Source: Gimesia maris (GTDB taxonomy: Bacteria; Planctomycetota; Planctomycetia; Planctomycetales; Planctomycetaceae). From it: DNA of 64,000 bases. Under the pieces are notes generated by a model, which was not told the DNA's origin, ran no database searches, and saw nothing but the letters and a program-made list of their open reading frames with translations. Positions 1 through 64,000 of the stretch are shown one piece after another. Both the position numbers and the translations under genes were made by a program. Numbering within the stretch: position 1 is the first letter of the stretch; the number at the start of each line of letters is the position of its first letter. The stretch is taken from contig NZ_CP042910.1 of the NCBI RefSeq assembly GCF_008298035.1, positions 4,913,001 to 4,977,000 of the forward strand, written 5' to 3'.

Positions 1-152
1 AAATTCTTAACACTCTTCATCAAAGTGTAACCGATGAAAGTACATATTTTCAAGGTTGATCCGAAAATCAGTGGTCAAACAGGCTTATTTTCTTTCTGAA
101 TCAGAGCTTTTTCATCGATTGAATTAATCCGCAGATCCAACCCTCTCTACGC

Positions 153-860
153 TCATTCCGCAGACGTTAATGGTAGAAAACTTTGAATTCCGATCTCTTC
201 CCGACTGGCAAAAGGTTCACCATATGCCCGATGAATCGTCCAGCCCCAGTAGCGTGCGCGGTCTCTGATGTCGTCCAAGACCGTCGGATGTTCCGTCGGA
301 CGCCCCGTGAGCATCTGACTTTCATAACACTGAACTGCCTGCATTTTCTGATCAATATGCTCAGAAATATCAAAAACGAAGCTCGGTTTCGGGTGAATCC
401 GCAGATGGATGCTCCAGAAGTAATACATTTGAGGCGGCCAATATCGCTCCCCCGGCATGTCCGTTTTGCTCAGCTTTGCCCAGAAGCGAGCCGCATCCAC
501 CAGTTGGCTGGCTGAGACATGATCGGGATGCACATCTTCCCAGTACGGCCCCAGAATGATCCGCGGACGCTGTGTCCGAAAGACTATCGCCAGTTCACGC
601 CGTGCCTCCAGGTTCGATTCCAGACTCCGGTTCGGCAGTCCCAGATTCGCGCGCCAGTCCAGATTCAGCACGGCCGTTGATGCTGCCGTCTCCTGCTCCC
701 GAATCTCCGGGCTGCCATAAGGCGTTGGTTCACCGTTGGTTAATTCCACAACCCCTACTCGCATCCCCGCTGATTTACAGGCCAGAATCGTTCCCCCCAC
801 ACTGATTTCCGCGTCATCGGGATGCGGAGCCACAACAAGTACATCTAAAGCAGAATCCAC
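153..860 (-). CDS. PIG-L family deacetylase
   Basis: A 235-residue protein of the PIG-L/LmbE zinc-dependent deacetylase family, which removes N-acetyl groups from GlcNAc-type substrates (for example in bacillithiol or mycothiol synthesis). The family zinc motif AHPDD appears as APHPDDAE at residues 11-18, and the second conserved motif HPDH lies at residues 111-114. Length fits the family (220-260). No signal peptide is visible, so it is probably cytoplasmic. Nothing nearby defines the substrate. It is close in general form to BshB-like proteins, but assignment to bacillithiol synthesis would be a guess. Confidence 0.9.
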   Translation of the reverse strand: MDSALDVLVVAPHPDDAEISVGGTILACKSAGMRVGVVELTNGEPTPYGSPEIREQETAASTAVLNLDWRANLGLPNRSLESNLEARRELAIVFRTQRPRIILGPYWEDVHPDHVSASQLVDAARFWAKLSKTDMPGERYWPPQMYYFWSIHLRIHPKPSFVFDISEHIDQKMQAVQCYESQMLTGRPTEHPTVLDDIRDRARYWGWTIHRAYGEPFASREEIGIQSFLPLTSAE

Positions 861-1074
861 GTAAACTCCTTCATAGCAGGGATCAAAACCACCTGAGCCC
901 CACCGCTACAAACAGGGGTAGACTCAGTTTTCAAAATCATTAAAATGCTGCACTCTCTCTCACGGGGATCTCCCCCCACTCAATAATTATCACATCCAAT
1001 CAGGTGACCATCAATCTTAACGGTTCAGGACCAGCTTGTCCTCATCCGGCGTAGATTGTATGGAGGAACATCTC

Positions 1075-1368
1075 ATGAAATCGTTGATTTTGACGTGTCT
1101 CGTCCTCTCTCCCGCGTTATTCTTCGTGACAGGCTGTAACGCCATCATGCAGCCTATCTCTGAACTGAACCGTGAAACCATGCGGGTCTTCAAACCCAAA
1201 CCATTCGATGCAGACTGGAGCGGTGAAGAAGAAATCGACCAGTGGAGCTACGTCGGCGATGAAGCACGCGGCGATCGCCCGAAAGAATCCGATCCCGATG
1301 GCTGGTGGCAGAAATATGTCATGAGCAATAAAGCCCGTAACATCGAGCGAAACCTGGGAATCGAATAG
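1075..1368 (+). CDS. small lipoprotein, hypothetical
   Basis: A 97-residue protein with a hydrophobic N-terminal segment ending in a lipobox (FVTGC, Cys21), so it is predicted to be exported and lipid-anchored. The ATG at 1075 was chosen because a GGAGG sits about 8 bases upstream and the signal peptide starts there; an upstream in-frame ATG at 1036 would add 13 residues before the signal peptide and is less likely. The mature part is short, acidic and tryptophan-rich, and no domain is recognised. It stands alone between divergent and downstream genes. Confidence 0.7.
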   Translation: MKSLILTCLVLSPALFFVTGCNAIMQPISELNRETMRVFKPKPFDADWSGEEEIDQWSYVGDEARGDRPKESDPDGWWQKYVMSNKARNIERNLGIE

Positions 1369-1755
1369 TCCGCACTTCTGGAACACATCACATTTACCAT
1401 CGCCTCTCTCGATCTATGCTGCTCCGTTCCAATAGAACGGGAGACGCTTTCGTAAAACTGGATTCAGTTTAAATTCATTCATGAGCGGCATCTCCCGACA
1501 AATGGGGACATTTTCTTGCATCTGCTCACTCCGGAAGTTAATATATGAGGTGGCTTTAGAGCCTCCAACTTTATTTGAACTTACCTGCTGACTGTTTCTC
1601 AAACGGTCAGCTACCGTTGATCTTACAGACTGACGGACTGGTGTCACCAAACCTGAAATAGCAATGACGGAATCAGGCGACACTCTGATGCGAATCTGCA
1701 ATAGTGTCAACTCACCTGCGCACCGGCTTGCGTTCCTACCCGAAGGTGAATACCC
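1369..1755. other. intergenic region upstream of the DUF1549/DUF1553 gene
   Basis: No gene is supported in this 387-base stretch. It holds one copy of a dispersed GAGACGCT...GTAAAACTGGA...CAGT repeat (1439-1470), also found near 44335 and partly near 56906. It presumably carries the promoter of the downstream gene. A very long antisense reading frame crosses it but is rejected as a shadow. Confidence 0.5.
1439..1470 (+). repeat. dispersed intergenic repeat, copy 1
   Basis: The stretch GGGAGACGCTTTCGTAAAAC continues into TGGATTCAGTTTAA. The copy at 44334-44367 reads the same with a few substitutions (GAGACGCTACAGTAAAACTG then GACACAGTCTAA). Both copies lie in intergenic DNA upstream of planctomycete haem-protein genes. 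Confidence 0.5.
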
Positions 1756-4700
1756 ATGTTTGATCTCTCCCTGGGACGAATTCCTCAGGCAGGCCTCGCA
1801 TTCCTGCTCATCGCCGCTGCCACAGTGGTTTACGCGGAATCTCCCGCAGCAAAAGCACAAGAGAAGTCCGCCGCCAGCAGCGACATTGACTTCAATCGCG
1901 ACATCCGCCCCATTCTCTCCAAGAACTGTTTTCACTGTCACGGCCCTGATGAAGGCACCCGCGAAGCAGAACTCCGCCTCGATCAGCGTCCTGCCGCTAT
2001 CGCGAAACTTCCCAGTGATGCCCACGCGATTATCCCCAACAAAGCCGATCAGAGCGAACTCGTTCGCCGCATCATTTCCAAAGACGAATACGCCGTCATG
2101 CCGCCCCCCGAGGTCGGAGAAAAACTGACCGACGCACAGATTGCCAAAATTAAAGCCTGGATCAACCAGGGCGCGCCCTACTCCCGGCACTGGTCGTTCA
2201 TTCCTCCCGAACGTCCTCCCCTGCCGACCGTCACACAACAGAACTGGCCCACCAATGCCATCGATCACTTCGTTCTGGCGAAACTCGAAGCAGCCGGCCT
2301 TAAACCCAGCCTGGAAGCCAGTCGCCATACACTCATCCGACGCCTCAGCTTCGATCTCCGTGGCTTGCCTCCCACTCAGGCCGAAGTCGATCAGTTCCTC
2401 AAAGACAAATCTCCCGACGCTTACGATAAACTCGTCGATCGTTTCCTGGCTGATCCTGCTTACGGCGAACGCTGGGCCCGAAAGTGGCTCGACCTCGCCC
2501 GCTATGCCGACTCCAAAGGTTATGGCTCCGACCCACTCCGCATGACCATCTGGCGATATCGTGACTGGGTCATCTCCGCGCTCAACAACAACATGCCCTA
2601 CGATCAGTTTACCCTCGAACAGCTGGCCGGTGACCTCCTGCCCGAAGCCACGCTCGAACAGCAGGTCGCCACTGCTTTCCATCGTAATTCGATGACCAAC
2701 ACCGAAGGCGGAACCGATGATGAGGAATTCCGCGTCGCCGCGGTCAGCGATCGTGTCGATACGACCATCCAGGTCTGGATGGGCCTGACCATGGGTTGTG
2801 CGAAATGTCATACTCATAAATACGATCCGATTTCGCAGAAGGAATACTATCAGCTCTACGCCTTCTTCAATCAGACCGCAGACAACGATCAACCCACCGA
2901 TGCCCCTACCATCGCTGCTCCGACCAAAGCGATGCTGAAAGAAACCAGCCGCATCGAAACCGAAATCGCGGCACTCAACAAACGCCTGCAGACACCAACG
3001 CCGGAACTCGCTGCCGCCCAGCAGAAATGGGAAGCCACTCTGCACGCCAAACCCGACTGGCAGACATTGACTCCGCTCGCTGCAACTTCCTCTTCCGATA
3101 AAACCAAACTGGAAATCCGCGACGATCAATCCATTCTCGCCAGCGGGTCTCCCTCGAACGAAACCTACACCATCGAAACCGAAGTCGATCTGCAGACTCT
3201 CAAAGCCCTGCGACTCGAAGTCCTGCCCGATCCCAGCCTGCCCGCTCAAGGGCCCGGCCGCGCCAAGGACGGCAACTTCGTCCTCTCGGAAATCAGCCTC
3301 ACCGGTAAACCGCTCCACGCAGACACCCCGGTGCAGGGCCAGTTCCTGCGGATCGAACAGCAGGGAGCCGAACAGCAGATTCTTTCGCTCGCCGAAGTCC
3401 AGGTCTTCCAGCAGGACAAGAACATCGCCGCCCAGGGAACCGCCACCCAGTCCAGCGTTGCCTACGACGGACCCGCCAGTCTCGCGATTGACGGCAACAC
3501 CGACGGCCATTACTTCAATGCAAAGTCGACGACTCATACGAAAACCGAAGTCGCCCCCTGGTGGGAACTCAAACTGAAAGAAAATACTCCGCTCGACCGC
3601 GTCGTCATCTGGAACCGCACCGACGGTAGTGGCGAACGTCTGGCCAACTTCAGAGTCAGCCTGCTCGACGATGCACGCAACGTCGTCTGGCAAACCATTG
3701 TCGCCGACTCTCCCAAACCGTCTGTCACTCTGCCTGTTTCGAATGAACGTTCCCTCCCGATCCGTCGTGCCTTCGCTTCCTTCTCGCAGTCCGGTTTCCC
3801 GGTCACTGGCAGCATCGACCCGGCCAGCAGGAACCAGAAAGGCTGGGGCATCGCACCGCAGTTCGGCAAACCCAACTCTGCTTATTTTATTCTGGAAAAC
3901 AAACCCGCAGCCGATTCCGGCAAACAGCGGCTGCTCATCAAACTGTCTCACAATTACAAAGATCCTCAATACGCCCTCGGACGATTCCGACTCTCCTACA
4001 CTACCGAATCCAAACTCGAACCCCGACTCAAAGTCAGCGATGATCTCCTCGCCATCGTCGACACCAAACCCGCAGACCGTAGTCCCGCCGACCAGAACAA
4101 ACTCGCCGCCTACTACCGCAGCATCGCTCCCGCTTTGAAAGCAACCCGCGATCAGATCGCGAAACTGCAGAAAGCCAAACCCGTTTACCCGCAGCTCCCC
4201 GTCATGCAGGAACTCCCTGTCGACAAACAGCGCGAAACCCACACCATGGTTCGAGGCAGCTTCCTCACTCCCGGCGATCGTGTTGAACCCGCTGTCCTCA
4301 GCTCTTTCAATCCGCCTCCCAAAGAAACCCCAAAAAACCGTATCGCCGTTGCGAAATGGCTCACCGATCCTCAGAACCCGTTGACGGCCCGCGTCGCCGT
4401 CAATCGTCTCTGGTCTCAACTGTTCGGCAAAGGACTCGTTGTTACCGAAGAAGATTTCGGCACCCAGGGTGAACTCCCCAGTCATCCGCAACTCCTCGAC
4501 TGGCTCGCCACCGAATTCGTCAACAACGGCTGGGACATGAAAGCCCTCCTGAAAACCATCGTCATGTCCAGCACGTATCGGCAGGATTCCACCACCCTGC
4601 CCGTGCATCTGGAAAAAGATCCCGACAACCGTCTGCTCTCTCGCGGTGCCCGTTATCGACTGGAAGCCGAAATGATCCGCGACCAGGCACTCGCTCTGAG

Positions 4701-5274
4701 TGGCCTGCTCAACCGAACCATCGGCGGTCCTTCCGTCTACCCCGTGCAACCCGAAGGCATCTGGAGAGCCGCGTTCAACGGTCAACGCACCTGGGCTACC
4801 AGTAAAGATGAAGACCGCTTTCGTCGCGGGCTCTACACCTTCTGGCGCCGAACCGTCCCCTACCCGTCCATGGCGACCTTCGATGCCCCCAGCCGGGAAA
4901 TCTGTACGATCCGACGCATCAGTACCAACACACCGCTGCAGGCGATGATCACCATGAACGACCCCGTCTTCATCGAAATCGCCCAGGCACTCGGCGAACG
5001 CCTCTTCCTCTCGGGAGACACGCCCCGCACCCGCATCGAATATGGATTGCAGCTCTGCCTGGTTCGTCCACCACAGCCCGAACAGATTGAACCGCTGCTG
5101 AAACTCTACGAATCGGAACTCGCGTTTTACAAAGCCCATCCCGAAGAAGCAGAGAAACTTCTGGATAACCCGCTGAAACCGATTTCCGCTCAATACGACA
5201 AAGCCGAGCTCGCTGCCTGGACAATCATCGCTAATGTACTCCTCAATATGGATGGTGTGCTCACCAAAGGATAA
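1756..5274 (+). CDS. DUF1549/DUF1553 planctomycete cytochrome c-domain protein (PSCyt1-PSCyt2-PSD1)
   Basis: An 1172-residue secreted protein of the large planctomycete family in which a PSCyt1 haem domain precedes DUF1549 (PSCyt2) and DUF1553 (PSD1). A signal peptide ends near residue 27. CxxCH sites are visible at Cys58-His62 (CFHCH) and Cys348-His352 (CAKCH), both expected to bind haem c outside the cytoplasm. The middle (about 545-640) has a discoidin-like stretch with ATQSS and LAIDGNTDG, suggesting carbohydrate binding. DUF1549 spans roughly 170-380 and DUF1553 roughly 860-1130. The next gene, a DUF1501 protein, follows after 3 bases; such pairs are a hallmark of Planctomycetes and are often suggested to act in polysaccharide breakdown, but the reaction is unknown. 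Confidence 0.93.
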   Translation: MFDLSLGRIPQAGLAFLLIAAATVVYAESPAAKAQEKSAASSDIDFNRDIRPILSKNCFHCHGPDEGTREAELRLDQRPAAIAKLPSDAHAIIPNKADQSELVRRIISKDEYAVMPPPEVGEKLTDAQIAKIKAWINQGAPYSRHWSFIPPERPPLPTVTQQNWPTNAIDHFVLAKLEAAGLKPSLEASRHTLIRRLSFDLRGLPPTQAEVDQFLKDKSPDAYDKLVDRFLADPAYGERWARKWLDLARYADSKGYGSDPLRMTIWRYRDWVISALNNNMPYDQFTLEQLAGDLLPEATLEQQVATAFHRNSMTNTEGGTDDEEFRVAAVSDRVDTTIQVWMGLTMGCAKCHTHKYDPISQKEYYQLYAFFNQTADNDQPTDAPTIAAPTKAMLKETSRIETEIAALNKRLQTPTPELAAAQQKWEATLHAKPDWQTLTPLAATSSSDKTKLEIRDDQSILASGSPSNETYTIETEVDLQTLKALRLEVLPDPSLPAQGPGRAKDGNFVLSEISLTGKPLHADTPVQGQFLRIEQQGAEQQILSLAEVQVFQQDKNIAAQGTATQSSVAYDGPASLAIDGNTDGHYFNAKSTTHTKTEVAPWWELKLKENTPLDRVVIWNRTDGSGERLANFRVSLLDDARNVVWQTIVADSPKPSVTLPVSNERSLPIRRAFASFSQSGFPVTGSIDPASRNQKGWGIAPQFGKPNSAYFILENKPAADSGKQRLLIKLSHNYKDPQYALGRFRLSYTTESKLEPRLKVSDDLLAIVDTKPADRSPADQNKLAAYYRSIAPALKATRDQIAKLQKAKPVYPQLPVMQELPVDKQRETHTMVRGSFLTPGDRVEPAVLSSFNPPPKETPKNRIAVAKWLTDPQNPLTARVAVNRLWSQLFGKGLVVTEEDFGTQGELPSHPQLLDWLATEFVNNGWDMKALLKTIVMSSTYRQDSTTLPVHLEKDPDNRLLSRGARYRLEAEMIRDQALALSGLLNRTIGGPSVYPVQPEGIWRAAFNGQRTWATSKDEDRFRRGLYTFWRRTVPYPSMATFDAPSREICTIRRISTNTPLQAMITMNDPVFIEIAQALGERLFLSGDTPRTRIEYGLQLCLVRPPQPEQIEPLLKLYESELAFYKAHPEEAEKLLDNPLKPISAQYDKAELAAWTIIANVLLNMDGVLTKG

Positions 5275-5277
5275 ATC

Positions 5278-6735
5278 ATGAATCTCAAACAACAACAGCT
5301 GCAGGCAGTCACCCGACGACATTTCCTCGCCCAGGGTTCCACCGGAATCGGTTCTCTCGCGCTGGGCGCTTTGCTCGCCGAGAACAATCCCACCGCCGCC
5401 AGCACACCTGCGAAACACGATGCCGAACTCCCCCCGTATCGGCTGCCGACCAAAGCCAAAAGCGTCATCTTTCTGCACATGGCCGGCTCCCCTCCGCAGC
5501 AGGAACTGTTCGACTATAAACCCGAACTCATCAAACGCAATATGCAGCCCTGTCCCGATTCGTTCCTCAAAGGCCGCGGCTTCCCCTTCATTAAAGGGCA
5601 CCCCAAGATGCTGGGCACCCCGTACAAATTCAAACAGTACGGCGAAGAGGGAATCTGGATGAGCGAGCTGCTCCCGAACTTCCAGAAAGTCGCCGACGAA
5701 ATCACCGTCATCAAATCGATGCACACCGACCAGTTCAACCATGCGCCCGCCCAACTGTTCCTTTACACCGGCTCCCCCCGCTTCGGCGGCGCCTCGATGG
5801 GCTCCTGGATCACCTACGGTCTCGGTTCTGAAAACAAGAACCTGCCCGGCTTCATGGTGCTGCTCAGTGGCGGCAGCGATCCCAGTGGCGGAAAAAGTCT
5901 CTGGGGCAGCGGCTTCCTCCCCTCCGTCTATCAGGGCGTGCAATGTCGCACCACAGGCGATCCCATCCTCTACGTCTCCAACCCCAAAGGCATCAACCGC
6001 GATGTCCGCAGGCGCAGTCTGGATGCCCTGAAGTCGCTGAATGAATTCGAACTCAAGCAGTTCGGCAACCCCGAAACCCTCACCCGCATCAACCAGTACG
6101 AACTCGCGTTCCGCATGCAGATGTCGGTCCCCGAAGCCGTCGACCTCGCCAGCGAAACCAAAGAGACCCACGAACTGTATGGCACCACCGACGGTGCCCC
6201 GTCGTTCGCCAACAACTGTCTGCTTGCCCGGCGCATGGTCGAACGCGGCGTGCGTTACATCCAGCTCTTCGATTACGGCTGGGACATGCATGGCACGAGT
6301 AAAGGCAACGACCTGATCACCGGCGTCCCCAAGAAAACCAAAGACATCGACCGCCCCCTCTACGCGTTGATTTCCGATCTCAAACAGCGCGGACTCCTCG
6401 ATGAAACACTGGTCGTCTGGAGTGGTGAGTTCGGCAGAACCTCCATGAACGAAGAACGCAACGGCTCCAAGTTCCTCGGACGCGACCATCACCCCCACTG
6501 CTACACCATCTGGATGGCCGGCGGAGGCATCAAAAAAGGCTTCTCCTACGGCCAGACCGACGAACTCGGTTATTTCGTCGCCGAAAACAAAACCAGCGTC
6601 CGCGATCTGCAGTCCACCATCCTGCACCTCACCGGATTCGAAGCCCGCAAATTCAAATTCCCCTACCAGGGACTCGACCAGCGCCTCATCGGCCCCGCCG
6701 ACGAAGACCACCTGATCAAAGACATTCTCGCGTAA
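5278..6735 (+). CDS. DUF1501 domain protein (Tat-exported)
   Basis: A 485-residue DUF1501 protein, a family with an alkaline-phosphatase/sulfatase-like fold. A twin-arginine signal is clear: TRRHFLAQG at residues 12-20 followed by a hydrophobic segment, so it is exported folded through Tat. Family features include SGEFGRTSMN and the histidine-rich GRDHHPHCY further on, likely metal ligands. It starts 3 bases after the stop of the DUF1549/DUF1553 gene, forming the usual two-gene unit, so the two products probably work together outside the cytoplasm. The precise reaction of the family is not known. Confidence 0.93.
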   Translation: MNLKQQQLQAVTRRHFLAQGSTGIGSLALGALLAENNPTAASTPAKHDAELPPYRLPTKAKSVIFLHMAGSPPQQELFDYKPELIKRNMQPCPDSFLKGRGFPFIKGHPKMLGTPYKFKQYGEEGIWMSELLPNFQKVADEITVIKSMHTDQFNHAPAQLFLYTGSPRFGGASMGSWITYGLGSENKNLPGFMVLLSGGSDPSGGKSLWGSGFLPSVYQGVQCRTTGDPILYVSNPKGINRDVRRRSLDALKSLNEFELKQFGNPETLTRINQYELAFRMQMSVPEAVDLASETKETHELYGTTDGAPSFANNCLLARRMVERGVRYIQLFDYGWDMHGTSKGNDLITGVPKKTKDIDRPLYALISDLKQRGLLDETLVVWSGEFGRTSMNEERNGSKFLGRDHHPHCYTIWMAGGGIKKGFSYGQTDELGYFVAENKTSVRDLQSTILHLTGFEARKFKFPYQGLDQRLIGPADEDHLIKDILA

Positions 6736-6771
6736 AGCGTCAACCCGTTCTCTCGCCTCCGGAGAATCAAG

Positions 6772-7479
6772 ATGACCGTCACCGAAATCGTAGCGCAGCT
6801 GGAAAAACTGGGAACCGACTCCACCAGACGCATCCTGATGAACCACGGTGCCCGCGACCCGGTGTTCGGCGTTAAAATCGCCGACCTCAAGATTCTGCAG
6901 AAGCAGATCAAAACCGATTACCAGCTGGCCCTCGATCTCTACGACACCGGGAATTACGACGCACAGTACCTCGCCGGCCTGATCGCCGATGAAAACCGTA
7001 TGACGAAAACGGATCTGCGTCGCTGGCTCAGTAAAGCCAACTGTATCACCCATTGTGGCACCGTGGTCGCTGCGGTGACAGCCGAGAGTCGTTACGGGAT
7101 CGAACTGGCTCGCGAATGGATCGCCGCCCGTCAGGAAGCCAAAGCTCAGACAGGCTGGACAACGCTCAGTAATCTCGTCTCGATCAAAGACGACGCCGAA
7201 CTCGACCTGACCGAACTCAAACGACTGCTCAAACAGGTCACACAGACAATCCACGAGCAGCCCAACATGGTCCGCTATGCAATGAACGGCTTCGTGATTT
7301 CCACCGGCTGTTATGTCAACAGCCTGACCGACGCTGCGTTGCGTGCCGCAGAAAAGATCGGCACCGTCTCGGTCGACATGGGTCAGACCGCCTGCAAAGT
7401 CCCTGCTGCCATCGACTACATTCACAAAGTTCAGCAGCGCGGCACCATCGGCAAAAAACGCAAGACAGCCCGCTGCTGA
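6772..7479 (+). CDS. DNA alkylation repair protein (AlkD-like HEAT-repeat)
   Basis: A 235-residue, mostly helical protein resembling the AlkC/AlkD HEAT-like DNA alkylation repair glycosylases, which remove alkylated bases. The start is preceded by a CCGGAG 8-10 bases upstream. It has the family's early segment with GVKIADLK and a lysine-rich C-terminus. It lies 36 bases after the DUF1501 gene on the same strand and may be cotranscribed, but no functional link is evident. The catalytic residues were not checked by alignment, and some members of this fold lack glycosylase activity. Confidence 0.75.
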   Translation: MTVTEIVAQLEKLGTDSTRRILMNHGARDPVFGVKIADLKILQKQIKTDYQLALDLYDTGNYDAQYLAGLIADENRMTKTDLRRWLSKANCITHCGTVVAAVTAESRYGIELAREWIAARQEAKAQTGWTTLSNLVSIKDDAELDLTELKRLLKQVTQTIHEQPNMVRYAMNGFVISTGCYVNSLTDAALRAAEKIGTVSVDMGQTACKVPAAIDYIHKVQQRGTIGKKRKTARC

Positions 7480-8780
7480 AAGACAGGCAATACTCTGCTG
7501 ATGATTTAAGACGCGCATCTGGTTACTCCTCCCTGAGTTCACCTGATCCTTCGTTGCTGTATAAAGTGAGTCTTTACTGAAAAGATTCCTCTTGACGCCT
7601 GCCCGCCGTTCGCCATCATCCCCGCTTATAAGTGTGTCGCGCGCGTGGTCCAGTATTTTTGCAGCTGATCACCGCGAACCACTGACAAAACCTGTACTAT
7701 AAAAGTCCCCTGTTTCTGAACCATTTTGACCAAAGGCTGCTCAAACATTCTCTGTGGATCGCCAGCACATCGCCCCCCTGTCGCCACGGAACGCCCCGGC
7801 ATCGCCCCCCTGTCGGCACAGTTCAGCCAATATCGCCACAAATTTTGTAGCATCAGCTCTTGACCTGCCCACGCCCTTTGAGAAAATCCCACCCACTGGC
7901 ACAACATTTTTCCGTTCCCCAAAGAGACAAAGAAAGTTTCCATTTTCATCCAGGCCATCCATTCAAAACCAGGAGCATTCCATAACAGAAGCGGGAGCGG
8001 ATCACATTTACCCATAGCATTTTTTTAATTCGAACTGTTGTTACAGTTGTGAGACAACCAGGGCGAATACCCTGCGACTAATCAGTCATTCCAGCTGCCG
8101 AATCCCCCAGAAAATCAGCCGCACGGCGTTAGCCGCGGTTAACTTCGATATAGAAAAAGCAGACATTAAATGAATCAACCTCGGAAACAATTAAGAAACA
8201 CTGTCTGCCCCCACAATCAGCTCAGGTGTGGCACTATTGGCTCGCCAACAGTGATCGAGCAACCAGCCTCCACCAGTAACAAAAGGGTTGCCCCCAAATA
8301 AAATTCGGGCAGGAAGCAGACAGAACAATAACCCACTCATAATACGGAAAGCCACCAGTCAGGCGAGGTGAAGATCGGGAAGTACAACACCTTCATACCT
8401 GAAGCCTACTGTATATATCGTCAATTTTGAGATACCGCGTTCCTGGGCGAATATTTACGGAACAATGACCGGGCAATAGCTGTTACCCGGTCCTTAAATG
8501 TTAGTTCAAGACCAACATGCTCATAACAACACTGTAGTGAACAGTAAGAAAAACCGATAATCGATATAGGAAATTCATTCTAAAATCAGTAAATGGGATC
8601 TCCTGAAATAGTCTTTATTATTTCAAAGGCATCCAACTAAGTTATTGAAAATGTTTCACAAACAGATTCTAATCATAGCAATAGCACTTTAGTACATATG
8701 TTCAAATGTGAAATCAGAGTACAACTGTATGAGTCATAGAATCAAACATATTGGAAGCACTTAGCTCCAGGAGACTCTTA
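7480..8780. other. 1.3 kb stretch with no supported gene
   Basis: Short reading frames exist on both strands (for example 7626-8015 minus), but none has a convincing start, domain or composition. A short direct repeat CATCGCCCCCCTGTCG occurs twice around 7768-7814. AT content rises towards 8500-8780, which leads into the AT-rich accessory operon. The boundary of an inserted island may lie here, but no flanking repeat or integrase is seen. Confidence 0.5.
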
Positions 8781-9377
8781 ATGCCCACTATTAGTCGTCG
8801 TAATCTTGTCCTGTTGATGTTGGGAATAGACCCAGACGGCGAGATCGCTAAAGGCATCGGTGGAATTACACGTTTGCAAAAACTTCTTTATTTATTGGAG
8901 CGTGAGGAGAATCTGACTCCTACTGAAAATGGATTTGATTTTTCTGCATATAAGGCTGGTCCATATTCTTCAAAACTATATGACGATTTGGAGTTTTTAG
9001 AGAACCTCGGATTTGTTGAATCTGAAGTGACCGCTGATGCTACTCTTGGAGAGGCAGCAGAAGTAGAGTTGCTCGATTTTGAAGAATTGCTCGGTGACGG
9101 GGCAGAGAACTCCAATGATGAAGCTGTGGATGGAATAGCTGCAGCTGATGCTTTTGAAGAACGTCGATTTAAAATTACAGATGAAGGAACGCAACGGATA
9201 CAGTCCCTTCTGGAATCTGAAGAATACAAACCTTTAAGTGAAGGAATCCGTCGCGTCAAACGGAAATATGGCACATACTCCCTATCTGATTTGTTGTATT
9301 ATGTCTATGAAAAGTATCCAGACATGACCGTAGAATCGGAAATTAAGGATCAGGTTTTTCGAGGACGAAATAAATAA
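8781..9377 (+). CDS. YwgA/Panacea-like winged-helix protein, first gene of an accessory operon
   Basis: A 198-residue protein. The ATG at 8781 was chosen because AGGAG lies 7 bases upstream; an upstream in-frame ATG at 8751 has no such site. The N-terminal part carries ITRLQKLLYLLE and then YKAGPYSSKLYDDL, a pattern like YwgA and Panacea/DUF4065-type proteins, small winged-helix proteins often found as antitoxin or regulatory partners. An acidic linker (about 95-135) precedes a helical C-terminal part. Its stop overlaps the next start by one base (TAATG), so translational coupling is likely. The regulatory role is inference from fold resemblance; the gene is AT-rich compared with the flanks. 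Confidence 0.6.
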   Translation: MPTISRRNLVLLMLGIDPDGEIAKGIGGITRLQKLLYLLEREENLTPTENGFDFSAYKAGPYSSKLYDDLEFLENLGFVESEVTADATLGEAAEVELLDFEELLGDGAENSNDEAVDGIAAADAFEERRFKITDEGTQRIQSLLESEEYKPLSEGIRRVKRKYGTYSLSDLLYYVYEKYPDMTVESEIKDQVFRGRNK

Positions 9378-9985
9378 TGTGTCATTCCGAATTAATTGAA
9401 CTGTTACTCGGAATTCATGTCGCTGTATTACTTGGATCACTAGCAGCTTTCTATGCTTACAGTGACCGAACTGATGGCTTTGCTGCATCACTCAAGGGGA
9501 ACAACGAAACACTACGAGAACTACGCAGAAAAATTTGTAGAGCTCTAGAAATAAATTTAAATCCGGTTTTTGAGAGTCCGGGTGCTGTTCCTTCACCGGT
9601 TCTCGGACCAAATGGTGGAACTTATGTTGAACGCTCAGTAAATCCAGTTGGTAGTGAAATTTACCGTGAATCCATTCGCGATTTTCTAGAGGATCGAATT
9701 GAATTCATTTGCGATTATCATTCGCTTTTTAATGCAAGCAAAAGATGGTGTTTCTGGACTGATTCGTTCAGAAATATTGTTTTGGGTTTGTTCTGCTGGC
9801 AACTTTTTTCGAGCTTTATATTTCTAATAGACAAAGCAACAAAAGTTGATATTTCATTATGGGTCCTTGCATCATTTAGCACGATTTCTGTATTAGCAAT
9901 TATGTCTGCAATTATATCTGTCATATTTCGATTAATTCATTACCGAACAATAGTATCCGTGAGGTTAAAATATGCTGAGCTTTGA
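9377..9985 (+). CDS. membrane protein, hypothetical (accessory operon)
   Basis: A 202-residue protein not assigned to a family. One hydrophobic segment lies near residues 10-26, and two more lie near 134-155 and 160-190, giving an anchor followed by a soluble loop of about 100 residues and a C-terminal membrane hairpin. It starts on the last base of the preceding stop and overlaps the following gene by 14 bases, so it is part of a coupled four-gene operon. In defence loci such membrane proteins often act as effectors or anchors, but nothing in the sequence shows this directly. Base composition is AT-rich like the rest of the operon. Confidence 0.65.
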   Translation: MCHSELIELLLGIHVAVLLGSLAAFYAYSDRTDGFAASLKGNNETLRELRRKICRALEINLNPVFESPGAVPSPVLGPNGGTYVERSVNPVGSEIYRESIRDFLEDRIEFICDYHSLFNASKRWCFWTDSFRNIVLGLFCWQLFSSFIFLIDKATKVDISLWVLASFSTISVLAIMSAIISVIFRLIHYRTIVSVRLKYAEL

Positions 9986-10385
9986 TCTTGAATCAAATTT
10001 GCTCGAACCAGTTGCTAATTATCAAAGACGCAAAACGTTCAGACGTCAATATGACGAATTGCCATTTTACGAATATCGAATTGACCTTTTTGGGTTTTCG
10101 CAAAAATTAGGGAGCACTGTGGCTGTAGAGTTGAAATTGTCTAAATGGAAAAGAGCTTTTGAACAAGCAAGTATTTACCAGCTTTGCGCGGATTTCGTTT
10201 ACATTGCACTTCCCTCTATAAACATCGCTAAAGTCGATATATCTTTGCTTCAAGAAAACGGTATTGGTTTGATTAGTGTCTTTGAAACAGGACGCTGTCG
10301 CCAAATAATTGAACCACTTCCCTCACCAGTTGTTCGTCCCCATTACCGTGATCATTACATTGACCTATTAATGGGAACTGAATGA
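9972..10385 (+). CDS. PD-(D/E)XK nuclease-like small protein (accessory operon)
   Basis: A 137-residue protein with a probable restriction-endonuclease-like core. An Asp in YRIDLF (Asp38) is followed by the strand AVELKLSKWKRA, giving D38, E53 and K55, the spacing expected of a PD-(D/E)XK site. A following helix carries FEQA, and another strand (ADFVYIALP) fits the fold, as does the helix-strand order. No specific family was recognised. The start lies 14 bases inside the preceding gene, and its TGA overlaps the ATG of the next gene (ATGA), so the proteins are probably made together. Nuclease activity is inferred from the motif only; it could also be a non-catalytic nucleic-acid binder. Confidence 0.62.
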   Translation: MLSFDLESNLLEPVANYQRRKTFRRQYDELPFYEYRIDLFGFSQKLGSTVAVELKLSKWKRAFEQASIYQLCADFVYIALPSINIAKVDISLLQENGIGLISVFETGRCRQIIEPLPSPVVRPHYRDHYIDLLMGTE

Positions 10386-11737
10386 TGCCAGTTGTTGAAC
10401 CAAATTTGATCCTACGTTTGGGAACTCATGCTGAAAAAGAATACTTCGATAAGACCCTGCGTTTTTTTGATGGTTTGGCGGTCAATGCCAATTTAGTTGA
10501 AGCTACACCTGGAGCAACAGCTAGTCTTTTGGTTAGGTTCGGTGGTAAAAAAAGGGAGCTTCCTTTTTACATAGACCCTATGACTTATGCCTTCGGAGAA
10601 TATGCAGACAGAAAAGGAGTATTACGACGTGATCTAGATTGGATAAAATCTGATCAAAAACGAAATGGTGAACTAATACGCGATTACAAAAGATCATATA
10701 GTAAATTAGCAAATCAGCTTGGCGATCCATTTGCAGAGGCACTAGAAAGAAATTCATCTGTTACTTGGAACGATTTCAATGACTCAAATATAGAATCTGC
10801 ATGTAGTCAAGTTGCTGAATACCAGTTGCACAGAATCGCAGAGGAATTTTCATCAGATTCTGAATTAGTACAATTCATTGATAAAGTACCAAGACCAGTC
10901 GCTGTTTATGCACCTTACTTCTACATCGAACCTAGCAATGAGAACGAATGGCTTGATCTTAATCTCAGATTAGCTACTACCACTGCCAGAAATATCACAT
11001 CGCATCCCGTCCATATAATGATCTGTGCTGATTCCTCTTTTCTGTTAAATAAGAAATTCATCGAACGAATCAAGGCAGAGCTACCAAGTACTGGTGTGAA
11101 GGGAGTTTGGTTTTGGTTTAGTGCTTTTCAGGAAGATTCTGCAAGCATTGAGCACTTGACCGCTTTTCGAAATTTAGTAGAAACATTAAGTGACAAGGTT
11201 TCTGTTTATAGTCGACATGGTGGTTTTTTTAGTATGGCTCTTAGTAAACATGGCCTTTCAGGCCTCAGTCATGGTGTAGGTTATGGCGAACAAAAGGATG
11301 TTATTCCTATAATTGGGCAGTCTACCCCCACAGTTCGTTACTACCTTCCACAGGTTCGCAGGCGATTTGGAGTACCTCAAATTGAACGGTGCTTTGATTC
11401 ATTAGAGATTAAAACCCCCAAAGATTTCTATAAAAAAGTCTGTGGGTGCGTAATTTGTAAAGGGATTATTTCTGATGAAATACATGCTTTCGCAGAGTTT
11501 GGTGAAATGCATCGATCTACCCCAAAATCTAAAAGACTAGCACAGACACCAGCTGCAGCAAAACGTTGTCGTTATCACTTTCTCCTTTCAAGAATCGCAG
11601 AACGCGACTGGATTAAATCTGCAAGTAACGAGGAAATAATCGGCAAATTGAAGGCTGCAGCAGAACTATGGGGAACACAAACCACACTTAGCGGAGGCAC
11701 TACTCATCTTGAAAGATGGCAAGAAGTACTAAAATAA
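10382..11737 (+). CDS. TGT-like (queuine tRNA-ribosyltransferase/DpdA-like) protein, last gene of accessory operon
   Basis: A 451-residue protein. A CxCxxC motif (Cys354, Cys356, Cys359; CGCVIC) followed by a helical tail with a histidine in RYHFLL (His399) resembles the structural zinc site of tRNA-guanine transglycosylases (CxCxxC then His about 26 residues on). The preceding half has alternating strands and helices compatible with a TIM barrel, with a glycine-rich turn (HGVGYGEQ, about 297-304). Relatives of TGT include DpdA, which inserts 7-deazaguanine into DNA. The longer Cys-His distance and the absence of recognisable TGT catalytic motifs mean this is a distant or different member. 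It overlaps the nuclease-like gene by 4 bases. Confidence 0.55.
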   Translation: MMPVVEPNLILRLGTHAEKEYFDKTLRFFDGLAVNANLVEATPGATASLLVRFGGKKRELPFYIDPMTYAFGEYADRKGVLRRDLDWIKSDQKRNGELIRDYKRSYSKLANQLGDPFAEALERNSSVTWNDFNDSNIESACSQVAEYQLHRIAEEFSSDSELVQFIDKVPRPVAVYAPYFYIEPSNENEWLDLNLRLATTTARNITSHPVHIMICADSSFLLNKKFIERIKAELPSTGVKGVWFWFSAFQEDSASIEHLTAFRNLVETLSDKVSVYSRHGGFFSMALSKHGLSGLSHGVGYGEQKDVIPIIGQSTPTVRYYLPQVRRRFGVPQIERCFDSLEIKTPKDFYKKVCGCVICKGIISDEIHAFAEFGEMHRSTPKSKRLAQTPAAAKRCRYHFLLSRIAERDWIKSASNEEIIGKLKAAAELWGTQTTLSGGTTHLERWQEVLK

Positions 11738-11892
11738 TTAGGGAAGTATTAAAAGTTTCAGCGACTCTGTTTCCACTTCTGCCCCCCTTTTGCCCGTTAG
11801 ATATGTTTCAAGTTTTTTTGCGAGTGTTTGACTTCTGTGATGTTAGCTTCTTTGTACTCTTTTTAGATTTACTCATTGTAGACAACGCTAAA

Positions 11893-11905
11893 GGGGTCAG
11901 ACCCC
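11893..11905. repeat. GGGGTCAGACCCC palindrome, copy 1
   Basis: A near-perfect 13-base palindrome embedded in AAAGGGGTCAGACCCCGATT. The same core occurs at 17857-17869 and 24810-24822, and a half copy at 12478-12487. All copies are intergenic, as in REP-type elements. Confidence 0.7.
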
Positions 11906-11918
11906 GATTACCTCTCTG

Positions 11919-11944
11919 AAAAACACTGTTCGTGGTGTTTTTTT
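11919..11944. terminator. probable bidirectional terminator between convergent operons
   Basis: AAAAACAC (11919-11926) pairs perfectly with GTGTTTTT (11935-11942), and Ts continue to 11944. It lies about 180 bases after the TGT-like gene and about 90 bases beyond the end of the opposing gene at 12031. The stem is AT-rich, so strength is uncertain. Confidence 0.5.
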
Positions 11945-12030
11945 ACATGTAGTATAAACTGTGCCGAACAGGATTGGTCCCGCCCCCTTTATGTCTTCTT
12001 TGTCTTCCGATTATTTGTCTCTTGCCCCCT

Positions 12031-12429
12031 TTAACTACCCTCATTTGTTCCTGCCTCTATTTTCTGTTCGTCAGACATCAGGTCTCTTATTTTTGAGAGT
12101 AGTTGATCAAGAGACCGGGTCTCATATTCAACAAGTGGTTCATTCCAATTATAAATATTTTCCTTCGGGTTTCTTTCAATTAAAACTAAAGAATAATGTC
12201 CCTCAGGTGAACCCTCTGGATACCAACCAACATCAATCACATACATTTTATCTGTAGAAACGGCGTGAAACATGTCTTGTAAAAAATATAAATCCCAGAT
12301 TTTAAAGCCTTCACCAAAACCCGTTACATGTTTCGCTTCCTCAGCAGTAATCGTCAAAATATGATTCTGTGTCACCACCCACTTATCATTCGATGGTATT
12401 TCACACTTTTGTAATTCACTTCTATCCAT
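12031..12429 (-). CDS. hypothetical cytoplasmic protein, immunity-like in size and context
   Basis: A 132-residue acidic protein with no signal peptide or membrane segment and no recognised family. It is rich in aromatic and acidic residues, a look shared by SMI1/Imm-type immunity proteins, but no diagnostic motif was found. It is AT-rich and lies convergent to the four-gene operon. Its function is unknown; calling it an immunity protein would be speculation. Confidence 0.6.
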   Translation of the reverse strand: MDRSELQKCEIPSNDKWVVTQNHILTITAEEAKHVTGFGEGFKIWDLYFLQDMFHAVSTDKMYVIDVGWYPEGSPEGHYSLVLIERNPKENIYNWNEPLVEYETRSLDQLLSKIRDLMSDEQKIEAGTNEGS

Positions 12430-12684
12430 TAAGTAACCCTTTCATAAATCTATGCCTCTATATGCGGAGAGACTTACGGGGTCAGGAGATTTAAAGCAGG
12501 AGTCGTTTATTTGCCTCCTGTCCCTTTTTATCCTCAATCGTCTTATTCCAGGCTGCGGCCCCACGTCGCCGCAGTCGTCGTCAATGATTGGCCAGACTTA
12601 TAAAAACGGAGACGCCTGATCCACCTGAATCCTCATGTGATTCCTGATCACTCCCCGTTGACAGCGACATCAGAAGTCAAAACC

Positions 12685-13824
12685 TCAATCCAGATGGGAA
12701 ACCACTTCCTGAAGCCGCTCTCTTCGGCTGTTGACCGCTTCCTGTCTCCAGTCACAGTCAAATATTTGATCCACTCGACGAGCGATTTTGCCCGTACGTT
12801 GGAGGGCAGCCTTTGTCTTATCAATCCGGCGGATCACTTCGTCCTTCGCGACGCGCAGGTCACTGGCCACGACTTGCGGTGACTGATACCAGAAATCTTC
12901 TGCGGGTTGCATGCCCACAGCCCAGCGTACTGCGGCGAGCCGGATGTCAAGCATCAGCAGACTGAAAGTGAACTGCAATTGAACGCTGCGTTTCCCGGAA
13001 AGATCATGTCTCAAAACATCTACTACGCCGGACGTGCGATCGACAGGATCTCCGTTTGTTGCATCAATTAAGCGCGAGCGTATCTGTTTTTCGATGGCTT
13101 CGTGGACACGTATCAAATCTGCATAGTCCATGGCAACCTGACGTTGCTGCTGTGCATAATGAAACGCGTCTTCAGCACAACCATCAAACAGGGCCAGTTC
13201 AGCCTTGGCGTTTGCCAGATCGGCTCGATACCCCAGGCATTCGGTCTCGCCATCACGCTCCATGATTTTTATCCAGTCTTCGGCCTGCGGGCGGCGATTC
13301 AAGCTCAGGTTCACAAGACATCCGGCAGCAGCAGTTGCGTGAGCGTGATTCATGGTTGCTGCGCCGCGTTCCGACCACGCCAGTTCTATGGCATTGAGAG
13401 ACTTCTCATTCTTGCCCTGATCTTCCAAGAACTCATACTCACAGAACCGTAAGTCGGCAACGACTCCTTCTAGAGCGTTTCCAGCAAGACTTTCCAGTTC
13501 TCCAAGCCGCGTTTCTAACTGCGTCATATCGGGATTGTAAAGCCGCAGCAGATCGAAAGTCATTTCTCTCATTGAGAACAAAGACTCGTGTCGCGACACC
13601 TCCCATGATTCCATAGAAAGGAGGCGATTCAATGCTTCCAACGGTTTACCCGCACGCTTAAGGCACTTCACCTCGTTCAATCCAAATTGGAATGCGATTC
13701 CTTCGTTGCCTGCCTGCTTCGCATCGTTGCATAATTGCCCAAACATCATTCCCGCTTCCACAAAGCGTCCCTGTCCGTAAGCCTCGTGCGCATGTTCGCG
13801 TAAAATGTATGCATCGTAATCCAT
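12685..13824 (-). CDS. helical-repeat (TPR-like) protein, second tandem paralog
   Basis: A 379-residue, predicted all-helical protein with TPR-like helix pairs in its first 130 residues (for example HAYEAY-type and KPLEALNRLL segments). It is closely similar over its full length to the gene at 14017-15192; many blocks are identical, such as ELAWSERGA, LNRRPQAEDW and LAAVRWAVGMQPAED. It lies last on the strand after the Hsp90-like gene and the first paralog. The 90 bases upstream are a decayed copy of the 3' end of the Hsp90-like gene, which supplies the same GAAGG ribosome-binding stretch. TPR proteins commonly dock onto Hsp90, so a partner role is a reasonable inference. Confidence 0.72.
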   Translation of the reverse strand: MDYDAYILREHAHEAYGQGRFVEAGMMFGQLCNDAKQAGNEGIAFQFGLNEVKCLKRAGKPLEALNRLLSMESWEVSRHESLFSMREMTFDLLRLYNPDMTQLETRLGELESLAGNALEGVVADLRFCEYEFLEDQGKNEKSLNAIELAWSERGAATMNHAHATAAAGCLVNLSLNRRPQAEDWIKIMERDGETECLGYRADLANAKAELALFDGCAEDAFHYAQQQRQVAMDYADLIRVHEAIEKQIRSRLIDATNGDPVDRTSGVVDVLRHDLSGKRSVQLQFTFSLLMLDIRLAAVRWAVGMQPAEDFWYQSPQVVASDLRVAKDEVIRRIDKTKAALQRTGKIARRVDQIFDCDWRQEAVNSRRERLQEVVSHLD

Positions 13825-13832
13825 TGATGACA

Positions 13833-13919
13833 GCCTTCAATTCAGTGATTTGCAAACGTGATCAAGAAGTATGCTGGCGAAGCCTTTATTGTTCATCCAG
13901 GCAGTCGGCGAGATCTTCC
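13833..13919 (-). pseudogene. decayed duplicate of the 3' end of the Hsp90-like gene
   Basis: This stretch matches 15201-15287, the last codons of the Hsp90-like gene, at most positions. Read in the coding direction it keeps the codons for DLADCLDE, but a one-base insertion and an in-frame TAA (CAA TAA) break it. It shows that the unit duplicated was the Hsp90 3' end plus the helical-repeat gene, not the gene alone. Confidence 0.8.
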
Positions 13920-14016
13920 CCGGGAGGAAAATTAAGGGAGCAGTTCTTTTCATCATAGGCTACCAGGCCGAACAGCATGGGATCTGCCCCCTCTCTCTCC
14001 CTCATGTAATTCCTGC

Positions 14017-15192
14017 TTACACCTTGTTTACAGTGAAATCGGAAGTCACGCCTTGATCCAGATTGGAAACAATTTTCTGGAGCCGCTCTCTACGGTGATT
14101 TACCGCTTCCTGTCGCCAGTCACAGCAAAATGCCTGATCCGATTGTCGAGCGATTTTGCCTGCACGTCGGATGGCAGCCTTTGTCTTATCAATCCGGCGG
14201 ATGGCTTCGTCCTTCGCGACGCGCAGGTCACAGGCCACGACTTGCGGTGACTGATACCAGGAATCTTCTGCAGGTTGCATGCCCACAGCCCAACGTACTG
14301 CAGCGAGCCGGATGTCAAGCAGCAGTAGACTGAAACGAAACTGTAATTGAAGGCTGTTTTTCCCGGGAATCGCCTGTTTGAAGACGTCTAACACCCCGGA
14401 CAAGCGATCGACAGGGTCTCCGTTTGTTGCATCAAGCAGTCGCGAACGCACCTGTTTTTCGATTGCTTCGTGGACGCGTATCTTATCCGCATATTCCATG
14501 GCGACTCGACGTTGCTGCTGTGCATAGTGAAACACGTCCTCGTAACGACCATCAAACAGGGCGAGTTCAGCCTTGCAGTCCGCGAGGTCGGCTCGATATC
14601 CCAGACATGTGATCTCGCCATCACGCTCCATGATTTTTACCCAGTCCTCGGCCTGCGGGCGGCGATTCAAGCGCAGGTTCACAAGGCATCCATAAGAAGC
14701 AGTTGAGTGAGCGTGGTTCATGGTTCCTGCGCCGCGTTCCGACCACGCCAGCTCAATGGAATTGAGGGCCTTCTCATCCTTGCCCTGATCTTCCAAATAC
14801 AGATACTCATATAGTCGGAAGTCGGCAACGACTCCATCAAGAGCGCTTTTGGCAAGTCTTTCCAGTTCTCCAAGCCGCGTTTCTAACTGCGTCACATCGG
14901 GATTGTAACTCCGCAACAGATCGAAAGTCTGTTTTTTCATCTGGAACAAATACTCATGGAGCGGCGCCTTCCAGGACTTCATCGTAAGCAGCCGATTCAA
15001 TGCCCCCAACGGTTTACCTGCACGCAGCAGGCATTGCACTTCGAACAAGCCCAATTCGTATGCCAGTTCGTCTTTGCCTGCCTTTTTCGCATCATTGCAT
15101 GTTTGACCCGCCAGCACTCCCGCTTCTACAAAACGTCCCTGCCTGTAAGCCTCGTACGCATGATCTATCAGTATATATGCTTCCGGTCCCAT
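14017..15192 (-). CDS. helical-repeat (TPR-like) protein, first tandem paralog
   Basis: A 391-residue all-helical protein with TPR-like pairs (RFVEAGVLAGQTCNDAKKAG and similar) and no signal peptide or membrane segment. It starts 12 bases after the stop of the Hsp90-like gene, with a GAAGG about 9 bases before the ATG that lies in the tail region of that gene, so the two are surely cotranscribed. The paralog at 12685-13824 is its tandem copy. Function is unknown. By analogy with TPR cochaperones it may sense or deliver something to the Hsp90-like protein; that is inference. Confidence 0.75.
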   Translation of the reverse strand: MGPEAYILIDHAYEAYRQGRFVEAGVLAGQTCNDAKKAGKDELAYELGLFEVQCLLRAGKPLGALNRLLTMKSWKAPLHEYLFQMKKQTFDLLRSYNPDVTQLETRLGELERLAKSALDGVVADFRLYEYLYLEDQGKDEKALNSIELAWSERGAGTMNHAHSTASYGCLVNLRLNRRPQAEDWVKIMERDGEITCLGYRADLADCKAELALFDGRYEDVFHYAQQQRRVAMEYADKIRVHEAIEKQVRSRLLDATNGDPVDRLSGVLDVFKQAIPGKNSLQLQFRFSLLLLDIRLAAVRWAVGMQPAEDSWYQSPQVVACDLRVAKDEAIRRIDKTKAAIRRAGKIARQSDQAFCCDWRQEAVNHRRERLQKIVSNLDQGVTSDFTVNKV

Positions 15193-15204
15193 TTGCTAAA
15201 GCCT

Positions 15205-17790
15205 TCAATTCAGTGATTTGTGGACGTTATCAAGAAGTATGCTGGCGAAGCCCTGATGTTCATCCAGGCAGTCGGCGAGGTCTTCCTCTGTCACTTCTCG
15301 CCAGCGTTCTTCGGTAGGGAATCTGCTCACCAGGGTACGAACCATTAATGCGTCCAGCGTGACTGGCTTAAACAGTTCAACCAGTCTACGGGAGGAGAGA
15401 AAACGCTGCCGCGCAGAATCCTTGAGCAGCTTCGCGATGTGGACATCGTTCTGCATTTCGTGGTCGAGATAGTCCACCAGCGACTTGTCTCCCCGATTGC
15501 TGTAGACAATACAGTTCTGATTTCCCGGATCGAAGCGCATGTCCTCTCGCATTACGTGCGTCTCGTCGCGCAGTAACACAGCGGGACGTGAGCGAGGATC
15601 AAATCGAACGGCGCCGGCTTCAAGCATCTGCTGCGGTTGCATGGTCGTAAACTCGACAATAAATGCGTCAGCCCGATTCATCAGCCGACGAATGCCGTCT
15701 GTCGATTTCTGTTTCAGGTCACGAGCCAGGAGCAACTCACATTTCCAGCGTTCTTCCACAACAGTGCGGCCGGCTTCGATGACGTCGTCAAATTCCGCAG
15801 TCTCTGGTGTCACCATGAAGATACAGCGGTGCTGTCGCTCCGGATTTTTCGCAGGCACCACATCCAGTTCGGGCTGGTCCCTCTCCGGTTGCAGCAATAC
15901 CGCCTCTGCCATGTCAGCCACGGTTTCCCAGCGTTTCACTAACAGCCGATGCATCTGCTGATTCAGAATCTGAGTGTTTTCCGTAGTTAAAAGGTCCTGA
16001 TTAAAGAGAATTGCGTTGTTGTAGATGCCACTGAGAATCTCATCGACTTCCGGTTCGCCGAACAACTCGGGATGTTCGGCAATATCACGAATCAGGCTGT
16101 TGTCCGCATTAATGGTGAGCCGCATCGATTCTGCCGTGGTCATCTTGAGCAGTGTCTCCGCCATCTCACGCATACTCTGTGGTGTATTAGGCTGATTCAG
16201 TAGATCCTCTGCCTGGTGGTGCATCTCGGAACGCTCGGTGGTGCGAATCAGTGCAGCCAGGTCTGCTGGTTTGAACTTCCGGGCCTCGACACGGATTGAT
16301 CTGCCTCGGGGCTTAACCACCTGTTCCATGCGTGTTGCCAGACGTTGAAATCGAACCTCTTCCTGATGCTCTTCCAGGTGGCGAAAGATATTCGGGTCGT
16401 CAATCTGATCGACGCGTATAATTTTAATGGAAACGTCTTCGAACTCTGCGTATTTCTCAAGCAGCAACATTTCAAAGGGGCCACTGGCGTCAATCACCAG
16501 CGAGTTTGCAGATTCCGCCATATTGAAATACTGATTCGCCGAGAACGCCGTGGCGAAACAGGGCAGAGCCTGGGGACCGGATTCCGACTTAGGCAACGCC
16601 GAAAGAATTTCAGGCAGGCGTCGCCAGTAAAATCCGCTGTAGCTCTCCTCATCGATCGCCTTGCCCCCACAATTCGTCCGCCATTCGAGCAGGTTGGCCA
16701 CGTTTCGGAAAAGCTCATCGTATTCGTAGCAGGCTGCCTTGATACCGATATCGTGATATTTCAGTATTCTCTGGAAGCGTTGTGGCTCGTCCAGCGAAAG
16801 TTCACGCAGCCGTTCAATGATGAGGTGTCCGAATTCTTCTTTGATGCGATCGGTCGTGTCATCGCGCACAAAGTTGTCACGTGCAGCGGTGGGGATGATT
16901 GCGGAAGTATTGATCACTCCCCGGACAAACCGAGCCCACGGTGGCAGCAGGTCCGTCGTTTCACACAGAAACATTCTCTGCTGATAAAGCCTCACCCTTC
17001 CCGGAGGCTGTTCATGGTTGGGCAGCGAACGCTGGTCGGAAATGTAAAGCACTCCTCGCGTAGGACCAGGATTCTCGATGTCGACATCAATAAGGGCAAG
17101 CGCGCTGTCGGGCATGGTCTTTGCCAGATAGACTTGTGTTTCCCGGGCACGCGTCTCTTCGTTCAATCCGTCACGGTCCCAAGGCATAATCATCTGGTTG
17201 ATCGGTTCGCGGCTGCCGTTTAGATGAATCGGCACTTTCAGCATGTCGGCATATTTACGAATGACATTGTCAACTTCTTCCGGATGGATGACACCTTTGT
17301 CCTCTTCCCCTTTAAGAAAGACAGTCACGGTCGTTCCAAATGAGTCCTTACTGACATTGCTTACCGTGTATTCCTGAGTGCCGCTGTTTGACCACTTCCA
17401 CCCATCGTCGTCGCCAGTCTTTCGTGTTTCGACTTCAACACGCTCGGCCACGATGAACGCCGAGAGAAAGCCGATTCCAAACTGACCGACTAATCCGGTG
17501 ACGTCCCCCTTTTCAAGTCTCGTTGCTCCACGTCCGATGACAGCCAGGTATTCGCCGATGTCGTTCAAGTCCATTCCGAGCCCGTTATCGCGGATAATGA
17601 ATTGAAGTTCGTCTGGTCGACTTTCGATATCGATCCTTGGTGAAAACGCATCGGATTCACGTGACTGGCGACGAAGGATCCCGTCATGAGCGTTCTGGAT
17701 GAGTTCACGGATGAAGACGCGTTTTTCGCTATACAGATTCTTGGCCAGCAGTTGTATCAGACCCTGGAAATCGAATTCCATATTGGGCAT
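15205..17790 (-). CDS. Hsp90-like ATPase fused to a TIR-like/deoxyribosyltransferase-like C-terminal domain
   Basis: An 861-residue protein. Residues 1-190 are an Hsp90-type GHKL ATPase domain with the N box (ELIQNAHDG), DNGLGM and GQFGIGFLSAF. The middle domain (about 220-400) keeps the Hsp90 pattern VRLYQQRMFL, ARFVRGVI and an Arg in AARDNF near the position of the catalytic-loop Arg. The usual Hsp90 dimerisation domain is not recognisable. Instead residues 654-750 read like TIR-like/nucleoside 2-deoxyribosyltransferase-like domains: FMVTPETAEFDDV, then RADAFIVEFT and QPQQMLEAG, where the Glu (about 724) aligns with the catalytic Glu of those families. The start has AAGGTG 5 bases upstream. 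Ordinary HtpG is about 600-650 residues, so this is an enlarged, specialised form. An NAD- or nucleotide-cleaving effector is inferred. Confidence 0.8.
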   Translation of the reverse strand: MPNMEFDFQGLIQLLAKNLYSEKRVFIRELIQNAHDGILRRQSRESDAFSPRIDIESRPDELQFIIRDNGLGMDLNDIGEYLAVIGRGATRLEKGDVTGLVGQFGIGFLSAFIVAERVEVETRKTGDDDGWKWSNSGTQEYTVSNVSKDSFGTTVTVFLKGEEDKGVIHPEEVDNVIRKYADMLKVPIHLNGSREPINQMIMPWDRDGLNEETRARETQVYLAKTMPDSALALIDVDIENPGPTRGVLYISDQRSLPNHEQPPGRVRLYQQRMFLCETTDLLPPWARFVRGVINTSAIIPTAARDNFVRDDTTDRIKEEFGHLIIERLRELSLDEPQRFQRILKYHDIGIKAACYEYDELFRNVANLLEWRTNCGGKAIDEESYSGFYWRRLPEILSALPKSESGPQALPCFATAFSANQYFNMAESANSLVIDASGPFEMLLLEKYAEFEDVSIKIIRVDQIDDPNIFRHLEEHQEEVRFQRLATRMEQVVKPRGRSIRVEARKFKPADLAALIRTTERSEMHHQAEDLLNQPNTPQSMREMAETLLKMTTAESMRLTINADNSLIRDIAEHPELFGEPEVDEILSGIYNNAILFNQDLLTTENTQILNQQMHRLLVKRWETVADMAEAVLLQPERDQPELDVVPAKNPERQHRCIFMVTPETAEFDDVIEAGRTVVEERWKCELLLARDLKQKSTDGIRRLMNRADAFIVEFTTMQPQQMLEAGAVRFDPRSRPAVLLRDETHVMREDMRFDPGNQNCIVYSNRGDKSLVDYLDHEMQNDVHIAKLLKDSARQRFLSSRRLVELFKPVTLDALMVRTLVSRFPTEERWREVTEEDLADCLDEHQGFASILLDNVHKSLN

Positions 17791-18155
17791 AGTGTCACCT
17801 TCTATCTAAGGTCGAATCGATAGATCAAATTGAATAGATTTAAGGGGAGCTTTAAAGGGGTCAGACCCCGTTACCCTCTTCAGTTCATCATACTTTCTGT
17901 CATTCAACCGCGCTGTATTAAAAATTCGGTTGACTGGCTGCCCTGTGCGTCATGCTGCATTGTGGCCCCCTGATGCTGGTTGTATAGAACAGAGAATCAA
18001 TGTTCAATTGTGAACATCCAGATCCGCACATTCAAGCATAAGCATCGATTATTCAGAAAATCAGCCTTCGTAATCGTCTCTGCTTCGATTCTTGTCACTC
18101 GATCAATTAAACGGGGGAGTCTGGACTCTGTCAGTGACCACCAGGAGTACTGACC
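17791..18155. other. intergenic region between divergent genes, with REP-like palindrome
   Basis: No gene is supported. It separates the Hsp90-like operon (leftward) from the DUF2007 gene (rightward) and should hold both promoters. It contains the second GGGGTCAGACCCC palindrome at 17857-17869. The DUF2007 ribosome-binding site (CCAGGAG) ends the region. Confidence 0.5.
17857..17869. repeat. GGGGTCAGACCCC palindrome, copy 2
   Basis: Core identical to copies at 11893 and 24810, again in the context AAAGGGGTCAGACCCCG. It lies upstream of the Hsp90-like gene. Confidence 0.7.
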
Positions 18156-18377
18156 ATGGCTGCTCAACACGACAGACTTGTGACCGTGACCACCGCCGCG
18201 GATGAACTGGAAGGAGAACTGATTGTTGCTCTCTTAAATGAGCATGGAATTAAAGCGACCAGCACCGGAGGCCTGACCGCGCAGTTCCGGGCTGAAGCAC
18301 CCGGAGTGGTGGAGGTGCTCGTCATGCAGGATCAACTGGCAGCAGCCAATACAATCATCGCGCAACAGAACGGCTAA
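18156..18377 (+). CDS. DUF2007-type putative signal-transducing protein
   Basis: A 73-residue protein with the DUF2007 layout: an N-terminal strand and helix ending in LLNEHGIKA and a C-terminal segment with VEVLVMQDQLAAA. These small ferredoxin-like-fold proteins are often called putative prokaryotic signal-transducing proteins and resemble PII-like domains; their ligand is generally unknown. The ATG is preceded by CCAGGAG with good spacing. No operon partner: the next gene is on the other strand. Confidence 0.75.
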   Translation: MAAQHDRLVTVTTAADELEGELIVALLNEHGIKATSTGGLTAQFRAEAPGVVEVLVMQDQLAAANTIIAQQNG

Positions 18378-18486
18378 CGGGGACATCCCCGATCCTACCT
18401 ACGCTGCTCCCCAAATTTTTTGGTCTCGCATGATGTTGTCGGACTTCAACAACAGCCCCGCGTTTAGACAATGGCAAACAAAGGAT

Positions 18487-20151
18487 TCAGAGGTTTCGCT
18501 TGAACAATCTTCTAAAAGTTCGGTACACGAAGTCGAATGGCTTGATCACCAGCAGAATAATGATTAATGAACCGGGCATGTAGACCGGGGTTGTTGCATC
18601 TCGCTCGCGTGACTGCGTTTCACGATAGTCGTAATGCATCGTTGTCGCCGGAGTAAGTTGCATTCGACACCAGACGGACAATGAGCCGAGAGCACGCAAT
18701 GTCGGGAACGTGTTCATCAACCTGGCTAACTGGTCACAATAAGGAAACATCTCCACCGGGTAAATTGACTCTAATCTCAATTCCTTATAGCGGACTTTCC
18801 TGCGGAGGGAATCTGCCCGATGCAGTGTCTCGATATTGGCAGGACGAGGAAACGTTTCAGCAATTAATCCGCACACAAAACGTGCCTGCACCTCGCTAAT
18901 GGAGGGGATATTTCCAATAATCGGACGTGCGAAACCGACAAGGAACATATCCGGATAAGTGGTATGTATGCAACCCAGATAAAAGTCCGAAAGTTGAAGG
19001 TGCCCTTCCGACAATTCGCTCAGTCTTCCCTGGTACCCCACTGCCGGAACAACGAGAGACGGCTCGATGTGTTCTTCCTGATCGGAATCAAAACGGCGAA
19101 ACACTGTGAACTGATTGTCAACGGGAGGTCCGACTATAGTAATTCTGCCTGCGGCAACAGCGTCTAAAAAATCATCACTCTTGTTATGAAACATGTTGAA
19201 CAGGTCATCTTTTGCCGTTTTTGTGAGTTTATAAGCCCATTCTTTGCGGATCTGATTTACGTCCTGATCCATTTCACTGGTTGATACATCAGCCCCCTTT
19301 TTTGCAGGAAACAATCGGCGAAAGGTTTCCTGGTAGCGGATTCGCAGTTCGACGAATCGTTGCCCGATCCAGTTTCGAATATCTTCGTGAATCGACAGCA
19401 GCAATCGATTTCTCAAAAAGTCCGATGGCACTCCTCGAATGGGATGATACCTGGGACTGACTCGAATCCCTGACCTTAAGGACAAAAAGACTTGATTATT
19501 CAGCTCGGGTCGCGAAAGACGGTTTGCATAATCGACGGCAGACTCTCCACCGCCAATAACCACAATACGATTCTCAGTGATGTGCCCCAGCCCGACAGGA
19601 TGATGCAGTTCGGGAATAGACAAAATCTTGATCTTGCAGTCGATTTGTACTCGTTCAGCAGTCAAGCCGGTACAGAGGATAACAGAATCGAAATATTCTG
19701 TGATTGGTTCAGCATGTTCTTCTTTCAAGTCGGTAATCGATAATTGCCAGCCACCTCGATCGACATCGCGACACAGCTTGTCCACACAATGTTGTGTGGC
19801 AATATGACCATGGAGTGAGAACGTTTCTGCAAACTGCTCCAGATATTGACCATATTCATCATTCCGAAAGAACTCAGATCGACTCGCACCCCCATCCGGC
19901 TTCACATTGGCATCGAAGGGAGTAAAGCATGAAAATTGAGTGGTGTATTTGGTGGAAGTCGAGACGAAGCCTGGATAGGGGTTTCCCCAACAGCCAGTGA
20001 TTCGATCCGACTTCTCATAACAGACAATGTCCCATTCCTTGAGCGATTCGAGCGAATTCTTCAGACTAATCAGTCCACTGCTGCCTCCACCAATGATAGC
20101 AAGTCTTTTCTGCTTTGCTGTCACCTTTGGATTTGGACCTGTGCCTGTCAT
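18487..20151 (-). CDS. FAD-dependent monooxygenase-like flavoprotein
   Basis: A 554-residue flavoprotein of the FMO/Baeyer-Villiger-like group. The FAD-binding GGGSSG is at residues 21-26, and a second dinucleotide site reads VVIGGGESAVD near residue 200, the NADPH site typical of these enzymes. A hydrophobic, basic C-terminus (IIILLVIKPFDFVYRTF) suggests membrane association. Its start overlaps the stop of the ketosynthase gene by 4 bases (ATGA), and it is the last gene of a three-gene operon. The substrate is unknown; the ketosynthase next door suggests a lipid or polyketide-like product. Confidence 0.82.
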   Translation of the reverse strand: MTGTGPNPKVTAKQKRLAIIGGGSSGLISLKNSLESLKEWDIVCYEKSDRITGCWGNPYPGFVSTSTKYTTQFSCFTPFDANVKPDGGASRSEFFRNDEYGQYLEQFAETFSLHGHIATQHCVDKLCRDVDRGGWQLSITDLKEEHAEPITEYFDSVILCTGLTAERVQIDCKIKILSIPELHHPVGLGHITENRIVVIGGGESAVDYANRLSRPELNNQVFLSLRSGIRVSPRYHPIRGVPSDFLRNRLLLSIHEDIRNWIGQRFVELRIRYQETFRRLFPAKKGADVSTSEMDQDVNQIRKEWAYKLTKTAKDDLFNMFHNKSDDFLDAVAAGRITIVGPPVDNQFTVFRRFDSDQEEHIEPSLVVPAVGYQGRLSELSEGHLQLSDFYLGCIHTTYPDMFLVGFARPIIGNIPSISEVQARFVCGLIAETFPRPANIETLHRADSLRRKVRYKELRLESIYPVEMFPYCDQLARLMNTFPTLRALGSLSVWCRMQLTPATTMHYDYRETQSRERDATTPVYMPGSLIIILLVIKPFDFVYRTFRRLFKRNL

Positions 20152-21236
20152 GGCAGCACCACTGTCAGGCTGACAAGCACAAAATTGAATTGTCCCGATT
20201 CCGGAATGAACAGCAAAATCCGGTCGCCATCAAGCAGTTCATGCTGTCTGAGGAACTGGTCCAACATGACATAGATGCTGGCAGAACCGGTATTTCCAGC
20301 GGTTGCAAGATTGGTCCAATAGGGAACCGGATTCTGTGGATTACTGGAATGAGAGGCGATGACACGTTCCATTTTACGCCGAAAGAAATAGGACGACATA
20401 TGGGGTAATATTTTAGAATATGAGTCGAGAGAATCGCGCTGAGCTTCGAGGGCGATCTTCAGAAATTTGCTTGCCAGCGGAACCAGGTAGCTCGATAAAA
20501 CAGAAAGATCTTGACTCAGCAGAGCTGTGCGGCCTTCCAGCTTCATGCATAACGGCGCTTCATGAGCAAACGACATGGAGTGAGTCCAGTTTACACGCAG
20601 TGATAATTTTTCTGAGTCAGGGCGATCCTGCAGTAGAAAAGCTCCCGCACCATCGGAAAGCATGAACCGCAAAAAAATCGACATAAACCAGCGGCTGTTT
20701 CGTAAATTTTCGTGTTCAGATCGATCGTCGATCGGTTGAATCACACTTGACTTTAAAATTTCTGAGGCGTGCTCTGCACCGACACAGAGTGCCGAACGAT
20801 GATGGCCTGCCGAGATCGACCGGATCGCAGCCACCATGGCATTGGCGGCTGATGAACAGATTCCTGCGTGAGAACTGATCTCGACGGGATAATTCAGGTA
20901 ACCGTCTGCCTGTAACCGATGATGCAGGATCGATGCAAATCCGGGAGCCGCCAGTGGCGTGTAAGTGGTTCCCGCAGCAAGATAAGTAATTGAATCAGCT
21001 TCTTTGTAATCACTCAGGCATTGCTGCGCGGCACGGGAGCCTAGTCCATAAACATCATGTGTTTTTTGTTGTAAGTGGTCCTGTGCGTAATGACGACGCA
21101 CGATCCCATTCATCGATAAGATTTTTTCTTTCGTCGCAGCTTCACCTGCAAGCGATCCGATAAACCGCTCGATTTCGTCGTTTTCTACTGCAGGGCCGGG
21201 GAGATAAGAAGCAGTTCGCGTGATATAGCAGGACAT
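20148..21236 (-). CDS. 3-oxoacyl-ACP synthase III-like ketosynthase
   Basis: A 362-residue thiolase-fold enzyme of the KAS III (FabH-like) group. The catalytic triad can be traced: Cys127 in AGICSSA, His279 in ILPHMSS and Asn315 in TAGNTGSAS. LSDGAGAFLL is the usual conserved strand after the active-site Cys half. Length is slightly above FabH (about 320). Condensation of an acyl-CoA or acyl-ACP starter with a malonyl unit is the expected reaction. Its overlap with the flavoprotein gene and the 6-base gap from the upstream membrane-protein gene point to a dedicated pathway rather than housekeeping FabH. Confidence 0.85.
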   Translation of the reverse strand: MSCYITRTASYLPGPAVENDEIERFIGSLAGEAATKEKILSMNGIVRRHYAQDHLQQKTHDVYGLGSRAAQQCLSDYKEADSITYLAAGTTYTPLAAPGFASILHHRLQADGYLNYPVEISSHAGICSSAANAMVAAIRSISAGHHRSALCVGAEHASEILKSSVIQPIDDRSEHENLRNSRWFMSIFLRFMLSDGAGAFLLQDRPDSEKLSLRVNWTHSMSFAHEAPLCMKLEGRTALLSQDLSVLSSYLVPLASKFLKIALEAQRDSLDSYSKILPHMSSYFFRRKMERVIASHSSNPQNPVPYWTNLATAGNTGSASIYVMLDQFLRQHELLDGDRILLFIPESGQFNFVLVSLTVVLP

Positions 21237-21242
21237 TAAAAT

Positions 21243-22109
21243 TCAAGAATCCTTAGAAACCGGTGGCTGATTCATCAGCATGTCATAGACGACCTCGTCA
21301 AAAACGATGTGATAGTAGAGATACTGACTCGGATTGGAAAAAAAAGCGCTGCTGTTGTAATGTCCTCGATTATTCACTTCCTGCATGAAGAAATCCAGGT
21401 CGATCTGAACCTGCTTATTCTCGGCGTAGATTTGTTTCATACACCATAAGAGCACCGAGTCGGAACCAAACGAGTTCAAAGCCGTCATTGTGGTTTTTAA
21501 GTCACCAAAGATAGTGATGACAGTTACAATCAAAATAACGAGGTTCGTGGCCCCTAAAAGCTGAAACGAGTGTTTTCGGTTTTCTTCCAGTACCGCTTTA
21601 CTGAAGTTTTCGTGGCTTTCAGGTTTAATTGATCTAATGTATTCCAGATTTTCCAGGAAGACGGTCTTGTCAAAACGATCAATCAATTCGTAGGAGAGCA
21701 GGTCGTGCCCGATTGTCAGGTTATGATTGACAATGGTTTTCGTATTCTCGACACCGAATTCTCCGTCGATCCCATTCAGCTTTCTCTCTTGCTTTTCTGT
21801 TGTCGCTGTTTCACGACGTGCAAGCATATGACGATAAAGCAGTGGCTCGATTTGCACGTGCCGCATAAACAACTCAGCTGCTTCATGGCGGGCCAGATAC
21901 TTTATGCCAAAGGCCATCCAGAAGTCGATCAGGTATCCTTCAAATCCAAGTGGACCACGTCGCAGAATAAACTTGATCGGAAAGCTGATGAACCGTAAAA
22001 AGAAATAGAATACGATCAGCAATGGACGCAGCAGAATAAAATCCCACTGCGTTATTTCTTTCGCGAATACTTCGTTTATGTAATCGGTGATATAGGGAAA
22101 TCGTTGCAT
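21243..22109 (-). CDS. membrane-associated hypothetical protein, first gene of the ketosynthase operon
   Basis: A 288-residue protein not assigned to a family. A hydrophobic segment lies at about residues 24-48 (ILLRPLLIVFYFFLRF), and a second lies near 187-205 (LVILIVTVITIF). Between them is a helical stretch with conserved-looking His and Glu residues (RHEAAELFMRHVQIEPLLYRH). It is followed 6 bases later by the ketosynthase gene. A role in presenting or modifying a membrane lipid made by the operon is possible but unproven. Confidence 0.65.
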   Translation of the reverse strand: MQRFPYITDYINEVFAKEITQWDFILLRPLLIVFYFFLRFISFPIKFILRRGPLGFEGYLIDFWMAFGIKYLARHEAAELFMRHVQIEPLLYRHMLARRETATTEKQERKLNGIDGEFGVENTKTIVNHNLTIGHDLLSYELIDRFDKTVFLENLEYIRSIKPESHENFSKAVLEENRKHSFQLLGATNLVILIVTVITIFGDLKTTMTALNSFGSDSVLLWCMKQIYAENKQVQIDLDFFMQEVNNRGHYNSSAFFSNPSQYLYYHIVFDEVVYDMLMNQPPVSKDS

Positions 22110-22226
22110 CGAATAATACTATACAATAACACACAATGCTCGCAAGACACCCATACCATAAACTGTTTCAAATAATTTGAGAGACGATCTTTAAGCGTTC
22201 TGATCTCGATTAGAAACAAGACTGAA

Positions 22227-22241
22227 AGGGGCAGCGCCCCT
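22227..22241. repeat. AGGGGCAGCGCCCCT hairpin
   Basis: A 6-base GC-rich stem with a 3-base loop in the context GAAAGGGGCAGCGCCCCTGTTTT. It resembles the GGGGTCAGACCCC elements and lies between the membrane-protein gene and the pretoxin-HINT remnant. It could be a REP-like element or a terminator. Confidence 0.45.
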
Positions 22242-22304
22242 GTTTTAATGAGTCCTCTCACATATAATTATTCGCACTCTGAATTTACTGGAAGCACAGA
22301 GAGC

Positions 22305-22878
22305 CTAATGCACACCACAAGGATGCCCGGCGGTGACGCCGATCGGTTCGGTTTCCCCTTCCACATAAATGTTGAGGACATTGTTCGCGATGTTCTTGAA
22401 CGTCGAAAGCACAACCGGCCCGTCACCCGGATCAATAGGCGGACAGGCGGAGATCGAAAGCACTTCCGCTGCTCCCACCACATGCAGTTCCGGCATGTTG
22501 AGCTCAATCACCGCACCCGGCTGCGCGGTGGCGATAAATCCAGCTTAAGGGCCGCATCAGTTCTGCTTCGAAATCACTGCCGTCCGGTTTCCGCATCCGC
22601 ACCGAGACCAGCCGCCAGCCTGCCGGCGTAGGATCGATTGTCGCTTCCGTTTGAATGCGCAGTGGATTCCGACCGTCCACCCGCATCCCGGGCCGCATCT
22701 GTTGAATCGGCGTCGTCACCACCCGCGGCGGCGTCCCTGAAGGAAGAACTACCGCCTGTGCAGAGGGCAGAATCTCGGTATCCGCACCACCAATCAGCCC
22801 CGCTCCCGCTTTCCACAAACAGAAACTGGTGAAGAGCAGGCAGCCGAAGATGGCTAGTTTTTGAGTGAGATCAGACAT
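22305..22878 (-). pseudogene. remnant of a pretoxin-HINT (intein-like) domain protein, frameshifted
   Basis: The reading frame begins at 22878 with a membrane segment (LAIFGCLLFTSFCLW) and continues to about 22540, where it shifts; the continuation in another frame reads FIATAQPGAVIELNMPELHVV, then CPPIDPGDGPVV, LNIYVEGETEPIGVTAGHP and stops. That continuation matches the C-terminal half of planctomycete PT-HINT domains, which normally run on through a TxxHPFW motif; here it ends early at HPCGVH. One frameshift plus truncation makes this a broken gene. HINT domains autocleave and release toxin C-termini in polymorphic toxins; no toxin part is present. Confidence 0.68.
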
Positions 22879-23114
22879 GGATACGATTCAAATTACAAAA
22901 ATAATTGGTCAAGCTGAGTTTAATTTGCGTTTAAACCATTATTGAAGTTTTTAGATATCAAGCATGCCAGTGTTCAAGCCATAGAAGCCTGCTCAACCGG
23001 CCAAGCTGAAACCGTTCAAACTGGCACAGCCTGAGATGATCGTGATGCAGAAGCCGACGTAGTCGTCGGCTGGTAATGGACAACGGCAACATAATTAGGC
23101 TGTGTTTGATATCG

Positions 23115-23705
23115 CTAAAAGCCTTCGAGCAATTCTTCGATGAACCTCAGCCGTGCTGAAATGGCCGGGGTATCACTGTCTAACAATGACAACCTTTCCC
23201 TTTGTTGTTGTAGCAGTGGAATGGCTTCTTCCATCTTGCCAACAAGATGCAGTCCGATCCCACGGAATATAGGGTTACTCAACACGGGGACGATGTCATC
23301 AATCGAGCAAAATTGATCGAGATAAGGTATCGCCCGATCTTCCAGTGCCGGTCGCACGCTCGCCTCGAATCGATGACGCATATTCTCCTCAGTTTTGCAG
23401 TTGAACTTTTCCTGATCGAGACCAATGCCTCGTTCACTCAAGTAAGAATAGCTGTCTGTCGGAATCCCCACGTCATCGGGGAAATCCTCTTGAAACAACG
23501 GGTCGAGCAATGGAGATGCCGGAAACACCTTCACGTCGAACCATGTCCCATGAGTTCCCAAGTCAGGAAGCACGAAATGAAATAGTTCATCAGAATACTT
23601 ACGGTAGAACGTACAGTATCGAGATCCCTCACAAGTGAATCCGTATGCTGACAGCACACCTGCAAAGAGTTGGCGTGCCACTTTGTCAAACTGTTTTGGT
23701 GTCAT
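23115..23705 (-). CDS. DUF4304-like hypothetical protein
   Basis: A 196-residue protein whose first 110 residues resemble DUF4304-type proteins (start MTPKQFDKVARQL, later YGFTCEGSRYCTFYRK and WFDVKVFPAS), small cytoplasmic proteins often found as immunity-like orphans. The C-terminal 80 residues form a helical pair region. The ATG overlaps the TGA of the IS630 fragment by 4 bases, an accidental junction created by the insertion remnant. Function is unknown. Confidence 0.6.
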   Translation of the reverse strand: MTPKQFDKVARQLFAGVLSAYGFTCEGSRYCTFYRKYSDELFHFVLPDLGTHGTWFDVKVFPASPLLDPLFQEDFPDDVGIPTDSYSYLSERGIGLDQEKFNCKTEENMRHRFEASVRPALEDRAIPYLDQFCSIDDIVPVLSNPIFRGIGLHLVGKMEEAIPLLQQQRERLSLLDSDTPAISARLRFIEELLEGF

Positions 23706-24076
23706 CGTTGTCTGAATATCTCCTGCGCTGGTGCGCCAAATCGTGTTCTAAACTGCCCCAGACGCATGGCAATCACCTTCGCCTCCTGCTTGCCGTCGAG
23801 AACTTTCTGTCTCGGTGGTGATTCCCGGGGCTTGCCATTCAAGGCGATCTCAAACCCTTCGACGACCAGTCGTTTCCGGAGATTTTCAACGGTCTGCACG
23901 CGGCACGAAAACGCCTCAGCGATCTTCGTGTCAGTCCAGTTCGGCCCCCGCGCATCCGCCTTCAACAGAATCTCTGCTCGCCTGACCTTCTGTGGTGAAC
24001 CTTTCAGCCGCTTGCGGACATCCGTAAGCGTATCACGTTCCTTCTGCGACAGCCGAACGATGTATTTCTTTTCCAT
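23702..24076 (-). mobile_element. IS630-family transposase N-terminal fragment
   Basis: A 124-residue frame with the N-terminal helix-turn-helix part of IS630-family transposases: KKYIVRLSQKERDTL, RRAEILLKAD, WTDTKIAEAFSC and the linker region with RKRLVVEGFEIAL. Complete relatives run to about 350 residues with a DDE catalytic domain; here the frame ends soon after LDGKQEAKVIAMRLG, so the catalytic part is gone. Clear terminal inverted repeats were not identified. It is a dead remnant sitting between two hypothetical genes. Confidence 0.75.
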
Positions 24077-24155
24077 ATCAGTTCCTCCTTGAATGTGTGA
24101 AGGATCTGATATTTACTCAAGCTCTGCAACCCCATTTATTAAAAATGACGGGGCA

Positions 24156-24758
24156 CTAGCTTACCATAAACTTCTTCAAGAATGCTGCTTCAGCATTTGA
24201 TCTTAAGGCAAGATCAAGTTGCTTCACAAAGTCGTGTTGTGAGAGTTCCCATTCGGCAGGTTGTCGCCCGAGGCGGGCCATAGATGCCTCTGCCTTCTTG
24301 CACCATTCAAGAGCCAAATTTGACCTGCCCAGATAAGCCGCTAGTGCTGCAACGCCACAAATATCAGAAATGTTGTTTGTTGCTTCTGCTTCACACAAAC
24401 GTAAGACTTCGGCAGCATCGAGCGGCTGATTGAGGTGCGGCATGAACTGAGTCGTCATTGCTGCGATGACAGACGGTTGCATCGCCTCATGCTGAGAGTG
24501 CAAGATCTGACGATGGCGAATATCCAGAAACTGGTGGAGCATTGCCACATCGGGAGCTACTCGTATTCGTACACCTGACGCCGGACGGTATTCACCGGAC
24601 CGCAATCCTTCAAACCATACTTGCTGTTTGACCGGTCCAGAAGTTCTAGCAAACGTAGCAGCACTGACGTCTTTGTCCCAATGGGCAAATACGTCCGAAT
24701 AGGACTCAAAAACCTCTCGAAGTTGTTTTTTCGTTAATGGTTTAATCTTCACAGGCAT
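24156..24758 (-). CDS. hypothetical protein next to IS remnant
   Basis: A 200-residue cytoplasmic protein of no recognised family. The first half contains QQVWFEGLRSGEYRPASG; the second half is helical with TPR-like pairs (CGVAALAAYLGRSNLALEWC). Its half-and-half layout recalls the protein at 23115-23705, but no firm sequence similarity is claimed. It is separated from that gene by the IS630 remnant. Confidence 0.55.
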   Translation of the reverse strand: MPVKIKPLTKKQLREVFESYSDVFAHWDKDVSAATFARTSGPVKQQVWFEGLRSGEYRPASGVRIRVAPDVAMLHQFLDIRHRQILHSQHEAMQPSVIAAMTTQFMPHLNQPLDAAEVLRLCEAEATNNISDICGVAALAAYLGRSNLALEWCKKAEASMARLGRQPAEWELSQHDFVKQLDLALRSNAEAAFLKKFMVS

Positions 24759-24809
24759 TCTATGGCCTCACCTCAATGACTGGGAGAAACAAAGGGGGCA
24801 GGATGCAAA

Positions 24810-24822
24810 GGGGTCAGACCCC
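24810..24822. repeat. GGGGTCAGACCCC palindrome, copy 3
   Basis: Core identical to the copies at 11893 and 17857, here preceded by AAAGGGGGCAGGATGC. It is intergenic between 24758 and 24880. Confidence 0.7.
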
Positions 24823-24879
24823 GATTCCATCTTTCAATTTCTCTGACACGCTTAACTCATTGCTTTGAACTCTAGTAAC

Positions 24880-25425
24880 CTAATCACGTTTGACTGGTGA
24901 AACAAAGCCATCCGAATCTGAATTGCCAGATCCCTGATTTTCAGCGGGCGCGCTGCCGATAAAGCATGGTCCTGAGGGATCGGGCGCGACACGGGGTTGC
25001 CTGTCGAATGAGTTGACATTCCCGATTTCCAGCAACCAGTAATTTTCGCCTCGACTCACGCCTAACGAATATTCATGCAGCCTGCCCTCCACTGCTGTGC
25101 CGTACCAGCTGATCGAGGCAAAGCCCGTCGGTACATTTTCGTGGAGAGCTCCCTCCCAGGTCACTCCGACGTCTGTCACCAGGTTCTGGCACATAGGGTT
25201 GTAGCGTCGTTCCGGAATGCAATAGGTTTTGATGTCATCCAGTGACCAGCGCGATTCCAGGGCAGAGGTGACTTCTTCAGGAGACGCGAACTTCTGCTGA
25301 GTCTCCGTTGTCACTTCCGAGGAATTTTCACTCGGCTTATCAGGAACCGCCTGGGTGCAGCCCCAGACTGTGATCAGGATTGCCATGTTGAGTATCAGAT
25401 GATGCAGCATTCGGAGACAGCACAT
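24880..25425 (-). CDS. putative lipoprotein, hypothetical
   Basis: A 181-residue protein. The ATG at 25425 was chosen because GGGGA lies 5 bases upstream; a longer frame from 25479 lacks this. The N-terminus is a hydrophobic signal segment ending at WGC (Cys23), a plausible though imperfect lipobox, followed by a Ser/Glu-rich linker. The mature part has EEVTSALESRWSLDDIKTYC and no recognised domain. It is predicted to be exported. Confidence 0.6.
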   Translation of the reverse strand: MCCLRMLHHLILNMAILITVWGCTQAVPDKPSENSSEVTTETQQKFASPEEVTSALESRWSLDDIKTYCIPERRYNPMCQNLVTDVGVTWEGALHENVPTGFASISWYGTAVEGRLHEYSLGVSRGENYWLLEIGNVNSFDRQPRVAPDPSGPCFIGSAPAENQGSGNSDSDGFVSPVKRD

Positions 25426-25640
25426 AGGGTTCCCCAGAGACTTCACACCAGGTAACGATGTAACTTTTAGTTCGAGCATTCACTCCATGATACCAGCCGG
25501 AAATGGCAACACAAATGGGAAATTCCGGTGGAAACCCTAGAGAGAATGCTTGGAACGGCACGCTGATTCATTTAGGATAGGAACTGTATTTCTGTCTATT
25601 TCACGCAGGCGCTCAAAAAAACACGCGATTGGATTGAGTC

Positions 25641-26783
25641 ATGTTACCGCAGAGACGTCAGTTTCTTATTCACACATTTATCTTCTTGTCTGCCCTGCTC
25701 CTTGCAGGCGGGACTCAGCTTCTGCAGGCGTTTCCCCCTGTTGAGAACATCGATTTCGATGAGAAATACAGGCAGTTGTTACAGGCAGCTAAATCAGCAC
25801 CTTCCCAGGGGAGGTTGAAAGATGTGGCGTTTGACGCGATCAACGCCAGTCAGTCTGCGATCCAGTCAGGCGATTATTCTTCTGCAGTGAAAATCGCTAC
25901 TTTCGCCAGCAAGATCGGTAAATCGGCACGCAGCAACCATGCCTTTACGCTGGCGAACAGCTTAAAAAAACGCAGTATTATGCTGTCGCTCGAATATCGT
26001 GACGTGGAAAAAGCTCATCAAAAACTGCAGGAGAATCCAAACGACGCGAACGCAGCGTCTTTATATGGAAAGTTTGTCGCTTTAAAGTTGAACAACTGGA
26101 AAGAGGGACTGTTCTGGCTCGCCAAAGGGGATGATGCGGAATATCAAACCCTGGCAAAGCAGGAAATCGCAAACTCAAATGATGCAGATGCGCTGCTGAC
26201 AGTCGCCAATGGCTGGTATCAGTTAGCTGATAAAGAGAAAGGCTCAACGAAGCAGGAACTGGAAATGCACGCTTATGACCTGTATAGCCAGGCTTGGTCG
26301 CGCACTCTTGGCCCTGATCGAGCAGCACTGAATGCCAGGTTAAACGAAATGCCCCTGCGGTATCTGAATCACATGCAGGAAGAAGATGTGGTTCATGGTG
26401 GATGGCCTTTCGGAAAAAATGGTGACGCGGGAAATGGCAAGGGACTGTTTACCGTCAATCAGCTTGAATTTCCCAATGGTCTGGGCATGGTTCCAGCAAG
26501 TAGAGGTTCCGCAAGCGTGTCTTATCAACTGGACGGTCATTTCAAAACTTTTGTGACCGGCGTGGCCCTCAAGGACGATAATTATCAATTTGTTGGTACT
26601 ATTACATTTATGGTACTGGGAGATAACCGGGTTCTCTGGAAAGCCTCCGTTAAAGATGATAAGGATGTGCTGTTCTGTAAAGTTTCTGTCAGGAACATTA
26701 ACAGACTGATGATTCGAACTGAAACAAAAGCAATTAATCGGGGAGCACACGCCGTCTGGCTTGATCCGCATGTTTTGAAATAG
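25641..26783 (+). CDS. secreted protein with C-terminal NPCBM-like carbohydrate-binding domain
   Basis: A 380-residue protein with a signal peptide (FIFLSALLLAGGTQLLQA, cleavage near residue 30), a helical repeat middle (about 35-230, TPR-like tallying of DANAASLYGKF and DADALLTVANGWY) and a C-terminal NPCBM/NEW2-like domain (about 275-378; GMVPASRGSASVSYQL, FKTFVTGVALKDD). Planctomycetes carry many such helical-plus-NPCBM proteins. It is probably periplasmic or extracellular and binds glycans; no catalytic part is seen. The next gene follows 14 bases later. Confidence 0.72.
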   Translation: MLPQRRQFLIHTFIFLSALLLAGGTQLLQAFPPVENIDFDEKYRQLLQAAKSAPSQGRLKDVAFDAINASQSAIQSGDYSSAVKIATFASKIGKSARSNHAFTLANSLKKRSIMLSLEYRDVEKAHQKLQENPNDANAASLYGKFVALKLNNWKEGLFWLAKGDDAEYQTLAKQEIANSNDADALLTVANGWYQLADKEKGSTKQELEMHAYDLYSQAWSRTLGPDRAALNARLNEMPLRYLNHMQEEDVVHGGWPFGKNGDAGNGKGLFTVNQLEFPNGLGMVPASRGSASVSYQLDGHFKTFVTGVALKDDNYQFVGTITFMVLGDNRVLWKASVKDDKDVLFCKVSVRNINRLMIRTETKAINRGAHAVWLDPHVLK

Positions 26784-26797
26784 ATCTGAATTCAGAG

Positions 26798-27280
26798 ATG
26801 AAAAGGAAACGATGGGTGGAAGCAGCCCCCGATACCGTCTCCGTAAACGAACCGCAGCCAGACTGGACTACCGGTCTTGAGGGAACCTGGAAATCTGACT
26901 GGCCACTAACAAAGCAGCATCTGGAGGCGGACTGCAACCTGTCTGCAGAAGCAACCCTCGGACTGGAACGATTGCTGGGCAAGATGACGGTGCAATACGA
27001 CGGGCATCGTGCCATCTATACGATGCCCGAAATTCGCTATATCAAAGCGGGCAAAGAATACATCCTCGCAGGCTGGACCCGGGAAGAGCCCCTGCATGTG
27101 CTCGGCCGCACGTCCACTCAACTGGCACTGTTGACAAAAGCCGTCGCACTGCCCGTTGACCAGGACTATCTCACCCTGCTCACCTTCGAAAACGCAGACA
27201 CCTGCTGGCTCTACCTGGGGTATTCCCCCCTCGTCGGTCTGCATGTAAAAGAGTACTTCTGTAGGGTCGTATCGAAGTAA
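26798..27280 (+). CDS. hypothetical protein following the NPCBM protein
   Basis: A 160-residue protein of no recognised family, starting 14 bases after the NPCBM gene and likely cotranscribed. No signal peptide or membrane segment is visible. It contains EGTWKSDWPLTKQH and a strand-rich C-terminus ending YFCRVVSK. The start region (MKRKRWVEAAPDT) looks odd for a protein start, so the true start or an upstream loss is uncertain. Confidence 0.5.
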   Translation: MKRKRWVEAAPDTVSVNEPQPDWTTGLEGTWKSDWPLTKQHLEADCNLSAEATLGLERLLGKMTVQYDGHRAIYTMPEIRYIKAGKEYILAGWTREEPLHVLGRTSTQLALLTKAVALPVDQDYLTLLTFENADTCWLYLGYSPLVGLHVKEYFCRVVSK

Positions 27281-27294
27281 AACTCAGAGAGAAC

Positions 27295-28440
27295 TTACTC
27301 CTGCTTCGCATCAGGGCCGACGTCAGCGGGTTTCAATCGCTTGAGTTGTGGCTTACCCGTGCGACGGGTGTTTTTGATCTTGATATTCTCCGGCAACAGC
27401 GTGCGCGAACGGCTGCCCAGGCCGTGCCCCTGGACGATTTCTTCTCCCGCGTTATCGATCAGCGTGTTACCTTCGATAAGGACGTTCTGGACCTGTGCAT
27501 GTTGATTCAACTTCGGGTTCTGCACTCCCGCACTTAATGCAATCGCGCCGTCGATTCGATCCCCTACCCCTTCAATGTGATTGCCGATGATTTGATGCCC
27601 TGTGCCGACAACGCGAATGCCGCCCGAATGGCGATCGCCGTCTCCCAGAATGAGATTATCGCGAACGATGCAGTTGTTGCCGTGCCGCAATGTCAGAGCG
27701 CCGGCGCAGCCGACAATGGTATTACGTTCGTAAATATTGTCGCAGGACTTGTTGGAGATGAGTTCCACTTCGCCGTCGCAGTTTTCGAACAGGTTCTCAG
27801 CAACGACACATTGCGCAGATTTCATGGAGGTTTCACTGGTACCAATCCGCAGTGTTTCAAAGCCGTTGCCGTTCCCCTGCAGACGGTTCAGAAAGTGATT
27901 GTGATCGATGCGGTGCCGTCCCACTTCTCCGTCTTCATCGAGCCAGACCACCAGTGTGGTGCCGGAATGCTTCTGACCTTCAAACCGGCAATGATCCACG
28001 CGATGATGATGGCCGTACAGACTGAGCCACTGATACCGGGTCTCGATATTTTCAGGATTATAGTTGTCTATGATGCAGCGGGTCACCCGGTTGTGTGCAC
28101 CCCGCACACGGATGACATGCCCTGTCTTCAGACTGCCGTTCCGAAACGTAAATCCGTCGAGAACCACATATTCGCCCAGCAGATTCAGTTCCGACGCACC
28201 CGTGAACGCGACCTGTGACTGCACGGTAATCGGTTTTGCTTCCGTTCCCTTGAGTATGAGTTTGATTTTGACATCGGACCAGTCAGCGCCGACGATCTTG
28301 ATGACGTCTCCCGGCTGGGCCGACTTCACAGCAGATTGCAATGCGGCCGGCGTTTCCACGCGGACCTCTTCCGTATTCGCGATGCTGTGACAGACTGCCA
28401 GGAGAAGAACAGTCAAGAACACACAGAGTTGTTTTAGCAT
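27295..28440 (-). CDS. polysaccharide lyase family 6-like parallel beta-helix protein
   Basis: About 381 residues, with a signal peptide (MLKQLCVFLTVLLLAVCHSI) from the chosen start; the frame can extend to 28494 with weaker support. The body is a right-handed beta-helix with many repeated rungs. The PL6 (alginate lyase/chondroitinase B) signature is visible: SNKSCDNIYERNT and LTLRHGN, where the Lys and Arg correspond to the catalytic pair of chondroitinase B. It is expected to cleave uronic-acid polysaccharides such as alginate or dermatan outside the cell, fitting a marine-type planctomycete. Confidence 0.85.
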   Translation of the reverse strand: MLKQLCVFLTVLLLAVCHSIANTEEVRVETPAALQSAVKSAQPGDVIKIVGADWSDVKIKLILKGTEAKPITVQSQVAFTGASELNLLGEYVVLDGFTFRNGSLKTGHVIRVRGAHNRVTRCIIDNYNPENIETRYQWLSLYGHHHRVDHCRFEGQKHSGTTLVVWLDEDGEVGRHRIDHNHFLNRLQGNGNGFETLRIGTSETSMKSAQCVVAENLFENCDGEVELISNKSCDNIYERNTIVGCAGALTLRHGNNCIVRDNLILGDGDRHSGGIRVVGTGHQIIGNHIEGVGDRIDGAIALSAGVQNPKLNQHAQVQNVLIEGNTLIDNAGEEIVQGHGLGSRSRTLLPENIKIKNTRRTGKPQLKRLKPADVGPDAKQE

Positions 28441-28539
28441 TTTAACTATTCTCTGTAACATATGTCTCATCAAGAAAAACATTCGGCTGTGCACTACCTT
28501 CAGCTCGATATTCGACTTAAATTCAATTCACGAGGTTCC

Positions 28540-29019
28540 CTACTCCGCCTTCACTCTCTCGAACGTCACCAGAATATGCTGATTCTCAGCGGTCGAAGAA
28601 AATTCTGTCGGACGGTTCCGACCGGCAGGTGCGAAACACAGCTTGCGGGTATTCTTTTTGAGTTCGTAGATACCCAGCAGCGTTTGTCCCTGATCCTGCC
28701 CTGAAGTTGGCATGAAGTCGATTGTCCTGGGTTTCTGTGTCGGATCAATAGTGCTGGTTCCCTTGGCGACCTCGTTCCCTTCCGAGTGCAGGCTCCAGGT
28801 TCCATCCGCACCGTTGACTACGGTAAACTTACTGGCGTCTGCATCACCTGCTTTGTTACCATTGACTTCCAGGGTCTTGATCCTCCAGGTTCCTTCAATC
28901 AGCTTGTGGTCTTTTTTGATTGCGGCCTCTTTGGCATCGTCGGCAGAAGCAAGCGTAGTCATCGACATGAGTAGAGCGAGTGCTCCGACTAACAGATTTT
29001 TGAAATGAGCGCGTTTCAT
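28540..29019 (-). CDS. TIGR03067 domain protein (secreted)
   Basis: A 159-residue exported protein with a signal peptide (LLVGALALLMSMTTLASA) and the pattern of the planctomycete TIGR03067 family: KLIEGTWRIKTLEVNG early, then strand-rich repeats and RPTEFSSTAEN near the end. The family is lipocalin-like in size and widespread in Planctomycetes, with unknown function. Confidence 0.85.
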   Translation of the reverse strand: MKRAHFKNLLVGALALLMSMTTLASADDAKEAAIKKDHKLIEGTWRIKTLEVNGNKAGDADASKFTVVNGADGTWSLHSEGNEVAKGTSTIDPTQKPRTIDFMPTSGQDQGQTLLGIYELKKNTRKLCFAPAGRNRPTEFSSTAENQHILVTFERVKAE

Positions 29020-29165
29020 GATATTCCCCTGGGTAGAAGTCTAAATTAGCAGTCAACACACTTTGTACAACTCTCTATCCTAGAAGACCTGCAGGTGATC
29101 TACAATGTTTTTCATCACAGAAACCCAAAAGGGGGAGCCTTCAGAATCATGCCAGGGAACACAAC

Positions 29166-29498
29166 ATGACTGAGAAGAGTCCAGATGATTATCGCGAACC
29201 GCTGTCGAGCGAGGCCATCGCAGCATTAAGCGAAGAAGTCGCGGAACTGGTTGAATCTTGCCGGGGGATATTCGACCAGAATGAACTCGCGGGAGTCGAT
29301 CATTACCTTAACCATAATGAGCCGGAAATGGCGTTCGAAGGACTGTTAATTGATCTGATCAATGCCAACAGAGTTCCAGATTCTTTCGATTCAGATCAAT
29401 GGAAGAGGATCGCACAAACCGCCGGGTTACCTGCTGGCGGTGTATTTGATGAAGACATCTGGAACAAGTTTGGTATCTGGCTCGAAGATAAACAATAA
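29166..29498 (+). CDS. MafI-like immunity protein homologue (orphan)
   Basis: A 110-residue acidic cytoplasmic protein. The segment NELAGVDHYLNHNEPEMAFE resembles the core of MafI-type immunity proteins, which neutralise MafB toxins in Neisseria. No toxin gene is next to it. The resemblance was judged by eye; an alternative is an unrelated small helical protein. Confidence 0.5.
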   Translation: MTEKSPDDYREPLSSEAIAALSEEVAELVESCRGIFDQNELAGVDHYLNHNEPEMAFEGLLIDLINANRVPDSFDSDQWKRIAQTAGLPAGGVFDEDIWNKFGIWLEDKQ

Positions 29499-29555
29499 CG
29501 GATTCAGAATCTAAAGGTATCAGTTGCCTCAAACATCTGAACTTTCCCGAAATTA

Positions 29556-30536
29556 ATGAAAGCACTTAACATGCAGAGACTTTCTTCCCACCAGCTGACC
29601 CGCTGTAGCGTGTTGATCGTTATTTCAGTGGTCTGCCAGGTCTCATCAGGCCAGGAACCAACTTCCTCCGAAACACTTGACCGTCCGCTGCGGGTTCTGA
29701 CGGCGAACATCTGGAATTATGCAGAGCCGTACGAACTTCGCATGAAACTACTGCGCGAGCAGATCACCGCACTGCAGCCTGATCTGATCGGCTTTCAGGA
29801 AGCGGGCTGGAAACCGGAAGAAGAACACCAGGTCAAACAGTTGCTGCAGGGCTTGAACTACCATATCGAACATGAATCGGATGGTTCTGATAACAAAGAA
29901 CGCCGCCTGCTGGATGTCGCGGTCGCATCCCGCTGGCCTTTGAAACGCAAAGCATTTCATAGTCTGCCTGGCAGCGGGAAAGCCCTGGCGGTTGAAATCA
30001 CAGCACCACAGCCCATCGGGCGGCTGCTGTTCGTTTCCACATTCGGGACGGCGCGCTGGCAGTTTGACCGGGAACTCCAGCGCGAACGCGATGCCGTAGC
30101 GCTGGACCGTTTCATTCGTGAAATCAGCGATCCCAACGGCTTCCCGCCGATCATCGCCGGCGATTTCGACGCCACGCCTGACTCTGCCGGTATTCGTTAT
30201 CTCACCGGACTTCAAAGTCTGGATGGACACAGCACGCATTACTATGATGCGTGGAAAGCTGCGGGCAACCGGGGTGCGGGTCCTACGTGGACCACGCAGA
30301 ATCACTACGCGAAAAAGACCACCGAACAGTTCTGGCATCTGTCCGACCATCATCGTCGCATCGATTACATCTTCCTCGGTTCCCCTCACCATTTTCGCGG
30401 ATACGCACGCGTTGTCTCAACGCGCGTCGTACTCAATCAACCTGTCGGTAAAGACTGGCCCAGCGACCATTTCGGCGTTATGGCAGAGATCGCGACGACA
30501 CCAAAAGGCTCTGAAGCGACAGGCATCGACAAATAG
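29556..30536 (+). CDS. endonuclease/exonuclease/phosphatase family protein (secreted)
   Basis: A 326-residue EEP-fold protein with an N-terminal signal segment (CSVLIVISVVCQVSSG). The family motifs are in order: LTANIWN, LIGFQEAG with the metal-binding Glu, IIAGDFDATPDS, RIDYIFLG and PSDHFGV with the catalytic Asp-His. It hydrolyses phosphodiesters, of nucleic acid, inositol phosphate or lipid headgroups; the sequence does not decide which. Export suggests an extracellular nuclease or sphingomyelinase-like role. Confidence 0.85.
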   Translation: MKALNMQRLSSHQLTRCSVLIVISVVCQVSSGQEPTSSETLDRPLRVLTANIWNYAEPYELRMKLLREQITALQPDLIGFQEAGWKPEEEHQVKQLLQGLNYHIEHESDGSDNKERRLLDVAVASRWPLKRKAFHSLPGSGKALAVEITAPQPIGRLLFVSTFGTARWQFDRELQRERDAVALDRFIREISDPNGFPPIIAGDFDATPDSAGIRYLTGLQSLDGHSTHYYDAWKAAGNRGAGPTWTTQNHYAKKTTEQFWHLSDHHRRIDYIFLGSPHHFRGYARVVSTRVVLNQPVGKDWPSDHFGVMAEIATTPKGSEATGIDK

Positions 30537-30705
30537 CAATCATACAATTAACGCATTTTTCATGAGCCATGAACCAGCATCGTGCTTCCGTGGTCATTAC
30601 AATTACTGATCAGTTCGATCATCTATAGTTCGTGAAAACTGCGTCGACACGAAGAGGTCGACCTGCGATTTCGTTTCAAATTAAAAAGTAAGGTTCATTT
30701 CAATC

Positions 30706-31032
30706 ATGCGCTGGCATCTGATCGCAGGAATTGTGACTTCCCTGTTCGGCCTGTTTTTAATTGCGGGCGGCCTGTTGATGCTCGGTTCGCTGGTGTACTA
30801 CAATATTAAGCATGGGCCCATCGAATTCAGCAACGGTGAATACCCGGCGCTCGACAGCGTCGCACTCACCTGGAAAAACATATTAGGAGGCAGTGCCTTA
30901 CTGCTTACAGGCATCGGCCTGTCCATCGCGGGAGTCTGCTGGTTAAAACAAAAAACGCGCTACGGGCTGATCCTGTTTTTCTTTACGATGGTAGTGTCAG
31001 CGATCACGAGAGCATACATTCGGAATATGTAA
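30706..31032 (+). CDS. small membrane protein, hypothetical
   Basis: A 108-residue protein with three predicted membrane segments (about 5-30, 60-83 and 86-102). No family is recognised. It ends just before a structured intergenic element (31035-31095) and faces the methionine aminopeptidase gene. Confidence 0.65.
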   Translation: MRWHLIAGIVTSLFGLFLIAGGLLMLGSLVYYNIKHGPIEFSNGEYPALDSVALTWKNILGGSALLLTGIGLSIAGVCWLKQKTRYGLILFFFTMVVSAITRAYIRNM

Positions 31033-31034
31033 AG

Positions 31035-31095
31035 CCATTCAGCCTATGCTTGGGAGCATCAGCGACGACCGATAGATATAATCGGTGCTGAATGG
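31035..31095. other. three-way-junction-like structured intergenic element
   Basis: An outer stem CCATTCAGC (31035-31043) pairs with GCTGAATGG (31087-31095). Inside are two hairpins: ATGCT/AGCAT (31046-31050 with 31055-31059, loop TGGG) and ACCGAT/ATCGGT (31068-31073 with 31081-31086). All three stems are perfect. It lies between two convergent genes and could be a bidirectional terminator-like or repeat-derived element. Confidence 0.55.
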
Positions 31096-31113
31096 AATGT
31101 CTTAGCCAGCGGT

Positions 31114-31860
31114 TCAAACCACCGTCAGCAGGATTGGCTTGCCCTTCGTAATGACCAGGGTATGCTCGAACTGGGCTGACAAGTTTCCTGCCTCCCCTGC
31201 CAGGGTCCAGCCGTCATTGCCTTCCGTGACGATTCTGCTTTTCGTTGACAGGAAAGGCTCAATGGTAATGACGAGCCCTTCATGCAAAACCCTGGTATCT
31301 CCTGGTACAAAATAACCGGGAATCTCACCAGGTTCCTCGTGCAGACCTCGCCCGACACCATGGCTACACAGATTGCGAATGATGCGAAAACCGGTTTGTT
31401 TCGCGACTTTCTGAATCGATTTCCCGATCCCATTCAGTGGACGTCCTGCCCTTGCAGCGTGACAGGCCTCGGTTAAAGCCATCTGTGTAGAAGCGATTAA
31501 TTTGTCTTTGAGAGGATTACCCGGAGGCACAACGAAGGTGCCGCCCGTGTCTGCAAAATAGCCGTTCTTCTCAGCAGAGACATCAATGTTGACGACATCT
31601 CCTGGCTGAATCACCCGCTTTCCGGGAATCCCATGCGCGGCTTCTTCATTGACGCTGATGCAGGTATAACCGGGAAAATTGTATGTCAGTTTTGGAGCGG
31701 ACCTGGCCCCGTGAGCTTCCAGCAACGCTTTCCCCACCAGATCCAGTTCACCTGTGGTCACGCCCGGTTGTGTACAGGCCATCATTTCCTGCAGGGTAAT
31801 CGCGACGATTCGGCCGATCTTTCTTAATTCCCTCAGGTCTTTTGCAGTTTCGATTGTCAC
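31114..31860 (-). CDS. map: type I methionine aminopeptidase
   Basis: A 248-residue enzyme from the GTG at 31860, chosen because GAGG lies about 8 bases upstream and the resulting N-terminus (TIETAKDLRELRKIGRIV) and length match type I enzymes; a frame from 31902 is possible. It removes initiator methionine from nascent proteins. The five metal ligands are present: Asp in VVNIDVS, Asp in FADTGG, His in CSHGVGRG, Glu in TIEPF and Glu in QFEHT. No N-terminal zinc-finger extension. It is probably a second copy beside a ribosomal-operon enzyme, which cannot be seen here. Confidence 0.92.
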   Translation of the reverse strand: MTIETAKDLRELRKIGRIVAITLQEMMACTQPGVTTGELDLVGKALLEAHGARSAPKLTYNFPGYTCISVNEEAAHGIPGKRVIQPGDVVNIDVSAEKNGYFADTGGTFVVPPGNPLKDKLIASTQMALTEACHAARAGRPLNGIGKSIQKVAKQTGFRIIRNLCSHGVGRGLHEEPGEIPGYFVPGDTRVLHEGLVITIEPFLSTKSRIVTEGNDGWTLAGEAGNLSAQFEHTLVITKGKPILLTVV

Positions 31861-31920
31861 GAAATATTCCTCATTCGTTTTTAAACCAGTAATCCAGTAC
31901 ACGACTTTAGCATAATCAGA

Positions 31921-32355
31921 TCAAGTCGCAAACAGCTGCGTTTCGATATCTTTGAAGGCTTTGAATTCCAGGGCATTGCCGCTGGGATCCAGAAAGAACA
32001 TCGTCGCCTGTTCCCCCGGCAGACCGGCAAAGCGAATGTAGGGTTCAATCACGAATTCTATATCCTGTTCGCGCAGTCGATCCGCCAGCGAATTCCAGCG
32101 ATCGATCGTCAGCACCACGCCAAAGTGGGGAACAGGCACGCCATGACCGTCAACAGGATTGGCGTGCGAAGCGATTTTCCCCTCGGGTCCCAAAGTCGGA
32201 TTCAGATGGCAGACGACCTGGTGACCGAAGAAATTGAAATCGACCCACGTCTCGGCACTGCGGCCTTCACCACAGCCCAGCAGTCCGCCATAAAAGGCTC
32301 TGGCTTCAGCAATGTCACGTACCTGAAAGGCAAGATGAAACGGATCAACGGGCAT
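31921..32355 (-). CDS. VOC (glyoxalase/dioxygenase superfamily) protein
   Basis: A 144-residue protein with the paired beta-alpha-beta-beta-beta units of the VOC superfamily: [19 protein letters not shown] at the start, then [12 protein letters not shown] and [15 protein letters not shown] with the metal-ligand Glu near the end. These are metal-dependent lyases, dioxygenases or resistance proteins; the substrate is not evident. It ends 60 bases before the aminopeptidase gene start on the same strand. Confidence 0.85.
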
Positions 32356-32447
32356 AAGAAGTCTCGGCTGCTGGAGATAGTAGGAAGAAAACCTGTGACA
32401 TCAATTTAACAGGCACATGCGACAGCAGCAAGAAAAAGAGACAATCG

Positions 32448-33659
32448 TCACTCCCCTGCCCGGATCCCTTTAGCTTTGGAAATCAGAAAGTCTTCCAGTG
32501 AATCATACGGACTCTTTTCAGCAGGCATGCCAGGCGCCGTCACCGTACATTCCAGCCCCTGCGCGTCCATCGCTTCCTTCAACTTGAGCCCCAATAGTAC
32601 ATGGTGGACCCAGATAGCCGATTCCGTATCGCGTGTAACTTTGGAATCAGGACGGCTATACGTCATATAAACACTTACGCGATCATCACTGTCCAGATGA
32701 CTGATCGGCGACGCATCCTGCATCAAGGCTTTGACGGCAAGTTTATTAATGTCCGCCTCACCTTCAATATGATAGAAGGCCGGCATCGCAGGCCCCATGG
32801 CCAGATCAGGAATGCCAAACCATTTTCGAAAGGTATGAATATCATAGGTGGGCTGGCCATTCATTGCCCCCGCTGCCAGGACGCGTGTTGATTGACGGGC
32901 GATCGGATCATCACTGTCCGGATCGGCCAGGTCATCATGAAAGGCGAGCCACAGGCTGATCCCGGCTCCCGCAGAACCACCAAAGCAGACCACGCGTTCC
33001 GGGTCAATATTCCATTCTTTCGCGCGATGTCGAATGGTCTGCAAGCCGCGGGCAGCATCGTGCATCTGCATGGGATACGGCCCCGTATCGGTCAGGCGAT
33101 AATTCATCGCCGCGACAGCCACGCCCGCTTTGTGACAGGTTTCCACCAGCCCCCGTTTCAACAGCGATTTATCTCCCCCGCGAAAACCGCCGCCATGAAT
33201 AAAGAGAACCAGCGGAGTCGGTTTCTTCGTATCGGGAACCGGCCAGAGATCAAACCGCTGCAATGGATGATCGCCATAAGCAACATCAGGCACGGTCGCA
33301 ACGACCTTGGGCACATTGCCACGTCGCGTTCGCGGCGTCCCTTTCTTCTGGTTGGCAGCCCGAAATTTTCGTAATTCGTCCCCACTCAACTTTCCATCTT
33401 TGTCCAGATCGGCCTCGGGAAATCGCTGCAGCATGCGTTTGAGTCGCGCCTGCATTTCCGGACTGTTCTGCTGTTTTTTCACATGCGCCGCCAATTCACG
33501 GGCAGACAGAACTCCGTCTTTATTGGTATCGCTTTCAGGAAACCGTTTTAACAGCGCTGCGCGACGTGAGTCTCTATCACCGGCTACCTGTTTCGGCTCC
33601 TGACTGAATGTGGTTGTACATGAAAATAAACAAATTGAAATGATGATGTAATGTTTCAT
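32448..33659 (-). CDS. EF-hand alpha/beta-hydrolase (esterase/lipase-like), secreted
   Basis: A 403-residue exported protein with signal peptide (IIISICLFSCTTTFS). Two EF-hand calcium loops follow (DTNKDGVLSARE and DLDKDGKLSGDE, about residues 44-100), then a hormone-sensitive-lipase-like alpha/beta hydrolase with the oxyanion motif HGGGFRGG and nucleophile elbow GGSAGAG. Planctomycetes often fuse EF-hands to such esterases. It probably acts on acetylated polysaccharides or other esters outside the cytoplasm. Confidence 0.85.
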   Translation of the reverse strand: MKHYIIISICLFSCTTTFSQEPKQVAGDRDSRRAALLKRFPESDTNKDGVLSARELAAHVKKQQNSPEMQARLKRMLQRFPEADLDKDGKLSGDELRKFRAANQKKGTPRTRRGNVPKVVATVPDVAYGDHPLQRFDLWPVPDTKKPTPLVLFIHGGGFRGGDKSLLKRGLVETCHKAGVAVAAMNYRLTDTGPYPMQMHDAARGLQTIRHRAKEWNIDPERVVCFGGSAGAGISLWLAFHDDLADPDSDDPIARQSTRVLAAGAMNGQPTYDIHTFRKWFGIPDLAMGPAMPAFYHIEGEADINKLAVKALMQDASPISHLDSDDRVSVYMTYSRPDSKVTRDTESAIWVHHVLLGLKLKEAMDAQGLECTVTAPGMPAEKSPYDSLEDFLISKAKGIRAGE

Positions 33660-33950
33660 GCTGTTATTAACCCCAAACGACTGATCTGGTTTCGTGATTC
33701 ATTCACATTTTTCAAATCAAAGATGTCTGTTCCCGTGACCAGACGGACAATGTCTGCCATTTTTAATCAGAAACCATACCTGGATAATACATTCTTCACC
33801 GGACTAAAGAGCTTGTTGTCTTCTAACAATCCTACTTTTTGCAATATTATTTCAGTGTGAGATAGAATATACAATACACCAGTGTTGAGGACTCAATCAT
33901 CAGAAGTCCTGTTGATCAAGCTTGTGTCTATTCCGCTCCAGGGTTAAAGC

Positions 33951-34385
33951 ATGTCAGAACAGAATCTCGATGCTGATTTCCAACAAAAGTCGTCGCTACC
34001 AGTCGACTTTCGGAGATTGCTGATAGTTCTGGCACTCATACTTCTGGCTGGAGCGCTCTCGCATTACTGGCAGGGTGCCATAATTTGCCTGGGCGCCTCC
34101 GTTGGCATGTTTCTGGCAGAACGATCTGGTTCCAGTCGCAGGCGGGAATTTCTGTTCCTGCTGGGTATCCCGCTGCTGTCTTACTGGCTGGTGCTCATGT
34201 CCACATTTCTGTTGCATTCGGATGGAGTCACTGCAGGCCAGATCAGCCTGTGGGCAGTGATTGGTCTCTGTACCGGGATTGTTCCAGCGGCCCTGTCCGT
34301 GGTGGTTCTCAGTATTGCTTCCGCTCTGATTGATAAACTGACGGGACTGCGTCTGTTGAAATATCACTGGAATCATAATCATTAA
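33951..34385 (+). CDS. small polytopic membrane protein, hypothetical
   Basis: A 144-residue protein with four predicted membrane segments after a polar 20-residue N-terminus (segments near 22-38, 42-58, 65-87 and 97-126). No family recognised. It is convergent with the potassium-channel gene. Confidence 0.65.
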   Translation: MSEQNLDADFQQKSSLPVDFRRLLIVLALILLAGALSHYWQGAIICLGASVGMFLAERSGSSRRREFLFLLGIPLLSYWLVLMSTFLLHSDGVTAGQISLWAVIGLCTGIVPAALSVVVLSIASALIDKLTGLRLLKYHWNHNH

Positions 34386-34439
34386 CGGACAATCAAGAGA
34401 CTACTCAATCATAATACATTGCTCCTCACAGGTTTGCTC

Positions 34440-34808
34440 TTAAGAGGCCTGGTCTTCACGTTCGATTTCAAAATGTCGCACCGCGGTATCATTCAGCGCA
34501 CGGGTGGCAATCGCGACGGAAAGCCCCACCGCCAGCATGCCGATCAGGCCAATTCCGACACTCACGATTTTTCCGATGGTCGTCTCAGGAGTGATATCAC
34601 CATAGCCGATGGTCAAACCGGTGATGCAGGTAAAGTAAATCGCATCCCCAAAATCGATATTCTCATATCTCCAGATCAGAATCGCTCCCAGGAAAAGAAT
34701 CAGGAGCAACCCGTAGATAATCTCCTGAATATATGACGCATAACGCCTGAAAGCAGAGAGAAATTCGAGAAACAGAGGCAAGCGTTTTTCGAGCAGATGG
34801 CGTAACAT
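34440..34808 (-). CDS. two-TM potassium channel family protein
   Basis: A 122-residue ion channel subunit. The selectivity filter TIGYGD is present between two membrane helices (IIYGLLLILFLGAIL and IVSVGIGLIGMLAVGL), the pore layout of Kch/KcsA-type channels. The ATG at 34808 was preferred over an upstream TTG. No cytoplasmic RCK domain is present. Four subunits would form the pore in the cytoplasmic membrane. Confidence 0.85.
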   Translation of the reverse strand: MLRHLLEKRLPLFLEFLSAFRRYASYIQEIIYGLLLILFLGAILIWRYENIDFGDAIYFTCITGLTIGYGDITPETTIGKIVSVGIGLIGMLAVGLSVAIATRALNDTAVRHFEIEREDQAS

Positions 34809-34988
34809 GGGGCACTTTTCATTTTGCAAGTATGAGAAAGAGAATCACAGACAGGCAATAGTCTGACTGTCGCTGATACGAATTCAATCCGGGTGACATG
34901 TTGTAGAGGTAAGATAAACTCCTGCCACCGCTCCAACAAGCTTACCCGAACAACTCAAGTCCAGAACAAGGTCATTGAGCTCTCAGTA

Positions 34989-36536
34989 TCAATCAGTACT
35001 GCGACCTGCCTTCACGTATTGTTTCAACAGTGCATGCATCTGTTTGACTTTCTCAGGGTGTTTTGCTGAAACGTCAGTCGACTCGGCAATATCCTTGTCC
35101 AGATCATATAGCTGATATTTCACGGGAACACGCGCATCCAGAACTTCTTCCACCGTTTTCGGTCCTTTGATAATCAGCTTAAACGCTCCCTGGCGGACGG
35201 CGAAGTGGCCGTTGTGATGATTGTGGATGATCGCTTTGTGAAACGAAACAGGCCGCGATGCACCTGTTAATGCCGGATAGAAACTGACGCCGTCTTCAGC
35301 AGTGTTGCTGTCTAACTTGACGTTCAACATTTCCGCCAGTGTGGGCAGCACATCGTTGAAGACAATCGTCGTCGCACACTCTTCTCCCGGTTTGATTTTC
35401 GCAGCCCAGCGGACGATAAACGGTACCCGGTGCCCCCCTTCTTCGAGGCCCCCCTTCCAGCCGCTGCACGGGCCGGTACTGTCGTGACCATAAATCTGCG
35501 TGTCTCCCCGCACCCAGCGCTGGGGATAGCCGCGCGTCCGATCAACGGGTCCGTTATCGCTGGTGAAGAAAATCAAAGTGTTGTCTGCGATACCCAGGTC
35601 TTTGAGTTTCTGCAGCAGCCGTCCCACATGAAAATCGAGTTCGACGACGAAATCGCCGTACGTCCCCGCCTGACTTTTACCGACGAATTCCTGGTTGGGA
35701 ACAATCGGATTGTGGGGCGTCGTCATCGCGTAATACAGGAAGAACGGTTGATCGGGTTTCGAGCGGACCGCGGTCTCCACAAACTCGCACGCTTTGTTCG
35801 AAAGCGTCGGCACCAGACGATCCATCGTATACCCCTCGGCAATGATGTTATCGTCCCGGCCATACCATTCGCCAAACTTCTCCTTTGCCTCGGCAGTCGT
35901 CAATGTGGGAATGACTGCCGCCCGGTTATTCACAATGAACGTCGACGGATTCATCTCCGCGGAACCGGCGGTGCCGAACGAGTAGGCGAACCCATAATCT
36001 TTCGGCCCCTTTAATGCGGGAGCAGCGAAGTCGATGTTTTTGAAGTTCTGGTAATTGGGATCGACGCGAATCTGTACCCGTGCGCTTTCGTCCCGCAGCT
36101 TCCAGTCAATTCCCTGATGCCATTTCCCGACCAGCCCGGTCTGATAACCGGCGTCCTGCATCAGATTCGCAATCGTCCTGCGTCCCGGTTCAATCAACGT
36201 GCCAGCGAAGTTAGCGAGATTGCCCCCCGATCCCAGTCGCGTCCGCCACATGTAGCGACCCGTAAGCAGGCCATAGCGGGAAGGCACACAATACGATCCC
36301 GCTGCATGCGCGTCAGTAAAGACCAGGCTCTGCCGCGCAAACTGATCGAGATTCGGAGTCGGTATGCGGCTACCTTTGTTTAGAGCAGTGACGTCACCGT
36401 AACCCATGTCATCCGCCAGTATGATGACCACATTCGGTCGGTTCGGTTTATCAGCTGCTGCGGAAAGCGGCGTTGGTGATGCGGCAAGCAACAACAGAAT
36501 CAGGCAGCAGGTCGGGATGACTAAAGGAGTTCGCAT
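34989..36536 (-). CDS. sulfatase (formylglycine-type arylsulfatase)
   Basis: A 515-residue secreted sulfatase. The ATG at 36536 was chosen because it starts a clear signal peptide and GAGG precedes it; the open frame continues to 36629. The N-terminal metal motif NVVIILADDMGYGD and the formylglycine motif CVPSRYGLLTG are present, the Cys being modified by a formylglycine-generating enzyme. It hydrolyses sulfate esters, likely of algal polysaccharides. Planctomycetes are unusually rich in these. No polysaccharide-utilisation partner is directly next to it. Confidence 0.92.
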   Translation of the reverse strand: MRTPLVIPTCCLILLLLAASPTPLSAAADKPNRPNVVIILADDMGYGDVTALNKGSRIPTPNLDQFARQSLVFTDAHAAGSYCVPSRYGLLTGRYMWRTRLGSGGNLANFAGTLIEPGRRTIANLMQDAGYQTGLVGKWHQGIDWKLRDESARVQIRVDPNYQNFKNIDFAAPALKGPKDYGFAYSFGTAGSAEMNPSTFIVNNRAAVIPTLTTAEAKEKFGEWYGRDDNIIAEGYTMDRLVPTLSNKACEFVETAVRSKPDQPFFLYYAMTTPHNPIVPNQEFVGKSQAGTYGDFVVELDFHVGRLLQKLKDLGIADNTLIFFTSDNGPVDRTRGYPQRWVRGDTQIYGHDSTGPCSGWKGGLEEGGHRVPFIVRWAAKIKPGEECATTIVFNDVLPTLAEMLNVKLDSNTAEDGVSFYPALTGASRPVSFHKAIIHNHHNGHFAVRQGAFKLIIKGPKTVEEVLDARVPVKYQLYDLDKDIAESTDVSAKHPEKVKQMHALLKQYVKAGRSTD

Positions 36537-36724
36537 GATAATTTCCTCAGCTGTGCGCCTGTTGCGAGCATGAAGTGCTTTAATTTGTCCTATCAATAGA
36601 CTACAAACAAATGAGATGAAAGGGAACAAATCAGGCAGACAAACCTGACTTCATCATACTGAGGGGATCTCGTCCAGTATTATCGAACCCAGCCTATTTT
36701 TAAGGCTACTTTTTTCCTACTGCC

Positions 36725-38266
36725 TTACATGTAAAATCGATAACTTGTCTGAACGAGATCTTCATCTGACACGTGCTTCATAATCTCGCCGATCTTTTGT
36801 GAAAACGACAGAGTAATCGGTGTTCCGTCTGCGAACGAGCAATTATTAACATTCATCTTTGTCAGTTCCAGCACTTCCCGGAACAAGTCTTTCGGGGCAC
36901 TACTGCCGTGACGTTCGAGGATTTGCCATGGCTCGGGGACGTAACTGCCGGGAAATGTTTCAAGATACGGAATAAAGCCCATCGTGTAGAGAAAATGGGC
37001 CTCATCTTCGATGCAGAAATATGAACCACGTGCCGGTGGGTACTGACCTTCTCGAAAGAACCGAATTCGTGAACGAGTCAAAGTGACGAGATCGTAGTCG
37101 CAGCCGGGAAAAACAGACTGGATACCTTCGATGAATCCATCGAGTTCATTATATTCACCATGGTCATGTCCCCAAAAACGTGACGGTTTGTGGACCACGA
37201 CTCGCTTGGGTGGCGTTCCCCGGACATTGATGTACTCTTTCAGCGTTGCACTAACCAAGCGACTGGCACCTTCACAAGACATGTGCGGGCTCTTTCCATT
37301 CGCATCGGAGTTCCATTCAAACGGATCACCACGAAGCACAAGTCCTTGTCCGAGGTAGTCAAACGCCTGTGCCACGCTGGTCCGCATAGTCAGGCTGTCT
37401 TTACCTTCTTGGGCAACATAGAAATCGACACCAATGAAACACGTGTCTTTCTCAACAGTCACAGGGCACCAAGGGATACCCTCGGCTTTGTAATACAATG
37501 CTGTGCAAAAGTTCCAAGCTCTGGTCGCTTTCTCTTGTAGCGGTGTCTTACGTCCCTTCGGTTTCTTGCCAAGAATGGTACTACGTTGGATTAGTTGAAT
37601 AGGCACGCCCCACTGCATTGCCTTTGCTTTGATCGCACGCCGGAAGTTTAGAAAGAAATTGCCGGTAACTTGAACGGTGTATGCCTCGTCTATGATTTCA
37701 GGAGTCAGTGCGAGGACGATGATATCTGGAGCGGGGCTTGTCTCAGCAAGGCTTTTTATATGACCGTTAAACAATTCGACGAGTTCCCAAATCCGTCGTT
37801 GCTTCTCTTCGATCCCAAGCGTCTTGTTGATTTCGTTCTGTCGAATCGTTCGATCCCACCGGTCGTTCATCTGGAAGCACGACTCAAATTCAGAATCCTT
37901 TGAGAAACCGATGAAGTCACGATTCAGAATCTTGTACAACCGAACGATTGGTTCATGAATGTGTTCGTCTTCAAATATGTCCTGACCGAACAAGCTCGGA
38001 AGATTGTCTACTTCCCTGATTTTGGCTTTGATAACTTTCGAGTTTTCACTTTCGATTTCTGTCCCACACTCTTCTAACCATTCCTTCGCACCAGCGATGG
38101 TTTCACGAGTGCCAATGAAACCCATTTTGATTTCAGAGGGATGGAGACCAGCTATGTTTTTCCCAAACGGTCCGAATTCGGCAAGCCCTGTTTTCGTGTC
38201 TTGGTGCTCAAAGTATTTCCCGAATTGAAGCTTTGGCTCTTTGAGATACTCTATGCTAATACTCAT
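36725..38266 (-). CDS. short prokaryotic Argonaute (MID-PIWI) of a SPARDA-type system
   Basis: A 513-residue protein with MID and PIWI domains and no PAZ. The MID region carries RRAIKAKAMQWGVPIQLIQR, the guide 5'-end pocket pattern of short pAgos. The PIWI region has ATRAWNFCTALYYKAEGIPW, CFIGVDFYVA, RVVVHKPSRFW and the C-terminal SFSQKIGEIMKHV. The start at 38266 is set by GGAGG 9 bases upstream; an ATG at 38275 abuts that site and is unlikely. It overlaps the DUF4365-APAZ gene by 11 bases. Short pAgos are usually catalytically inactive and act as guide-directed sensors that activate the partner nuclease; the full catalytic tetrad was not found here. Confidence 0.88.
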   Translation of the reverse strand: MSISIEYLKEPKLQFGKYFEHQDTKTGLAEFGPFGKNIAGLHPSEIKMGFIGTRETIAGAKEWLEECGTEIESENSKVIKAKIREVDNLPSLFGQDIFEDEHIHEPIVRLYKILNRDFIGFSKDSEFESCFQMNDRWDRTIRQNEINKTLGIEEKQRRIWELVELFNGHIKSLAETSPAPDIIVLALTPEIIDEAYTVQVTGNFFLNFRRAIKAKAMQWGVPIQLIQRSTILGKKPKGRKTPLQEKATRAWNFCTALYYKAEGIPWCPVTVEKDTCFIGVDFYVAQEGKDSLTMRTSVAQAFDYLGQGLVLRGDPFEWNSDANGKSPHMSCEGASRLVSATLKEYINVRGTPPKRVVVHKPSRFWGHDHGEYNELDGFIEGIQSVFPGCDYDLVTLTRSRIRFFREGQYPPARGSYFCIEDEAHFLYTMGFIPYLETFPGSYVPEPWQILERHGSSAPKDLFREVLELTKMNVNNCSFADGTPITLSFSQKIGEIMKHVSDEDLVQTSYRFYM

Positions 38267-39623
38267 TCGAATCATCCTCCATGTCGCTTAAGCCAAACAG
38301 AGTCAACTGGGGAGATGATGGTTCCTCTTCATGGGTTGCCGGATCAAACGGAATTGCAAATTCCGCAATGACTGTTGCTGGTTCAGGCTCGATCACCACA
38401 AGCGTCTCTCCGAAAAGCGTCATCTCGATTCTCGAATGGCCATTCGCAAGTGTTTGTCCCCAGAAGAGCACATGATTTAAAACCTGCGGATTGTGTTCCA
38501 TCGCCTTAAGTTTTGTTGTGTATGGTCCGACCAATGTTGGGTTGCAAGGCTTCTTACCGTCATCCGTAAAGAGATACTTTGGTGTGATCCGTAGAAACCA
38601 TTTTTCTCCGAACTGCTCAAAGCGAAACTCAGCGGCCAAGTGTCGCCAAAATGTAAATGTCCCGTATTTGTAGAATTGGACAACAGTTCGAGGCGGTGCG
38701 TCTCGCTTGGTTCGAAGACTCCTCCATGTTCGAGAAAAACTCTTATCGGTATCGTCATCAGATTCACGTGGAAAATACGTTCGCTTAAAGTCCCGGTTAT
38801 AGGCCAATCCGCACTGATAACAATGGCTTCCAAACAATTGGTTTACCATGTATACAAGATGATTTCGCAAGTCGAAATCGTCCATCCAAGCAGAGAACGG
38901 CATCTCCTCAATTGTATTCACGTCGCAAACTTCACGAAGCACGTTCTTTTCATTGCGTAAATCAGACAACGTATAGAGATGCTTATCGTGGATGCAGAAA
39001 GGTGGTTTGTAGCCTTCGATCTCTTCCCTGATTCGTGTCGCTGATTTGCGGCGGGTTTTGGCATAAGTCAATGTCTTCGGAAGTCGCTTGACCGGCAGCA
39101 GATTTGTATACAGACGCTCCTGTTGATCGAACGAAATCCGAGGTGGACTTACGGCAGCATGTTCACAAACATTATCCTTTGCGTTCGCCGTAAAGAGATC
39201 GGTTGCTTTGTTAAAGATGACTTCCAGAGGCGTCTGCCAAACGTTTTCAGTCTCTCGGATATATGTTTTAATCTCCTTGAAGTACAGCGCATCGTCATCA
39301 GGATGGTAGACGATAAAGAATACCGGGAATGTGCAATGGTTCCAGTATTCAAGATCATCCATGCGAACGGGAGTTGCGAATGTTAGGCCGTGGTCTTTTT
39401 TAACATAGCTCGTCCCCGACTTAGCCTGCACCTTAATGATGCCACCGCTGGTCTCGTAGCCATTGCCGTCTACTTTAGGTGTTACGACTTCGATTTCGCC
39501 ATCAATGCCAACGTCATCCTGCGAGATGACACGAAAAAGACAGTTCATCTCGTGTGTGATGTGAGAGATGCGATCTAATCCCCTGAGTTCCGTGAATTTA
39601 GAAACCGGAACAGTTTTCGCCAT
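38256..39623 (-). CDS. DUF4365-APAZ effector nuclease (SPARDA DREN-type)
   Basis: A 455-residue protein from the ATG at 39623; the frame opens at a GTG at 39635, but AAGGGAG is better spaced for 39623. The N-terminal DUF4365 domain is PD-(D/E)XK-like: IDGEIEV and then VQAKSG give D45, E47, Q70 and K72 (numbered from 39635). The C-terminal half fits an APAZ domain, which pairs with short Argonautes. Together with the downstream pAgo this matches SPARDA systems, in which guide-bound target recognition activates indiscriminate DNA/RNA cleavage and stops phage or plasmid spread. A Cys pair in SHCYQCGLAY (about residue 269) is unusual to the eye. Confidence 0.86.
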   Translation of the reverse strand: MAKTVPVSKFTELRGLDRISHITHEMNCLFRVISQDDVGIDGEIEVVTPKVDGNGYETSGGIIKVQAKSGTSYVKKDHGLTFATPVRMDDLEYWNHCTFPVFFIVYHPDDDALYFKEIKTYIRETENVWQTPLEVIFNKATDLFTANAKDNVCEHAAVSPPRISFDQQERLYTNLLPVKRLPKTLTYAKTRRKSATRIREEIEGYKPPFCIHDKHLYTLSDLRNEKNVLREVCDVNTIEEMPFSAWMDDFDLRNHLVYMVNQLFGSHCYQCGLAYNRDFKRTYFPRESDDDTDKSFSRTWRSLRTKRDAPPRTVVQFYKYGTFTFWRHLAAEFRFEQFGEKWFLRITPKYLFTDDGKKPCNPTLVGPYTTKLKAMEHNPQVLNHVLFWGQTLANGHSRIEMTLFGETLVVIEPEPATVIAEFAIPFDPATHEEEPSSPQLTLFGLSDMEDDSNEY

Positions 39624-39741
39624 CGTATTCATCACTCCCTTGAAGATTCCGTTTTTTCGGGTTTACACCTCGCTAGCAAGTATAACGCACTTAGGAAAGA
39701 TTTATCAACGTTGCTGTCGTTACATTACAACTCTAATATTT

Positions 39742-39782
39742 TAAAAAGAGGACAGGCCTGAATGCATCCAGACCTGCCCCCT
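39742..39782 (-). terminator. rho-independent terminator after the membrane-protein gene
   Basis: On the minus strand a hairpin (GGGCAGGTCTGGATG pairing with CATTCAGGCCTGTCC, with G-T pairs) is followed by CTCTTTTT. It lies 20-60 bases after the stop at 39804 and separates that gene from the SPARDA operon. Confidence 0.75.
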
Positions 39783-39803
39783 TAAATATTCTGCCGTCTG
39801 TCC

Positions 39804-41558
39804 TCACTTCTCTTCATCAGAAGATTCAGGTGGCGGCGGTAATATTTCGTCTTCCGGCGGCGTTTCTTTCCGGGGGATTAACCAGGCATATTCGGGCAGC
39901 CAGCGGGCTTTGTGGGCGCTGATCAGGAATGCGAGTAACAACGCGCCCACCGACCAGAGGAACGCGATCACCGCCGATTGATCCAGCGTGCGCGTTGCCA
40001 GCCGAAATCCGTAGGTCGCGCTGGTGTAGAGCAGAATACTCAACGTCGCGGCGAACGAATACGTAAACCAGCGATTCGACCAGAGCCGGGCAATCAACAG
40101 ACAGCCCACGGCCCATGTGGCGACATAAGAGAGTCGCCAGGCCAGCGGGATTTCCATGGCACGCTCATTCAGAATCACGACGACCGCCACCAGCGGGACC
40201 AGCAGCGCACTGGCACATTGCAGCACGCGACTGAAGTCATCCTTCATCGTCAGCCCCAACACAAGTGTTGAGATCCACAACAGATGAAAACAGGTCGTGA
40301 ACCGGTACTCGAACAGCACCGTGTCCGGAATCACCAGCCAGATCCCGGCTGTCGCCGCCAGCACGCCTGCCGCACAGATTCCGGAGGAACGCTGGCGAAG
40401 CCCCAGCATCAGCAGTAATCCGCCATCCAGCAGCAACGGCCAGGGCGTCGGTTCGATCAGCGTCCGCGAACCCAGTGTCTGGGGGCCAACGATAGAAAGC
40501 AAAGCCACGGCTCCCAGCCCTGCTGTGAATGCGCCTGGTACACGTCGCACCGCTGCCAGCAGATAAAAGCCGATCAGCAGCCAGAGGGTCAGCCAGATCG
40601 GTCCGCCCAGCACGTCCGTCACTTTGAAAAGAAAACCGGTGTGAACCCGCCCCGTCGTCGCCGGCATCGCCAGCAACAGTAATAACGGCGAAAAGCGGAT
40701 CACGCCTGCCTGAAAGGTTTTATTCTTCGTCACCAGGCTGCCTTCCAGCAACAACAGAAGCAGGACAAAGCCAAGCGGAATCAGAAAATAGAATCCCCAC
40801 AACGTATCAAAAGAAATGAGTCGGGGTCCGCTTCCCGAGGTAATCCACATGGGACCGGCTGGCCCGAAGGTAAGACACAGCGCAAACGAACGCAGGCTGA
40901 TACAGGCGGCAAACATGCCAAACGCAATCCAGGGAAACCACGGCCAGCCCCAGGGAGTTCCATTCCCTTTAACATACGAAACACCGCCGCGGACGGCGGG
41001 CAGCAGAAACAAAAACAGAATCGCGCCGACCACCGGGAACAGAAACAGCGTCCATTCGAGTTCGGCAGCCGGACGGGGATGCATCTCGGGAGAACACCAC
41101 CAGGGAGCGAAATAAAACAGCGCCAGGAACAGGTGATAAGGAATCCGATAGCGGGCGCCCAGGCGAATGCCGGCGCCCCACAACACGGCTTCTGAGACAA
41201 CCGCCGAAAACAGAAAGCCGCCGATCATTAACAGCATTCCCTGATCGGGTGTAATCCGCGAGAACAGATCATCCATACTGACCGAGACCCCCAGGAACAA
41301 CAGCAGCAACAGCAGCAGAATCGAACGGGCATCTTCCCAGACCTTGCCCCAGCGGACAATCAGCACACCAATCCCCGCCAGCAGCAGCGTATACCCGGCG
41401 AGCACTCCCATCATCACCCAGCAATTGATGGAACCGATCTCAATGGTTCCGTAAGCAGACCGCACGGCGAACAACATCAATACCGCACTAATGACATAGA
41501 ACGGATTGTGGTTGTAAAGGTAACGCAGGACCGAGCGGTGAGAAGCAGACGCAGACAT
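39804..41558 (-). CDS. large polytopic membrane protein, hypothetical
   Basis: A 584-residue protein with roughly 15 or more predicted membrane segments and a short acidic, proline-rich cytoplasmic tail (PPPEDEILPPPPESSDEE is similar in kind). No transporter motif was recognised. It stands alone between the SPARDA operon and the next minus-strand gene. Membrane localisation is certain; the function is not. Confidence 0.75.
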   Translation of the reverse strand: MSASASHRSVLRYLYNHNPFYVISAVLMLFAVRSAYGTIEIGSINCWVMMGVLAGYTLLLAGIGVLIVRWGKVWEDARSILLLLLLLFLGVSVSMDDLFSRITPDQGMLLMIGGFLFSAVVSEAVLWGAGIRLGARYRIPYHLFLALFYFAPWWCSPEMHPRPAAELEWTLFLFPVVGAILFLFLLPAVRGGVSYVKGNGTPWGWPWFPWIAFGMFAACISLRSFALCLTFGPAGPMWITSGSGPRLISFDTLWGFYFLIPLGFVLLLLLLEGSLVTKNKTFQAGVIRFSPLLLLLAMPATTGRVHTGFLFKVTDVLGGPIWLTLWLLIGFYLLAAVRRVPGAFTAGLGAVALLSIVGPQTLGSRTLIEPTPWPLLLDGGLLLMLGLRQRSSGICAAGVLAATAGIWLVIPDTVLFEYRFTTCFHLLWISTLVLGLTMKDDFSRVLQCASALLVPLVAVVVILNERAMEIPLAWRLSYVATWAVGCLLIARLWSNRWFTYSFAATLSILLYTSATYGFRLATRTLDQSAVIAFLWSVGALLLAFLISAHKARWLPEYAWLIPRKETPPEDEILPPPPESSDEEK

Positions 41559-41797
41559 GACAGCCTCCTCTCAAGAAATGAAAATAAATAAGACCCCAAG
41601 AACAGGGGAGAAAAAGACAGGTTCACTTCTATAGAAACTGCAGTATACCAGATTTGTTTAAACGGTGACAGAAAAATCTGAAAGGGCAGGCTGCAGGCAG
41701 GGCTGATCAAGTCAAGGATCACCAAAGAAAAAAGGACCATCTTTGCATGAGATGATCCGGTGAGACAGTTGTCGTTCTTGAAAGTGAACCTGGTGAT

Positions 41798-42337
41798 TCA
41801 GCATTTGAAAAGATGAAACAGGGAATAACAGTGGACCATCCCTTCAGGACCGAACAGCGCGAGGAAGAGGCCCCCCGGATGTTCGAACTGGATCTGGCCG
41901 GTCGTGCCTTCACTTTTCCAGTAGACTCCCCCCTGCCTGGTAAAATCGTCCTGATCGGTAATCGCGCGAAAGACCCGCATTGTGGACGGCGACAGTCTCT
42001 CCTCCCGGGACTTTCTCTCCTCCCGGGACTCTCTTTCCGGATTGCCATAAGCAGAAGTAAAAAACACGGCACGATTGGTCTTCGGTGCCTGAAACGATAG
42101 CTTCTCCAGGAAGTAGTATTGAAATGGATTTTCAATCGCCCGTTTCAGCTCCTTATCGATCTGATTTGCATCCGCTTCCGGTTGCTGATCGGGAGCCGGT
42201 GGATGGTTTGATGCCTGATTGGGTTTCGCGGCTGCTTCGCTGTCCGATCCCCTGGTTGCAATGACTCCGGCTCCTGTGGCAACAATGCCAAGCCCTGCCA
42301 CCATTTTCACAGCATCTCTTCGACTCAGATTACTCAT
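41798..42337 (-). CDS. Tat-signal hypothetical protein with short internal repeat
   Basis: A 179-residue exported protein from the ATG at 42337; the frame opens at 42370. A twin-arginine signal (LSRRDAVKMVAGLG) is followed by a hydrophobic core and a Pro/Ala/Gln-rich linker. The mature part has FQYYFLEKL and VYWKSEGTTGQIQFEHPGGL, with no recognised domain. A duplicated ERESREERKSREER-type stretch comes from a DNA repeat of CTCTCCTCCCGGGACTTT around 41996-42035. Confidence 0.65.
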   Translation of the reverse strand: MSNLSRRDAVKMVAGLGIVATGAGVIATRGSDSEAAAKPNQASNHPPAPDQQPEADANQIDKELKRAIENPFQYYFLEKLSFQAPKTNRAVFFTSAYGNPERESREERKSREERLSPSTMRVFRAITDQDDFTRQGGVYWKSEGTTGQIQFEHPGGLFLALFGPEGMVHCYSLFHLFKC

Positions 42338-42663
42338 GACCGCCTCCCGCAGGCCCGTGTCGGCACGCAAAAGATCAATGTGCCCTGTACTGCCTGCTCA
42401 ATGTAAAAGAAGAAAAACAATAATATAAGGTCTGAATGAAGAAATCATATCAGGCTGCTGGCGCAGATCAACGGGAGTTTCCCCCCCAGGATGAGTCCCG
42501 CGGACCAGGCATGACACGATCAGAAGGCCCACGCACGAGTTACGTTTTCAGTCCCGATCACAGCAATCTCCTCAGGATCCCTGAATCTTGTGTTGCATCT
42601 CTGAATAAAATGATATAACCCACACATCAACTCCAGTTTATGCGAATCGAAGCGAGGTTGAGG

Positions 42664-44067
42664 ATGGACGAATTCCAGATGAACCGCAGGCAGGCCCTGA
42701 TTGCGAGTGGCTTGGGAACGCTCAGTCTCGGCATGCCGGGCATGGTCATGGGGAGCGACAAAGTTGACGCGTCGGTCAAAGCGGTCGCGGCGGAAAAGTC
42801 CTGCATCTTCATCCTGCTGTGTGGCGGGCCGAGTCACCTCGATACCTGGGATATGAAACCCGAGGCCCCGCTGGAGTACCGCGGGCCTTACATGCCCATC
42901 GACACCAAAGTGCCGGGCATGCGGCTCAATGAGATGCACACGGAACTGGCAAAGCTGACCGACGAGTTCACGCTGATCAATTCCATGTCGCATCCGGGAG
43001 CGATCAGCAATCACTTCGACGCGATGCACAACCTGCTCAGCGGACAGTCGGACAAACGCGTACAGCAGGGCATGTCAAACGAACAACCTTACCTGGGCTC
43101 GCATGTTGCCAGACACAAACCCAGCAAACGCAATTTCGTCTCCAACGCCTGGCTCATTAAATGTGTGGGACCACCAGTGTTTTGCGCTCCCAACATCGGT
43201 ATCGGCGGCTACCTGGGTTCCGCTTATGCGCCTGTCTTTGTCGGCTCAGCGAATAATCACCCGGCGATGAAAGATTTCAAGCCACCTGAAATTTACGCCC
43301 CCTACGACGAACCGCGATTCGAAAAGCGAAAGGAAGTCCTCAGCAAACTGGAATCCGATCGGCTCGACCGGGACCAGACCGTCAAAGACTGGTCTGACCT
43401 GCGCGAGAAAACCTATGAAGCGTTAACCCGCGCCGAAGGCCGCAAGGCGTTTGACATGCATGAAGAGCCCGATCAGGTCCGTCAGCGATACGGTATGCAT
43501 CCGCTCGGACAGAATCTGCTGCTCGCCCGCCGCATGGTAGAATCCGGGGTTCGCTTTGTCACCGTCAACGGCTGGACCGGCCAGGCAGATCATGACAAAA
43601 AAGGTCCGCCCAGCAGCAGTTGGGACATGCACGGCGGCAATATGGGGATGGGCAACGCCTTCGGCAACGGTTCGTATGGCATGGGCTTCTGTCTGCCTCG
43701 CCTGGATCAGGCGCTGGCTGCTTTACTCTCCGATCTCAAAGAGCGCGGCATGCTCGATAATACACTCGTAGTGGTGACCGGTGAATTCGGTCGCACGCCG
43801 AATGTACTCAAACAGAATCCTCCCGGTCGTCAGCACTGGCCCCGCTGTTTCTCATCGATTCTCGCCGGCGCTGGAATTGCCGGAGGCCAGGTCTACGGCA
43901 AATCGAACAAGTACGGCCAATATCCAACCGATGATCCCGTCCGCCCCGAAGAACTGGCCGCGACGATCTATCACGCCCTCGACATCCCCATCAACGATCC
44001 CAAAGACCCGACAGGTATCCTGCGCACCCTGACCACGGGAAAACCGATCATGGAACTGTTTGGGTAA
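42664..44067 (+). CDS. DUF1501 domain protein
   Basis: A 467-residue DUF1501 protein. The ATG at 42664 has GAGG 6 bases upstream, whereas the frame's first ATG at 42640 has none. The N-terminus MNRRQALIASGLGTLSLG is Tat-like, so it is exported folded. Family motifs include FILLCGGPSHLDTWDMKPE and VVTGEFGRTPN, with a histidine nearby (RQHWPRCFS). Unlike the copy at 5278, it lacks an adjacent DUF1549/DUF1553 partner. The family's reaction is unknown. Confidence 0.9.
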   Translation: MDEFQMNRRQALIASGLGTLSLGMPGMVMGSDKVDASVKAVAAEKSCIFILLCGGPSHLDTWDMKPEAPLEYRGPYMPIDTKVPGMRLNEMHTELAKLTDEFTLINSMSHPGAISNHFDAMHNLLSGQSDKRVQQGMSNEQPYLGSHVARHKPSKRNFVSNAWLIKCVGPPVFCAPNIGIGGYLGSAYAPVFVGSANNHPAMKDFKPPEIYAPYDEPRFEKRKEVLSKLESDRLDRDQTVKDWSDLREKTYEALTRAEGRKAFDMHEEPDQVRQRYGMHPLGQNLLLARRMVESGVRFVTVNGWTGQADHDKKGPPSSSWDMHGGNMGMGNAFGNGSYGMGFCLPRLDQALAALLSDLKERGMLDNTLVVVTGEFGRTPNVLKQNPPGRQHWPRCFSSILAGAGIAGGQVYGKSNKYGQYPTDDPVRPEELAATIYHALDIPINDPKDPTGILRTLTTGKPIMELFG

Positions 44068-44410
44068 GGAGTCTGCCGTTTAGATTTGAAGCAACTCACG
44101 GTGTGGCTTCTGGCAGAAATCAGGTACTCACAGGCCCAGTCCGTGCTTGAACCCGTTTTTTCATGTCTTTCTCGGGCTTTTGAATCCAGATCAATTTACA
44201 AACATCTATCACCTCAGCAACATGGTTAATACAGAATTTTTTAACCGTCCTGCCTGTTTGTTCCAGTACGCTAGAGCGCATCACTTTTAACCATAGCGTC
44301 TCTCAATCTGCGAGACTGGGTCCAAATGACCCCGGAGACGCTACAGTAAAACTGGACACAGTCTAACGATCTCAAACGCAAATACGCGAGTACACGAGAG
44401 AATAACATCT
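44068..44410. other. intergenic region with inverted repeat
   Basis: No gene is seen. TAGCGTCTC (44294-44302) and GAGACGCTA (44335-44343) form a 9-base stem. The right arm continues as the GAGACGCT...GTAAAACTGGA repeat also found at 1439. The downstream haem-protein gene probably has its promoter here. Confidence 0.5.
44334..44367 (+). repeat. dispersed intergenic repeat, copy 2
   Basis: GGAGACGCTACAGTAAAACT continuing GGACACAGTCTAA matches the copy at 1439-1470 at most positions. A shorter inverted copy (TTTAACTGTAGCGTCTCCC) is at 56906-56924. Confidence 0.5.
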
Positions 44411-47023
44411 ATGAAATATCCTGCCCTCTGTTTTCTGGTCTTTAGTTCTCTTTTCGCCATCAGTTCACTCCCGGCAGCCGAGCGCGAACCGCAGGTCAAA
44501 ATTTTACAACCCGGCGTACAGCTGACACTCGTCGCCGAACATGCCGAGCTGGCCACTCCGACAGGCGTGGATGTGGACGAACAGGGCCGCATCTGGGTCG
44601 TCGCCACACATACCCACTTTCGACCCGACGATTACGTTGGTCCCGAGCATGATGAAATCCTGATCTTTTCTGACCTCAACAAAGAAGGACGTGCCCAGAA
44701 ACGACAGGACTTCTATAATGCCACCGATGCGACCATGGACCTGGAACTGGGACCGGATGGCTGGGTCTATCTGGCCGAACGGGACCGAATTCTGCGCATC
44801 AAAGATACCAACGGCGACGGCAAAGCCGATATCGAAGAGAACATCGCCGTACTGAAGAGTGAAGCCGACTATCCTCATAACGGCCTGGAAGGACTGGCGT
44901 GGGATCCGAATGGCGACCTGGTGTTTGCTCTCGGTGAAAATTATGCCAAACCCTGGTCACTGACGGGGACCGATGGAGTCACTGTTAAGGGAGCGGGTGA
45001 AGGAGGCGTCTTCCGTTGCACCGCCGATGGCAAAAAACTGAGACGCATTGCCGAAGGTTTCTGGAACCCGTTTGGCATTTGTGTTCGCGCAGATGGCGAA
45101 ATCTTCGCTGCAGAAAATGATCCCGGCGAACGCCCCCCCTGTCGAGTACTTCACATCATTGAAGGAGGCGATTACGGCTATGAGCGCAGCTATGGCTCGG
45201 AAGCACATCACCCCTTCGTCAGCTGGAATGGTGAATTGCGGGGCACCCTCCCCATGATTCACCCCTCGGGAGAAGCCCCCTGCGGAATCCTGCCTCTGGG
45301 ACGCGGGCTGCTGGTCCCTTCGTGGAGTGATCATCGCATTGACTTTTATCCGCTCACCCCACAGGGTGCCAGCTTTACATCCAAACCCATTACATTAGTC
45401 AAAGGAAGCCGCTACTTCCGTCCGAGTTGCATCGCCGCAGATCCTGCCTCAACAAAACAAAAACGCGTGTTTTATCTTTGCGACTGGGTCGACGGTCGTT
45501 ACCAGGCACACGGCTATGGACGCTTGTGGAAACTGGAAATCGATCTGAACAAAGCCAGCTGGGTCGGAAAAATGGATCTGGAACCGCCCACGAAACAAGC
45601 CGAACTAGCGGCGCTCCTGCGAAGTGGTAAATCAAAGCACACACGGAAAGAATTATTCCAGTTCGCGCAGGATCAAGATCCGTTCCTCGCGCAGTCTGCC
45701 CTGCAGGCACTCTCACGAAATGCGTCGAACTGGACTCCTCAAGAAGTCGCCACCTGGTCGGCAGCAGATCGCATTCAGGCCGTAATGGCTTTGAAACTTG
45801 CCAAGGCGGCCCCGGAGAAATGGGTCCCGATGTTTCTCGCCGACAAAAATCCGGATGTACAATTCGAGACGCTCCGTTGGATTTCTGATTATGGTTTGAA
45901 AGCGTTTCTGCCATTAGTTGAAGCAAAATTGTCCGATAGCGACCTCGATTATAAACGTTTTGAAGCCGCCATCGCTACCTGGAATACACTGCAGGGAAAA
46001 CCCGAGGCAGGCATCCGCAACCCGGAACTGCTGTTAGCCAAAGTTCAGGATACGAACAGTGCACCACGCATCCGAGCTTATGCACTACGGTTGTTACCCA
46101 CACAGTCGCTTTCTGCTCCCAAAGAGGGGAATCAGCCAGTCAAAAAGTTTCCCAAAGGACTGACGCTGGAAATGCTCCAGCAGTTGCTGGACGTAAACGA
46201 TGAAACGCTTTCGCTGGAAGTTGTCCGCACACTGGCGGGCAATCCCGTCGCTGCCCGGAAAATCCTGGCTGGTATCGCTGAAGACGCTCAACAAAGTGAA
46301 ACTCTGCGTGCGGAAGCGATCGCCGGACTGGCCACGCTGGCAGAACAGAATACGGACCTTTTATTACAACTGTCTGGAGCAAAACAACCCGCAGTGCGCG
46401 AAGAAGCTTTGCGTGCGCTCCGCTCGATTACGCTTACACCTCCGCAACAACAGTCCCTGAAGAGCTTAGCCGGCAAGTACCCGGATTCCGCAGACCTGTT
46501 AGCAGCTGCACTGAACCCGAAATCGCTTAGTGAGGGACGCCCTGCTCTGACCGACACCAATGCCTGGATCCAGGCGCTGGAAACAGTGAAAGAACCAGCA
46601 GACCCGGAAAGCGGTCGTCGTATCTTTCATCACGGTCGTGTGGCCAACTGTGCTCACTGCCATCGGCACGGCGGTCGCGGGAATGTCGTCGGTCCCGACT
46701 TAAGCAGTCTGGGTGACAAACAGGACCGCGTCTGGCTGTTGAAATCCATTCTCGAACCCAGTCGGGAAATGGCTCCCGAATACCAGCCTCGTACGATCAT
46801 TCTCACTGATGGTCGCACCTTTACGGGAATTCGTCTGCGCTCGTATGTGAAAGAAACCATCCGCGATGCCCACGGGCAGAATCGTACCTTCGACCGCAGT
46901 GATGTCGAAATGATGGTCGAATCGCCGATCTCCTTCATGCCTTCAGGTTTAGTCAACTCCTTAACTGATCGGGAGATCAAAGACCTGCTTGCGTTTCTGG
47001 AAAGCGGTGCGTCTCAGAAATGA
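44411..47023 (+). CDS. PVC-type haem-binding CxxCH protein with propeller and HEAT-like region
   Basis: An 870-residue secreted protein of the planctomycete/verrucomicrobial family joining a membrane-bound-dehydrogenase-like beta-propeller (about 30-390; LATPTGVDVDEQGRIWVV and VYLAERDRIL), an armadillo/HEAT-like helical region (about 395-700) and a C-terminal haem c domain. The haem site CAHCH is near residue 747, with GPDLSSLG after it. The signal peptide is LCFLVFSSLFAISSLPAA. It is probably an extracytoplasmic sugar or alcohol dehydrogenase-like electron-transfer protein; the substrate is unknown. Confidence 0.9.
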   Translation: MKYPALCFLVFSSLFAISSLPAAEREPQVKILQPGVQLTLVAEHAELATPTGVDVDEQGRIWVVATHTHFRPDDYVGPEHDEILIFSDLNKEGRAQKRQDFYNATDATMDLELGPDGWVYLAERDRILRIKDTNGDGKADIEENIAVLKSEADYPHNGLEGLAWDPNGDLVFALGENYAKPWSLTGTDGVTVKGAGEGGVFRCTADGKKLRRIAEGFWNPFGICVRADGEIFAAENDPGERPPCRVLHIIEGGDYGYERSYGSEAHHPFVSWNGELRGTLPMIHPSGEAPCGILPLGRGLLVPSWSDHRIDFYPLTPQGASFTSKPITLVKGSRYFRPSCIAADPASTKQKRVFYLCDWVDGRYQAHGYGRLWKLEIDLNKASWVGKMDLEPPTKQAELAALLRSGKSKHTRKELFQFAQDQDPFLAQSALQALSRNASNWTPQEVATWSAADRIQAVMALKLAKAAPEKWVPMFLADKNPDVQFETLRWISDYGLKAFLPLVEAKLSDSDLDYKRFEAAIATWNTLQGKPEAGIRNPELLLAKVQDTNSAPRIRAYALRLLPTQSLSAPKEGNQPVKKFPKGLTLEMLQQLLDVNDETLSLEVVRTLAGNPVAARKILAGIAEDAQQSETLRAEAIAGLATLAEQNTDLLLQLSGAKQPAVREEALRALRSITLTPPQQQSLKSLAGKYPDSADLLAAALNPKSLSEGRPALTDTNAWIQALETVKEPADPESGRRIFHHGRVANCAHCHRHGGRGNVVGPDLSSLGDKQDRVWLLKSILEPSREMAPEYQPRTIILTDGRTFTGIRLRSYVKETIRDAHGQNRTFDRSDVEMMVESPISFMPSGLVNSLTDREIKDLLAFLESGASQK

Positions 47024-47051
47024 TGCGGCTGCTGACAGACGACTCACGGCA

Positions 47052-47963
47052 CTATTTCCGCTGCAGTTTCTGCAGTCGTTTCCCGCCAATTTCCGTCACG
47101 AACAGATTCCCCGCAGCATCAACGGCCAGCATGTGAGGCAGATTATATTCTCCGGGCTCCTTCCCTGTTTTCCCCCAGGAATTTTCGACCTTACCGCTTG
47201 CATTCAACTGCAGCACTTTGTTCGCGCGACCATCGGCTACAAACAAATTTCCACGGGAATCAAATTCCATCCCGTACGGGGCAAATCCGGTCCAGATTTC
47301 CAGCAGGTTCCCCTCAAGATCGAAGATCTGCACGCGATCGTTCTCCCGATCCCCGACCAGTACGCGGCCTTTTGCATCCACAAGAATGGAATGCGGCAGA
47401 TTGAATTCTCCCGGTCCCTTGCCGGGGGTCCCCCATTGGCCCAGATTTTTTCCGTTCGCTGCAAATTTCATCACACGACTGTTTCCGTAGCCGTCTGAGA
47501 TGTAAAATTCTCCCTGCGGTCCGAATGCGATATCCGTTGGCTTATTAAATTGATCCTGACTGTCACCAGGTTTACCCGCCTGCCCCAGCGCCAGCAGCAG
47601 TTTTCCTTCCGGGTTGAACTGAAACACCATGTGATTACCGATGTCGGTCACCCAGATAGTCTCATCCGGGGCAACACGCAGGCCATGCGCCTGACTGATC
47701 AGTTTATCCCCCCATGAGCGCACAAACTTGCCACTCTGGTCAAAACAGAGAATCGGCTGTGGCCCCCGGTGAAACAGATACATGCGCCCTTTGCTGTCGA
47801 AATCCACAGCCGAACAGGGTCCCAGTGCAAGGCCTTCCGGCAGCTCAATATTGATTGCCGCGGGTTCAAAATCGATTTTGTCCGCTGCGAAAGTAAACTC
47901 GGCCGTCAGTATCAGACAGATTATTGGGAAACTCAAAAGACAGAAACGGCGAGGCAGATTCAT
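47052..47963 (-). CDS. NHL-repeat protein (secreted beta-propeller)
   Basis: A 303-residue exported protein with a signal peptide (LLSFPIICLILTAEFTFA) and at least five NHL repeats (HGLRVAPDETIWVTD, PTDIAFGPQGEFYISD, HSILVDAKGRVLVGD, YGMEFDSRGNLFVAD, HMLAVDAAGNLFVTE). The pattern resembles peptidyl-amidoglycolate-lyase-like propellers, but lyase residues were not assigned; it may be purely a binding scaffold. It converges on the haem-protein gene with a 28-base gap. Confidence 0.85.
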   Translation of the reverse strand: MNLPRRFCLLSFPIICLILTAEFTFAADKIDFEPAAINIELPEGLALGPCSAVDFDSKGRMYLFHRGPQPILCFDQSGKFVRSWGDKLISQAHGLRVAPDETIWVTDIGNHMVFQFNPEGKLLLALGQAGKPGDSQDQFNKPTDIAFGPQGEFYISDGYGNSRVMKFAANGKNLGQWGTPGKGPGEFNLPHSILVDAKGRVLVGDRENDRVQIFDLEGNLLEIWTGFAPYGMEFDSRGNLFVADGRANKVLQLNASGKVENSWGKTGKEPGEYNLPHMLAVDAAGNLFVTEIGGKRLQKLQRK

Positions 47964-48218
47964 GCGGGTGACTCCAGGGAGTATTCAAATTGTTGACTGT
48001 TTCAGGAACAGTTCACTTCAGCTTGTCTTTTAATGAGTGTACGCGGCTCAGACATCTCTGTCGAGTTTCAAACCACAAACAGGAAACCGCCTTGGATTGA
48101 CAACTTCCCGGAAACCCTTTATTGATAAGTTTTTTGGACGGGCACATCAGTGTACCGCTACCGCCCCACCACCTGATCCGTATGTATCAAGTCGTCTGTT
48201 GAATATCAGGTATCATCC

Positions 48219-48812
48219 ATGGACCCCCGTATCAAGTTACTCTTCAGTGGCCTGGCGATCGTGATCACCTTCACCGCCTTTATTCCGTACATACGGGGGA
48301 TTCTGGCAGGACGAATCAGACCTCATCTGTTCTCCTGGCTCATCTGGGGCACAACCACACTGATTGTGTTTTTTGCCCAACTCGAAGCGAACGGGGGAAC
48401 CGGTGCCTGGCCGATTGGCATTTCAGGAGTGATCACCGTCTACATCGCTTTTCTGTCTTTTATTAAGCGCGGAGACATTTCGATTACGCGACTCGACCGA
48501 CTGTTTTTCAGTGCGGCCCTGCTCTCGATCCCCTGCTGGTATTTCACCTCCAACCCGATGTGGGCCGTCATCCTGTTGACGATCATTGATCTGCTGGGCT
48601 TTGGTCCGACCATCCGCAAAGCCTACGATCATCCGTTTGAAGAAAGCATTCTGTTCATCTTTTTATTCTTCATCAGGAACACTTTCGCGCTGCTGGCACT
48701 GGAATCGTATTCGCTGACCACCGTGCTCTTCCCGCTTTCCATCTGCATTGTCTGCCTGTTTCTGGTTCTCCTGATCAGTTACCGCCGCCGTGTTGTGCCG
48801 GCAGACCGCTAG
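48219..48812 (+). CDS. membrane protein with PQ-loop-like repeats, hypothetical
   Basis: A 197-residue protein with about six to seven membrane segments. Two related segments, FIPYIRGILAGRIRPHLFSW and DLLGFGPTIRKAYDHPFEES, each place a proline in a helix before a charged loop, recalling PQ-loop/SemiSWEET-type repeats. Those families move sugars or amino acids. The resemblance is weak and by eye. It converges on the giant kinase gene with an 11-base gap. Confidence 0.6.
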   Translation: MDPRIKLLFSGLAIVITFTAFIPYIRGILAGRIRPHLFSWLIWGTTTLIVFFAQLEANGGTGAWPIGISGVITVYIAFLSFIKRGDISITRLDRLFFSAALLSIPCWYFTSNPMWAVILLTIIDLLGFGPTIRKAYDHPFEESILFIFLFFIRNTFALLALESYSLTTVLFPLSICIVCLFLVLLISYRRRVVPADR

Positions 48813-48823
48813 CGCGACAGGCA

Positions 48824-51800
48824 TTAATTCTGCGGTTCACTGAAGGCCTCGTCCTCTTTTTCTGGTTCCGCCATCGAATATAGAATTTCCCCCGTCTTTA
48901 ATGGGGGCGCATTTTTATCGGCATAATTGGGTAAGGTAAAGCGGACTCGTACCGACTGTCCCGGTTTTGCCTGAATGACGGTTTCCGCCTGCCCCCGCTC
49001 CACATCCCCCAGCCGAATCGGCAGACCACGGATTTCATGCTGTGCACCAAAGCCGAAGGGTAAGAACCACCAGCCCACCGGACCTGCCGGCTTCCTGTCC
49101 TGATCGATGGGAACCGGTTTGCCAGTGTCATCGACGGCAGAGAGTTTCGTGTAGTAACTATGTGTCATTAAACGAGGCAGCATAATTTCAACAAACTGAT
49201 CCCCCGTGTTGCGATAGTAAAATCGAGGCAACACCTGCTGTCCTGTCGCATACTGTTCATTCTGGGGCTCGAAACGAACTCCCGCCTGTAAGCCATTGTC
49301 GGCGACCGGCCCCCAGGAGATTTTGCCATTATCGATTGGCTGGGAGCGAACATACTGTTTTCTTAGAATGATTGAATAACGGGGATAGGGAACATTATTC
49401 TCGATGCGAGGCAATGTCAGCCGAACCGACCAGATCAGATACTCGTAGCCATCATCTGGTTGAAACAGTGTCAGGAGTTCAAAGCCGACATCCTCCGGGA
49501 GCTGACGCTGTTCTGCAATCTTCTGCAATATTTTGAATTCGGTATTGGTCACATCCAATTCATTCCGTTTTGTTTTCATCCAGCGGATCGCGGCAATGAC
49601 TTCTTGTTCGGTTAATGGCGGTTGATCCATTCCTCCCAGGCTCTGGTGAGTGGAATTGAAACCGTGGATTGCCGCAGCCAGAGGTGTGTTGTCCGGCAGT
49701 AAGGGACCCGGTTCTTTGAGTGGAACAGGTTGACCTGCAGCATCCAGTTGATTCAACAGTCTTGTCCGTATCACGTGGATGAAAGGTGCTCCATCGGGTT
49801 GATCGAGAACCAGTTGCGCCTGCCAGGCCTGAAAACGCTCCTCGTCGACTCCGTCCAACGTGGTGACGAATTCCAGTCGCCAGCCGGCAGCCAGTCTTCG
49901 TTGCTCTGCGATTTCACGAAACTGTTTTAACTGATCTGCGGAAAGTCCTTGATTTTTCTTTTCCAGCAACGCCCAGCGGACCGCTGCCACGACTTCGTCA
50001 TCTGTCAAAAGCGGCTGCCCCTTGCCCACGGGATCCAGTTGCTGTTGCTGGTTGAATTTCTGGATGGCATCTGTGAGTTGTCTACTGCCTTCCGGCACGA
50101 TTTTCAAATCACGACAGAACTCTGCAATACGCTCAACAGGAACCATGTAGGATTTCTTCGCCTTCTCTCCCAGAAAACGGGTCCCCAGCAAAGTCAGTCC
50201 CGCCAGTTGCCCCTCCTTGAACAGGGGTGTCCCTTCAGGCAAACTGCAATCGAGTTGAATGAGGCCTTCAAATCGATGTTTATTCTTTAGTGGAGGCAAC
50301 TCCAGTTCCTCTTCGTTGTCAAATCCCACAATGCGTGCTGCCTGCGGGGTCAGACTCAATTGCGGAGAACTTCCGGGATACATGGCCGCCAGCTCATCGC
50401 CCACCGCCAGTAGCACATATTCTGAAGGCTGATAGTCGGTCAGCTGCTGCTGTGTCCGATACACGAACAGTTCCTTCGTGCTCTGCTTCTGATAGATCGC
50501 TTCAATTGGCGGACGATTGGGAATCTCAAGAAACGTCCGATCAACGGCATGGGGCGCTCCCTCTGGAATAATCCCCGCTGTCCCGGCTGTGACCACGCAT
50601 GTTTCAGAGCCGGCATCGACCAGAATTCCGGGGATCGCGCGGCGGGACTGATCCCGAAAGTAGACCAGCACCAGCCGGGCAATCGCCTTTTCCGCAGCTG
50701 TTTTCGGCGGTAATCCATTCCAGGATGAGATGACCGAATCTTCGTCAACTGGTTTGGATAATGAGGAACTGGATTCGGGATTTTTTTTCAACCGGTCGTA
50801 TAATTCAACCATTTCTCCTACGGGAATGACAAACGTCCCTTGCAGAGGATCGCTCATATATCGAGGCCGGCTGCGTGTGATCCCCACCAGTTTACCCTCT
50901 TTGAAGAGGGGAGTTCCCGAATGCAGCTTACGATCAATTAAGAATTCTACCAGTTGCGGAGCCCCCTTTTTCTTTCCTGTCGCGTCCGTTTTCGTCTTAT
51001 ATCTCAGAGTGGTAATGCGCGTGGCATGGGGAGTCACAAATAATTCGTTGGTCCCTCCCAGTAAAATCCCCGATAACTGGTCACCAATTTCGAGCTGGAT
51101 GTCATCTAGCGGTCGATAGTCGGTCAGTTTCCTCTGCGTATGGTAGAGGTATAATTCTTTCGTACTTTCTTTCTGGTACTCCAGCCCGATTTTTCCCCGT
51201 CCCGGGATATCCAGATAGATTTGCGCAGCGATCGGCGGTTTCGCTTCGGGTCCCATACCGGCTGTAATCACGTAGGTTCCCGCGCCGTCATTCACCATGA
51301 TGCCGTGCACTGCCTGATGCGTTCGATTCTGAAACGAGATCAGCGAGAGCTGGGCAATCGCTTTTTCTGCGTCTGTTTTCGGTCGGACCTTGACAGGCTC
51401 TTCCATGCTCCCAAAATGATCCGGATGGAGCTGACGGAGAGCTTCGCCTATACTCTCTGAAGAGGGAGCAGGACGACTTTTCAAATAGGAATTCACTGCA
51501 GACAGAGTACCCGGTCTCGGGCTTTCGACCAGGTTTCCGACCTCAACTGGCGTATCATGCTGATTCTCCTGAATGCGTCCGACAGATTGATTTTCATCCA
51601 CTTTGATGATGTCGATTCTTCCTCTCACAAGTCCCTGATCAAGGGCAATCAATTTCATCCCAACTTTGATTCCGTCTTTCTCTCCAATGGAAAGGACAGC
51701 TTTCCCATCAGCTACAGAAACCACACTTCCCTTTAACAGTTTATCCTTGGCAGTATCTGCATTCGCAGGAGCGGATTGATTTACGGACTTCCGATTAGCA

Positions 51801-53674
51801 GGAATGGGACCACTCGTTTTCAAACAGATCACAAGCTGGCCCGGTTGAACTGGGCCCTCTTTATTCTCCTCAAAGATCCGTCCGACCGATCGAATCTGTT
51901 CGACTTTGGTAATGATGATTTGGCCACACATTTTCCCTTGATCCATGACGGCCAGTTTCATTCCAACTTTAACCCCCGCTTGCTTTCCCAGTGAAAGTAC
52001 GGCTTCCCCATCAGCGACAGAGACCACATGCCCTTTTAAAATCATGGTGTCGGGAACGTCGATGAGAGGATGGGCAGCATTGCCTTCAGACCCACGAATC
52101 CACAATAAGTCCGCCAGTTCTGGAGTCCCCGGATTCACGCGAGACTGGCGACTGGTGGTCCAGGCGCCGCGAATTTCATCATCCGCGAGTCGAATCGAAA
52201 GCTTGCCGAAACGTGCCTCACCCTCACGCCAGGTTCCGTTAAAGCGTCGTTCGATGCGCGACCATTTTAGTCGAATACTTCCCGGTACAGTATTGTCCGG
52301 CTGTTTGTAGATCCCTGCATAAAATCCCGCTTCTTCTTGGTTCAGCGTGACAGTTCCCCAGCCTTCACTGTTCCAAGTACCGGCGATATCAGGCGGTTCG
52401 GTGGCCTGCCAGAAACACATTCCCACGACAACCGCAGCCAGAGCAGCGAGCAGTCCGAGCACTCCCGTTTTACGACCTGAGTTCGAAAAGAAACCACCGG
52501 GTTCTGTCTGACTTTCGAGAGAAGCCGGTAAAGGAACTTCCGTCGGTTGCTGCACGTGAGCCAGACATTTTTCCAGTACCCCAGAGACCTCACTGGCGGT
52601 CGCATAACGGGCGGCGGGTTCTTTTTGCATCAGTCGGCTGACGATCTGACAGAGCCATTCCGGGATCTCGGGATTGATTTCACGAATGGGACGCGGTTCT
52701 TTATCAGTGATCCGCCGCAGCACGCCATAGCTGGTTTCCGAACGGAACGGAGGTCGACCGGTACACATCGTGTAGAGCACACTGCCCAGGCTGAACAGGT
52801 CACTGGCCTGATCGACCGTCTCGCCGCGTGCCTGTTCGGGTGACATGTATTGAGGCGTTCCTGCGATGATGCCGGTCCGCGTCAGGCTGGCATCATCTGC
52901 GGCGCGGGCCAGACCAAAGTCAGTCAACTTGACACGCTCGACGCCATCCGCCAGCAGAATATTGGCTGGCTTCACATCACGATGCACGAGACCCTGCGCA
53001 TGCGCTGCCGCCAGCCCGTTGGCAGCCTGCATTCCAATTCGCAGAATTTCCACCAGTGCGAGCGGACCGGTATCATCCAGTCGCCGCTGCAGAGACGGGC
53101 CTCGCACATAAGACATGACGAGGTAAGGCAGCCCTTCGGTTTCGGCCACTCCATGAATTTCAATCACACTGTCGTGTACGACAGCGGCGGCGGCTTGCGC
53201 TTCTCGTGAGAACCGTTTACGAGCGGCTCCACTGCTGCCCAGATGCGGGGCCAGAATCTTGATAGCCACATAACGATTTAACGCAGGATCAAACGCCTTC
53301 AATACCACGCCCATTCCTCCCGCGCCGATAACCCCGACAATTTCATACGTTCCCAGACGCCCCAGCATCCGCTCGTCATCCGAAGGTGTCAGCAGATTCA
53401 ACACGGAATGATGTGAGAAGGCAGCGACCTGATCCGTAATCACATCCAGGGCAGAATCATCATCTGGAAATCCCAATGCAAGCGTTTCGTCCTGAAGCGA
53501 ATCCCGGACCGAGGCCCAGATATCGTCACTGGCAGCCGCCGCATCCAGTTGCTGACGACAGTCGCTGCATTGATCCAGGTGAATCTCAAAATCGGTCTGT
53601 TCCCTGTCACTCATTTTCTGCTGCAGGAACAGTTCGATTGATTCCGGCTGACACGTGGTTGGTTTGTTCTTCAT
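48824..53674 (-). CDS. giant membrane serine/threonine protein kinase with zinc-finger N-terminus
   Basis: A 1616-residue protein from the ATG at 53674. Residues 1-45 hold an anti-sigma-like zinc finger (C8, H32, C36, C39). A Hanks-type kinase spans about 110-375: GAGGMG at 117-122, the ATP Lys near 138, HRDVKPAN at 231-238 and DFG at 252-254. A membrane segment (VLGLLAALAAVVVGMCFW) follows near 410-430. Outside are two repeats of a FlgT-C-like unit (KGHVVSVADGEAVLSLGKQ and KGSVVSVADGKAVLSIGEK) and two copies of a trypsin-like or degenerate serine-protease-like unit. It lies 57 bases after the ECF sigma gene, so it probably controls that sigma factor by phosphorylation or binding. Confidence 0.85.
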   Translation of the reverse strand: MKNKPTTCQPESIELFLQQKMSDREQTDFEIHLDQCSDCRQQLDAAAASDDIWASVRDSLQDETLALGFPDDDSALDVITDQVAAFSHHSVLNLLTPSDDERMLGRLGTYEIVGVIGAGGMGVVLKAFDPALNRYVAIKILAPHLGSSGAARKRFSREAQAAAAVVHDSVIEIHGVAETEGLPYLVMSYVRGPSLQRRLDDTGPLALVEILRIGMQAANGLAAAHAQGLVHRDVKPANILLADGVERVKLTDFGLARAADDASLTRTGIIAGTPQYMSPEQARGETVDQASDLFSLGSVLYTMCTGRPPFRSETSYGVLRRITDKEPRPIREINPEIPEWLCQIVSRLMQKEPAARYATASEVSGVLEKCLAHVQQPTEVPLPASLESQTEPGGFFSNSGRKTGVLGLLAALAAVVVGMCFWQATEPPDIAGTWNSEGWGTVTLNQEEAGFYAGIYKQPDNTVPGSIRLKWSRIERRFNGTWREGEARFGKLSIRLADDEIRGAWTTSRQSRVNPGTPELADLLWIRGSEGNAAHPLIDVPDTMILKGHVVSVADGEAVLSLGKQAGVKVGMKLAVMDQGKMCGQIIITKVEQIRSVGRIFEENKEGPVQPGQLVICLKTSGPIPANRKSVNQSAPANADTAKDKLLKGSVVSVADGKAVLSIGEKDGIKVGMKLIALDQGLVRGRIDIIKVDENQSVGRIQENQHDTPVEVGNLVESPRPGTLSAVNSYLKSRPAPSSESIGEALRQLHPDHFGSMEEPVKVRPKTDAEKAIAQLSLISFQNRTHQAVHGIMVNDGAGTYVITAGMGPEAKPPIAAQIYLDIPGRGKIGLEYQKESTKELYLYHTQRKLTDYRPLDDIQLEIGDQLSGILLGGTNELFVTPHATRITTLRYKTKTDATGKKKGAPQLVEFLIDRKLHSGTPLFKEGKLVGITRSRPRYMSDPLQGTFVIPVGEMVELYDRLKKNPESSSSLSKPVDEDSVISSWNGLPPKTAAEKAIARLVLVYFRDQSRRAIPGILVDAGSETCVVTAGTAGIIPEGAPHAVDRTFLEIPNRPPIEAIYQKQSTKELFVYRTQQQLTDYQPSEYVLLAVGDELAAMYPGSSPQLSLTPQAARIVGFDNEEELELPPLKNKHRFEGLIQLDCSLPEGTPLFKEGQLAGLTLLGTRFLGEKAKKSYMVPVERIAEFCRDLKIVPEGSRQLTDAIQKFNQQQQLDPVGKGQPLLTDDEVVAAVRWALLEKKNQGLSADQLKQFREIAEQRRLAAGWRLEFVTTLDGVDEERFQAWQAQLVLDQPDGAPFIHVIRTRLLNQLDAAGQPVPLKEPGPLLPDNTPLAAAIHGFNSTHQSLGGMDQPPLTEQEVIAAIRWMKTKRNELDVTNTEFKILQKIAEQRQLPEDVGFELLTLFQPDDGYEYLIWSVRLTLPRIENNVPYPRYSIILRKQYVRSQPIDNGKISWGPVADNGLQAGVRFEPQNEQYATGQQVLPRFYYRNTGDQFVEIMLPRLMTHSYYTKLSAVDDTGKPVPIDQDRKPAGPVGWWFLPFGFGAQHEIRGLPIRLGDVERGQAETVIQAKPGQSVRVRFTLPNYADKNAPPLKTGEILYSMAEPEKEDEAFSEPQN

Positions 53675-53731
53675 CCTATTAGTTCCTGACAACGGATACA
53701 CACATTCCTGCAGCTTCTGACAGGTATCGTG

Positions 53732-54328
53732 TTATAGATCACGTTCGTACTCCGCTGCTTTCTCCTGAATCCTGCGCATTACGCGGCTGCGGGCCGCATA
53801 AATGGCGCCTCGATTTTTTCTGAATTCCTGCGCGATTTCTTCAATTTCACGTCCCTCAACAGCGGTCAACCAGAACAGGTCCCAGGTATCCGGCTGGAAT
53901 TCCTGACGCACATGCCGGGCAGCCCAGCGAAAGACTTCCCGCCGATACTCTAACCGTAACAGGCTCGAATCTGGTCCGTTTTCCGAAGCATGTTCATTCA
54001 GCAATGCCAGCAATTCCGATTTACCCGAACCCCGATCAGGCTTGCCACGTATCAACGCATTCAGAATGGCATTGTGCGCCACCCGATGCAGCCACGTACG
54101 AAACATTGCCCGCTCTGGATCATGAGGACGCTGCTCAACTGCTTTGGAAATGGCTATCAAAACCAGTTGGGCCACATCTTCTGCATCTGCTTCCTGCATT
54201 CCTTTTTGTCTGGCCAACCGCAAGATCACCGGCCGATAGATTTCCACGAATTCATGCCACGCCGCCTGATCCGCAGGATCGCGGACGCGGATCAGCAAAC
54301 TGGCTCGTGTATCAGGAGTTGCGTTCAT
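53732..54328 (-). CDS. ECF-type RNA polymerase sigma factor
   Basis: A 198-residue sigma-70 family protein of the planctomycete ECF type. Region 2 is seen in WHEFVEIYRPVILRLARQKG and DAEDVAQLVLIAISKAV, with FRTWLHRVAHN. Region 4 has EGREIEEIAQEF and GAIYAARSRVMRRI. It lies directly upstream of the giant kinase in the same orientation, with a 57-base gap to the kinase start. Pairing of ECF sigma factors with a zinc-finger-bearing kinase is well known in Planctomycetes, so the kinase probably serves as both anti-sigma and sensor. Confidence 0.9.
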   Translation of the reverse strand: MNATPDTRASLLIRVRDPADQAAWHEFVEIYRPVILRLARQKGMQEADAEDVAQLVLIAISKAVEQRPHDPERAMFRTWLHRVAHNAILNALIRGKPDRGSGKSELLALLNEHASENGPDSSLLRLEYRREVFRWAARHVRQEFQPDTWDLFWLTAVEGREIEEIAQEFRKNRGAIYAARSRVMRRIQEKAAEYERDL

Positions 54329-54612
54329 AATTGTGTACTTCCTTTATCCTGTTATACACAGTACGGTCCCGCATCTGACAGCCAAATCAGCATTCCTCAG
54401 AAATCCTTCGAAAGTCCCTCGGGTCCTGTTACATTATGGCTGGTCTGTTTACTGGGTTTCGTATTTGCAATGAACCTTCTGGGAAAGTGAGTTAGACAAA
54501 TTGATCAACCAGACCAGGACTTCAATAGACCATTCATAGACCACATACTATATTTATCTTCTCAAGAATAATTCAATCCGGACATCCTGAATTACAGAAC
54601 CATATTCCCCTC

Positions 54613-55326
54613 ATGTCGTATATTGAGAACAACATAATCGTAGAACTGACCGACGTCTCGAAATCGTACGGAAAATTGCAGCAGACTGTCGACGCAGTCC
54701 GTGAAGTCTCGTTTGTCGTCCGTCGTGGCGAACGGGTGGCTTTACTGGGGAAATCCGGATCAGGTAAATCGACGCTGCTGAATATGATCGCCGGGCTGGA
54801 TCGACCAACAGACGGACAAATCAGAGTTTCCGAACGAATACTTTCTAAACTTTCGCCGGCAGAGATGGCAGACTATCGGCGGGAACGTGTGGGAATGATC
54901 TTTCAGGCTTACAACCTTGTTCCCTGGCGCACAGCATTACAGAATGTGGAATTGCCCATGGTCTTCGCCCGCCGGGGAAAGTCAGATCGCATCGCGGCGG
55001 CGAAGGAAGCATTAGCGGCAGTGGGCTTAGCGGGGCGAATGGATCACCGGCCCAGCGAATTCTCGGGAGGCGAGCAGCAGCGCGTCGCCATTGCACGTGC
55101 TCTGATCAACAGTCCCGAACTTCTACTCGCAGATGAACCGACGGGCAACCTCGATTCCTCAACCGCCGCGGAGATCCTGGAGTCTCTCAGCCGATTCACT
55201 GAAAGTTCCGATACAGCAACACTCCTGGTCACGCACGACGAAGAACTTGCCTATCGCTTTTCCACGCGCGTACTGCATATGCAGGATGGCCGACTGGATC
55301 ACGATTCAGGAGCCGACAGCGCATGA
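54613..55326 (+). CDS. ABC transporter ATP-binding protein (MacB/LolD-like)
   Basis: A 237-residue ATPase. Walker A is GKSGSGKST, the Q loop lies in FQAYNLVPW, the ABC signature is [14 protein letters not shown], Walker B is LLLADEPTG and the switch His is in VTHDEE. The sequence is of the MacB/LolD type that powers mechanotransmission rather than import. Its stop overlaps the permease start by 4 bases (ATGA). Confidence 0.93.
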
Positions 55327-56894
55327 AATTTACTGACATCGTCTCCATGTCGCTCCTTGCCATTCGACGACAGAAAACCCGGACGGCGCTCTCACTGATC
55401 GGAGTCGTCATTGGTTCGCTGATGTTACTCTTCGCTTTAGCCTCACGAAGCGGCGTTCAGGAGGCAGTCATGCGGGTCTTCAGCATGAGCAAGCAACTGC
55501 GCCAGATCCACGTCACTCAGAACTGGAGTGTTGATGAGAAACTGATACCAGCTGAGGAGCTGGAAGTGGATCGCGATTTAGACGAAGCCCTGCGAGCACG
55601 TCTTCGTAAAATGCTCATACTCCACTGGCAGAGAGAACATGGTGGCGAGAGAATCGGACTGACGCAGGAACGGATCGAAAAAATCGAATCCATCCAACAT
55701 GTGCAAAATATCCACCCTCAAATGTCCGCCAGCGTCACACTCATCCAGGGGGACAAGGAACTGCAGGGTTATGGCGCATCTGTGTCTGCCGACGAAGAAA
55801 TGTTGCATGAACGCATCCTGGTGGGGAAAGCATTCGAGTCGGACAGTGAACCGGTGATTCTGCTCAACGAATTTGTCGCCTGGAAGTGGGGATTTGTATC
55901 TCAATCTCAAATGCAAAAACTCATCGGCACCAGAGTCAGAATCGAACATCGCCTGGGAGCAGAAGGCGTGGCGTACTCTCTCTCGCGTCGCAGTGGAGGC
56001 GACGTGGAGTTCAGCAGGGAAGAGTTAACTGCCTTAAACAGCGCGCTGGATCGTATACCGACACTGATCGAAGAACTGCCTCTGCCTGAGCAGGAACGTG
56101 CTGCTTTGAAAAAAGCATTTCAGACAACGCCCGCCGATCCCGATTCCAGGTCTGAACCTATCGAACGAATTATCGCCCAGGAGTATACCATAGCAGGAAT
56201 TTACCGCAGTCCAACAGAGAGTGAAACGAACGACCATATGAGTCTCGGTCGTACAGATGGTTTCGCTGACTTCCTGCTACCCATCAAAACGGCCACGCAA
56301 TTTGCGCTGCGAGTCCCGCATATCAGGAAGAATGGTTTCTATCAGGCAACTGTACTGGTTGACCATGAATCACACCTCAAAGCCGTTTCGAAACAGATTC
56401 GTGAGATGGGTCTGCGTGAATACTCATTGATTTCGATGGTCGAATTCATTCAGGAACAGGTCCGCCAGGTCACTCTTATCGTCTCGCTGGTCGCCATTTT
56501 CGCGTTAATTATTTCCGCCGTAGGGATCGCCAACACAATGGTCATGAGCGTCGTCGAACGCACGCGGGAAATCGGCATCATGAAAGCCCTGGGTGCCCGC
56601 GAAGGGCAGATTCAAATGCTGTTTCTGATAGAAGGCGCACTGATCGGCTTGATCGGCGGACTCTGCGCAATGGCAATTGGTCTGGCGATCAAAATACCGA
56701 TCGAATCGTATACCATTTCGCTACTTGAAAAACAATTAAACAAAACATTCGAGCAGCAGCACGTGATTGAGTTCCCACTGTGGCTGCTGGCACTGGTGCT
56801 GGCTTTCAGCATGATCGTCACCACCCTGGCAACAATCCTGCCCGCACGCAGGGCGGCACGCATCGATCCGATCACCGCCTTGCGCCACGACTGA
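55323..56894 (+). CDS. ABC transporter permease (MacB/FtsX-like)
   Basis: A 523-residue permease with one N-terminal membrane helix (LSLIGVVIGSLMLLFALA), a large extracytoplasmic core domain (about 45-360) and three C-terminal helices of the FtsX type (LIVSLVAIFALIISAVGIAN; LIEGALIGLIGGLCAMAIGL; LWLLALVLAFSMIVTTLATI), ending LPARRAARIDPITALRHD. With the ATPase it forms a MacB-like exporter or lipoprotein-releasing complex. A membrane-fusion subunit is not encoded next to it. Confidence 0.92.
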   Translation: MKFTDIVSMSLLAIRRQKTRTALSLIGVVIGSLMLLFALASRSGVQEAVMRVFSMSKQLRQIHVTQNWSVDEKLIPAEELEVDRDLDEALRARLRKMLILHWQREHGGERIGLTQERIEKIESIQHVQNIHPQMSASVTLIQGDKELQGYGASVSADEEMLHERILVGKAFESDSEPVILLNEFVAWKWGFVSQSQMQKLIGTRVRIEHRLGAEGVAYSLSRRSGGDVEFSREELTALNSALDRIPTLIEELPLPEQERAALKKAFQTTPADPDSRSEPIERIIAQEYTIAGIYRSPTESETNDHMSLGRTDGFADFLLPIKTATQFALRVPHIRKNGFYQATVLVDHESHLKAVSKQIREMGLREYSLISMVEFIQEQVRQVTLIVSLVAIFALIISAVGIANTMVMSVVERTREIGIMKALGAREGQIQMLFLIEGALIGLIGGLCAMAIGLAIKIPIESYTISLLEKQLNKTFEQQHVIEFPLWLLALVLAFSMIVTTLATILPARRAARIDPITALRHD

Positions 56895-56905
56895 GAATGG
56901 CTCAT

Positions 56906-56924
56906 ATTTAACTGTAGCGTCTCC
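56906..56924 (-). repeat. dispersed intergenic repeat, partial copy 3 (inverted)
   Basis: TTTAACTGTAGCGTCTCCC is the reverse complement of GGGAGACGCTACAGTTAAA, close to the repeats at 1439 and 44334. It lies 12 bases after the permease stop. Confidence 0.4.
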
Positions 56925-57191
56925 CAGACTTTTTGAACCGAGTAAAAGAGTTCCATAAACTAGGTTTAACCGTAATACGCCCCGTTCGATTGACCACTGA
57001 TTGTTTTCATCCGATCGAATGGCTGAGTCCTCATTTACTGAAAACCGTTTACAACCTTGAAACGAAACCTTGATTAGCCAGTTCCGCATGATAGCATAAT
57101 GAAATGACGTTTCTGATCAGAATTCAGATGTGAGAGGAAGCCTTTCTGGCATACGACCTGACCATAGCGTGGAACAGAACTGGAATTACAT

Positions 57192-60146
57192 GTGAAAGAA
57201 CATGAAATGACTCACAACGTCTCCTCAGCCTGTTTCTCTTCATCTCCCTTTCACAGTTCGCCAGTCCGTAGACTACCTCTGATCCTGATTCTGTTTTTCT
57301 CTGTAGGTAGTGAATCGGCGGCCACGGCGTCCGACGACATAACGGCTCAGAGCGGAACCAGCTTACACATCCTGGCTAATATTGACGGGACAGATCAATT
57401 ACATATTTCACACCGCGCTGTCCGCTGGAAGCATGGTTCGTGGGCCTGGCCCACACATGTCGAGATTAATGGGCAACCCTGGTCTCCTCGACAACAACAG
57501 ACACTCCAGGTGGGTAGTGACTCACCCTTCGTGCAAAGTCACATCAGACTGGCGGGCGCTACCATCAATAAAATTCAAGGTCGGGGTCAGGTTCGCCTGG
57601 GTTACGATGCCAACGGCTTGATCGTCCGTTTTGATGATGAGGGTCACAATGGATCTGCCAGATACGAAGTACTCATCACGTTTGCTGATCAGATTTGCAA
57701 GCAGTCAAAACAAATGATTCAAGACCTCACGTCTGAAACGGGTCTTCCGCCGAAGCCACTTGAATTGAATATTCAGACAAAGATCGACGGTGCCGACGCG
57801 ATTCATATCGATTCCGATAAAGTCAAATGGACTCACTATGAATCAAGCTGGCCACGCAAAGTGTCGTTGAATGATCGAAACTGGGATCCCTATGCGGAAC
57901 CAGTATTCAAACCCGAATCGAAAGGCTTTTTTATCCCGGCTGGACTGAATTTGTCCGCCGCAGAGTTGGTTGAGAAAAAAGGGAGAGGCGCGGTACAACT
58001 GCTCAAGTCTGATGATCGATTGACTATTCGATTTGACGACCGACACGCCCCAGGGAGTGACCACTATACTGCGCGAGTTCGTATCCCGATCTCTCAGCTT
58101 TGGCCTGTTGAAATTCGCTGCGACCTGCCCCAACATGTTGTCGGCGCTTCTCTGACAGTTGTGCGTTATGAAAAAGATAAGAAACGTCCCACTATTATCC
58201 CGAGACAGCATGTGTTTGATCACCTTGGGCGGACCGTTATCGCGTTACCTGCCGGCTCTTACCGGTTTGAAGTGCAACATCAACCTCGCCCGCAGGTTCT
58301 CGTGGCCTTAAAAAGCAGCCGCGTGGAAGTCGGATCTGCCACGACCGTCAGGCTTCAATCGATTCAAATTCCAACACCGCAACTGGCGGTGCAAGGTTTC
58401 CGCAGACTGGAGCTGACGCAACTGGGAATTCGATCCATCCTGCCGACCGGTGCCGTATCATGGAAACGAAACGCACAGGCAGAAAATGTTTCTTTAGTCC
58501 TCTCCAAAGACGAAAGCTACCGCATCCGAGTCTTTGGCAGCAACGAGTATGCGCAAGTCGCTTTATGGAAAGAATTGAAAACGAATGAAATTCGCCGAAT
58601 CCAGGAAACAGCAGAGACCATGGTCCGGTCTTCTTTTGGCTGGCAATCAGAATCATTGCCGCCCGTCGCGGCAGGTGTGAAGCTGGATTTCCCCGACTCT
58701 CAGTATGAATTTCCTATCACGAATAACAGCTTGTTTTTAACGAATCGCCGTTTTTTGAAGCTCGGATACTGGTTCCAGATTAAGAACGGTCGCAAAGTGG
58801 TTTTTCATCCTCGGGGTTACGTACTGCCTCAGCCCCCGACCGGTCATCTGTTTGAACTCGGGGGCCCACTGGTCGGCCGCGCGAGTGCAGCAATCTTGAC
58901 GAACGAAAATTTAGGAAGCCCCAACGCACGGCAATTATGGACCGATATTTGCCTCATGGATCCCCAGGGGCATATTCTGGATCACCAGAAATCATCCATC
59001 GACTGGAACTGGGAAGTACAAATGCGTGATGGCGCCGCGCCGCCGAAGCCTCCCCTGACACAGGAAGCCGTCCAGCGGTTGGGAAATGTGACTGACACGG
59101 TTCTCCTTAAAGCGCGATATCAATTGGATCAACCCGCAGAACTGGTTCTGTCTCCAGAACGTTTTGTCGCCCGGAAGTCAAAACGCGTTTCGACAACATC
59201 GCCTGCTTATATGAACTGGCGAACGTCTGCCTACCTGGCGAAGGTCGAGCGAAGCCTGAGCGAAATTGCCTCAGAACGGGAAATACCGCTCAACCCCTCG
59301 TATCGCGTCAAGTTGACCTGGTGGTTAAATGGAGGCGCCGTTGGTGGTCACGGCGGAACGACGATGCCTCTCAGCGGAATGACAGGAGACTTTAACTGGT
59401 TTAAGCATCCGTGGGCGATCTCGCACGAATTACTGCACGGATTCGGGTATGGGCACGATGAAGACATGAATCGAACAGACAGGGTGGTCCAGAAGCGTTT
59501 CCTGGAGCACAAATGGTTTGTCGCGGATCATCCGAATCATGTCCCGGAATTCCTGCTTCAGCCGAATGCGGATCTCACTGAATTTGTTCCTGGCAAACCA
59601 GTCGACCTGCTTAATCTGATCGATTTAGAACGCGATACATTGAGCGGCGAGTGGAAGCTGAAAAACGGCGTGCTGTTCACACCAACTTCAAGTGGCGGTC
59701 GACTCAAGTTGCCTGTCGAGGCCCCTGCATCCTATGAGTTGTTAATGGTCGTCACACGACTCAAAGGCCGTGATACACTGGGGCTCGAAATCGTTGCAGG
59801 CGAAAAGAATAACGGCACCATGCTGGCGCTCGATGGCTGGCTGGGACGGGCGTGCGGTCTGCATTTTCTCGATGGTCGTGGTGGCGATCAGAATGAAAGC
59901 ACTTACCAGGGGGGCGTCTTTCCCGATCAGAAAGAGCATACCATCCTGTGCCGCGTCACTCCAGAGAGCGTGGAAGTCGACGTCGACGACAACCGGATCA
60001 TCGACTGGCACGGGGATCCGAAACGATTCCGGCATTCTTCTGATTCGGCAGCGACCAGAGGACGAGAATTGTTCCTTGCTGAAACAAAGAATGTATCGTA
60101 CCGGATCTCCAAAATTCAGCTGCGAACGATCAAATCACCAGAGTGA
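57192..60146 (+). CDS. secreted protein with metzincin-type zinc motif and two N-terminal repeats
   Basis: A 984-residue exported protein (signal segment near 30-50, LPLILILFFSVGS). It may start at the GTG at 57192 or the ATG at 57207. Two related domains (about 55-165 and 195-300; DGTDQLHI and DGADAIHI with VRWKHGSW/VKWTHYESSW, then RFDD) are of unknown type. Near residue 748 is HELLHGFGYGH, the HExxHxxGxxH zinc motif of metzincin proteases. The C-terminal 180 residues resemble a concanavalin/DUF1080-like domain (ALDGWLGRACGLHFLDG). It is probably a cell-surface or secreted metallopeptidase with glycan-binding parts; activity is inferred from the motif. Confidence 0.72.
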   Translation: MKEHEMTHNVSSACFSSSPFHSSPVRRLPLILILFFSVGSESAATASDDITAQSGTSLHILANIDGTDQLHISHRAVRWKHGSWAWPTHVEINGQPWSPRQQQTLQVGSDSPFVQSHIRLAGATINKIQGRGQVRLGYDANGLIVRFDDEGHNGSARYEVLITFADQICKQSKQMIQDLTSETGLPPKPLELNIQTKIDGADAIHIDSDKVKWTHYESSWPRKVSLNDRNWDPYAEPVFKPESKGFFIPAGLNLSAAELVEKKGRGAVQLLKSDDRLTIRFDDRHAPGSDHYTARVRIPISQLWPVEIRCDLPQHVVGASLTVVRYEKDKKRPTIIPRQHVFDHLGRTVIALPAGSYRFEVQHQPRPQVLVALKSSRVEVGSATTVRLQSIQIPTPQLAVQGFRRLELTQLGIRSILPTGAVSWKRNAQAENVSLVLSKDESYRIRVFGSNEYAQVALWKELKTNEIRRIQETAETMVRSSFGWQSESLPPVAAGVKLDFPDSQYEFPITNNSLFLTNRRFLKLGYWFQIKNGRKVVFHPRGYVLPQPPTGHLFELGGPLVGRASAAILTNENLGSPNARQLWTDICLMDPQGHILDHQKSSIDWNWEVQMRDGAAPPKPPLTQEAVQRLGNVTDTVLLKARYQLDQPAELVLSPERFVARKSKRVSTTSPAYMNWRTSAYLAKVERSLSEIASEREIPLNPSYRVKLTWWLNGGAVGGHGGTTMPLSGMTGDFNWFKHPWAISHELLHGFGYGHDEDMNRTDRVVQKRFLEHKWFVADHPNHVPEFLLQPNADLTEFVPGKPVDLLNLIDLERDTLSGEWKLKNGVLFTPTSSGGRLKLPVEAPASYELLMVVTRLKGRDTLGLEIVAGEKNNGTMLALDGWLGRACGLHFLDGRGGDQNESTYQGGVFPDQKEHTILCRVTPESVEVDVDDNRIIDWHGDPKRFRHSSDSAATRGRELFLAETKNVSYRISKIQLRTIKSPE

Positions 60147-60208
60147 GTTGCATTCGATATTGACCCCAATACACTGCATTCACCTTGCTTCGGTGCAAAA
60201 GGAGAATG

Positions 60209-62029
60209 TCAATTACCCAATTCCTCCAGGAAGAGCAGGCGGACTTCGCGATTCTCCTCGTGGAACGTCAAGCCGGTTTGTTCAGATACGTGCTTGAGGA
60301 CCAGTTGAGGGTTCTTGGCAAATTGTCTGGGAAAATCTTTCCATGTGGTGCGTTCGGAGTGATCGAAATAGGTTCGCCAGCCAATGGAACCTTGAGGCGG
60401 ATTTTTGATGTCGCTCAGGACAGGGCGGCCGACACGCGAGCCAATGGCTTTGAGGAAGTCAGGGAACTTCCCGGCATCCTCTTCGCCATGTTGTTTATCA
60501 GGACCGGGACCTTCCTTACCGTAGATCAAATAGGATTTATCCTCGGGTCGCCTCCATGCAGGGCCTGGAGGGGCCGCCTGAAATGTTCCTCGTGCCACGT
60601 AGACTTCCTGGTCGACTTTTTTGAATTCGAGGGAGGCCTGCAGCTTCAGATCCTGGTTCAGCACAGAGCCGAGGCCCTCAATGATGTCTTCTGTTGATGT
60701 CCCCTTGCGGATGATAAAATCTCCGCCCAGTTTCGTGTTCACCCAGAGCTGGGAATTCCCTCCCAGGTCGACATTCTGGAGGTCTGTGAGAATCCTGACC
60801 GCGCTGAAGAGAGAAGAAGATTCATCGCCAAACCTTTGTGATTTCAGCTTCAGATTTCCTGCGTCCCAGATATAAACATTCAAACCTGTGCCGGAGATAT
60901 ACTTGAAGCGTTCCTCTTTTGAGAGCGTGTGTGTTTTTTCCCGTGGTTGATTTGTCACGGGAGGAGCGAATGCGACCTTTCGGGGGATGGATTCAGGCTG
61001 AGTTGTTTTTTCTTCAGCCACAAGCTGGAAATCAAGAAGATTGATTGCAAGTAGCAGCATGGGGACGACAAGCAGCAAAGTGCGTTTCATCATGGACCTT
61101 TCCGGGGGGGCAGGAGAGAGGATTCGTCGAATGCGGTGATACAATTTTCCTCCCCGGGCGGCGGATGAGGGGGAGTGAATCTGACGGGGATCACTGCCGA
61201 TGCGAAACAACGCACGTGCATAATCGGCGACGGCATCCGGATTGTTGTAGAGGACTTCATCATCGCAGAGCAATTCGGCACACTCATCGAGCTTGTTGAG
61301 AGTCCACCATGCCAGAGGATTGAACCAGTGCAGGCAAACCACAAGCCGTGCGAGGAATCCTTTCCAGATATCTCCATGTCGGAGATGGGCCAGTTCATGA
61401 TGCAAAATAGCCATGCGCTCTTTTTCGGTCAGGCTGGACCAGAGTTGTCGAGGAACGAAAACGCGAAATCCTCGCAGCAACAAACCGAGCATGGGACCAG
61501 CATCATGTGTGATGTGCAGTGGAATTGATTTTCGGATACCGTACTGTTTTAAGACGGCCTGCCACTCCATGGCCCATGTTTCGGTAGCTGATACACTGTT
61601 GCGAAGACGTTTTGCCGAGAAGATGCAGGCGGAAATCCACCAGAGCAAAACCAGCCCGCATCCTGTTATCCAGATCGAGGCGGCAAAAGAGAACCAGTTG
61701 AAGCTGGTTAAAAGATCACGATCCGAATTGGTAAGCATCACTGGTAATGGATTTGCAGTGGGATTGACGGCTGTAGCATCCAGCTTCCCGGGAGGTACGG
61801 ATTCGAAAGAAATGCTTTTATTAATTTCACTAGGATACCAGGGAATAGCCACCGAATATTGCAGAAAAATGATGCCCTGTAGCATAACCAGTGCCCATGC
61901 TGCCTGATGCCAGCGAGGCGAGGACGGTTTGAGCCAGAGAAGCAGTCCTCTGACGATCAAAGCGGTAATGCCGAGAGCCAGGGTCGCTCTCAATACCGCA
62001 TCGAATAAATAATGGAACGCTGAATGCAT
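60209..62029 (-). CDS. BlaR1-family M56 membrane metallopeptidase
   Basis: A 606-residue protein with four membrane segments in the N-terminal part and the M56 zinc motif HHELAHLRHGD with a later Glu (ECAELLCDDEV). The C-terminal part (about 330-606) is an extracytoplasmic region rather than a penicillin-binding sensor domain. BlaR1-like proteins detect a signal outside and cleave the paired BlaI repressor. It starts 3 bases after the BlaI gene stop on the same strand, so the two are an operon. The signal is unknown and not necessarily a beta-lactam. Confidence 0.9.
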   Translation of the reverse strand: MHSAFHYLFDAVLRATLALGITALIVRGLLLWLKPSSPRWHQAAWALVMLQGIIFLQYSVAIPWYPSEINKSISFESVPPGKLDATAVNPTANPLPVMLTNSDRDLLTSFNWFSFAASIWITGCGLVLLWWISACIFSAKRLRNSVSATETWAMEWQAVLKQYGIRKSIPLHITHDAGPMLGLLLRGFRVFVPRQLWSSLTEKERMAILHHELAHLRHGDIWKGFLARLVVCLHWFNPLAWWTLNKLDECAELLCDDEVLYNNPDAVADYARALFRIGSDPRQIHSPSSAARGGKLYHRIRRILSPAPPERSMMKRTLLLVVPMLLLAINLLDFQLVAEEKTTQPESIPRKVAFAPPVTNQPREKTHTLSKEERFKYISGTGLNVYIWDAGNLKLKSQRFGDESSSLFSAVRILTDLQNVDLGGNSQLWVNTKLGGDFIIRKGTSTEDIIEGLGSVLNQDLKLQASLEFKKVDQEVYVARGTFQAAPPGPAWRRPEDKSYLIYGKEGPGPDKQHGEEDAGKFPDFLKAIGSRVGRPVLSDIKNPPQGSIGWRTYFDHSERTTWKDFPRQFAKNPQLVLKHVSEQTGLTFHEENREVRLLFLEELGN

Positions 62030-62032
62030 CCG

Positions 62033-62434
62033 TTAATTCCCTTTTCGGCTATTCTGTTCTGCAACGTCTAAAAGTTTTTTGAGTTCCTGGACTTCATCGT
62101 TTGTCAGCGATCGTTCCGTGATCAAGTGCTTCATGAGCGGAACCACTTTTCCGGACGTGAGTTTTTCGAGAACCTGCCCGAGGTATCCTTCCGTGGCCTG
62201 GTGCTGTGTTGCGACCGCCTGGTAGAGAGCCGGTCGCTGGTCGCTTTTTGTTACCAGCCCCTTAGCGGCTAACCGATTCAGACGGGTTTGCATCGTGGGA
62301 TAGGCAATGGGCTTTCCGAATTCACGGAAGGCCTGGTGTGCTTCAGCGAGAGTAAGCGGACCTTTATCCCAGAACATACTCATCAATTCCATTTCTCCCG
62401 GGGATAAATGGACAGCTTTTTTGCTTTTAGTCAT
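62033..62434 (-). CDS. BlaI/MecI/CopY-family transcriptional repressor
   Basis: A 133-residue winged-helix repressor with LSPGEMELMSMFWDKGPLTL (recognition part) and AYPTMQTRLNRLAAKGLVT, the family's signature. The ATG at 62434 has GGAG 6 bases upstream, whereas the earlier ATG at 62446 lacks a good site. It binds operators as a dimer and is inactivated by BlaR1-directed cleavage. Two ATTACANNTGTAAT-like sites lie just upstream. Confidence 0.92.
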   Translation of the reverse strand: MTKSKKAVHLSPGEMELMSMFWDKGPLTLAEAHQAFREFGKPIAYPTMQTRLNRLAAKGLVTKSDQRPALYQAVATQHQATEGYLGQVLEKLTSGKVVPLMKHLITERSLTNDEVQELKKLLDVAEQNSRKGN

Positions 62435-62449
62435 CAGGAACTCCATTTT

Positions 62450-62463
62450 ATTACATGTGTAAT
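62450..62463. promoter_or_regulatory. BlaI-type operator, site 1
   Basis: ATTACATGTGTAAT is a 14-base dyad (ATTACA/TGTAAT) just upstream of the blaI start, as expected for autoregulation. Confidence 0.7.
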
Positions 62464-62475
62464 ATTCAAGATTAT

Positions 62476-62489
62476 ATTACTTGTGTAAT
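62476..62489. promoter_or_regulatory. BlaI-type operator, site 2
   Basis: ATTACTTGTGTAAT, one mismatch from site 1. The two centres are 26 bases apart, close to two and a half helical turns. Confidence 0.65.
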
Positions 62490-62754
62490 AAAACACAAGA
62501 GCAAGCCGGATTTTTATTGTTCAGAGCAACTCTATCGTTTTTCAACCTCGTCAGTGCAAAGAGCAGCAGACCCCTGTCTGCATGGTGATTTGGCACTTGC
62601 GCCTCGTTCGATTATCTCATCCTGGCTGTGATGTTGACCTTCCCTCAATCCCTTGACTGCGGCAAAGGTCTAGATGTTTTTATTTGATAATCGATAGTAA
62701 TTCTGATAGGTTAAAACAGAATTCAATTCTGTGTGTGTTATTAGTGATCTGCCA

Positions 62755-63291
62755 ATGAAACAGTACCTCACGACATTCGCTCTACTGCTCGCCATTGGTT
62801 GCAACGGCGAGCCCCCCACGAAGTCGCGACAGACATCAGATAACGCCTTCACCGCCCGGACCGAAGCCATGCCACCGCGACTCGCTGCCAGTGTTGTAAC
62901 TAAGGAAACGCTTACCGTCGGCGTCGAAACAGTCGTCCAATCCGACTCTTTAATGGGGCGGTATCAGGTAGTTTTTGAAGATGATGGCGACACGGGCTAC
63001 TTTTACGCCCTCGACACGGACCAACCAGAAAATCCAATCATCGACGCGTTGCACATCTACAACGTTCAGTCTGTGACCGATAGAGACAAACCCTCCGAGA
63101 TGCATATCATCTGGTCAGGCGATGGAATGAAAGCAGCACTCTTCATTAACTCCTATCCGCATGCTGTTTACAATTTCTCTGAAGGGCTGGGGTGTTGTCG
63201 CACTGGATTCCCACCACCAGCCGACGCATCCGCGACGCACGATTGGGATGAATCACAGCTGGCACATTTTTTCGCTGACGAAGACAAATAA
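62755..63291 (+). CDS. putative lipoprotein, hypothetical
   Basis: A 178-residue protein from the ATG at 62755; the frame opens at 62731. The signal ends in a lipobox LLAIGC, so it is predicted to be lipid-anchored. A low-complexity polar linker follows. The rest contains TGYFYALDTDQPENP and HIIWSGDGMKAALFI, of no recognised family. The first 300 bases upstream of it hold the BlaI operators and no other gene. Confidence 0.65.
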   Translation: MKQYLTTFALLLAIGCNGEPPTKSRQTSDNAFTARTEAMPPRLAASVVTKETLTVGVETVVQSDSLMGRYQVVFEDDGDTGYFYALDTDQPENPIIDALHIYNVQSVTDRDKPSEMHIIWSGDGMKAALFINSYPHAVYNFSEGLGCCRTGFPPPADASATHDWDESQLAHFFADEDK

Positions 63292-63356
63292 CCAGCCAAT
63301 GCACTGGGGTCGCAGGCCGTGGGGTTCTGAAAATCAACTTCGTTTACTGCGGTCAG

Positions 63357-64000
63357 CTAATCAATGGCAACCGGTGTGACCATAAACAGCGTGACGGTAT
63401 CTTCCGAAGAGGTGGTATCTGATTTCGCATTCACCACCTGACTTTGGCCACCCGCAGGCGAAACGGTTCTGACCACAAGTGTTTCCCCGAGGTTCATTTC
63501 CGCCTGTGTGTAGATGCGCCGCACCGTCAGACCGGGAATTGTAAGACCATTCACTTTAACCGCGTTCGCGTAGTCGCGTTGCGAGATCTCCGGGCTGAAT
63601 TCGAGCTGGATTCTTCCATTATCAAGCAAACGCGGCTCCACCTTACAAAACACGCCGAACCGCTTCCACTCGACCGAAGTTTGATTGTCCCCTGCAGGAA
63701 TCAAGACAGGATATTTACCGCCGCTCATTGACGTTGCTGATTGACCAGAAACAGTGACTATTTCCGGACTTCCATGCACCACCGTCACCCTGCCCGCTTT
63801 TTTCAGTTGCTCGATGGCTTCTTCTGCATTCTTAAAAATCGAGACGGTGGGATCAGGATGACTTCGTTGGCCGTTTGTAGATTTCACTGGCTCAGCTGCT
63901 GCTGCAAATTCTGCTGCTGCTTTGCTGGATAATTCAAGAAAGCGACAGCGACAGAGAATTTTGTCCGGTCTTCCCGTCAGCTGTCGCAGTTGTTCCGACT
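63357..64000 (-). CDS. secretin-family (type II/III secretion or pilus) protein, 3' part only
   Basis: The frame stays open to the right edge, so the N-terminus lies outside the window; the last 214 codons are here. The segment KVEPRLLDNGRIQLEFSPEI followed by LTVRRIYTQAEMNLGETLVV is the secretin-domain pattern of outer-membrane secretion or pilus channels. A short Ala-rich stretch (KAAAEFAAAAEPV) lies before it. Alternative shorter starts, such as a GTG at 63887, are not needed because coding continues upstream of it. Confidence 0.75.
   Translation of the reverse strand, partial: SEQLRQLTGRPDKILCRCRFLELSSKAAAEFAAAAEPVKSTNGQRSHPDPTVSIFKNAEEAIEQLKKAGRVTVVHGSPEIVTVSGQSATSMSGGKYPVLIPAGDNQTSVEWKRFGVFCKVEPRLLDNGRIQLEFSPEISQRDYANAVKVNGLTIPGLTVRRIYTQAEMNLGETLVVRTVSPAGGQSQVVNAKSDTTSSEDTVTLFMVTPVAID

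Follow-up and report, generated by a model that had tools for sequence, protein, structure and literature searches.

An Hsp90-like ATPase fused to a TIR-like domain, with TPR partners, in Gimesia maris: a candidate accessory conflict system

Organization of the locus

The window analyzed here, a stretch of 64,000 nucleotides from the Gimesia maris genome, carries three adjoining genes on the minus strand, all with open reading frames: an Hsp90 fused at its C-terminus to a TIR-like domain, and two repeat proteins, here called TPR1 and TPR2 (Table 1).

Table 1. Genes, domains and other features of the Hsp90 fusion locus (positions within the window).
Feature	Position	Strand	Basis
hsp90-TIR-like fusion gene, 861 aa	15205..17790	-	open ORF; Hsp90 and C-terminal domain matches
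GHKL ATPase domain, residues ~5-200	17191..17778	-	Pfam HATPase_c_3, 1.3e-8
Hsp90 middle and C-terminal domains, residues ~210-620	15931..17163	-	HtpG profile, Foldseek
Predicted TIR/deoxyribosyltransferase-like N-glycosidase-fold domain, residues 651-780	15451..15840	-	models, VIA-align, DNPH1/Rcl profile match
Codon of E724, Glu at catalytic position	15619..15621	-	conservation among Hsp90-fused copies
C-terminal tail, predicted all-helical, residues 783-860	15211..15444	-	models; common to relatives
TPR1, partner repeat protein, 391 aa	14017..15192	-	12 nt after hsp90
Relic of hsp90 3′ end, 88 nt, 91% identical	13832..13919	-	blastn
TPR2, 379 aa, duplicate of TPR1	12685..13824	-	76% aa, 84% nt identity

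A reading made from the sequence alone (the sequence-only reading) had described the two partners as duplicated, TPR-like helical-repeat genes. Both points stand: the two proteins share 76% identity, and a profile of homologous partners from other Hsp90 loci, which are conserved across phyla, matches TPR structures. Between the two genes lies the relic of the hsp90 3′ end, and TPR2 is therefore most simply explained as a tandem duplication of a unit comprising the hsp90 3′ end plus TPR.

Seven relatives match end to end (38–45% identity), and in each of them a search with the window TPRs alone as query finds a TPR homologue adjoining the gene. Of the four matches ranking next, two (L042 and L043) have a partner alongside when a widened profile is used; L041, whose contig ends ∼550 nt downstream of the gene, and L044 do not. 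Counting partners at E ≤1e-5 within ∼260 nt, adjacency was found at 14 of 21 fusion loci versus 8 of 48 unfused Hsp90 loci, with a Fisher probability (1.3e-4) that is indicative only, because the profile was widened on the same ORFs and the loci are unevenly related (four are from Herpetosiphon). The partner thus occurs beside unfused Hsp90s as well. A search of 392 genomes of the phylum for the TPR partner gave matches in two, G000 and G238, the latter encoding an Hsp90 fusion 91% identical to the window protein.

A divergent Hsp90 with a TIR-like C-terminus

The Hsp90 motifs are intact, as had been claimed. The sequences RELIQNAHD (28–36), IIRDNGLGM (65–73), VGQFGIGF (101–108) and PTAARDNF (300–307) are all present; within the GHKL domain E29, N33, D68, G70 and G72, which accompany the GQFGIGF loop, are invariant in a 50-row alignment, and R304 occupies what we take to be the place of the Hsp90 catalytic-loop arginine. 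The HtpG profile NF003555 matches residues 5–611 (E 3.1e-74) and NF010683, ‘HSP90 family protein’, matches with E 3e-99 (best stretch 5–381), both under their curated cut-offs. In Foldseek, TRAP1 and Hsp90 structures align over at least 625 columns in the 50 rows shown (TRAP1 E 7e-37). That the NCBIfam equivalog cut-offs for HtpG and PRK14083 are missed (250.6 of 371 and 333.1 of 455 bits) marks the window protein as a divergent paralogue; a separate second Hsp90 homologue, presumably the ordinary HtpG, is encoded elsewhere in the same genome. Pfam recognized no P-loop NTPase domain in the fusion, its matches being to GHKL/HSP90 families together with a sub-threshold match to Sacsin.

Searched alone, the C-terminal region of the window protein has no match in Pfam (E 0.1), PADLOC or NCBIfam, and its domain is detectable by family profiles only. 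Against a hidden Markov model of 13 other Hsp90 C-termini, the C-terminal 217 residues score E 2.9e-16, while the best of 2000 shuffled sequences reached only E 0.28. The nearest Pfam family is PF10137, that of the CAP12/Pycsar TIR effectors: 15 of 23 members of the domain family match it at E ≤0.1 (best 9.4e-7), L036 and L038 reach 23.7 of the 24.7 bits of the gathering score, and it appears in the precomputed annotation of 12 of the 120 relatives listed. Profile comparison bears out the resemblance to nucleotide-cleaving folds proposed earlier, with matches to DNPH1/Rcl, TIR and deoxyribosyltransferase, DNPH1 alone being significant by sequence. Predicted models point the same way: they contain a flavodoxin-like alpha/beta fold and, by VIA-align, resemble the structures of DNPH1, SPARTA TIR, SARM1 and NDT. 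The Z scores of TIR structures differ from that of DNPH1 by no more than 1 unit, and so the fold cannot decide between the two. In two Dictyobacter Hsp90s the C-terminus reads as the helical tail of residues 783–860, and the profile of the TIR-like domain matches weakly.

The sequence-only reading had placed a glutamate at the catalytic position of this domain. It is E724, within RADAFIVEFTTMQPQQMLEAGAVRF (residues 706–730), and it is conserved across the family: 127 of 132 Hsp90-fused copies retain it (56 of 60 after removal of redundancy at 75%), and residue 713 is acidic in 131 of the 132. A second set, gathered with a different query and sharing at least four proteins with the first, has the glutamate in 105 of 115 members and lacks it in 10. 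Among copies not fused to Hsp90 it is found in one of five (Fisher p 4e-5 and 5e-4 against Hsp90-fused copies). That one exception led us to reject the proposition that every copy outside Hsp90 is a pseudo-enzyme. The window copy departs from its relatives in one respect: the motif NPNV is replaced by QPQQ, at positions where 115 relatives conserve N718 (99), N720 (103) and V721 (108). Because of this replacement the activity of the window copy is the least certain part of the reading.

Relatives, module exchange and gene company

The breadth of the family depends on the query. Residues 600–861 recovered four close relatives and no others, and an initial scan of genome contigs returned none; the wider family was reached by a search from the G. 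panareensis protein and a scan with an alignment, without which the fusion would seem private to Gimesia. The architecture occurs also in Acidobacteriota, Cyanobacteria, Actinobacteria, Chloroflexota, Gammaproteobacteria and Planctomycetes. With one query the family comprises 412 proteins at E ≤1e-100, scored among the 8000 candidates with the most shared words. A search of 292 cyanobacterial genomes at E 1e-60 returned just two matches, both already known, and viral contigs gave four weak Hsp90-domain matches.

Of particular interest is the exchange of the C-terminal module. The C-terminus of P0005 is a canonical TIR_2 domain (E 1.1e-19); its sister on the tree, P0006 (82% identity, with 74% of the length aligned), carries the TIR-like domain. 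Four other related Hsp90s end in EAD8. The number of module changes on the tree varies because it depends on the labels: 20 including the ‘other’ class, 11 without that class and two fragments (minimum 3). Some extra stretches lie at the other end of the protein. Judged by where the Hsp90 core sits, they are N-terminal in P0097 (CHAT) and P0098 (PF19960), as is Trypsin_2 in P0069 and P0072, and PF19955 of P0106 is probably an N-terminal stretch too. The 2056-aa frame of L038 was not counted as a genuine N-terminal extension: its first 1190 residues matched no family.

Within Gimesia the gene is accessory. The window-type operon is present in two of 17 genomes, in differing surroundings, and an Hsp90-TIR in one further genome; in 20 kb compared, the two operon copies share the operon and ∼35 and 16 bp of flank only. 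A Pseudanabaena copy resides on a mobilizable plasmid near TIR, TPR, VWA, AAA, methylase and helicase genes, the VWA and AAA genes lying at least 3.5 kb downstream. These contexts, together with the substitution by TIR or EAD8, show that homologues are not confined to housekeeping surroundings, the alternative against which the earlier proposal had been set. The G. panareensis locus combines tandem TPR genes with a CHAT gene, and cyanobacterial loci contain Trypsin_2, Trypco1-like and EAD8 domains. At E 1e-10, PADLOC families numbered 60 over 99 ORFs flanking fusions versus 19 over 99 control-flank ORFs, figures that count families rather than proteins and include many unspecific families. Scans of the window neighbours revealed no cyclase among 11 genes and no MoxR-vWA or GTPase core genes among six; no cyclase was evident by eye among the G238 neighbours. 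A short Argonaute pair is located 19 kb away within the window.

A candidate chaperone-gated effector

On balance we think it probable that the locus encodes an accessory conflict system, probably anti-phage, in which an Hsp90 clamp is the switch, the fused TIR/N-glycosidase-type domain the effector and the TPR protein a sensor or co-chaperone. The earlier reading, a chaperone-type sensor with a nucleotide-degrading effector, is to that extent supported; catalysis, substrate, trigger, gating and a defence role are inferred. At rest the Hsp90 dimer would keep its two C-terminal TIR-like domains inactive. The TPR partner may present a phage protein, or one that is misfolded, as the trigger for an ATP-dependent conformational change of Hsp90; the TIR-like domains would then assemble and the conserved glutamate cleave NAD+ or another nucleotide, leading to arrest of the infected cell.

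A different division of labor, which we consider rather unlikely, would make the TIR-like domain a non-catalytic homotypic adaptor, comparable to an effector-associated domain, that links the Hsp90 switch with a separate effector, for instance a trypsin-like protease. Such proteases do carry the domain in L036, L037 and L138, and it stands alone in L036 and L144; EAD8, found at the C-terminus of four related Hsp90s, recurs on the L138 protease; and four of five copies outside Hsp90 lack the glutamate, as the protease-borne domain in some cyanobacterial loci usually does. An adaptor, however, has no evident need of a glutamate that nearly all Hsp90-fused copies retain, and no protease was recognized beside either operon, that of the window or that of G238. 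We also regard it as improbable that the account above holds for the family while the window copy itself is decaying or a pseudo-effector. The QPQQ replacement and the relic left by the TPR duplication would fit such decay, but the three frames are open, identity to the G238 protein is high, E713, P719, E724 and G726 are retained, and the close variant QPQV occurs with the glutamate in P0003, P0004 and G238. Quite improbable, finally, is a proteostasis or nucleotide-sanitising stress protein, in which Hsp90 and a TPR co-chaperone would accompany a DNPH1-like domain clearing damaged or modified deoxynucleotides. Against it stand the patchiness within the genus, the plasmid copy, and the relatives in which a canonical TIR or EAD8 takes the place of the domain; the fold, nearly as close to TIR as to DNPH1, does not decide the matter.

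No description of an Hsp90-TIR-like fusion system was found in the literature searched. STAND/NACHT (NLR-like) receptors join an ATPase switch to a fused TIR and repeats; theirs is a P-loop STAND ATPase, whereas the ATPase here is of the GHKL/Hsp90 type. In CAP12/Pycsar systems the TIR is borne on STING or a cyclic-nucleotide sensor, in contrast to the Hsp90-borne domain and cyclase-free scanned neighbours described above. Solved DNPH1/Rcl proteins and nucleoside 2-deoxyribosyltransferases (PF05014) are small, single-domain and without Hsp90. The DUF4062 TIR-like NADases (Swarozyc; preprint PMC13174449) have distant TIR/NDT similarity, a conserved catalytic glutamate, modular architectures and anti-phage activity in bacteria; by description DUF4062 is a different domain family and not an Hsp90, and the words ‘chaperone’ and ‘HtpG’ do not occur in the preprint's main text. 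Kaur et al. 2020 (PMC7159879) propose that chaperones set the threshold for variable effectors and name Trypco1 and EAD8, both of which occur in relatives here. The systems in the text of that paper are built on MoxR-vWA, on GTPases (partly with HSP70 or tubulin) or on peptidase cascades, and ‘hsp90’ is absent from that text. Hsp90 keeps plant and animal NLR receptors ready, according to the part of PMC12169576 concerned with them.

More broadly, and tentatively, the family may form a class of immune receptors with an Hsp90 clamp as switch, exchangeable C-terminal modules (TIR-like, TIR, EAD8) and a TPR protein presenting the trigger; at some loci a protease-borne pseudo-enzyme would couple nucleotide degradation to a proteolytic arm. 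Named members are mostly annotated ‘molecular chaperone HtpG’ or ‘ATP-binding protein’, and the family has thus been hidden by its annotation. If the proposal is true, it would place a chaperone at the center of immunity rather than beside it, add a further ATPase switch class to the immune NTPases, and offer a tractable bacterial setting for learning how the Hsp90 ATP cycle can gate an enzyme.

The operon and its Hsp90 core

The three genes of the fusion operon lie within a source genome of 7.8 Mb, assembled as a single contig.

Genes of the Hsp90–TIR-like operon in the window
Gene	Position	Strand	Remarks
hsp90	15205-17790	minus	open gene
TPR1	14017-15192	minus	open gene, 12 nt after hsp90
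TPR2	12685-13824	minus	open gene, 192 nt after TPR1

The gap between the two TPR genes holds an 88-nt relic of the 3′ end of hsp90 (91% identical), and the repeated block (TPR plus hsp90 3′ end) is 82.9% identical across 1266 columns; because of these two features, TPR2 and the relic would most simply be explained by a single tandem duplication. In the related Gimesia genome G238 the operon has a single TPR gene, as against two in the window. When the 20 kb surrounding the operon in G238 was compared with the window, only 12669-13923 and 14038-17825 matched: the surroundings of the operon therefore differ. The 17 Gimesia genomes surveyed, two of them ∼75% complete, include two with the window type and one with an Hsp90-TIR type; some Hsp90 match occurs in 15 of the 17. 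Of 292 genomes from the phylum to which the Microcoleus genome belongs, 2 were found to carry the operon (E 1e-60), both already known.

The HtpG profile covers residues 5-611 of the window protein, and R28, E29, N33, D36, D68, G70, G72, F104, G107 and R304 are invariant in a 50-row alignment. The predicted full-length model (pLDDT 80.3, pTM 0.58) matches structures of TRAP1, HtpG and Hsp90. Elsewhere in the genome is a second Hsp90 homologue, a 669-codon frame with 27% identity over 6-344 and presumably the ordinary HtpG; the window gene is thus an extra paralogue.

The TIR-like domain and exchange of C-terminal modules

The column of E724, the Glu at the catalytic position, contains E in 127 of 132 Hsp90-fused copies (Q in four, D in one), and column 713 is acidic in 131 of the 132. 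A second set, collected with an Acidobacteriota protein as query, gave E 105, V 5, Q 2, D 1, K 1 and one gap in 115 copies (of 117 proteins retrieved, two short ones are without the domain and were left uncounted); with at least four proteins in common, the two sets are not independent. Five copies outside Hsp90 have V, L, M, Q and E. Around the Glu the commonest letters spell NPNVMFELGA, against QPQQMLEAGA in the window and QPQVMLETGA in G238. The family is likely to be catalytically competent; the window copy, having lost NPNV, may or may not be. A stand-alone TIR-like protein with NPNVMFELG is encoded in the window's own genome (locus L120, 1336-2241; G000:C1, ∼1.738 Mb); the gene beside it (2291-3295) looks by eye to encode pentapeptide repeats and a TIR domain.

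Of 8000 candidates scored against the G. panareensis protein, 489 matched at E 1e-20 or better. Features were read from the best 120 of these, most of which are ∼780-800 aa with a C-terminal TIR-like domain. Among the matches listed, precomputed annotation places other domains toward the C-terminus: TIR_2 in P0005, EAD8 (PF19961) in P0074, P0081, P0088 and P0094, and, besides a TIR-like domain in which the Glu is replaced by Asp, the nucleoside-phosphorylase-like PF01048 in the Hsp90 fusion P0018. Trypsin_2 (P0069, P0072), CHAT (P0097), PF19960 (P0098) and probably PF19955 (P0106), also among the matches listed, are N-terminal additions, judged from the position of the Hsp90 core. The Acidobacteriota query (again 8000 candidates scored) returned 412 proteins at E 1e-100 or better; the best 120, nearly all full-length, include sequences from Microcoleus, Oscillatoriaceae, Chloroflexi, Nonomuraea, Sphaerisporangium, Cryptosporangium, Streptomyces, Kentrum and Planctomycetaceae. 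Automatic annotation has already caught the fusion in one JGI record, P0096, entitled 'HSP90 family molecular chaperone/nucleoside 2-deoxyribosyltransferase'.

A tree of 125 Hsp90 cores (215 before removal of duplicates), built by a quick method whose program warned of several long branches, groups the window protein with relatives L035, L036, L037, L038, L039 and L040 (support 100). The C-terminal labels require 20 changes on this tree, or 11 once two fragments and the 'other' class are set aside. The clearest module exchange is the pair P0005 (TIR) and P0006 (TIR-like), which are adjacent on the tree and 82% identical over 74% of their length. In Dictyobacter (L098, L104) the Hsp90 C-terminus reads as a helical tail without the TIR-like domain; the tail may therefore be a module of its own. 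Four contigs of a viral collection (L115-L118) contain weak Hsp90 ATPase-domain matches to the fusion family.

TPR partners and company

The two window TPRs, used as the only phmmer queries over ORFs of 80 loci, matched eight proteins. Seven are hsp90-adjacent genes, one in each of the seven end-to-end relatives (L035-L040 and L056, Hsp90 fusion at 38-45% identity; best E 8e-11 to 2e-36); the eighth, a weak match (4e-4), adjoins the unfused Hsp90 of gammaproteobacterium L058. A profile of 13 partners matches designed TPR (5e-6), alpha-SNAP (1.5e-5) and kinesin light chain (5e-5) structures, and HOP TPR2A at 0.22 only. Unfused Hsp90 paralogues with an adjacent TPR-partner homologue occur in L057, L058 and L060 (Competibacteraceae and other Proteobacteria) and in Herpetosiphon (L072-L074, L103). 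There seems to be a chaperone–TPR operon that is independent of the effector domain.

In Microcoleus (L036) and Oscillatoriaceae (L037) a TPR gene lies upstream of the Hsp90 fusion, in a block opening with a Trypco1-like gene (PF19493 at 1.3e-4 in L036, under the cut-off; read by eye in L037), then a protease (PF13365 1.4e-13 in L036) bearing the same TIR-like C-terminal domain. At a second Microcoleus locus Hsp90-TIR-like and TPR genes are followed by a TIR-like, EAD8 and Trypsin_2 protein. A mobilizable plasmid of Pseudanabaena carries Hsp90-TIR-like, a stand-alone TIR-like copy (Glu to Gln) and a TPR gene, neighbored by TIR, VWA, AAA, methylase and helicase genes. Downstream of the G. panareensis Hsp90-TIR gene lie three 383-aa genes in tandem, of which the one scanned is a TPR protein (TPR_12 1e-70), with a CHAT protein ∼3 kb beyond.

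The window itself contains, 19 kb from the fusion operon, a short prokaryotic Argonaute (36725-39635, minus; PADLOC pAgo_I E 2.5e-151) whose DUF4365 partner matches an Argonaute-associated REase family (9.5e-104), a pair we take to be of the SPARDA defence type. A gene at 8751-9377 (plus) has SocA/Panacea-like (sub-threshold), PADLOC PDC-M19A (3e-13) and DarG-like matches.

Relation to known conflict systems

Among the literature matches listed, subscription papers and most preprints being outside the scope, none dealt with an Hsp90 joined to a TIR or deoxyribosyltransferase domain. The available text of Kaur 2020 (PMC7159879) describes conflict systems built on MoxR-vWA, on GTPases partly with HSP70, or on peptidase cascades, and has no occurrence of 'hsp90'. 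For Swarozyc, a different family with similarity to TIR and NDT whose Glu is likewise conserved, a preprint (PMC13174449) reports that it acts as an anti-phage NADase. Phage sensing by bNACHT25 is reported to be mediated by the bacterial chaperone DnaJ, deletion of htpG having had no effect in that system; the same paper recalls a role of Hsp90 for NLRP3 and plant R proteins (PMC12169576).

The architecture and predicted fold of the fusion are near certain. Given the module exchange, the patchy distribution, the one plasmid location and the company of these genes, an immune role is probable.
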